Below are positions 1 through 33,459 of a DNA stretch of 33,459 nucleotides, piece by piece. The stretch lies in NCBI GenBank assembly GCA_022565805.1, contig JAIULZ010000032.1:1-33459 (forward strand). The letters are read 5' to 3'. Within the stretch, counting starts at the first letter, position 1. The number at the start of each line of letters is the position of its first letter. A model generated the notes under the pieces. It ran no database searches. It had not been told where the DNA came from and was given only the letters and a program-made list of their open reading frames with translations. The translations under genes were made by a program, and so were the position numbers. Origin of the DNA: Balneolales bacterium (GTDB lineage: Bacteria; Bacteroidota; Rhodothermia; Balneolales; Cyclonatronaceae).

Positions 1-10
1 GCAATAAGTT

Positions 11-1333
11 ATGAATCTGTCTGCCCCATCTACGAACAGTTTCCGAATAAAGGCGTTCATTATTGGTTTTTTGCTGGTACTTGCGATAAGCTCATTTGTA
101 TATACACAATATCTCATTGTTCAAATAAGAGATAACGAACGGGCCAGTACAGAGCTTTGGGCTAAAGCTTCAGGCTACATCTCTGTTGAGCAATATCCTC
201 AAACCCAGGAAATGCTAAAAAGAATTGGTCAGGAAATTCAAAATCATCCATTAATTGGTATAGATTTTAAAACCCGCTGGAAAGACGTGATTCAAAGGGC
301 ACAGTCTGACTTAAGCAATGCCGGCCTTGACTTCGTAGCCTCGGAGGTGATTATTAATAACTTATTCGAGATTCCATCTGTGGTAGTAAATGAAGATAAC
401 CAAATAGTACACTATCGTAATATTCGTGAATCTGATCTGAGTAAGGACCTGATTGATAAATATCGCGCGCTAAACGAGCCCATAACATTTACGGTGGGAG
501 ATGGCGAATCTATGGAAATCCAGAAATTATATTATGGTAATAGTGCTATAGTAAGTACACTCACCTATTTCCCATACATACAATTTGGGCTACTTGCGCT
601 TTTTCTTGGTCTTGGGTATGCTAGTTTGAGTAGTATTAAACGGAATGAGCAAAGTAAATTATGGGTGGGAATGGCTAGAGAATCAGCTCATCAGCTGGGG
701 ACACCTATTAGTAGCTTAATGGGCTGGGTAGCCCTTTTAAAAGAAATGGTACCGGATAACGAGCAGGCATTATCAGTAATTCATGAACTGGAAAATGATG
801 TGGGCAGATTACAATCAATAGCAGACAGGTTTAACAAGATAGGTTCGGAACCTGAACTAAAAGTTATGCGAATTGGGCCTGTAATTAGCAATGTAGCAAC
901 GTACATGAACAGACGTCTGCCCCAGATAGGGGGTAGAGTGAGTTTTCATAAAGAAATAGAAACAGAGGCAAAGGTAAATCTTAATGAAGAGCTTTTTTGC
1001 TGGGCAATAGAAAACCTTTTAAAAAATGCATTTGACGCAACCGATCAAGGTTATGTGAGTATTCGAACGCAAAAAGTTACTGGTATGGTAATAATTGATG
1101 TGGAAGATACCGGAAAGGGGATTGAGCGTAAATTCCATAAAGAAGTATTTAGTCCCGGGTATAGTACAAAGAAAAGGGGATGGGGGCTAGGACTAAGCTT
1201 AACAAAGCGAATTATTGAGGAATATCATCAAGGAAAAATATATGTGTTGAAATCTAACCTTGGTAGCGGGACTACATTTAGAATAGAAATACCGACTAAG
1301 ACTGATGATATTAATATTCTAGCAAGCGAATAA
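11..1333 (+). CDS. Membrane-bound sensor histidine kinase
   Basis: The 440-residue protein has a TM helix at about residues 12-32, an extracytoplasmic sensor region of about 150 residues, a second TM helix at about 183-205, and then a cytoplasmic kinase core. The H-box reads ESAHQLGTPISS with the phospho-acceptor histidine at 227. It is followed by an N-box (NLLKNAFDAT), a G1 box (VEDTGKGIE) and a G2 box (GWGLGLSLTKRI), so the ATPase looks intact. The HQLGTP form of the H-box is common in orphan kinases of Bacteroidota. No response regulator lies in the window, so the partner is unknown. The ATG is only 10 bases from the window edge, so its promoter cannot be seen. It converges on the ECF sigma gene. 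A PorY-like role in T9SS control is conceivable from location only. Confidence 0.9.
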   Translation: MNLSAPSTNSFRIKAFIIGFLLVLAISSFVYTQYLIVQIRDNERASTELWAKASGYISVEQYPQTQEMLKRIGQEIQNHPLIGIDFKTRWKDVIQRAQSDLSNAGLDFVASEVIINNLFEIPSVVVNEDNQIVHYRNIRESDLSKDLIDKYRALNEPITFTVGDGESMEIQKLYYGNSAIVSTLTYFPYIQFGLLALFLGLGYASLSSIKRNEQSKLWVGMARESAHQLGTPISSLMGWVALLKEMVPDNEQALSVIHELENDVGRLQSIADRFNKIGSEPELKVMRIGPVISNVATYMNRRLPQIGGRVSFHKEIETEAKVNLNEELFCWAIENLLKNAFDATDQGYVSIRTQKVTGMVIIDVEDTGKGIERKFHKEVFSPGYSTKKRGWGLGLSLTKRIIEEYHQGKIYVLKSNLGSGTTFRIEIPTKTDDINILASE

Positions 1334-1413
1334 GACATTGCAATATATAGACCTTACATCTTATTCAAGTTAACAAAAGAGAATAGAGGTCCTAACGTAA
1401 TTGTAAAAAGTAA

Positions 1414-1989
1414 TTAATCTCTGTTGAAACCTTTTTTCTCGGCATAATCAAGCAATCTTGCACGAAGAAGGTTACGGCCTCTATGTAGTCTTGATCTAAT
1501 AGTGCCAATAGGTACATCAAGCATATTGGCAATTTCTTCGTAGGTAAACCCTTCAACATCACAAAGAAGCACTACAGTACGGAAATCTTCAGGGAGCTCT
1601 GTTAATGCACTTGTAACATCATCATCCAGCATTTCACGAAACATAAGATCTTCAAGATCAGTGGTTTCGGATTGTTCGCTACGAATGGATTCGTAATACT
1701 GAGATATCTCTGAATAATCAACTTGATGTGGTTGTTTAGACTTTTTCCGATAGTTATTGATGTAAGAATTCTTCAATATTCGGAATAGCCATGCCTTGGC
1801 ATTCGTACCTTTTTCATAACTGTTAAAGAAACGAAAAGCCTTAACAATTGTATCCTGAACAAGATCCTCTGCATCATTAGGATCGGTAGTAAGTCGGAGC
1901 GCAAAGTTGTAAATAGCGTCAAGATGAGGAATCATTTCCTCATTAAAGTCTTTCTGCTTCTGTATATCTGCGCTTGTAAGATTATCCAT
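1414..1989 (-). CDS. ECF-family RNA polymerase sigma factor
   Basis: An extracytoplasmic-function sigma factor of 191 residues if started at the ATG at 1989. The open frame extends to 2055, but the extra 22 residues do not look like part of the family. Region 2 contains DAEDLVQDTIVKAFRFF and the WLFRILKN segment that binds core polymerase and melts DNA. Region 4 contains the helix-turn-helix FTYEEIANMLDVPIGTIRSRLHRGR, which reads the -35 element. An acidic linker separates the two. No zinc-finger anti-sigma gene lies next to it, unlike most ECF genes. It is transcribed away from gldK across a shared 393-base spacer, so regulation of the T9SS operon is a reasonable inference (compare SigP in P. 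gingivalis) but is not shown by sequence. Confidence 0.92.
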   Translation of the reverse strand: MDNLTSADIQKQKDFNEEMIPHLDAIYNFALRLTTDPNDAEDLVQDTIVKAFRFFNSYEKGTNAKAWLFRILKNSYINNYRKKSKQPHQVDYSEISQYYESIRSEQSETTDLEDLMFREMLDDDVTSALTELPEDFRTVVLLCDVEGFTYEEIANMLDVPIGTIRSRLHRGRNLLRARLLDYAEKKGFNRD

Positions 1990-2382
1990 AGGGGTTGAAC
2001 GTGCTGTTAAATTGCCCGGTTCAAGGGTTATTTCTATTGCAAAATACAAAAACACGAATCAAAAGAAGAATTTAATTTCTGTGTAATGAGAAAAAAAATT
2101 GTCATAATGAGTTATTGTGGTTAAATTTTACGCATGCATAAACTATGGAAAGCAGAGAAAAATCGATCGGGACGCTAAATCCTTTTTTGTTAAACGTGCG
2201 TGAGACATTCATGAATTGAGCAAAATAATCGCTTAAATGAATATTAATCATATAGTAATAGCATGAATGATAATGCACAAATACAGGCAACAAATAATTT
2301 TGTATTAGTTTGAAAATGCTCTAAATTTTCAATTCCTATGCTCAATTCCAATCTTAATAGGTAATTAAACAGCTATCTCCAC
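1990..2382. other. Divergent intergenic region between the sigma gene and gldK
   Basis: This 393-base AT-rich spacer must hold the promoters of both flanking genes. On the plus strand a TAATTTTG sequence at about 2295-2302 fits the Bacteroidota -7 consensus TAnnTTTG, but no matching -33 element is evident, so I do not call it as a promoter. An open frame on the minus strand at 2102-2293 has no family features and reads like chance. Confidence 0.6.
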
Positions 2383-4377
2383 ATGAACATTGTTTACCGT
2401 CTGAGTCGCTTAGTATTTTTGAGCGCATGTATTCTTTTTGCTGATAAGGCAGATCTTTTCTCCCAAAACATGTCGTCAGATCAAACACAGAGCGAAGTAC
2501 GTCGCGGTGTCTTTGGCAATTTTTTTGATGATGTATCCCTGGACATCTACACTGGTTTTGGTAACTACAATGGAAATTTCAGCGAGCAGGGTTTTGATCT
2601 ACCATTGCCCCCTCGTGGCTTCAAATTTGCCGCAAATTTCTCAAAATCAATTTATTCTTTGCCTGAGTATAGCCTCGATTTAAGAGGTCGTTGGGGTATA
2701 GAATGGTTAAATTACTCTTCCGAGACATGGAACCGAAACCGACTTAGAGGTTTTGCCCAAAATACAAGAGGAGGATTTGTTCAGGCTAATGTCGTTAACA
2801 ACGCAATTGGCACCTCCCTCGGTCTTGGAGTAAATGTAAACCTATTCCGATCTGCATATATTGAGCCAAGCCTTGATTTCGGCTATTATTATCATAATCC
2901 ACGAACCGATGCATTTGTAAATGATGAAGGCGAACTTTTGAACAGACAGCCAGGTGCATCCGATCGTGGACAAAGCTCCTACAATAACTTTAGATTAAGA
3001 CAAAATAGTGGCGTTCTGGCAGAAGGTGAAACAATCCCGGCTTTTCTGCCCTCTCTTAACTTGGGTTTCAAGATTGGTGGCCAGATAATAGGTTATGATT
3101 TCTTTCTGCGCTACGACTATCACAATTTTCTTGAGCCGTGGTTTGATGGGATGAGTGATCAGGTTGGAAGATCAGGTGTATCAAATGCGTATTCATCTGC
3201 TACATTCGGAGTTTCACTGCCTCTTTCCCAAAGAGGTCCGCGTATGTCAAGAGAGCAGCAGATTAGAGAGCTTGCAACAATTGTGCAAACTGAAGAAGAT
3301 GCAACAGAAATAATGAATGCATCAGGCGGAAGACTCTTAGCAGCTAATGCAAGAGGTGTCCGTTTCAATGAGCTATCTCAACGCGTTGTATTTCATCAGG
3401 TTCCTCTTGATCCGGACAGTGTTATTGTTACAGAAATGGCAGAATTGCCTGGCTCAAACTTCATTATAGGACTTTCTGATGTAGATGAGCTCTCCATACA
3501 AGTTGCAGGTAAAAAGAGAATTTCAATCAATCCATTTAAAATGGATCGTACTGAAGTAACCAATCTTCAATACAGGGCATTTTTAATGTCTATGGGTGTA
3601 GATTTGGCAGCTGAAGAAAATATTACAGTAGATAGAGATCCCTTATCGGATGAGTTTAACATACAGCAAAAGTATACTTGGGAAGAGTTGCTCGCTCGTG
3701 CAGACTTAGCAGAGTTTCCTGAAAATTATGTGAATCCACCTGTTTTAGATAACGTAAATTATTTGTTACCAGACAAAGACAGCTGGATAAGAGACGGAAT
3801 GCATGATATTATACCTTATGAAAGATACTTTTTCGGAACTGAGTATCTCGACTATCCCGTAGTTGGAGTAAATTGGTATCAGGCTAAGTTATTTGCAGCA
3901 TGGGCAGACAAAAGATTGCCTACCGAAACAGAGTGGGAATATGCGGCAAAAAGTGGTGTATCTGGTCGTGTGTATCCATGGGATGGTCACCAAATACAAA
4001 GAAGAGATGGTACTTACCGTGCTAATTACCGACAGTCCAGAGGTGTTTTTGACCTTGACGGATTTGTACTGATGGCACCTGTAGAGGCTTTTGCCGCAAA
4101 TGACTTTGGTTTATATCAAATGGCTGGTAATGTTGCAGAATGGGTTCTTGATTCATATAATCCATCTTATAATGTTCTTGACTCATTTGGATCGCTTAGC
4201 TTTGTGAGTCCATTTTATGTAAACCCAAGAGAAACCCGTAAGGTGCATCGTGGTGGTTCATGGAACTCATCTGAATTCTTTATAGGATCTGGTGTCAGAA
4301 ATTTCCAGGATAAGCATCGCGCAAGCCCCACTGTAGGTTTTAGATTAGCTCAATCTGTAGAGCAGACTATCAGATAA
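2383..4377 (+). CDS. gldK: GldK/PorK-type T9SS ring protein with N-terminal beta-barrel-like domain
   Basis: A 664-residue exported protein. A signal sequence (about 1-28) is followed by about 250 residues (35-285) rich in alternating aromatic/small residues and Gly/Asn turns (e.g. SLDIYTGFGNYNG, FDFGYYYH-like segments), as in an outer-membrane beta-barrel. A linker with a helical stretch (288-350) leads to an FGE-sulfatase domain (about 355-660) with the hallmarks RTEVTNLQYRAF, RLPTETEWEYAA, MAGNVAEWV and HRGGSWN. GldK, with GldN, forms the periplasmic ring of T9SS. The only cysteine is C16, within a possible lipobox LSAC, so the FGE active-site cysteines are absent and the domain is structural. 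Canonical GldK is about 450-500 residues and has no barrel. PorP precedes porK in P. gingivalis, so this resembles a PorP-PorK fusion. GldJ is the alternative name for the C-terminal half. Confidence 0.85.
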   Translation: MNIVYRLSRLVFLSACILFADKADLFSQNMSSDQTQSEVRRGVFGNFFDDVSLDIYTGFGNYNGNFSEQGFDLPLPPRGFKFAANFSKSIYSLPEYSLDLRGRWGIEWLNYSSETWNRNRLRGFAQNTRGGFVQANVVNNAIGTSLGLGVNVNLFRSAYIEPSLDFGYYYHNPRTDAFVNDEGELLNRQPGASDRGQSSYNNFRLRQNSGVLAEGETIPAFLPSLNLGFKIGGQIIGYDFFLRYDYHNFLEPWFDGMSDQVGRSGVSNAYSSATFGVSLPLSQRGPRMSREQQIRELATIVQTEEDATEIMNASGGRLLAANARGVRFNELSQRVVFHQVPLDPDSVIVTEMAELPGSNFIIGLSDVDELSIQVAGKKRISINPFKMDRTEVTNLQYRAFLMSMGVDLAAEENITVDRDPLSDEFNIQQKYTWEELLARADLAEFPENYVNPPVLDNVNYLLPDKDSWIRDGMHDIIPYERYFFGTEYLDYPVVGVNWYQAKLFAAWADKRLPTETEWEYAAKSGVSGRVYPWDGHQIQRRDGTYRANYRQSRGVFDLDGFVLMAPVEAFAANDFGLYQMAGNVAEWVLDSYNPSYNVLDSFGSLSFVSPFYVNPRETRKVHRGGSWNSSEFFIGSGVRNFQDKHRASPTVGFRLAQSVEQTIR

Positions 4378-4399
4378 CTTCAAACATCTTAAGACAACA

Positions 4400-4423
4400 A
4401 GGAGTCCTCATATGAGGACTCTT
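4400..4423 (+). terminator. Perfect palindromic hairpin between gldK and gldL
   Basis: Positions 4402-4421 form a perfect 20-base palindrome (half-site GAGTCCTCAT) that could fold into a 7-8 bp hairpin with a tight loop, extended by two further pairs. No U-tract follows (CTTACCC), so it is not a classic intrinsic terminator. It lies 25 bases after the gldK stop and about 180 bases before gldL. It could be an attenuator, an mRNA-stabilising or processing element that sets gldK:gldLMN ratios, or a dimeric-protein operator. Confidence 0.45.
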
Positions 4424-4604
4424 ACCCAAATAGTATAGGAATGATTTGCTTGTTGAAAACAAATTGCGTTATTACCCAATTATTGGTATAGACCAATACT
4501 ATTGCAACTTGTATATTAAATCATGCGCTTTACTAACAATTCATCTATATCAAGATTAACACTACTTTTCAATTTAATAAATAACCGGAACGTGGGAGTG
4601 AAAT

Positions 4605-5312
4605 ATGGCTTCAAACTTAGAAGATAAATTAAGACCAGATAGTATACCTATTTACTACACCTATAAAGCCTTCAAATGGGATCAATTCTTTGTAGGATTA
4701 TTTGGTGCACTAGCAATCTTTGGCGTACTAATGAAGCTTTGGGATGAGCCCTTTTGGGGAGCTGTAGGTCCTGAGGCTGCAGATTGGTTGTACAAAACAT
4801 TTATGCCTATTGGATTTTTAGGTGAGTGTGTTGTATTCATAATTATGGGATTCATTAAGGGCGATAATTACGTAGAAGTATATCCTACCAAGGAAATGAA
4901 AGAGCAAATCAAGTCTGAATCTGAATCTCTTACTCCTGGTGGTGTAACTGTAAATATGCAATTACCGGATTCTCTTAAGCAACTCGTCGAGAAAAAGCTA
5001 ACTTCACAAATTGATGTTAAAATGCAGGAGCTCAGCAAGGCATTGACCGTTGATTTTGAAAAAACACAAAAGCTTCTTGCACAAACTAATCAAGCTTATA
5101 CAGGTCTTAATGAAGTCGGTCAGTCGTTGTCTTCTTTTTCTAAGCACTTAATTGAAATCGACAAGAAACTTCAGGCGTTTGATAAACTTGATGCATCAGT
5201 GCTATCTAATGGAACAGCCAAAATGTCTAAGCAACTTGATTCTGCTAATGCAGGGATTCAAAAGTTTGAAACTGAGCTTTCCAGAGTAGCTGATAAGTTT
5301 AAGAAGTTTTAA
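4605..5312 (+). CDS. gldL: GldL, T9SS/gliding motor inner-membrane protein
   Basis: A 235-residue protein with two TM helices (about 27-45 and 67-84) and a long cytoplasmic, coiled-coil-prone C-terminal region (about 100-235), the GldL/PorL layout. GldL forms the pentameric stator around the GldM dimer and uses proton motive force to drive secretion. A glutamate sits inside TM2 (E74, in GFLGECVVF), the same relative place as the essential TM2 glutamate of Flavobacterium johnsoniae GldL, so motor function is probably retained. The N-terminus is about 20 residues longer than in Flavobacterium. The ATG is preceded by GGAG at good spacing. It follows gldK after 227 bases and precedes gldM by 125 bases. 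Confidence 0.92.
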   Translation: MASNLEDKLRPDSIPIYYTYKAFKWDQFFVGLFGALAIFGVLMKLWDEPFWGAVGPEAADWLYKTFMPIGFLGECVVFIIMGFIKGDNYVEVYPTKEMKEQIKSESESLTPGGVTVNMQLPDSLKQLVEKKLTSQIDVKMQELSKALTVDFEKTQKLLAQTNQAYTGLNEVGQSLSSFSKHLIEIDKKLQAFDKLDASVLSNGTAKMSKQLDSANAGIQKFETELSRVADKFKKF

Positions 5313-5437
5313 GAAATCATTTGTACATAATTACATACCGTATAATCGTAACTGCATGTACCAGTATTCTTTGAATATCAAACAGCGTAGCTAGATTAAA
5401 ACGGTTTATCCAATATAAAAAGACGAGGTAATAAATT

Positions 5438-6598
5438 ATGGCAGGTGGTGGTGGTAGCGCAATTGTAATGTTGCGACTGAATTTTATGACAGCAATCTAT
5501 CTTCCTATTCTTCTATACGCTATGTCTACGTATGAGCTTGAGCAGGGTGCGCTTGTTATTAGCGAAAGGAATTTAGATGCGGTAGCTGTACCCGTGGAGA
5601 GATCTATTTTTTCCGGAGATACATTCGAAGCACAAATATTTTACAGACCTGTTCCTCCGCCACCTACAATGGCAGGCGAAAGAGCTGGTGGTGTAGAGTC
5701 TCTTGCTAACCCAATAGTAAGGATCACAGAAGGACCTGAAGGACTTTTCTTTGATAACGAGACACGAAGATTTGTATATAATTCTGAAAGAGCATTTGTC
5801 GGAATACCGGAAGATGTGTTCGAAAGAGAATTTACTTTCAGGGGTGTCGCAATTTTGGAATCGGTTGTTGAAGGTGAGCAGTTCGAGAAACCTTTTGAAC
5901 AATCTTTCAGAGTTCGAAGGCCAAATGTTCAGGTAATTAGTAATGCTCCACAGCGTTTGGTAAGAGATAGTAGAAATGACCTAACGTTTATGGTTTCCGG
6001 AGTACCGGAGGGAGATATAACTTTAACTGAATCATCCAGGAATCAAACAGTGAGGGGTAATAGACTAACTTGGACTCCTGCTGGTGATACAACAACAGTT
6101 ACTATTTTCAGGCGAAATGCAGCTGGTGAAAATGTACCTATTGATACCAGAGGATTCTCTGTTGTACCCCCGCCTCCTCCAGCACTTAATGTGCGTAGAG
6201 CTGATGGTGGTGGGTTAATCGCTCCTACTGAAGTAGTAAACCCTTTTAATGACATGCTTGAGCTTGTTATATCCCCAGACAGGCAGTATTTTAATGATTT
6301 CCCTGATGATGCAAGGTATGAATTAGCTGGTGTAGGTTTAGCATTTGCTATTCCAGGTCAGGCCACTACTACAGCTGAAGTACCCCAAAGCGCTATACCT
6401 TTTAACAGACAAAGAAGCCAGCAGCTTGGAGAATTTGTATACGGACCATTTCGTTTAGCTGATCTTAACAACAGAATTACTGGTCAGGTTAATCAGGTAA
6501 GTATATTTGTTCAGGATGTAAATAGGGTTAACTTTGAAAATAGGAGAATTCGTCAAGAAGATGGATTTGCCAATAACTTTGCTCTCAGAACTCGGTAA
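5438..6598 (+). CDS. gldM: GldM, T9SS motor/periplasmic shaft, short form
   Basis: A 386-residue GldM/PorM. It begins MAGG like canonical GldM. R13 precedes a TM helix (about 15-31), with the same R-to-YL spacing as R9...Y17-L18 of F. johnsoniae GldM, so the motor arginine appears conserved. Directly after the TM comes beta-rich sequence: a D2-like domain (about 35-165), a D3-like domain ending in FSVVPPPPPALNV (about 166-250), and a D4-like domain (about 265-386). The roughly 190-residue helical D1 domain that normally follows the TM is missing, which explains the length deficit against the usual 510-520 residues. GldM spans the periplasm and transmits rotation from GldL to the GldK/GldN ring. 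It is co-directional with gldL and gldN. Confidence 0.9.
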   Translation: MAGGGGSAIVMLRLNFMTAIYLPILLYAMSTYELEQGALVISERNLDAVAVPVERSIFSGDTFEAQIFYRPVPPPPTMAGERAGGVESLANPIVRITEGPEGLFFDNETRRFVYNSERAFVGIPEDVFEREFTFRGVAILESVVEGEQFEKPFEQSFRVRRPNVQVISNAPQRLVRDSRNDLTFMVSGVPEGDITLTESSRNQTVRGNRLTWTPAGDTTTVTIFRRNAAGENVPIDTRGFSVVPPPPPALNVRRADGGGLIAPTEVVNPFNDMLELVISPDRQYFNDFPDDARYELAGVGLAFAIPGQATTTAEVPQSAIPFNRQRSQQLGEFVYGPFRLADLNNRITGQVNQVSIFVQDVNRVNFENRRIRQEDGFANNFALRTR

Positions 6599-6614
6599 TA
6601 ATATTAATAGCGAA

Positions 6615-7676
6615 ATGAACATGTTCTCACGTTTAACTAAATCAACTTTAATAGTTGCACTCTGCACATTATTGAGCTTTGAATATGCTCAGGCACAATT
6701 TACACCTGTATCAGATGGTGTAAACTGGCAAAGAACTGTGCGGATAATGAGTACAATAACACCATTTGATTCATTTAATGAAATGGCTTTATTCGACAGA
6801 CTCGCCGATAATGTAAGTCAGGAGTTAAAAGTATCGAGGGAGTTTGTTCATTACGCAAACATCACGAATAACTTTTGGGAAGTACTTCGTGATTCCATTA
6901 ATGAGCAGATCAAAGATGGCAACATCAATGTGTATAGTTTAAGACCGAGTGAAATAAGGGGTCAGGAAGATATTTACATTAAAGACGAGCAAATTCCTCA
7001 TGAAGAACTCACCCAGTTTCTTACAAATAACTTTCAACGATATGTGCAGAATACATTTACAGGTGTAGCTGCGCAAAATGCTCCTTTTTTCTTTAGTGAA
7101 GCTCAGGCTAATCTTGCAAGGATATCACAAGCGCAACCAAATTTCGAAAACCTGATTGATATTGATCTATTTCAGATTGAATTAATCATATTTAATGATG
7201 AAACAGGATTTGGAATCAAACCTACAAAACTGATCTTTTCGACCGCATTATACAACACGCAGTTTGATTACGAGATTAACGAATTTGTAGAACAGTTTGA
7301 GCCTCAGCTTGGTTTTCTGATCGATCTCACCGAACAACAGTCAGTGCAAATGCTTAGCGAAATGGGGATTCAATTTAGCGGTGAATATAACATGATGTCA
7401 TTCTATGATTTGATCACGTTATTTCATTACGATTTTAGATACTTTAGCGTTAGTAATCAGGGTCTGAGATCTAATGTTACAAGATTTATTGATAGGTACG
7501 AAATTGAGTCTCTTCGTGAATCTACAAAGAATTATTTCAATGACTTGATTTTTACATTCATCTATGGTCAAGTACCGAATTGGTGGAGTGATAATGGACG
7601 TGGTGGTATTACTAATGGCTTATTTGAAATCAGTGAGACCTATCGCGAAGCTGTAGAAAATGCTCCCGAAGAATAG
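6615..7676 (+). CDS. gldN: GldN/PorN, T9SS periplasmic ring protein
   Basis: A 353-residue exported protein from the ATG at 6615. The frame is open from an ATG at 6534, but that start would overlap gldM by 65 bases and place 27 polar residues before an obvious signal peptide (basic FSRLTK, hydrophobic STLIVALCTLLSF, cleavage after AQAQ), so 6615 is chosen, 16 bases after the gldM stop. GldN associates with GldK to make the large periplasmic ring of T9SS. Assignment rests on operon position directly after gldM, length (family about 300-350), a signal peptide, and the conserved flavour of the early motif DGVNWQRTVRIM and of IYIKDEQI. It is the last gene of the operon, with a terminator 33 bases downstream. 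Confidence 0.88.
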   Translation: MNMFSRLTKSTLIVALCTLLSFEYAQAQFTPVSDGVNWQRTVRIMSTITPFDSFNEMALFDRLADNVSQELKVSREFVHYANITNNFWEVLRDSINEQIKDGNINVYSLRPSEIRGQEDIYIKDEQIPHEELTQFLTNNFQRYVQNTFTGVAAQNAPFFFSEAQANLARISQAQPNFENLIDIDLFQIELIIFNDETGFGIKPTKLIFSTALYNTQFDYEINEFVEQFEPQLGFLIDLTEQQSVQMLSEMGIQFSGEYNMMSFYDLITLFHYDFRYFSVSNQGLRSNVTRFIDRYEIESLRESTKNYFNDLIFTFIYGQVPNWWSDNGRGGITNGLFEISETYREAVENAPEE

Positions 7677-7708
7677 CTGACTAGTTAGCTACTCGAGTTT
7701 TCTTTAAT

Positions 7709-7748
7709 AAAAAAGCGCTGTTACTTTTATAAGTAACAGCGCTTTTTT
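7709..7748 (+). terminator. Strong intrinsic terminator after gldN
   Basis: A perfect 18-bp stem with core AAGCGCTGTTACTT, a TTAT loop and its complement ends in a run of T on the plus strand and, by symmetry, in A/T pairing on the other. It closes the gldKLMN operon. It could also act on minus-strand transcripts, although the minus-strand gene ends 250 bases further right. Confidence 0.95.
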
Positions 7749-7996
7749 ATTTGAATAATTATGTTGATAAAAAAAGAGCCTATACTCCCTTAAAAAAAAC
7801 TATATCCCAGTTTATACATGCCATGTAGAATTCAGAAGAAATATCCAGCTGAATCTATGCTCACTTTAAGAATGCCAAGTTAAACCAGTCTATTGCACTG
7901 TTTATTCCTTTGATCAAAAATAAAACCCGAAAATCCGAATCCTTAGGGGTTCAGTCTTTAAAGTTTGTTTTGGAACTTCATGCATATAGAAAAATC
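7749..7996. other. Non-coding spacer after the gldN terminator
   Basis: About 250 AT-rich bases between the gldN terminator and the stop of the minus-strand membrane protein gene. A weak hairpin GAATCC-TTA-GGGGTTC lies near 7938-7953 and, read on the minus strand, is followed by T-rich DNA. It might end the minus-strand pair, but the stem is short. No gene is seen. Confidence 0.4.
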
Positions 7997-8590
7997 TCAT
8001 GAACTTAAACGATTAAGTTTATGATTGAAAAAACCAATAAATATTATGATGAATGACATACCTGGTAAAAAATAATATGTCAAAAACCTGTAAAAATGCA
8101 TGAAATATGAAATAAAGCTCAAGCCATATAAAAATAATAGTATACATATGAAACCACCTGCAAATTGTACACTAATATGAACAATCACATAGGGCTTGAA
8201 ACGAGTAAGCCATATTAAAAATAATATTGGGAAAAACATGTAAAAGCCAAATGGCATTCCAAAGATATGTTCACGTACTAAATAAGGTGATCTATAAATT
8301 GGACTGCTCGGGTTATCTTCAACTTCATTTATAATATTTTGTCGATGAACAGCTTCCCAATTTTCTTTTAAGGTATACTCAAATACCGTAATAATAACTG
8401 ATTTATTCTGAGTAGATATACGGAAGGTATCAGGTTCACTTTCTGTAATTGAAGCTATTAGCGGGTACACAGCTGTGGAAGTCATTTGTGCTCTAAATGG
8501 TCTCCACAATAAAGCATAGAATACAATTATGGTTAAGCATATAATTACTTTCCAATGTTTGTAGGAAAAAATAGCTGGCGTGTAGTTCAT
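7997..8590 (-). CDS. Small multi-pass membrane protein of unknown function
   Basis: A 197-residue protein I do not recognise. One TM helix lies at about 13-29, then about 80 polar residues (30-110) likely outside the cytoplasm, then a hydrophobic C-terminal half with three or four TM helices (about 111-128, 133-165, 170-188). The last residues, NHKLNRLSS, are basic and polar. It starts 2 bases after the stop of the metallophosphoesterase gene on the same strand, so the two are almost certainly co-transcribed and translationally coupled. No catalytic motif is visible. Confidence 0.75.
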   Translation of the reverse strand: MNYTPAIFSYKHWKVIICLTIIVFYALLWRPFRAQMTSTAVYPLIASITESEPDTFRISTQNKSVIITVFEYTLKENWEAVHRQNIINEVEDNPSSPIYRSPYLVREHIFGMPFGFYMFFPILFLIWLTRFKPYVIVHISVQFAGGFICILLFLYGLSFISYFMHFYRFLTYYFLPGMSFIIIFIGFFNHKLNRLSS

Positions 8591-8592
8591 TA

Positions 8593-9291
8593 CTAAACTC
8601 CAAGAAGTTGACGTGCGTCTTTTTCTGAGATTTTTAAATGTTTATACTCTCGTAATGTATCTGTATAGTCGTAGTAAACTCTGAAATTTTGTATTGTAAA
8701 GTTTACAGTGTCAATAACCGAAAATGCTGCTCTTTTATCTTCATCACGGGGTTGACCAATACTGCCAGGGTTGACTACAAATTTGTAGCCTTTTCTTAAT
8801 CCAAAAACACCAAACTCATTAGCTGCAATACCTTGACGATGAGTATGTCCCACAAATACAAATTCTTTTTTCACCTGTCCAAGAACTTGCTGACATAATA
8901 TAGAGCTATTCAAATATTTCCATTCCTCAGGATTAATAGGGGAAGAATGTGCAGCAATCCAATTGTCTGATTCAATGGTATATGGAAGCGATCGTAACCA
9001 TTTTTTATTTTCTTCAGAAAGCATATCAACACTTTTTTGTAGTAATGAACGGTTAGGCTCTCTAAAAAAACGATAGGTCAAACTACCACCAACAACCGCA
9101 TCATGATTACCTAGCACAGTTGGTATCTCCCTCTCTCTAATAACACTAACAACCTCATTAGGATTTGGACCGTAACCAATAAGATCACCTAGGCAAATTA
9201 TTAAATCTGTATTAACTGAATCTAATTCCCACATAACTGCATTTGTAGCTTGCAAGTTACCATGTAAATCTGAAATTAAAGCGATCTTCAT
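8593..9291 (-). CDS. Calcineurin-like metallophosphoesterase (YfcE/MJ0936-type)
   Basis: A 232-residue soluble phosphoesterase. Metal-binding motifs run in the family order: ISDLHGN (D8, H10), CLGDLIGYG (D36), LGNHD (N62, H63), a histidine in AAHSSP, and VGHTHRQG. The GDLIGYGPNP signature is typical of the small bacterial MJ0936/YfcE-like group, which hydrolyses phosphodiesters such as cyclic or small phosphate esters. The physiological substrate cannot be told from sequence. There is no signal peptide, so it is cytoplasmic. It is the first gene of a two-gene minus-strand unit with the membrane protein; the long spacer upstream must contain the promoter. Confidence 0.93.
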   Translation of the reverse strand: MKIALISDLHGNLQATNAVMWELDSVNTDLIICLGDLIGYGPNPNEVVSVIREREIPTVLGNHDAVVGGSLTYRFFREPNRSLLQKSVDMLSEENKKWLRSLPYTIESDNWIAAHSSPINPEEWKYLNSSILCQQVLGQVKKEFVFVGHTHRQGIAANEFGVFGLRKGYKFVVNPGSIGQPRDEDKRAAFSVIDTVNFTIQNFRVYYDYTDTLREYKHLKISEKDARQLLGV

Positions 9292-10387
9292 TTGAAAAAA
9301 GTGAATTAATTGTGTTTTAATAGTAGCAAAATATAATCGTAAAGTCGTGAAACAAAAGTCGATGCAGGAATAATAGCTATTGGGTAGATCAAAAATGAGC
9401 TTATTATCTTTTAAAGATGGTTAGAAAGGTTAACAAATAAGCTAACTAAAATATCGTTATTGACTAGATCTTCATTTTTGATTTTAAAAAAGCCAATAAC
9501 AAAGATATATACATTTGAGATAAAATCTACAAGTCAGCAGTTAGCCCCTCCACTTATAAAGTAACACTGCTTGGAACACTAGTTATCTTGATTCCTCTAA
9601 ATAAAATTAAGCAAAGCAATTAAAGTTTAGTCATTTAAAATCTAAGTAGTTAATTCAAAGGCAAAAAAATATACGGTTGCTGAAGGTGCATTTAGTTGCA
9701 GAATTACAAAACCATCTTGGCGATTAATCAGTGTTACAAAAAACGTGGTGAAACAATGAGTAGTCATAATAGAAGAGAATATGATTAAAAATGTTCAGAA
9801 ATGATGAAAAGATTGGTTATTTTTCGATGCTATAGGATTTAAGTCAAAAAAGTATTGTAAAAGCACATAGTGTTCATCAATTCAAAATAATCCAAATCCA
9901 GAAAACTTATTAAAACAACTGGTTTAACTTTTTTCTCCCTCGAACAAAAAAACTTATAAACCCTAAAGTTTTTTAAAATTAGATTTAAGAATAATTTGGC
10001 TTTAACTGTAGAGTAAAAAGAGGCTTATGAAAAGTCTTTATCTATTTAAGTTGAATATATACTAAACATATTGGACATTTTTATGTTGGATTATGCGCTA
10101 ATTAATTTTCAGTAATAGCATTGTTTTTTTGAATTATGATATACAAAAGGTATCAGTCATAATTCAGAGTTCTTTATGTATAAATGAAACGCATAGTCAT
10201 TAAACATAAATATTTATGCAACATTCTTTGATTTTACCCTTTTGGTTTACGAAACAGACAAAATATCATGAAGTCGTACGCTAATAATTTAAATCATCTA
10301 CCTTATCTATAAAAAGGCGACGCAACCTTAAGCAGCAACAAGGTATTAATACTCCTTGCTTTCTTTTCTAATAATACGCAGCAATTC
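9292..10387. other. 1.1-kb AT-rich non-coding region upstream of the glycan locus
   Basis: Stops are frequent in all frames, and I see no gene, tRNA or obvious degraded family. It separates the divergent metallophosphoesterase and wzc genes, so it holds both promoters and probably a long leader for the glycan operon. Near its right end, at 10339-10358, an imperfect hairpin (CAAGG ... CCTTG around GTATTAATAC) is followed by a pyrimidine-rich run, which could be a leader attenuator. No JUMPstart/ops core (GGCGGTAG) was found. Confidence 0.5.
10339..10370 (+). promoter_or_regulatory. Possible leader hairpin with pyrimidine tract before wzc
   Basis: An arm CAAG, an inner GTATT/AATAC stem and a closing CTTG (two-base bulge) form a 9-bp hairpin, followed by CTTTCTTTTCT. 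It ends about 18 bases before the ATG of wzc. The shape suits an attenuator or a translation-control hairpin of the glycan operon, but the U-run is interrupted and the call is weak. Confidence 0.25.
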
Positions 10388-12790
10388 ATGACAAACTCTC
10401 ATATTCCACATCATCATAATGGCAACGGCCATAATAATGGATATAATGGTGAATTTAATCGCCGGCGAAATAATGGTGTTAAACAAACCAAGCAGGATGA
10501 TGATGATATCATAGATTTAAGTAAACTTTTCGCCATAGCCTGGAGATATAAGTGGATATTGGTGATTTGTGTGATGGCAGGTGGTATCGCATCATACGTT
10601 GTCGCCAATAATATGACACCTATCTATAAGAGTGAAGGGCGGCTGCTCATACAAGAACTTCGAAACCGTTATTCTTATGCGGGTTCTGATATTGGCTCTT
10701 TGATGACTACGGCTTTCGGAGTTGGTATGGGTTCTACTATTGCAAACGAACTTGAAGTTATACGCTCACGAAGGTTTATGGAGAGAGTTGCGGATAACTT
10801 TCTTAGTAAGGTAAATGAAGACTTAGATACATATCCACTACTGGATGGTGGGTTAGATGAAGATGAAAATCAGTTATTAGCAAGCAAAGAGCAAATAGCA
10901 GGGCGGTTACTTAGGGGAGTAGTAATTACTCGTACTGATCGTGAATCAGATGTTGTGAATTTAGCATTTGAGTCTCCTTCAAATGAAGAAGCAGCATTGG
11001 TTGTAAATCTCGTAATAGATACTTACAACGAGTTTTCTACTGTTGAAAACAGAAGAATGGCAAGAGACGGTCTTAACTTTCTTCAAAAGGAAAGAAATGA
11101 AGTGTACTACGCCTTGCAACAAAGTGAAGAAGCACTCAGAGACTTCATGAATCAGGAAGGATTGGTACAACTTGAAGAGCAATCAAGACAGTTGATTAAT
11201 ATTTTGGCAGGGCTTGAAACTGAAAAAAGAACTGCCGAAGTCGAAAGGTCTGCAGTATTGGCTGCTATTGGAAACTATAGAAATGAGCTCAATAGCATTC
11301 AGCCTGGATTAGGTGAGCAAATTACACGTAGTTATGCACCCAAAATAAACAGACTGCAGTTCGAAATATCTGAGTTGTATACAGAAAGAGAACTATTGCT
11401 CTCCCGAAACCCGATACTAATCGATCAACCTCAAATTGAACCGCGATTAGCAGAGATTGAAAGAAGAAAAACAGATTTGGAGAGCAGAGTTCGTGATGTA
11501 GTAAATGAATTGCTTGAACAGGATGAGCGTTTCTTAGGATTTTTGGGAAGTTTTGATGGTAATCTTGTTAGTCGTTTATCCGATTTAAGGAAAGACTTAC
11601 TGCAACTTGAGGTAAGGGAGCAGCAGCTAGGTGCACAAATATCGGTTATTAGCGATAAGATCCTTGTTCTGGAGCGTGAATTCGATAGACTTCCAGACAA
11701 TATGATCACTTTTGCGCGGCTAAGAAGAGCGGTGGATTTAAATACAGAATTATTCGTTTTACTTGAACGACAATCGGCAGAAGTAGCCATTTGGGAACAA
11801 ACACAAAGTGGTTATGGCCGGCTTGTAGATTATGGATTAGTTTCGCAAAACCCGGTTAAACCCAGAAAAATGCTGATTATGCTAATAGGTCTTTTCATGG
11901 GTGGGATGTTTGGTGTAGCGATTATGTTTATAAAAGAATTGTCGCAAACAACCATTATGAGTGTAGAAAAGTTGCGTGAAAAAGGGCTGCAGATTTTGGC
12001 AGTAGTACCGGATTTAACAGAATTAATCAAAAAGAATTTTAATGGGGAGAAGCATGTAACGGTAAGAGGAATGTCGATCAGTACAGATATGATAACATTT
12101 CTGGATCCCATTTCTCCGGCAAGTGAAAGCTACAGAAGGCTCTACAATAATATTATCTATTCTAAACCAGATAATCCATACAGAACGCTTATTACTACAA
12201 GTGCGGGGCAGGGTGAAGGTAAAACGACAACTTTATCTAATCTGGCAGTAATAATGGCAGAGGCAGGTCATAAAGTAGTTATAGTAGATTGTGATTTCCG
12301 CAGACCAAGAATACATCGTGAGTTTGGATTTATCCAGGAGAATGGCGTCTCTGAATGGTTATTTAATGAATTAGAGTTGGATGAAGTAGTAAAAGAGTCG
12401 GTCGTTCCTAATATAGATGTAATTACGGCCGGTAAGAAGGTGCAGAACCCGGCGAATTTGGTACAAAGCGTAAGGATGAAAGAGCTAATCAAGCAGCTCA
12501 GAGCAAGATATGAGTACGTATTAATAGATACGCCACCCTACGGTATTATTACAGATGCAGCTCCGCTAATGAGAGAAGCTGATGGAGTTATCCTTATAAC
12601 TCGCTTTGGCACAACAAGACATAGCGATGTAGATCATACTATTGAGAACCTTCAGAATATTAATATTGACATTGTAGGAACAGTACTCGGTGCTTATGAT
12701 CATGAAAAGTCTACCGGGTATTATTATTACAACGATTATTACAGATATTCATACACCAGTTATTCGAAATATGTTGAAGATAAAGCATAA
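10388..12790 (+). CDS. wzc: Wzc-like polysaccharide co-polymerase with BY-kinase domain
   Basis: An 800-residue inner-membrane protein of the PCP-2a class, which controls assembly and export of capsule or exopolysaccharide. Order: an odd His/Asn/Gly-rich N-terminus (1-30), an acidic run (DDDD), TM1 (about 55-73), a Wzz-type periplasmic domain with long coiled coils (about 75-490), TM2 (about 495-516), and a cytoplasmic tyrosine autokinase. The Walker A motif is SAGQGEGKTTT (K612), followed by Walker A' VVIVDCDFRR and Walker B YVLIDTPPYG. The C-terminus has ten tyrosines in under 20 residues (from about 777), the usual autophosphorylation cluster. It is the first gene of the glycan locus. The cognate phosphatase Wzb is not in the window. 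Confidence 0.95.
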   Translation: MTNSHIPHHHNGNGHNNGYNGEFNRRRNNGVKQTKQDDDDIIDLSKLFAIAWRYKWILVICVMAGGIASYVVANNMTPIYKSEGRLLIQELRNRYSYAGSDIGSLMTTAFGVGMGSTIANELEVIRSRRFMERVADNFLSKVNEDLDTYPLLDGGLDEDENQLLASKEQIAGRLLRGVVITRTDRESDVVNLAFESPSNEEAALVVNLVIDTYNEFSTVENRRMARDGLNFLQKERNEVYYALQQSEEALRDFMNQEGLVQLEEQSRQLINILAGLETEKRTAEVERSAVLAAIGNYRNELNSIQPGLGEQITRSYAPKINRLQFEISELYTERELLLSRNPILIDQPQIEPRLAEIERRKTDLESRVRDVVNELLEQDERFLGFLGSFDGNLVSRLSDLRKDLLQLEVREQQLGAQISVISDKILVLEREFDRLPDNMITFARLRRAVDLNTELFVLLERQSAEVAIWEQTQSGYGRLVDYGLVSQNPVKPRKMLIMLIGLFMGGMFGVAIMFIKELSQTTIMSVEKLREKGLQILAVVPDLTELIKKNFNGEKHVTVRGMSISTDMITFLDPISPASESYRRLYNNIIYSKPDNPYRTLITTSAGQGEGKTTTLSNLAVIMAEAGHKVVIVDCDFRRPRIHREFGFIQENGVSEWLFNELELDEVVKESVVPNIDVITAGKKVQNPANLVQSVRMKELIKQLRARYEYVLIDTPPYGIITDAAPLMREADGVILITRFGTTRHSDVDHTIENLQNINIDIVGTVLGAYDHEKSTGYYYYNDYYRYSYTSYSKYVEDKA

Positions 12791-12844
12791 GCTAACTCAA
12801 TAAAGTTCGATTATCAGAATCTCCTTATTTTTTATTAAAGATTG

Positions 12845-13459
12845 ATGTCTAATTATGCATTTCAAAATATGAAAAGCAATAAGTCTAATTCCTTCATAAA
12901 ATTAGCAAAATGCTTTTTGTCAATTATAGCGCTAGCTACTGCTATAACTTTTGTTTCAAATAAAAGTGTTACGGCTCAGAGTCAAGGTCAAACCGGAAGG
13001 GATGTTCCGGTAAGCCAAATGTTTCGAATGGCAGAAGGATTGGTTAGAATAGCAGAGCCGGGACAAATGGCAGACACACTTAATATTTGGGGTGATGTAA
13101 CTTTACCGGGAAGATATGTAGTGCCAAGAAATACTAATGTAGCAGACCTTATTTCCTATGCTCGCGGTCCTGTAAGGCTTATTACGCAAGAGACTCAAAT
13201 AGATTGGTCGAGAGTAAGATTAGAATTAAGTATTTCCAGATTCGACCCTGATCAAGGCGAGCAGGTTGTAAATATAAGGTACAGTTATAATGAACCGCTT
13301 CCGGAAGAATTTAGGAATATAATGCTACAAAATAACGATCTTATAGCACTGCAAGTAAGAAGGAAACCAATATTTCTTGATTATGTGAGAGCTATAGCCC
13401 CTGTTATTACACTTATTCTTTCGTCTTTACTTCTATACGACAGAGTAAGAGGAAACTAA
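12845..13459 (+). CDS. Small SLBB-domain protein with signal peptide and C-terminal TM
   Basis: A 204-residue protein from the ATG at 12845; an in-frame TTG directly before it and an ATG at 12869 are alternatives. A basic, hydrophobic signal sequence ends at SVTAQ. The middle part (about 70-165) has the SLBB pattern, with LNIWGDVTLPGRYVVPRNTNVADLISYARG resembling the soluble ligand-binding beta-grasp of Wza-type exporters. A hydrophobic segment (about 183-198, APVITLILSSLLLYD) ends the chain. It lies 54 bases after wzc, so it likely helps Wzc-dependent glycan export. It has no Poly_export domain and is about half the size of Wza, so it is not a complete outer-membrane channel. Confidence 0.8.
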   Translation: MSNYAFQNMKSNKSNSFIKLAKCFLSIIALATAITFVSNKSVTAQSQGQTGRDVPVSQMFRMAEGLVRIAEPGQMADTLNIWGDVTLPGRYVVPRNTNVADLISYARGPVRLITQETQIDWSRVRLELSISRFDPDQGEQVVNIRYSYNEPLPEEFRNIMLQNNDLIALQVRRKPIFLDYVRAIAPVITLILSSLLLYDRVRGN

Positions 13460-13634
13460 GAAAATCTCTTAGCAATGGGGAATTACCTTACCAAAATTAT
13501 AAGTTAATTTCAAAAAACTAGCCCTATATCAGAATTTCCAAGTCGTATATAGACGTTAGATTAGCCAAATAAACGATTGATTGCATCTTGGATGGATAGG
13601 GATAAATACCAACAGTACTCTAAGTTAATATATT

Positions 13635-14573
13635 GTGAGAGAAAAAAGATTCGCACTTACAGGAGTAGCCGGTTACATAGCTCCAAGACATCTTCAGGCT
13701 ATTTATGATACAGGAAATAAGCTTGTTGCCGCTATGGACCCTTTCGATTCTGTTGGAATTTTAGATCGCTATTTCCCGCAAGCTTCTTTTTTTACTGAAT
13801 TCGAGCGTTATGACAGACATCTCGAAAAACTTAGGAGAGTAGGTGATGGCGCAAGAATTGATTATATAAGTATTTGCTCGCCTAATTATTTGCATGATGC
13901 TCACATAAGACAAGCTTTGCGAATCGGTGCTCATGCCATTTGTGAAAAGCCACTTGTGCTAAATCCATGGAATTTAGATGCACTACAGGAAATGGAAGAA
14001 GAAACTGATGCTAAAGTATTTAATGTACTCCAACTACGCACTCACCCACGCTTATTAGCTCTCAAAGAAAAAGTAGACAAAGAAAAAATTGAAAATCCTG
14101 GAAAAAGGTATAGGATAAAGCTACAGTACATTACGTCCAGAGGTCTTTGGTATAAACATTCATGGAAAGGTTCTATGGAAAAGTCTGGAGGAGTAGCTAC
14201 CAATATTGGCATCCATTTCTTTGATATGCTTATATGGATGTTTGGCAATGTAGACAATTGCAGGGTACTGGAGAGCAGTAGCGATACTATATCTGGTGAA
14301 CTTGAGCTAAAAAATGCAGACGTTGAATGGATACTTTCTATAGATCCGGCTAATTTACCCCCACAAGTTATAGATAAAGATATTAAAACTTACCGCTTAA
14401 TTACTGTTGATGAAGACGAGATTGAGTTTAGCGGCGGTTTTGTGGATCTGCACACCAGAGTCTACGAAGAAACTCTGCAGGGGCGCGGGTTTACAATGGC
14501 TGATGCGCGTCCATCTATTGAACTTGTATATAGGTTAAGAAATATGCCTGTACAATCGAATATTATAGTATAG
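13635..14573 (+). CDS. wbpB: WbpB/WlbA-like UDP-GlcNAc(A) 3-dehydrogenase
   Basis: A 312-residue Gfo/Idh/MocA oxidoreductase, close in length and pattern to WbpB/WlbA (about 315). The NAD-binding start LTGVAGYIAPRHLQAI is nearly the same as in Pseudomonas WbpB, as are SICSPNYLHDAHI, ICEKPLV (catalytic K105), the block GVATNIGIHFFDML (H194), and the late DLHTRVYEETLQGRG. WbpB oxidises C3 of UDP-N-acetylglucosaminuronic acid on the way to 2,3-diamino-uronic acids. The start is GTG, and its position agrees with the family N-terminus. The partner genes wbpA, wbpE and wbpD are not in the window. In P. gingivalis this pathway makes the sugar that links T9SS cargo to A-LPS, so the nearby gld genes are notable. 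Confidence 0.92.
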   Translation: MREKRFALTGVAGYIAPRHLQAIYDTGNKLVAAMDPFDSVGILDRYFPQASFFTEFERYDRHLEKLRRVGDGARIDYISICSPNYLHDAHIRQALRIGAHAICEKPLVLNPWNLDALQEMEEETDAKVFNVLQLRTHPRLLALKEKVDKEKIENPGKRYRIKLQYITSRGLWYKHSWKGSMEKSGGVATNIGIHFFDMLIWMFGNVDNCRVLESSSDTISGELELKNADVEWILSIDPANLPPQVIDKDIKTYRLITVDEDEIEFSGGFVDLHTRVYEETLQGRGFTMADARPSIELVYRLRNMPVQSNIIV

Positions 14574-14612
14574 AAGTGTCTGCATAATGTTATTCCTGTA
14601 ATTAAAATAAGG

Positions 14613-14652
14613 GCAGGTAAGTAAAACTTGAAATAACCTTTTATTCACCTGC
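14613..14652 (+). promoter_or_regulatory. Hairpin covering the translation start region of the deacetylase-like gene
   Basis: GCAGGTAAGTAAAA pairs with TTTTATTCACCTGC across a 12-base loop, giving 13 pairs (one G-U) and one mismatch. It ends one base before the TTG start codon at 14654. The ribosome-binding region would be buried in the stem, so it may keep translation low. Lacking a U-run after the stem, it is a poor terminator. Confidence 0.45.
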
Positions 14653-14653
14653 T

Positions 14654-15538
14654 TTGGGAGACTCGATAACAAAATATAAAAAGCTTCTTCAGGCATTGGT
14701 AAAAAGTGGATATACTCCAGTTGCAGAACAAGAGCTTTTAATCAAAAATAACCCGTTTGCACGATTGGTATCTATCGGTCATCGTTTAGATTCAAATTCT
14801 AATCTTTGTTTAAAAATTGCCGAAGCAGATAAACAGTATGGTTTCAAGAATACATATTATGTAAGAAAAATTCGGGATCGTTTTCCTCAGAACCTAATAG
14901 AAGGCATACAAATTAACGGTCAAAGAACCGGATACCTTTACAACGAATTAAATGAGTGTAGTGGCGACCCTCACTTAGCAGTAATGCGTTTTCAAAGAAG
15001 CATTGAGCAGTTAAGACTTGCTGCAACAGTAGAATCTATAGCAACTTTAAGGGGATTTTTTGTAAAATACGACAACAGACAAATATGGAAGTTTTACGAT
15101 CCGGTAAGGTTTGGGGTAAGTGCAGATTTTTCATTGCTGAGCACCGATACAAAATGTCTTAACTTGAAGCACGAACCTGATGGCTGGACTTCCGAAAAAA
15201 GCCTGGATTTAATACTTTCGTTTGTAAAAGGCAGAGAGGCTTTTATTCGCCAAAAGTATTCAGATTCTAAATACAAGTCTAATAATTCGGGGAAAAAACC
15301 TCAAATAAAGATATCAAATAATGCTTCAGCTGATGGTTTTGAGGTAAGGGAACATGACAATTCTGAAATAATTAGTTCCTTTAAAAATACCAATTCCCTT
15401 ATTAAAGCTTTAGAAAAAGGTGAATTGGCTTCAAAGCTCTATCTCCAAACAAACCCGGCTTTTTGGCCGTCTGGTTTGGTAGATTGGCAGAGGCTTCTTT
15501 TTATGAGAATTTCAAAAAAGCTTTCTAATATGTTGTAG
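14654..15538 (+). CDS. Degenerate polysaccharide-deacetylase (WbmS-like) homologue, likely non-catalytic
   Basis: A 294-residue protein starting at TTG, the only standard start after an in-frame stop at 14618. It follows the WbmS-like polysaccharide-deacetylase pattern: YKKLLQALVKSGY, then IGHRLDSNSNLCLKIAEAD (family HDVD region), GFKNTYYVR, NGQRTGYLYNEL (family GHEIGYHYE), VESIATLRGFFVKYDNRQIW (family IcmHGsPlSkyDNRdLW). The usual metal ligands are changed: HDVD is HRLD (D44 position is R), GHEIGYH is GQRTGYL (both His lost), and the HG of the third motif is LRG. The fold is probably kept but metal-dependent deacetylation is unlikely. A C-terminal extension (about 205-294) is of unknown type. 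It sits between wbpB and the sugar transferase. Family assignment is by remembered pattern, not by search. Confidence 0.7.
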   Translation: MGDSITKYKKLLQALVKSGYTPVAEQELLIKNNPFARLVSIGHRLDSNSNLCLKIAEADKQYGFKNTYYVRKIRDRFPQNLIEGIQINGQRTGYLYNELNECSGDPHLAVMRFQRSIEQLRLAATVESIATLRGFFVKYDNRQIWKFYDPVRFGVSADFSLLSTDTKCLNLKHEPDGWTSEKSLDLILSFVKGREAFIRQKYSDSKYKSNNSGKKPQIKISNNASADGFEVREHDNSEIISSFKNTNSLIKALEKGELASKLYLQTNPAFWPSGLVDWQRLLFMRISKKLSNML

Positions 15539-15878
15539 GGATATACAAAAGAAAGTTATTATTAGCTTTCTTTAACAACGTCTGGCTTTTGTTAAGTAGC
15601 TGATGCTAGTTAAAAAAGGAGAAAATTATTTTGTTTAAGTTTTCCGAAATAGAAGGACTTTGTTTATTATAGGCTAATCTGCTTTATTTTAAGAAAAACC
15701 ATATCTAAACATTATTGTAATTGTTTAGTGTTATACCGGATTGAGACTGCACATATATTGCACCATACCATTACTCTCTGTTTAAAGGGATCTAAAAATC
15801 GTTTATATATAAATCATCAATGACGACTTTTAACAATTCATCATCTACAAAAGTTTAACCTCCTAAATCATCACAGAA
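15539..15878. other. Non-coding spacer inside the glycan locus
   Basis: About 340 AT-rich bases. A short hairpin AAAGAAAG/CTTTCTTT (15548-15573) follows the preceding stop by ten bases but has no T-run, so it is at best a weak terminator. The length suggests a separate promoter for the downstream sugar-transferase gene. No gene or RNA is recognised. Confidence 0.4.
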
Positions 15879-16946
15879 TTGGCAGAGCTATTAACAAAAA
15901 AACAAATATCACGGAGTAAAGACTCGGGTATAAATAGCGTGAGTGAATTGGATCATTTTATATCCAGATATGCCGATGTTGATTCTCCCTATACCTATAG
16001 ATTTAATTCAAGTAATCCGTCTAATCTCGACTTTGTTAAGTCTGAAATGTTGCTTACCGTTATAAATTACACAAGAATAAACGAATTCAGGTATATAAAT
16101 AAGTTTTTTGAACGTGTAAATGAAGAGCTTGAACAAGGTGGATTGTATATAGGCTGTGTCGAAACTAAGGAGATGAGGAAAAAGCGTGTTATTAATAAAG
16201 TCCATCCTTTATTGAGCTATCCATTTTATACCATTGATTTTATTTATAAAAGAATATTACCCAAGCTTCCCGTTATCAAGAAAGCATATTTTGCGGTTAC
16301 AGATGGTAAAAACCGCGTAGTATCAATGACTGAAACTCTTGGACGGCTTGTTTCTTGTGGTTTTAAAGTTATAGATACTCATCAAGATGGTTATCTTACT
16401 TGGTTTGTAGCACAGAAAGAGTGTGAGCCAAAGTTCGATATGGATGCTACATATGGTGCTATTGTGGGGCTTAATAGAATTGGTAAAGATGGTAAGCTTA
16501 TTAAAGTTTATAAAGTTAGAACGATGCATCCCTATTCTGAGTACATTCAAGATTTTATTTTTGAGAAAAACGATCTAAAGAAAGGTGGAAAATTCGATCA
16601 GGACTTCAGAATTACAAATTGGGGTAAACTTTTCCGGAAACTTTGGATAGATGAATTACCAATGTTTTATAATTTACTTAAAGGTGATGTAAAGCTTGTC
16701 GGAGTAAGACCGCTAAGCAGACAATACTTTAATTTATACCCAAGTGAATTTCAGCAGCTTAGGACAAAATATAAGCCGGGCCTCATTCCTCCTTTTTATC
16801 ACGATTTACCCGAGTCTCTCGATGAAATTATTGAGTCTGAAAAGAGATACCTCGAGTCTTATGATAAAGCTCCACTAAGAACAGACTTTAACTATTTTGT
16901 GAAGTCTTTGTACAATATTATTTTTAAAAAAGCCCGTAGTAGTTAG
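15879..16946 (+). CDS. Bacterial sugar transferase (PGT-like) with methyltransferase-like N-terminus
   Basis: A 355-residue protein starting at TTG. The C-terminal half (about 195-350) is the bacterial sugar transferase domain: NRIGKDGKLIKVYKVRTM (normally RvGknGkpF.iyKFRTM), WIDELPMFYNLLKGDVKLVGVRPLS with the catalytic Asp-Glu pair at 258-259, and KPGLIPPF. The family's N-terminal re-entrant membrane helix is absent. Residues about 55-180 (GGLYIGCVETKEMRKKRVI ... LGRLVSCGFKVID ... WFVAQK) resemble the C-terminal half of a class I methyltransferase without its SAM-binding loop. Proteins of this layout occur in Bacteroidota. It probably loads the first sugar phosphate onto undecaprenyl phosphate, though its membrane attachment is unclear. 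Confidence 0.85.
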   Translation: MAELLTKKQISRSKDSGINSVSELDHFISRYADVDSPYTYRFNSSNPSNLDFVKSEMLLTVINYTRINEFRYINKFFERVNEELEQGGLYIGCVETKEMRKKRVINKVHPLLSYPFYTIDFIYKRILPKLPVIKKAYFAVTDGKNRVVSMTETLGRLVSCGFKVIDTHQDGYLTWFVAQKECEPKFDMDATYGAIVGLNRIGKDGKLIKVYKVRTMHPYSEYIQDFIFEKNDLKKGGKFDQDFRITNWGKLFRKLWIDELPMFYNLLKGDVKLVGVRPLSRQYFNLYPSEFQQLRTKYKPGLIPPFYHDLPESLDEIIESEKRYLESYDKAPLRTDFNYFVKSLYNIIFKKARSS

Positions 16947-17014
16947 TTTTATGATACTTTTTTAAATGAAATGACCCACCTGATCAGGACAGCAGGGGTA
17001 AATAAATAAAATTA

Positions 17015-18031
17015 GTGGAAATCAGTCCGAAACCTAAAATTGCTCTGATATCCTCCTGGGATACCGAATTCGTTAAAGACGATTTTGAAATCCTATCGAA
17101 TTATTACGACATTTCTTTATACCTGACACGCGAAAAAGGCTTTTTCTCGAAAGAGTTTGTATCAATTATTTCCGAAGCACGAATCATACTTGTTTGGTTT
17201 GCTGCCGTTCACGCTATTCCACCCGCTTTATGGTCATTAATAACAGGAAAGCCTCTTCTTGTGTTTAGTGGTGGTTACGATGTAGCTTCTATTCCTGAAA
17301 TAGGATATGGAAATAGAAATCATCGTATAAAAAAGCAAATAACACGCTTTGTCCTCGCCCGAGCTACAAAGATTATAGTACAGTCTCATTTTTCATTGAG
17401 GGAAATAGAATCTTGCTACCCTCAACATAAGTATAAACTTAGCTATATCCCTCATAGAATAAGCATCCCCGATAATTTTTTGAATAAACCAATTTCTTTG
17501 AAACGGGAGAAAATTCTGTTAACGGTAGCGCTCTTAAATCCGCTTAACTATAAAAGAAAAAAAATAGAGCTAATCAAGCAAATAGCATCAGAATTACCGG
17601 ACTACTCCGTAATTCATATTGGCAAAATTTTTGACGAACAGAAGATGCAGTTCGATAAAAACTTGCCTGTAAATATGAAAAGCGTTGGTTTTGTAAAAGC
17701 AGACACACTATGGGACTACTATAATAGTGCAACTGCTTTGCTACTTCCTTCCTGGCATGAAGGCTTCGGAATAACTGCTGTAGAGGCAGCAGCAGCAGGC
17801 TGCGTGCCATTAATAAGTGGCGCAGGAGCTCAGAAAGAAGTTACCATGGGATATTCCATAAAACCAACAGAAGAAACGGTTAAAAGCTGGGTGAAATCTA
17901 TAAAAAAGATGGAAATTGATGTAGATGATACCTATAGAAAGAAAATGGCCAAGGAGTTAAGGAAATTCTACGCAAGTGAGCTTCGATTAACATCTTTGAG
18001 GGAATTGATTAGCAGCATTATAGAGGAATAG
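17015..18031 (+). CDS. GT4-family glycosyltransferase
   Basis: A 338-residue GT-B fold enzyme. The GTG start is placed just before the first Rossmann strand (KPKIALISSWD), which supports it. The C-terminal donor-binding region shows LLPSWHEGFGITAVEAAAAGCVPLIS, the E-x7-E type motif of family 4 transferases that use nucleotide sugars with retention of configuration. There is no TM helix, so it acts at the cytoplasmic face on a lipid-linked acceptor. The sugar is unknown. It lies 68 bases after the sugar transferase and 138 bases before the flippase. Confidence 0.88.
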   Translation: MEISPKPKIALISSWDTEFVKDDFEILSNYYDISLYLTREKGFFSKEFVSIISEARIILVWFAAVHAIPPALWSLITGKPLLVFSGGYDVASIPEIGYGNRNHRIKKQITRFVLARATKIIVQSHFSLREIESCYPQHKYKLSYIPHRISIPDNFLNKPISLKREKILLTVALLNPLNYKRKKIELIKQIASELPDYSVIHIGKIFDEQKMQFDKNLPVNMKSVGFVKADTLWDYYNSATALLLPSWHEGFGITAVEAAAAGCVPLISGAGAQKEVTMGYSIKPTEETVKSWVKSIKKMEIDVDDTYRKKMAKELRKFYASELRLTSLRELISSIIEE

Positions 18032-18104
18032 TATATCTTCTGGAGAAATACATCCATATTATTTATAATCGGGGTAGATTAATCATTTTGGTAATATCGA
18101 ATAT

Positions 18105-18126
18105 CTTGTATCTCTAAGATAACAAG
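18105..18126 (+). promoter_or_regulatory. Small hairpin upstream of the flippase gene
   Basis: CTTGTATCT and AGATAACAAG pair over a CTA loop, with one bulged base, giving a 9-bp stem 43 bases upstream of the TTG start of the flippase gene. There is no U-run, so it may be a leader structure or a chance hairpin. Confidence 0.2.
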
Positions 18127-18169
18127 GTCATATACAATATATCAGTACCCATTTTGAGACCAAAAACTG

Positions 18170-19501
18170 TTGGCTACGTATTCTAAAACGAACATCCTCA
18201 AATCCTCAGCTTGGATAGCCGCCTATCGGATGATTCGTATGGTGCTTGCATTTGTTGTTGGTATTTTTGTTGCCAGATATTTGGGCCCCTCGTTGTATGG
18301 ACAGTTAAGCTATTCTGTAGCTTTAGTTATGATTTTTCTTGGGGTAGCAGGACCCGGAATGAAGGATGTGATAACGCAAAAGCTAGATGAATGTAAAGAT
18401 GAAACCGATAAGGCGGGATTGCTTTATGCGTCATTCAGGTTAATGTTTATTATTAATGCTGCTTTATTAGTAGCAACTGTGCTAGTAGCCATTCTTTTGA
18501 GGCCAGATGATAGATTAATTTGGGCACTTGTAGCCATCATTGGCCTCGGAAACGTGTTCCGCGCTTGTGAATCTTTTGAGCTTTATTTTTTGTATCGGCT
18601 TGAAATGAGCCGAACAGTACTAATTCAGGCAGGTAGTTTTTTAATTACAGCTATCCTAAAACTTATTTTAATTTGGCTGGCTGCAGATCTCATTTGGTTC
18701 GGCATTGCGGTTGGAGCAGAATTGTTAATAACAGGTGCAGGATTCTGGCTAACTTATAAAACACGCAAAAATCAGAATAAGCCAATATTGGTGTGGTCTT
18801 TATATTACCGAAAAGTAATTCATGTTTTAAAAATTTCCGTACCAGCTATTGGAGCTCTTGGCTTTACTCTAATGCTGTTTAAGGCAGATCAGGTTATGCT
18901 AGGCTGGCTTGCAGGCGATGCAGCTACCGGTTTTTATGCCATTGCAGCACAGTTTTCTGAGTATTGGCTTTACCTTGCTGCTGCTGTCGTTACTTCTATG
19001 TATCCGAATTTGCTCAATGCAAAAAATAAAGATTTGTCTGAAGGCACTTCAGGTTTTAAAAAACAGTTTATTACACTTTGCAGTTTGCTGATTTATTCAG
19101 CTATACTGCTACAATTGCTCGTCTACTTTACAGGAAATCATATAATAATCTTTTTTCTTGGAGACAGCTTTGTAAACTCAGCCGAAATTCTCCGGGTACA
19201 CATCTGGTCTCTTGTTTTTATTTTTTTACTCGAAGCCCTTAAAAAATGGTTTGTTATTGAAAATCTGTTGAGTAAATATTTTACTATTATGGCAATAGCC
19301 GCTATTTCTAATATTGGTATAAACTTGATCTTAATACCGGAATTTGGTGGCATAGGCGCCGCATGGGCTACCGTTTTTGCATACGGCCTTGCTGGTTTTG
19401 CGGGGGTTTTTATTTTTAAAAGTTCGAGAGAAGCCGGTTATCTGATACTGAAAGGAGCTCTTCATCCATGGAAAAAAATAAGCCGCACATTCTATTCTTA
19501 G
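18170..19501 (+). CDS. Wzx-type polysaccharide flippase (MATE/MVF superfamily)
   Basis: A 443-residue membrane protein with about 12 hydrophobic segments. The N-terminal block, ending in FVARYLGPSLYGQLSYS, is the signature of polysaccharide biosynthesis (RfbX/Wzx) flippases. Other family segments are AGPGMKDVITQ and LLNAKNKD. It would flip undecaprenyl-pyrophosphate oligosaccharide across the inner membrane. The start is TTG, as the next in-frame ATG is at residue 21, inside the first helix. Its end overlaps the start of the next glycosyltransferase by 34 bases, so the two are translationally linked. Confidence 0.92.
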   Translation: MATYSKTNILKSSAWIAAYRMIRMVLAFVVGIFVARYLGPSLYGQLSYSVALVMIFLGVAGPGMKDVITQKLDECKDETDKAGLLYASFRLMFIINAALLVATVLVAILLRPDDRLIWALVAIIGLGNVFRACESFELYFLYRLEMSRTVLIQAGSFLITAILKLILIWLAADLIWFGIAVGAELLITGAGFWLTYKTRKNQNKPILVWSLYYRKVIHVLKISVPAIGALGFTLMLFKADQVMLGWLAGDAATGFYAIAAQFSEYWLYLAAAVVTSMYPNLLNAKNKDLSEGTSGFKKQFITLCSLLIYSAILLQLLVYFTGNHIIIFFLGDSFVNSAEILRVHIWSLVFIFLLEALKKWFVIENLLSKYFTIMAIAAISNIGINLILIPEFGGIGAAWATVFAYGLAGFAGVFIFKSSREAGYLILKGALHPWKKISRTFYS

Positions 19502-20571
19502 CAGATGGCGGATCTGTTCATACACAACGTTGGGCTCTGAGTTTAAAAAAAGAAGGTTTTAAAGTTTCCCTTCTATCCCGCACTTTTTCAGATACTGATG
19601 TTTTTATACAGAATAGTGTGGCTATTGCCCCTTTTCTACCCGACGGAAAATGGACATGGTTAACGGCACGGTCTAAGGTGAAAAGATGGTGTATAGAACA
19701 GCAAGTAGACATCGTTCATGCGTTTTACGCCACCAATTACGGGCTGTTGATGGCTGTGAGTGGCTTTAAGCCAAATATATTAACTGTAATGGGAACAGAT
19801 GTTTTTTCTTATACAGAAAAGTCCTGGCTGCATGAGAAAAGCACGGCCTGGATTCTTAGCAAGGTAACCGTTATAACTGGTGCAAGTGAAGCGCTATGTA
19901 AAAGAGTTATGACCATTCGTAATAGACCGAATCATGTTCTTAAAATACCATTTGGTATCGATACCCAAAAATTTGCACCTTTTGATAATAAGCTAAAATC
20001 TGCCCATAGCTTCAATAACGATTTTGTGAAAGTTATAGCTGTAAGGCATTTGGAATTTAAATATGGTCTGGATATTCTCGTAAAAGCCATAGCCCTCGTA
20101 CAACTTAAAGCAGGTGATATCAAAATTTCTGTGGATATATATGGTGAGGGCAAAGAATCGAAGGAGCTTCAGGACTTAATAGCACATTTTGGTCTTGAAG
20201 AAATCGTGAATTTAAAGGGAAAAGTAAAGCCCGAAAATGTACCCGGTATTTTGCGAAATGCAGAAATTTTTGTAGCACCAAGCAGAGAAGAAAGTTATGG
20301 TGTGGCAATCTTAGAAGCATCGGCATGTGGGCTACCGGTTGTTGGCTCTAACGTTGGAGGAATTCCTGAAACCATTGAAGATGGTGTTACCGGGATGCTA
20401 TTCGAAACTGAAAACCCCAGCCAACTCGCAGATATTTTAATCGAGCTTAGCCGGAATCGTGATAAACGAATCGGTATGGGGCGGGAAGGGAGACAGAGAG
20501 TTCTCCGGCTGTTTGATCAGGAAGTAGCTATAAAAAAAATGGCTGATCTATACCTATCATTAAAAAAATGA
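19468..20571 (+). CDS. GT4-family glycosyltransferase
   Basis: A 367-residue GT-B enzyme with a clear family 4 layout. The N-terminal domain starts KPHILFLADGGSVHTQRWALSL and has the loop VHAFYATNYG. The linker NHVLKIPFGIDTQKF is typical. The donor domain holds APSREESYGVAILEASACGLPVVGS (E-x7-E) followed by NVGGIPETIEDGVTG. It is a cytoplasmic retaining transferase; donor and acceptor are unknown. It overlaps the flippase gene by 34 bases and is the last plus-strand gene of the locus. No terminator is visible in the 65-base convergent gap after it. Confidence 0.93.
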   Translation: MEKNKPHILFLADGGSVHTQRWALSLKKEGFKVSLLSRTFSDTDVFIQNSVAIAPFLPDGKWTWLTARSKVKRWCIEQQVDIVHAFYATNYGLLMAVSGFKPNILTVMGTDVFSYTEKSWLHEKSTAWILSKVTVITGASEALCKRVMTIRNRPNHVLKIPFGIDTQKFAPFDNKLKSAHSFNNDFVKVIAVRHLEFKYGLDILVKAIALVQLKAGDIKISVDIYGEGKESKELQDLIAHFGLEEIVNLKGKVKPENVPGILRNAEIFVAPSREESYGVAILEASACGLPVVGSNVGGIPETIEDGVTGMLFETENPSQLADILIELSRNRDKRIGMGREGRQRVLRLFDQEVAIKKMADLYLSLKK

Positions 20572-20636
20572 TGGATAAACTGACCAGATCGTGCTTCGTA
20601 AAATAGGGGTTAAATTGTATCTCTAAGAAACTTAAG

Positions 20637-21356
20637 TCAGCGTTCATCACGGAGCTGCTCTGTAAGTGAATTTAGTGGTGGTGAAAAACTTTCCTGAAAA
20701 AACTCAAAATGTACAGGTTCGCCTATCCGCTCGTCCATTCTGGTTTTTCTAATGGTTTCCATATACGTTTTGTAGCAATATAGAGCAGAAAGTGCAATTT
20801 GATGTTCTTCTGAATTTGTTTGAATAATGCAGTCTATTTCTTCTTCGGTCGAATTGTTTAGTTTAAAATACCCTTCTGTTTCTGAGTTTGGTCCCAAAGT
20901 GTAAAGGGCAAGGCGCTTGAGCCATAAATGGCCATTGCTTCGTAAATGGCAGAAAACCCGTTTAACTACAGCATGGCTAACCAAATGGTCGTGAAATCCA
21001 CTAATGCCATGTACGGCATAGGTAACTAAAATGTCGGGCTTTATCGCTAAAACATGGTCTTCAACTGTTTGCTCAATTATCTGAGGAAACATATTTTTTA
21101 GTCCGGAATCAGGGAGATCAAGCACAGTCATACCTGTTAAACGAAGCTTTTCGGCAACATTAATCATCTCCTGATAACGTATTTCCCCCATTTCTTCTAT
21201 GCTAAGACCAAGATCATGGCGTACTTTAGTTGCCCCGCCTTTGGTCAGGGTTAGTAAATATACCTCGTGGCCTTGGCTTATTTGTTGAGCAATACCAGCT
21301 GGAGGTCCGAAAGATTCATCGTCGGGGTGGGGGAAAATGTATAAAATTGTTGCCAT
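20637..21356 (-). CDS. PIG-L/LmbE-family N-deacetylase
   Basis: A 239-residue zinc-dependent deacetylase of the PIG-L family. The N-terminal signature FPHPDDESFGP supplies zinc ligands (H10, D13), and HGISGFHDHLVSHAVV supplies the third histidine. The family removes acetyl groups from N-acetylglucosaminyl substrates, as in GPI, mycothiol and bacillithiol synthesis or from natural products and glycans. It converges with the glycan locus. It may deacetylate a glycan precursor, or belong to bacillithiol synthesis (BshB); the sequence alone cannot decide. There is no signal peptide, so it acts in the cytoplasm. Confidence 0.9.
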   Translation of the reverse strand: MATILYIFPHPDDESFGPPAGIAQQISQGHEVYLLTLTKGGATKVRHDLGLSIEEMGEIRYQEMINVAEKLRLTGMTVLDLPDSGLKNMFPQIIEQTVEDHVLAIKPDILVTYAVHGISGFHDHLVSHAVVKRVFCHLRSNGHLWLKRLALYTLGPNSETEGYFKLNNSTEEEIDCIIQTNSEEHQIALSALYCYKTYMETIRKTRMDERIGEPVHFEFFQESFSPPLNSLTEQLRDER

Positions 21357-21640
21357 AGGATTTTAAGACAAACCTTTAATGAAAAGCTTTTTTATGAAAA
21401 ATTTTAAAAAGATGAGAATATATAAACATTAGGACTATTTCCAGTACTTAAGAGCAGATACAGAGCAAAAAAATACAATCGGAGCAATTATTCATAAAGA
21501 AATCTAGTGTTTAGTAAATTTAAATGCATGTTAATATTTAAATCTAATAAATATAAGTCTGCCAATCTTTTTTGGTATATGAAACAGACTGTGGAATGAA
21601 AATTAATGTAAGGTTTGGCCGTATTCTGTCTCTTTAGAAT

Positions 21641-24073
21641 ATGTCAGAAAAGTTATCATATCAATTCCCTTTTGCAGTGTACCCGGCTGTCCGGATTGCG
21701 CTATTATTTTCGTTAGGAATATTAGGTTCCTATTACGTGGGGCTCGAGCCTTTATGGGGTTATCTATTGGTTGGGGTATTGGTGTTACTCTGTATTATTG
21801 CAGAGGTGTGGAGAAAGCAAAAAATAAGTATCTCAGCTGGTAGATGGGCCAGCCTGATATCAATTTTGCTGATTGTAGCCTGTGGTGCTCTGCGTGCATC
21901 TGTTGCAGAGAATAAAGAAAGGCCAGAAAAAGATATAGCGGTATTTTTTGAAGGTGAGCAGCTTCAGTGGCATGGAAGAATACTGGAAAGCACGTATAAT
22001 CAAACTCGAACCTTGAGTTTAGTTATGAGAGTAGACAGTTTGCATTTTGATGGTGTAAAGCTAAAGAATAAATCGTCCTTTAGAACACAAATCAGGTTCT
22101 TCAGAGCCGATTCATTGCTCGCTAATACACTTGCTGCTGGCTCTTATGTGAGTGTAGCTGCTGTTCCAACTCCCATACCCCGTTTGCGAAATCCTCATGA
22201 CTTTAACGTAGAAAGCTGGCTGTCAGGTCAAGGTATATTTATTCAGGCTCGGGGAGAGCAATTGCTCGAATTACATCAATATCCGAATATCTTTGGCTGG
22301 GGATGGTGGCGGAATAAAATGAGATCGGGAATCGACGCAGTTTTCTCAACCGAACAGGCACCGCTGGCAAAAGCAATTATGATCGGATACCGAGCCGATT
22401 TAGACGCAGGTATCAGGCAAGATTTTTCACGTGCGGGCCTGGCGCACTTAATGGCTGTTTCGGGAATGCATGTCGGGTTTGTGCTTATCCCGCTATGGTT
22501 CGTGATACCTTTTTTCTGGAGACAAAGATGGGGTAAGGAAGCTGGCTTAGTGCTAATATTTCTAATTCTGTTCCTCTATGCAGGTATTACAGGGTTTTCA
22601 CCATCGGTACAGAGGGCTTCCGTTTTCGCTTTTTTTATTGCTTTTGCGCGCCTTTATCAATACAGACGAGACCCTGTAAATCTTACAGGAGCTGCAGCTC
22701 TAATTATATTGGTAGTAGACCCGTTTTCGCTGTTTCAAATTGGTTTTCAGATGTCGTTTGCAGCGGTTCTTACCATTTTTTTGATGATGCCTGTACTCGA
22801 GCGGTTTGTGAAACCGGCTCTCAGGTCAAGATGGTTTATTAAGGTGCTTAACCTCACAATATTAAGTGTGTTTATTCAGCTTGCTTTAATGCCTGTTTTG
22901 GTACATCGATTTAATGAATTCTCCATTATAGGCCCCTTGATGAACACTATTGCTGCTCCAATCACACAGCTGATGTTTATTCTTGGGTTCGCCAGTGTGT
23001 TTGTGGGATTTGTAAATGAGCAGTTTGGTATTTTTGTAGCTATCCCTGCAGATATTCTTACAAGCTGGCTGGCATCTATTAGCGCATGGTCTGCGGCCTT
23101 ACCCGGTGCCTGGGTGTATGGTAGCTTGTCTTCACCCTGGTTTTATGTAGTTTGGATGTGTCTGTTCTTTTTTATTGCAACGATTTGGAACCCGCATTTA
23201 CGAATAAAATGGCTGGCTGTGCTGCTTGTAAGCTTAATTATTTGGCAAGGCCATCATATTTATATGCAGCAGGCCGATACGAAACTCAGAATTACTTTTT
23301 TTGATGTTGGGCAGGGTGATGCGGTTCTTATTCAAACACCTTCGGGAAAGGCGTATCTTTATGATACCGGCCTTTGGTCTCCATTCGGAAATAGCGGAGA
23401 CCGTGTTTTGCTACCCCATCTGCGGGCCGAAGGTATAACTCGTATTGAAGCTGTTTTTCTTTCTCACCCTCACGCGGATCACATAGGTGGATTAATACCA
23501 ATTCTTGAAGAGCTGGAAGTTGGGAAAATCTATGATCCGGGTTTTGAGTTTCAGTCAAGAATCTTTGCGGGCTATCGCGCAGCAGCCGAAGCGGCTGGTG
23601 TTCCTGTTATTGTACCCAAACCCGGAGAAGTTATATGGCTAGATCATAATATTCCAGCTAAAATTCTGGGGCCGCATCTGCAGCTTAACTCAAGAAATCC
23701 CAATGAGCATTCGCTTATTGTACGCATCAAATACGGCAACACTAGTGTTTTACTTACCGGAGATGCCGAAACACAAGCGGAAAGAAAGCTTGCAGGCGAT
23801 TTTTGTGAATTGCTGCAATCCGATGTGTATAAGGCGGGGCACCATGGTAGCCGTACAAGCTCGCATCACTTCTTTCTGGATTGTGTGCAACCTCAAAAAG
23901 TAGTCGTTTCCAACGGATTAAGCAATCGCTACGGACACCCGCATCCAGAGGCTACTGCAAGAATAAAGTCGCATGTTTCTAAGGATCGGCTTTTCTTTAC
24001 CGCACTGGATGGAGCCATAATTCTTGAATCAGACGGTGAGCATTTTATTCATATTAACTGGAGGGGTAATTAG
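21641..24073 (+). CDS. comEC: ComEC/Rec2 DNA-uptake channel protein
   Basis: An 810-residue protein of full family length. It starts with TM helices, followed by an OB-fold-like periplasmic region (about 100-210), then the polytopic Competence domain (GYRADLDAGIRQDFSRAGLAHLMAVSGMH region and PSVQRA, about 240-540). It ends in a metallo-beta-lactamase-like domain: FFDVGQGDAVLIQTPSG, SHPHADH (H609, H611, D613, H614), LLTGDAE and KAGHHGSRTSS. ComEC carries single-stranded DNA across the inner membrane during natural transformation, and the C-terminal domain probably degrades the other strand. All motifs seem intact. It stands alone, divergent from the PIG-L gene across 284 bases. Confidence 0.96.
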   Translation: MSEKLSYQFPFAVYPAVRIALLFSLGILGSYYVGLEPLWGYLLVGVLVLLCIIAEVWRKQKISISAGRWASLISILLIVACGALRASVAENKERPEKDIAVFFEGEQLQWHGRILESTYNQTRTLSLVMRVDSLHFDGVKLKNKSSFRTQIRFFRADSLLANTLAAGSYVSVAAVPTPIPRLRNPHDFNVESWLSGQGIFIQARGEQLLELHQYPNIFGWGWWRNKMRSGIDAVFSTEQAPLAKAIMIGYRADLDAGIRQDFSRAGLAHLMAVSGMHVGFVLIPLWFVIPFFWRQRWGKEAGLVLIFLILFLYAGITGFSPSVQRASVFAFFIAFARLYQYRRDPVNLTGAAALIILVVDPFSLFQIGFQMSFAAVLTIFLMMPVLERFVKPALRSRWFIKVLNLTILSVFIQLALMPVLVHRFNEFSIIGPLMNTIAAPITQLMFILGFASVFVGFVNEQFGIFVAIPADILTSWLASISAWSAALPGAWVYGSLSSPWFYVVWMCLFFFIATIWNPHLRIKWLAVLLVSLIIWQGHHIYMQQADTKLRITFFDVGQGDAVLIQTPSGKAYLYDTGLWSPFGNSGDRVLLPHLRAEGITRIEAVFLSHPHADHIGGLIPILEELEVGKIYDPGFEFQSRIFAGYRAAAEAAGVPVIVPKPGEVIWLDHNIPAKILGPHLQLNSRNPNEHSLIVRIKYGNTSVLLTGDAETQAERKLAGDFCELLQSDVYKAGHHGSRTSSHHFFLDCVQPQKVVVSNGLSNRYGHPHPEATARIKSHVSKDRLFFTALDGAIILESDGEHFIHINWRGN

Positions 24074-24089
24074 TTAGTTGTATAAAAAT

Positions 24090-24124
24090 AAAAGGGCAGA
24101 TTCTAAATTAGAATCCACCCTTTT
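24090..24124. terminator. Bidirectional intrinsic terminator between comEC and the protease gene
   Basis: AAAAGGG and GATTCT pair with AGAATC and CCCTTTT around an internal CA/CA mismatch and a small AT loop. It lies 17 bases after the comEC stop and 25 bases from the end of the convergent protease gene. The A-rich left side and T-rich right side suit termination in both directions. Confidence 0.85.
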
Positions 24125-24148
24125 GTAAATAAAATGATCACTTAAAAA

Positions 24149-25642
24149 TCAGATGTCGATGGCTACAAAGAACTGCTGGTTGCGACGTACAACCTGCAGT
24201 AGCATGGTGCTGCCCGGCTGTATACCTTGTGCCAAAGTATTAAATTCCTGCATATTTCTTACGCGTCGTCTGTTTACGGCAGTAACTAAATCGCCTTCTC
24301 TTAAGCCTTGGCGATACGCATTACTGGTTTCGTTTACGCTGGTTACAATTACACCTTCGAGCCCGGATCTCAGGTTATACCGCTCGGCATAGGTATTATT
24401 AAATGCATCAAGGGAAAAGCCGAATCTGTCGAAAAGGTTTTCAGCTTCTGTTTCGGTTATATCGTCTGAGGGAAGCTCTCCAAGCGTAACATTTATTGTT
24501 TTCTGCTCATTATCTCTAAAAATAAGCAGACGTATAACAGTACCGGGTGCCCTTGAAGCAACATAGATTCTGAATTGGGTCCAGTCGGTAAGTCTTCGAC
24601 CATCATACTCGAGAATAATATCTTCGACCTTGAGGCCGGCTTCTGCTGCAGGGCTGCCTTCTTCTACTGCGTTAAGTACGGCTCCTCCGGCACGGTCTAA
24701 TCCAAAGCCACGTGCAAGCGACTCATCAAGCTCCTGGCCGCTTATTCCCAAGTAGCCACGCACTACGCGACCGGTCTCAATTATAGAAGTCATGACTGAT
24801 TTAGCCATATTTACAGGGACGGCAAAACCTATACCTTGAAAACCTCCGGAGCGAGATGCAATAGCTGTATTTATACCGACAAGCTCTCCATCCATATTGA
24901 TAAGCGGACCTCCGGAATTTCCCGGATTGATAGCTGCATCGGTCTGGATGAAATCTTCGAAATCGACCAGGTTAAAATTAGATCTACCCTTGGCGCTTAC
25001 AATGCCTTGTGTTACGGTCTGTGCCAGGTTTTCACTTAAAGGGCTACCAATAGCCAGCACCAGCTCCCCTACGCGAAGGTCGTCGCTGTCGCCAAGTGGT
25101 AGATATGGCATATTACGTCCGTTTATACGAATTACAGCGATATCAGTATTAGGATCAGATCCAATTATCTCTGCGCCAAGCAGGGTATTATCAACCATTC
25201 TTACCATAATAGTGTCGGCATTGGCAATTACATGGTGATTTGTGAGAATGATGCCATCCTCGCTAACAATAACCCCGGAACCTTGGCCGCGCTGTTGAAA
25301 TTCTTGTTCTGGTCTTTGCTGGCGTGGTCTTCCAAAAAAATCATCAAACATATCGAATGGAGACATTTGGGCTCGCCTGCGTACCGTTCGCTCTGTTGTA
25401 ATGGTAACAACAGTGGGCGAAGTTGATTCTGCGAGGCTAATAAAGGCTTCATTCAGATCTCTTAAAGACCTAATGGGCCTGTCTTCTGCACGACGCTGGT
25501 CAGTTGCGTACTCTGGTGCTGTATAAACTGGCTCTGAGTTTGTAAAGAGTGAACTAGTATTGTTCGAAAAATACCCCACCAAAAGTATGATGAAAGCAAA
25601 CGAAAACGCTGCTGCGAAGCGTGGTAATTGTGATGTCATCAT
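24149..25642 (-). CDS. degP: Do/HtrA-family periplasmic serine protease
   Basis: A 497-residue membrane-anchored or exported protease/chaperone for misfolded envelope proteins. An N-terminal hydrophobic segment (about 8-25) is followed by a linker and the trypsin-like domain with catalytic H137 (LTNHHV), D167 (NTDIAVI) and S243 (NPGNSGGP). Two PDZ domains follow, at about 290-385 (GYLGISGQEL, GSPAAEAGLKVEDII) and about 410-497. A Phe/Arg/Gln-rich loop (about 98-118) precedes the catalytic core, in the place of the LA loop of DegP. Orthology to DegP, DegQ or DegS is not decided, but two PDZ domains argue against DegS. It has its own long spacer upstream. Confidence 0.95.
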   Translation of the reverse strand: MMTSQLPRFAAAFSFAFIILLVGYFSNNTSSLFTNSEPVYTAPEYATDQRRAEDRPIRSLRDLNEAFISLAESTSPTVVTITTERTVRRRAQMSPFDMFDDFFGRPRQQRPEQEFQQRGQGSGVIVSEDGIILTNHHVIANADTIMVRMVDNTLLGAEIIGSDPNTDIAVIRINGRNMPYLPLGDSDDLRVGELVLAIGSPLSENLAQTVTQGIVSAKGRSNFNLVDFEDFIQTDAAINPGNSGGPLINMDGELVGINTAIASRSGGFQGIGFAVPVNMAKSVMTSIIETGRVVRGYLGISGQELDESLARGFGLDRAGGAVLNAVEEGSPAAEAGLKVEDIILEYDGRRLTDWTQFRIYVASRAPGTVIRLLIFRDNEQKTINVTLGELPSDDITETEAENLFDRFGFSLDAFNNTYAERYNLRSGLEGVIVTSVNETSNAYRQGLREGDLVTAVNRRRVRNMQEFNTLAQGIQPGSTMLLQVVRRNQQFFVAIDI

Positions 25643-25968
25643 AAATAAATCTATTTGATCTCTTAAAAAATGAATGTGAAGATTGTACTATCTGCCGCTA
25701 ACAGCGACCTTTTAACTAAGCCGTGTTGAGCTTGATAAATAAAATTTGTCAGACCAGTAACGCAAACAAATTGATTTCTTGTACATCAATTTTCAACTTC
25801 TCAAGGCTTTTCAATAAGTAAGGCAAATTGCGTTCAGTGCGTACTCATGCCTGAAATGCTCGCTGGAATATGTGAGGCGAGAAAACTCATATTATATGCC
25901 CTAAAAAAAACTCCGTACAAAAAAGGTTCTGTACGGAGTTTCTTCCATCAAAATATATGCCGTTTCTC
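25643..25968. other. Spacer between the M28 peptidase and the protease gene
   Basis: This 326-base region contains the terminator of the upstream M28 gene at its right end and must hold the promoter of the Do/HtrA gene on the minus strand. No further gene or RNA is recognised; the open frame on the plus strand at 25847-26086 overlaps the peptidase gene and looks like chance. Confidence 0.5.
25903..25941 (-). terminator. Intrinsic terminator after the M28 peptidase gene
   Basis: AAACTCCGTAC (25908-25918) pairs perfectly with GTACGGAGTTT (25931-25941) around a 12-base loop. On the minus strand the stem is followed by a run of T (the A-run at 25903-25910). It starts 28 bases after the peptidase stop. 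Confidence 0.9.
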
Positions 25969-27720
25969 TTATTGTCTTGTTCTGTTTATGAATTCTTCAT
26001 TATCTACCACGGGTCGTTTTTCGGCATTGGCCACTTCGGCAAGCGTAGCAAAAATTAGTCGCGCCCGCTTTTCAAGAAGTGGATAGGGAATACGATCTAT
26101 AGTATCTGAAGGCTGATGGTAATGGTCGTGAAGCCCGGAGAAGAAGAAAATAAAGGGGACGCCTAATCTGCCAAAATTCCAGTGATCGCTGCGGCGGTAA
26201 AACTGATTCCGGTCGTCCAGATCGTTGTATCTCATATCCAAAATAAGGTTCTCTGTTTTATCATTTGCGCGATGGAGGTATCTGTTGAGATCAGATGAGA
26301 TAATCTCTGCGCCAATAATATAGATATATTCCTTATCGGTGTCCTCATATTCGTAATCTATCTGCCCAAACATATCCAGATTAAAATTGGCAACAGTATT
26401 TTCTATTGGTATTACCGGATTGTCGGAGTAATATCTTGAGCCAAGTAAACCATGCTCTTCGGCCGAAACAAAAAGAAATAAAAGACTCCGATCAAGGCAG
26501 TGCCCCTCATTCTTAGCCATCTGAACAGCTTTGGCAATACTAAGAGTAGTTACAGTACCGCTGCCATTGTCGTCTGCTCCGTTATAGATCATATCTCCGC
26601 TGGCGTCGGGTGTGCCTATACCCATGTGATCGTAATGTGCAGAAAGTACCACTACCTCATTTTTTAGTTCAGGATGGCAGCCTTCGATGAAACCAAGTAC
26701 ATTTCTTTCATTAAGCACCGACTCCACTACATGTGCTTCCGAATTGAGGGAGTATGGTGTTGCTATGCCCGAAAATCCTTCAAGGTTAGTAGAAATATTT
26801 TGGTGCAATTCATGTAATTCATCTATGTTGTTAAGCTCAAGTAAGCGAACTGCCAAATCCGGGCTAATGCTCTTTACGGCTGTAGCAAAGCCAGACCTGC
26901 CACCTCTGTCTGGCAGGCGTATGCCGGATGGCTTGCCAACGAGCCGGTTCATTTTCTTTGCATCTTCTCTATAAGATTCGATATCGAAATGGTCTATTAG
27001 CAAAACTCCCCTTGCTCCATTTCGAAAAAGTATCTGCGTGAGTCTTTGCTGTATAAGCTCCTCCATTACGGTATCGGTAGTATCTACTGTTGCAGCATTA
27101 CGGAAAATAAGAGCCCAGTTACCGCGAATATTTACAGACGAGTAATGGTTAATGTTTAAATCTGGCGATTCTATACCAAGCCCGGCAAAGACAATATCGC
27201 CGGATAAGTTTGTTTCGCCAGCAAATACATTGAACAAACTGGTAGGATTACCGGAACTTTTTGTTGCACTCCAAACGGGTTCATTATCGCGGCTAAGCGT
27301 ATACTCTATACGCTCCAAACGATTTGCATTAAGCTCAAAATGCTGAAAATATGAATCATCATCACCAAGTGGCTGCACTCCGTATTGTTCCAAATAAGAT
27401 GCCAGATATTCTGCCGCTAGTAGAATACCCTGCTGCCCGGTACCTCGCCCCATGAATTCGTCGCTGGCAAGAGTTTCGAGATGATACTTAAGCAAATCTT
27501 CTGTAATAAGATTCCGAAATTCAAAAAGTATGCTGTTATCCGGCAGGGCATCACTTTCGGCAACGACAGATCCTGAATTATCAATCTCCTGAGAGTATAG
27601 TATACCTGTGTTTGTAGCTGGAATAAAAAACAACAGCAGTGTAGCTATAATTGCAACAAACCTGGGCTGTATCTTTACATGTAAACGGGATATATCCATG
27701 AGCTTTATAAGGTGAAACAT
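25969..27720 (-). CDS. Exported M28-family zinc aminopeptidase
   Basis: A 583-residue peptidase. A signal sequence (about 18-43, RFVAIIATLLLFFIPA...) follows a short basic stretch; an ATG at residue 8 is an alternative start. A PA-type domain is inserted at about 135-350, as in several bacterial M28 aminopeptidases. The catalytic domain shows the zinc pattern: LSAHYDHMG (H362), GADDNGSG (D383), SAEEHG (general base E421, ligand E422), NLDMFG (D449) and HYHQPSD (H535). It likely works in the periplasm or on the surface to remove N-terminal residues from peptides. There is no T9SS C-terminal sorting domain. It is 56 bases downstream of scpA on the same strand and ends at a terminator. Confidence 0.94.
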   Translation of the reverse strand: MFHLIKLMDISRLHVKIQPRFVAIIATLLLFFIPATNTGILYSQEIDNSGSVVAESDALPDNSILFEFRNLITEDLLKYHLETLASDEFMGRGTGQQGILLAAEYLASYLEQYGVQPLGDDDSYFQHFELNANRLERIEYTLSRDNEPVWSATKSSGNPTSLFNVFAGETNLSGDIVFAGLGIESPDLNINHYSSVNIRGNWALIFRNAATVDTTDTVMEELIQQRLTQILFRNGARGVLLIDHFDIESYREDAKKMNRLVGKPSGIRLPDRGGRSGFATAVKSISPDLAVRLLELNNIDELHELHQNISTNLEGFSGIATPYSLNSEAHVVESVLNERNVLGFIEGCHPELKNEVVVLSAHYDHMGIGTPDASGDMIYNGADDNGSGTVTTLSIAKAVQMAKNEGHCLDRSLLFLFVSAEEHGLLGSRYYSDNPVIPIENTVANFNLDMFGQIDYEYEDTDKEYIYIIGAEIISSDLNRYLHRANDKTENLILDMRYNDLDDRNQFYRRSDHWNFGRLGVPFIFFFSGLHDHYHQPSDTIDRIPYPLLEKRARLIFATLAEVANAEKRPVVDNEEFINRTRQ

Positions 27721-27776
27721 TGATAGTTAAAAAGAAAAGAAGTATAAATCCACAATTCAAAGACAAAGTGTAGATC

Positions 27777-28526
27777 TCAGGCGTCTATAAGCAGGTGTGA
27801 ATCTACGCGTGGGATGTCTACATAAAAATCGAAGTAGTTATCACCCTCTTGAAAAAGATGTAGCTGACCTTCTTTGATAAGCTCAAGTACGGAAAGAAAA
27901 GTGACAACTACCATTATGCGACTTTGGGCTTGTTCGCATAGTGTAATAAAAGAGGCTCGGCCGTGTTTTCGTAAAAAGAAAACGATTTGATCACTCATTT
28001 CTTCTATACTTGTTTCGGGTTTATCAACATTATGAACAGGTTCTTCTACATTTTTACGAAGCATAACCTGCTTAATGGCTGCCATCAGATCGATAAGAGT
28101 AACATCTTTTAAAGCTTCGCCATGGGCAGGCTGTTTAACTTCATCGGGCTTAAAGTTGCCTCGCTGATATTCCCTTGAGGCACCTGCCTCGAGTACGCGA
28201 AACTCTTCGCCCATTTCCTTAAACCGCTTATATTCGAGCAAACTTTGTATCAGGGCGTAGCGCGGATCTTCTTCAGTTATTTCATCAGAATCGGTCTCAG
28301 GTCTGGGAAGAAGCATTTTTGCTTTAATAGACATTAAGGTTCCGGCCATAAAAATAAACTCGCTGGCAACCTCAAGATCAAGTTCTTCCAGTAATTCCAG
28401 ATAATCGATAAACTGATCTGTAATTCGGGATATGGGAATATCCTTAATTGCTACTTCATCTCTTCTTATAAAGAAAAGAAGTAAGTCTAGTGGACCCTCA
28501 AAATTTTGTAGTTCGACTCTATACAA
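27777..28526 (-). CDS. scpA: Segregation and condensation protein A
   Basis: A 249-residue ScpA kleisin with the family opening YRVELQNFEGPLDLLLFFIRRDEVAIKDIPISRITDQF split over the first 40 residues. Next comes a helical block with FIFMAGTLMSIKAKMLLPR, an acidic middle, and a C-terminal winged-helix part (about 190-249, SFITLCEQAQSRIMVVVTFLSVLELIK). ScpA bridges the SMC heads and binds ScpB in bacterial condensin. The usual partner scpB is not next to it; the gene downstream is the M28 peptidase. It is divergent from the DUF4293 gene across 220 bases. Confidence 0.95.
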   Translation of the reverse strand: MYRVELQNFEGPLDLLLFFIRRDEVAIKDIPISRITDQFIDYLELLEELDLEVASEFIFMAGTLMSIKAKMLLPRPETDSDEITEEDPRYALIQSLLEYKRFKEMGEEFRVLEAGASREYQRGNFKPDEVKQPAHGEALKDVTLIDLMAAIKQVMLRKNVEEPVHNVDKPETSIEEMSDQIVFFLRKHGRASFITLCEQAQSRIMVVVTFLSVLELIKEGQLHLFQEGDNYFDFYVDIPRVDSHLLIDA

Positions 28527-28746
28527 AAAAGGAAGCTTTAAATAGAAGTTAGGATTCAGATAATTCCTGGCGACGTGTCATAAGCCTTAATATACATAAA
28601 TTGACAATGCTCAGAAATTTTGAGATTAAACCTTATTTTATCGGTTGTCTTTAGCTGTAGTAGAAATCCGAAATAGATTTGGGCTTAAAGACACGTAATA
28701 AACCATAATTTTCGCTACATCCTTTAATTTCTAAAATTATTTTACT

Positions 28747-29154
28747 GTGATTCAACGCATCCAAACTGTTTACCTTGCACTAGCTATTATTTTAAATGTC
28801 GGGTTTTTATTCATGCCCTTGTTCGCAGAAGCAAGATTGGATACTGGTGGCTGGCTTATGCCTGCTTTGGCAGCGGCACTATTCTTTTCTGTAGTCTTAT
28901 CTGGTTATGGTATTTTTCTTTATGAAAACAGACCACGACAAATTCAGATATGCGGCTATGCGGCAATGATGCAGGGTATAGCCTTTGGAGCCGGGGCGGC
29001 TATTTTTTTCACAATGGGGCGTATAGGTAGTAATCTGCTTTGGGAATTTGTTAGTCTGGTTATGCTGGTATTGGTCATTTTGCTTCAGTTTTTAGCTATA
29101 CGTGGCATCAAAAAAGATATCGAGCTAATAAAATCTATGGACCGGATTCGCTAA
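28747..29154 (+). CDS. DUF4293 small membrane protein
   Basis: A 135-residue protein with four TM helices. The N-terminus MIQRIQTVYLALAIILN and the C-terminal cytoplasmic tail KKDIELIKSMDRIR are hallmarks of DUF4293, a family spread across Bacteroidota with no known function. The start codon is GTG; its position is well supported because the conserved family N-terminus begins there. It often lies near housekeeping genes. It supports the taxonomic call. Confidence 0.88.
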   Translation: MIQRIQTVYLALAIILNVGFLFMPLFAEARLDTGGWLMPALAAALFFSVVLSGYGIFLYENRPRQIQICGYAAMMQGIAFGAGAAIFFTMGRIGSNLLWEFVSLVMLVLVILLQFLAIRGIKKDIELIKSMDRIR

Positions 29155-29348
29155 AGTATTACTGCACTTATAGATCATATTTCCCGAAGTACTTAACGCC
29201 TTTTTTTTCTTTTACGAAGTCTGCAAAGCTAATATTCATTAATACATAAATAAATAGTTTTGATATCGGTTTTGTGTAAGTACAACGCTTTATATCACAC
29301 GGATTTCTGGTTTCTAATGAACCGGTATGCCCATTTAGTGACTTTACA

Positions 29349-30239
29349 TTGAGTAATCAACCTTCTGTTATGCGTCTAAGCCTGCTGCTGGCGGCAGGCC
29401 TCAGCACTTTCGCATTTGCGCCTATCCTGGTTCGTTATGCCGGAGATACAGATCCCGTGTTTCTGGCTGCTATACGAACGGTAACGGCATTCTTCATTTT
29501 ACTGCCCGTTTGGATGGTACAGCGTGTTGATGGTCGTATTAAAAGCTGGCCATTAGAAGAAAACAGGAAGGCTGCTGCTGCTGGAGTGTTTCTTGCTCTC
29601 CATTTTATTTGCTGGTTTGCCTCTCTTACGTATACATCTGTAGCTTCGGCAAGCGTTTTGGTAACTATTCATCCCGTAATACTAATAGTAGTAGAAACAG
29701 TAACCCGCACCGGTCGGTATTCTGCAATATCATGGGCGGGTGTAGCGGTTGCTTTTTCAGGTTCCTTAGTGCTTGGGCTTACAAACACAGACCCAGCACC
29801 AACATTTTCTAACCCGTTACTTGGTAACAGCCTTGCCGTTTTAGCTGCAGTGTTTTTCGTTTTCTATATTCTCTTGAGCAGAGGCTTACGCGTTCGGGCC
29901 GACTGGCTGGATTTTATCTTTCGCGTGTACGCAGGCACAGCATTAGGGTGTGTAATAGCCATATTTGTGATGGGTTCCGAATGGACTCGCGAGCCCATAG
30001 TTTGGATTTGTGGAATTTTACTTGCTATTGGGCCTCAAATACTTGGGCACGGATCAATAAATTATGCTGTGAAATATGTGGCCCCTACCTTGCTCTCAAC
30101 GTTAATCTTGGTAGAACCTGTTTTCGCCATTTTACTTGCAGCTGCGCTTTTTACTGAAATACCAAATTTGCAGGAAACGCTTTCAATGTTTGTAATAATG
30201 GCAGGAGTTGGTCTTTGTTGGTGGGGAAGCAGGGGCTGA
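29349..30239 (+). CDS. EamA-domain (DMT superfamily) transporter
   Basis: A 296-residue inner-membrane transporter with about ten TM helices in two EamA repeats. The first repeat begins LSTFAFAPILVRYAG and the second AVLAAVFFVFYILLSRGLR. The last repeat contains YVAPTLLSTLILVEPVFA, typical of the family. Substrates of DMT exporters are metabolites such as amino acids, and none can be inferred here. The open frame starts at TTG 29349; an ATG at 29370 would give 289 residues and is equally likely. It follows the DUF4293 gene after 194 bases. Confidence 0.9.
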   Translation: MSNQPSVMRLSLLLAAGLSTFAFAPILVRYAGDTDPVFLAAIRTVTAFFILLPVWMVQRVDGRIKSWPLEENRKAAAAGVFLALHFICWFASLTYTSVASASVLVTIHPVILIVVETVTRTGRYSAISWAGVAVAFSGSLVLGLTNTDPAPTFSNPLLGNSLAVLAAVFFVFYILLSRGLRVRADWLDFIFRVYAGTALGCVIAIFVMGSEWTREPIVWICGILLAIGPQILGHGSINYAVKYVAPTLLSTLILVEPVFAILLAAALFTEIPNLQETLSMFVIMAGVGLCWWGSRG

Positions 30240-31202
30240 TGCGATATTTAAAATCGAATTTTCATAATACAAACGGTTGCATGAAAAGATCCATTTTAGC
30301 TGACATATTTTCTGTAGGAGAATTCATTTTTTGCCCTTAAATTTTGTAAGTCTATTGAAAACAACAAACCTTGTTTCTGATAAGCAGTCGAATCGAGTGA
30401 ATCTTGAGTATGTTGGAAACTTGGTTTGCTCCGAATTTTTTCGGGAGTTTAAGAAATATGTAAGCACGATTAAGAGCACTTATTTCATTTATGAAATAGT
30501 CTTGACTTTAAATCGTTTTGATACAGCTCTCTCACTTTTGGAGGGTTGTACTATAAGGTTAGAATCTTTATTAGCGACTAAATATCAAAAAGAAATTATT
30601 TATTAATCAATGTGAGCACCAATACATAGTAATCCTGAATAAGTTCTCTTTTCAGGCAGTATAGGTTTTGAAAATATTATTTTGCAAAAAAAGACCTTCC
30701 CTAAAAAGGTTAAATGAAAAGCTAAAATTAATTTGATAACAAAAAAATATTATTTCCAACTACCCCAATCACAATAAGTTAGTATTAAATAGAAAAAATT
30801 TCCAAACATCTATTACAGTCAGATACAGAGTACATAAGCAAGTATCTGTTCTAAGTAAACTGAAGGTATCTTGGGTTTAACCATGCTTTCAGCCTGCCAT
30901 TACTTAGAAACCGAAATGAATCCTGCTATTAAATTATCTAAGCCCCAAAAGCGGCTGATCAGGAATCATCTTAAAATCATTTAAACAGAATTTTAAAGTA
31001 ACATCTACATCCGGGATGACCTACGAAAACAAAATGTAAGGAATCCCATCTTTTTTACTCTTGCTACATGAAATACATGCTTGTTAAAGAGTAGAATTGA
31101 AACAGCCTGTGAGAGCAGGTTTATACCCGGTTCTAATAAGATTTTTTCTTAGACCGCTTTAGAAGCTTTAGAGCGGTAGCCGGACCACTTAACTTTGAAA
31201 CA
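30240..31202. other. 963-base region without a confident gene
   Basis: AT-rich DNA upstream of the lytic transglycosylase gene. A 91-codon plus-strand frame from a TTG at 30331 to 30606 is the longest; its second half (KSTYFIYEIVLTLNRFDTALSLLEG) has a helical rhythm faintly like four-helix-bundle (23S rRNA intervening-sequence) proteins, but the typical motifs are missing and there is no ribosome-binding site. It could be a decayed remnant or chance. The rest, 30607-31150, shows no gene, tRNA or repeat. A hairpin is listed separately. Confidence 0.4.
31153..31177 (+). promoter_or_regulatory. Leader hairpin upstream of the lytic transglycosylase gene
   Basis: ACCGCTTTAGA pairs with TTTAGAGCGGT, giving 11 pairs of which two are G-U, around a three-base loop. 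It ends 25 bases before the ATG at 31203. No T-run follows on either strand, so it is more likely a 5'-leader element or an operator than a terminator. Confidence 0.35.
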
Positions 31203-32747
31203 ATGAAACAACCTTCAAAAATTTTTCAATATCCACGTCGTGCAGGTCAAAAAGCTATTGCCGGGCTTATAATTGCCGGCTCATTTGGCTTTTTAGTTCA
31301 ATGTGCACAGAAGGATGATTTGTCTTATAATGAAGAGGAAATGTACAGCTCTGCAATTGGAGTAACGGTTACAGAGCCTATAGATCGCGATTTCGACAGC
31401 ATAGCTGAAGAAGGCGTAATTCGCATGATCTCCCGCTTCAGTTCCGGCTCTTACTTTCTTCACCGAGGTGAAGAAAAAGGCTTTGAGTTTGAGTTCGCCC
31501 GTTCGTTTTCTCAGGCAAATAACCTGAGACTTGAGGTTGTTATTGCAGCAAACGACGAGCATTTGATAGATTTGCTGAACTCAGGTAGGGGTGATTTTAT
31601 TGCCGCCAATTATAGTATAACTAACGAGCGGCTTAATTATATCGGCTTCTCGGATCCATATAACTTCGTAGATCAGGTTATTGTTTTTCGTGAAGGTGAA
31701 CGCCCTCTTATGCAACCAGCCGATCTTAACGGAATGGAAATTGCTGTTCGTAAAGGAAGTGCCTACATAAAGTCGCTCCAAAGAATGAAAAGAGAGTACG
31801 ACCTCAATTTCAAAATCGAAATTTTGCCTGCTTACTGGGATACAGAAGCAATAATGTTAGCTTTGGCTGAGGGTGAATACCAGGCAACTGTTGCCGATCA
31901 TAACTTATTTCAAGCCGCAACACATTATATTTCCGGAATTACGGCCGGCCTGGTATTAGATCAGGAAAATCCTATAGCGTGGGGGATTCGTAATAATGCA
32001 CCTGTATTGTCAGAGAAAATGAATAGTTTTGTGAAATCTCATTTTTGGCTGAGCGAAGCGGATGTGATGCCCCGGAGATCTGCATTTATGAATGTTTTAC
32101 GCAGACGTTATTTCGATAATCGCCCGCCAAGCTATACCATGAGAAGCTTTACAATGAATCAGGTAACGGGTTATGAAGGTATTTTGTCTCCTTATGATGA
32201 GTTAATCATCCCAATAGCAGAAGCAGGCGGCGTTGACTGGAAGCTTGTGGTGGCCGTTATGGCTCAAGAGTCGCGCTTTGATCCTTATGCCGAGAGCAGA
32301 ATGGGAGCGATTGGTTTAATGCAAATTATTCCAAGGTTTTCTCAAGTTGAAGAGCACATGCTTTGGGATCCAGAACTTAATATTCGTGAAGGAGTTCGTT
32401 ATCTCCAAAAGCACCTGCGCCACTATGATTATATGGATCCTGAAAATCAGCTTGCTTTTGCTTTGGCTACGTATAATGCCGGAATGGGGCATATGGCCGA
32501 TGCAAGAAGACTTACAGTTGACAGGAACCGCGACCCGAATAACTGGGACGATGTAGCGCAATCTTTGCTGTTGTTAATGCAGCCACGGTTCTTCCAAAAT
32601 GCCCGTTTTGGCTTTGTAAGGGGTACAGAACCTGTAAACTATGTAAGGGATATCAAGAAAAGATACAATATGTACCAAAATATGGCGCTGTTTGCAAGTG
32701 AAGACCCCATTTTACAACGAAGAGAACAACAGCATTTTATCCCTTAG
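31203..32747 (+). CDS. mltF: MltF-like membrane-bound lytic transglycosylase
   Basis: A 514-residue protein with two domains: a family 3 solute-binding domain (about 68-300; GVIRMISRF, FEFEFARSF, GEYQATVADHN) and a C-terminal SLT lytic transglycosylase domain (about 335-470). Catalytic E356 sits in MAQESRFDP, followed by GAIGLMQI and ATYNAG. It cleaves peptidoglycan glycan strands, producing 1,6-anhydro-MurNAc ends. The signal region ends in LVQC (C34), a probable but non-ideal lipobox, as Gln replaces the usual small residue before Cys. If used it gives an outer-membrane lipoprotein; otherwise a membrane anchor at about 18-33. It is monocistronic with a strong terminator. Confidence 0.94.
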   Translation: MKQPSKIFQYPRRAGQKAIAGLIIAGSFGFLVQCAQKDDLSYNEEEMYSSAIGVTVTEPIDRDFDSIAEEGVIRMISRFSSGSYFLHRGEEKGFEFEFARSFSQANNLRLEVVIAANDEHLIDLLNSGRGDFIAANYSITNERLNYIGFSDPYNFVDQVIVFREGERPLMQPADLNGMEIAVRKGSAYIKSLQRMKREYDLNFKIEILPAYWDTEAIMLALAEGEYQATVADHNLFQAATHYISGITAGLVLDQENPIAWGIRNNAPVLSEKMNSFVKSHFWLSEADVMPRRSAFMNVLRRRYFDNRPPSYTMRSFTMNQVTGYEGILSPYDELIIPIAEAGGVDWKLVVAVMAQESRFDPYAESRMGAIGLMQIIPRFSQVEEHMLWDPELNIREGVRYLQKHLRHYDYMDPENQLAFALATYNAGMGHMADARRLTVDRNRDPNNWDDVAQSLLLLMQPRFFQNARFGFVRGTEPVNYVRDIKKRYNMYQNMALFASEDPILQRREQQHFIP

Positions 32748-32810
32748 AGCATAGCCACTCTACATATAGAAGACTTCGAAAAATCTTCTATTATCAGCTT
32801 ATAAATTATT

Positions 32811-32852
32811 AGCCTGTATCAGAATTAAATATTCTGGTACAGGCTTTTTTTA
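32811..32852 (+). terminator. Intrinsic terminator of mltF
   Basis: AGCCTGTATCAGAAT (32811-32825) pairs with ATTCTGGTACAGGCT (32831-32845), 15 pairs with one G-U, over a five-base loop, and is followed by seven T. It lies 63 bases after the stop codon. Confidence 0.95.
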
Positions 32853-33078
32853 TTGTTCCAATTGCTTAAGCCAGGCTGTTTGCGGGCTGGATGAAGCCGT
32901 ATGACGTTTAAAGTATAAATACTGAGGGCTTTTGTCTGTAAATTTGATAACTCACCTTATTGTTGTCGCTTTAGCTTGATTGATAAATTCTATGTGATAT
33001 ACTTTTGAATCATAAATATGAAGCCTCAGGTATGTTTTTTTACGGCTTGTAACCTATTTCATAGTCCCTTCATCTATA

Positions 33079-33115
33079 AGAAGGCGGGCAAAAGAGTGGT
33101 TTTGCAAAGCCTTCT
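33079..33115 (-). terminator. Hairpin downstream of the small zinc-ribbon gene
   Basis: AGAAGGC and GCCTTCT enclose an inner CAAAA/TTTTG stem with an internal loop. It begins 28 bases after the stop of the minus-strand zinc-ribbon gene. The minus strand continues TATAGATG, so there is no proper U-run and termination would be weak. Confidence 0.4.
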
Positions 33116-33143
33116 ATTAGCTAAGCGATTTGTTTTGATAATC

Positions 33144-33320
33144 TCACAGAAAGACCCAGAGGAGCATAAGTAGAATTAGAAGCCATATACCAGCTTGGCC
33201 CCACGGTGTGGCCTTGGGGCGATCATATCCACAAAAAGGACATACATCCGAATTCTCAGGTATCATTAATGCGCATGAGGGGCATTCGGTTTCTTGGGTT
33301 TCCTTATCCGATATTTTCAT
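33144..33320 (-). CDS. 58-residue zinc-ribbon protein with C-terminal TM helix
   Basis: A short open frame from ATG 33320 to TGA 33144. Two cysteine knuckles, CPSC (13-16) and CPFCGYDRP (27-35), spaced by ten residues, form a classic small zinc ribbon. A hydrophobic helix (about 43-58, AGIWLLILLMLLWVFL) ends the protein, so it would be a tail-anchored inner-membrane protein with the ribbon in the cytoplasm. The dense, regular motif and clean helix make a chance frame unlikely. Function is unknown; similar small ribbon-TM proteins exist in many bacteria and may act as assembly or regulatory partners. The adjoining gene upstream lies outside the window. Confidence 0.8.
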   Translation of the reverse strand: MKISDKETQETECPSCALMIPENSDVCPFCGYDRPKATPWGQAGIWLLILLMLLWVFL

Positions 33321-33459
33321 AGCAATGTGTAATTGAAATTCTTGAACGCATATCTTCGAAATTGTAATCTACGATTTGTACAATTTTACGAAAGCGAGAG
33401 AAGGTCTGCTAAGTGACTTTTAGTAATATTTTTGAAACTCTACAGATTTTTGCTATAAA

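Follow-up and report, generated by a model that had tools for sequence, protein, structure and literature searches.

The ring subunit of the type IX secretion system (T9SS), GldK/PorK, has been described as a moving ring or track that is driven by GldL/M and carries covalently attached PorG (PMC12635249). In F. johnsoniae, PorG is an eight-stranded outer-membrane protein with a C-terminal tail that is disulfide-bonded to Cys343 of GldK, and SprF bonds to the same GldK cysteine (PMC12635249). The PorG-reactive residue of P. gingivalis PorK is Cys356, part of a conserved R-G-C-F motif; it lies on the face of the ring towards the membrane, as does the lipidated N-terminus of PorK (PMC12635249). 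The attachment of PorG and SprF to the moving GldK/PorK track by disulfide bonds was reported in 2025 and described as having no counterpart among other mechanical systems (PMC12635249).

A GldK gene with a predicted N-terminal barrel

The window, a 33459 nt stretch of Balneolales DNA (GenBank accession number JAIULZ010000032.1), was found to include a single open reading frame at 2383-4377 (+ strand) that has an ATG start and no internal stop and encodes 664 aa. The product consists of a signal peptide, a ~240-residue domain resembling an outer-membrane barrel, a linker and a PorK/GldK domain, and the gene heads a gldK-gldL-gldM operon. The open frame, the domain matches and the K-L-M order together confirm the original prediction that a T9SS motor operon here begins with a barrel-GldK fusion. 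The features are as follows:

2383..2466, + strand: signal peptide (fusion residues 1-28), of signal peptidase I type, with A-x-A/S-Q-like ends before Q28 in homologues
2518..3237, + strand: barrel domain (residues ~46-285), a probable PorG relative, from amphipathicity and from hhalign comparison with PorG versus controls
3238..3429, + strand: linker (residues 286-349, ~65 residues), cysteine-free, from the fusion alignment and the cysteine list
3430..4350, + strand: GldK/PorK domain (residues 350-656), sulfatase-modifying-enzyme fold, from PF03781, TIGR03525 and PorK PDB chains
4012..4014, + strand: codon for T544, in the column of PorK Cys356 (R-G-C-F), from the PorK and fusion alignments; the cysteine is absent
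4605..5312, + strand: gldL, motor stator, 235 aa; sub-threshold match to GldL_N PF22827 (E 4.6e-4), found in exactly the fusion-type genomes
5438..6598, + strand: gldM, motor shaft, 386 aa; sub-threshold match to TIGR03517 (E 1e-8), with the family profile matching PorM PDB chains (E 7.6e-8)
6615..7676, + strand: fourth gene of the operon, placed where gldN is expected; taken as GldN from its position only

Residues 350-656 matched the FGE-sulfatase family PF03781 (E 2.1e-44) and the GldK/PorK model TIGR03525 (E 1.5e-59; 202 bits, which does not reach the curated equivalog cut-off of 350), and a profile of the fusion alignment matched the solved P. gingivalis PorK chains in the PDB (entries such as 9mzu and 9ots) at E ~1e-51. 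At the sequence level, homology of this domain to PorK/GldK is thus clear. The fusion shares with PorK/GldK the fold, the position at the head of the K-L-M operon and, presumably, a role in the periplasmic ring, but differs in that an outer-membrane barrel replaces the lipidated N-terminus, the cysteine of the R-G-C-F motif is missing and the score falls under the curated GldK cut-off.

The predicted T9SS operon order stood for K, L and M, while the fourth gene can be called GldN by position only, as it gave no match to GldN or PorN in any of four approaches, though it is kept in all 10 loci. The order K-L-M-N was found in the window genome (G000) and in G002, G048, G052 and G011, and the order L-M-N-K in G004, G005 and G008. 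One genus, represented by G000/G001/G002 and G004/G005, includes both arrangements, and the proteins have diverged. Between the fusion gene and gldL there is a perfect 20 nt palindrome (4402-4421; GAGTCCTCATATGAGGACTC) with a folding z of -2.5 and no T-run after it. Downstream of the motor operon lies a polysaccharide synthesis cluster (10388-20571) encoding a Wzc-like tyrosine kinase, a sugar transferase, a flippase and glycosyltransferases.

Distribution of the fusion in the order

The same architecture was sought in related genomes and was found in nine genomes of the order. The full-length fusion is present in eight (the window genome, G002, G052, G048, G011, G004, G005 and G008), with 36-48% identity among the aligned fusions, and in G018 it is split over two contigs, the pieces overlapping in protein. 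In a tenth genome, G001, the fusion gene is cut at the end of a 4140-base contig. The window genome is spread over 290 contigs, which might favour the joining of two genes by a frameshift or misassembly, a possibility raised with the original prediction. However, recurrence of the in-frame fusion in eight assemblies, among them the single 4294247 bp contig of G005, which is listed in the genus of the window genome, excludes such an artefact for practical purposes.

A search with the barrel profile was positive for 9 of 129 genomes across the order, and each of the nine barrels is in a frame fused to GldK or, in G018, in a frame that reaches the contig end. No clearly unfused barrel was seen in the order, and a class-wide search with the same profile added no further genome. 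A search of genome contigs with the full protein returned GldK-type relatives, none of them with a barrel, and two scans of viral contigs likewise added no barrel.

Clear matches to the GldL profile were confined to 10 of 126 genomes of the order, and the GldM profile identified the same 10 (two more weak matches for each, E 2e-4 to 0.01, were treated as noise). These are the nine genomes with the barrel and G001, in which the gene is cut; therefore, every readable motor-bearing genome in the order has a fused GldK.

Each of the 60 relatives tested has the SprA translocon and at least 7 T9SS cargo tails. By the GldL and GldM profiles, neither motor protein is clearly present in 114-116 of the 126 genomes searched in the order, representing a T9SS with the motor unrecognised.

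Probable relationship of the barrel to PorG

When averaged over the alignment, residues 45-285 form eight segments of alternating hydrophobicity (approximately 45-62, 77-92, 93-111, 141-155, 157-173, 222-238, 236-251 and 268-284; the strand count is a reading of the profile), and the predicted beta-barrel-like character of the N-terminal part therefore stands. As short turns alternate with long loops between the strands, both ends of the barrel should face the periplasm, in agreement with the earlier expectation of an even strand number and a periplasmic C-terminus. Searches of Pfam and NCBIfam returned no family for residues ~46-285, a single-sequence AlphaFold model of residues 30-301 had a pLDDT of 31, too low to interpret, and the only PDB matches to the barrel profile were to FapF and were insignificant (E 0.15).

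The nine barrels were compared using hhalign with 24 trimmed PorG (DUF6089) proteins, giving a probability of 61% in local mode (177 columns) and 83% in global mode. The corresponding local and global values were 0.5 and 0.2% for reversed PorG, 0.1 and 0.3% for PorP/SprF (6 sequences), 0.8 and 0.1% for PorV-like proteins, 1.1 and 0.2% for OmpA-like barrels (control set of 2 sequences) and 0.2 and 0.1% for SPOR-barrels (control set of 2 sequences). As the control sets were smaller than the PorG set, the comparison was repeated 25 times with 6 random PorG sequences, which gave a median score of 27.2 (range 18.6-46.9) and a median probability of 7%, against scores of 17.7 for reversed PorG, 13.7 for column-shuffled PorG and 12.9 for PorP in matched 6-sequence controls. 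The profile signal between the barrel and PorG is therefore real but modest, and there is none with PorP/SprF.

Other comparisons with PorG were weaker. PF19573 (PorG, DUF6089) matches no barrel, a PorG model in plain HMMER gave marginal matches to the fusions (E 0.039 in G011 and 0.8 in G008), and an earlier hhalign run with 5 effective barrel rows and untrimmed PorG reached 11%. In an hhalign screen of all ORFs, part of which were scored, PorG members were concentrated among the highest ranks (Mann-Whitney p 5e-12), but this carries little weight because the background ORFs are mostly not barrels. As the signal is below threshold in ordinary HMMs and the median probability with six-sequence subsets is 7%, homology is probable rather than established, and on profile similarity the barrel is most likely PorG-related. 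It resembles PorG in its eight predicted strands, a similar length, a collinear profile alignment and GldK as partner, and differs in being joined at the gene level, in having no cysteine tail and in being too diverged for PF19573.

The original prediction had tentatively taken the barrel for PorP/SprF (PF11751, TIGR03519), also an outer-membrane barrel, from the porP-porK gene order, which would make the protein a PorP/SprF-GldK fusion with the barrel acting as an adhesin or type B cargo carrier. The gene for PorP/SprF does adjoin porK in many Bacteroidota, and SprF is bonded to Cys343 of GldK in gliding species (PMC12635249). However, the argument from gene order fails for identity because the barrel is shorter than PorP, which has 337-363 aa in the sister loci L091, L092 and L094, shows eight predicted strands and resembles PorG rather than PorP in profile. 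With an hhalign value of 0.1% against the 6 PorP/SprF sequences and no match of the fusion barrel to PF11751 or TIGR03519, that identity is unsupported and the PorP/SprF reading is very unlikely. The suggested check for a separate porP found no match to PF11751 in the window genome or its family.

A generic eight-stranded OmpA-like anchor, which would replace only the lipid anchor of GldK and hold the ring under the membrane, has more to recommend it, as the barrel is recognised by no curated family and the PorG family itself grades into the OmpA-like barrels of the order (PorG versus OmpA-like 96%, versus SPOR-barrel 96%). Nonetheless, the barrel gave 1.1% with OmpA-like and 0.2% with SPOR-barrels, from two-sequence control sets, against 61-83% with PorG. 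Furthermore, PF19573 revealed no separate PorG in either the window genome or its family, although this means none visible to that model, which misses the fusion barrel itself. The generic anchor is therefore judged unlikely, though deserving of real weight, and a PorG-related barrel is preferred.

Two further proteins, in which a PorG-like barrel precedes an extended linker and a C-terminus resembling SPOR, are encoded in the fusion-bearing genomes G011 and G018 (L110:1114-2490 and L111:658-2211).

Cysteines, proposed coupling to the ring and stoichiometry

PorK Cys356 aligns with T544 of the window protein, and in the other seven fusions the column of the reactive cysteine is occupied by S, E, E, K, N, N and N, within a well-conserved G-x-[FY]-x-x-N frame. 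Seven of the eight mature fusions have no cysteine, and the two in G011 are both in the GldK domain. The barrel and linker of the aligned fusions contain none, hence there is no periplasmic C-tail cysteine. The predicted status of C16 (2428-2430) as the sole cysteine of the window protein was correct, but the lipobox considered around it is not conserved, as 6 of the 8 aligned fusions have no cysteine in the signal region. Q28, at the likely cleavage site of signal peptidase I, does not vary. Replacement of the lipid anchor by the barrel, which had been suggested, is probable. The L, M and N proteins of the fusion genomes have zero or one cysteine each, and the scarcity of cysteine is thus in part a feature of the lineage; the fusion model requires the loss and agrees with it, but the loss does not independently prove the model. 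The cysteine-free sequence was accordingly rejected as stand-alone proof of disulfide replacement.

It is fairly probable that the window protein is a T9SS ring subunit with an N-terminal barrel of eight strands integral to the outer membrane, for which PorG is the most likely origin, and with a peptide bond in place of both the disulfide and the lipid anchor. The fusion would be exported through Sec, the signal would be removed by signal peptidase I and the barrel would be inserted by the BAM machinery. The GldK domain would then hang in the periplasm on the ~65-residue linker, for which a periplasmic location is predicted, and join the ring that GldL and GldM drive. Its peptide link to the barrel could serve as a permanent stand-in for the lipid anchor and for the disulfide that joins GldK/PorK to the PorG tail, with the barrel doubling as anchor and the linker taking the place of the PorG tail. 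The moving ring would in this way be coupled to a barrel dragged through the outer membrane and would power the SprA translocon. As the PorK N-terminus is on the membrane face, an N-terminal barrel is geometrically natural, though it leaves GldK at a place different from Cys356.

Release of the barrel by cleavage, or a function of its own for it, would make the fusion incidental to the ring, but the fusion has been kept across deep divergence (36-48% identity) and a released GldK would have no conserved lipobox to anchor it, making separate units highly improbable.

The fusion implies one barrel per GldK, unless unfused GldK co-assembles. GldK greatly outnumbers PorG in Flavobacterium (PMC12635249), and by analogy this would count against a PorG-GldK reading with a forced 1:1 ratio. 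The chances are evenly balanced that PorG and GldK are naturally fused here and that a peptide bond supplants the disulfide between ring and outer membrane as well as the lipid anchor, with one barrel per fused subunit. Published ring dimensions are 540 and 380 Å for a 33-mer (PMC12635249), which works out at ~51 and ~36 Å per subunit and would be enough space for an eight-stranded barrel. If every GldK is fused, the barrels in a ring would equal the ring subunits in number, making the stoichiometry testable.

No description of a barrel-GldK fusion, or of a Balneol* T9SS of this architecture, was found in the open-licence literature, and the fused architecture appears to be undescribed. If the reading is correct, a link hard-wired by gene fusion would provide independent evolutionary support for covalent force coupling, and it would follow that ring and barrel can be linked irreversibly and that GldK can do without the lipid anchor. 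The lineage with the fusion is one of salt-loving bacteria; for the soda-lake alkaliphile Cyclonatronum it may be speculated that the fusion is adaptive at high pH, a condition under which thiols and disulfides exchange rapidly.

An unfused lipoprotein paralogue of GldK was found in eight genomes (G000, G001, G002, G009, G011, G018, G048 and G052) and was not found in G004, G005 or G008. The copy in the window genome (G000:C70:12665-13483) shares ~53% identity with the fusion in the GldK domain, but is a short lipoprotein with a lipobox and no barrel, encoded away from the motor operon. In a tree of GldK domains, the fused copies lie apart from the unfused paralogues. The window-genome copy (L277:4483-5775) has an acidic, proline-rich tail, and its gene is ~1 kb from genes resembling those for Na+/H+ antiporter subunits.
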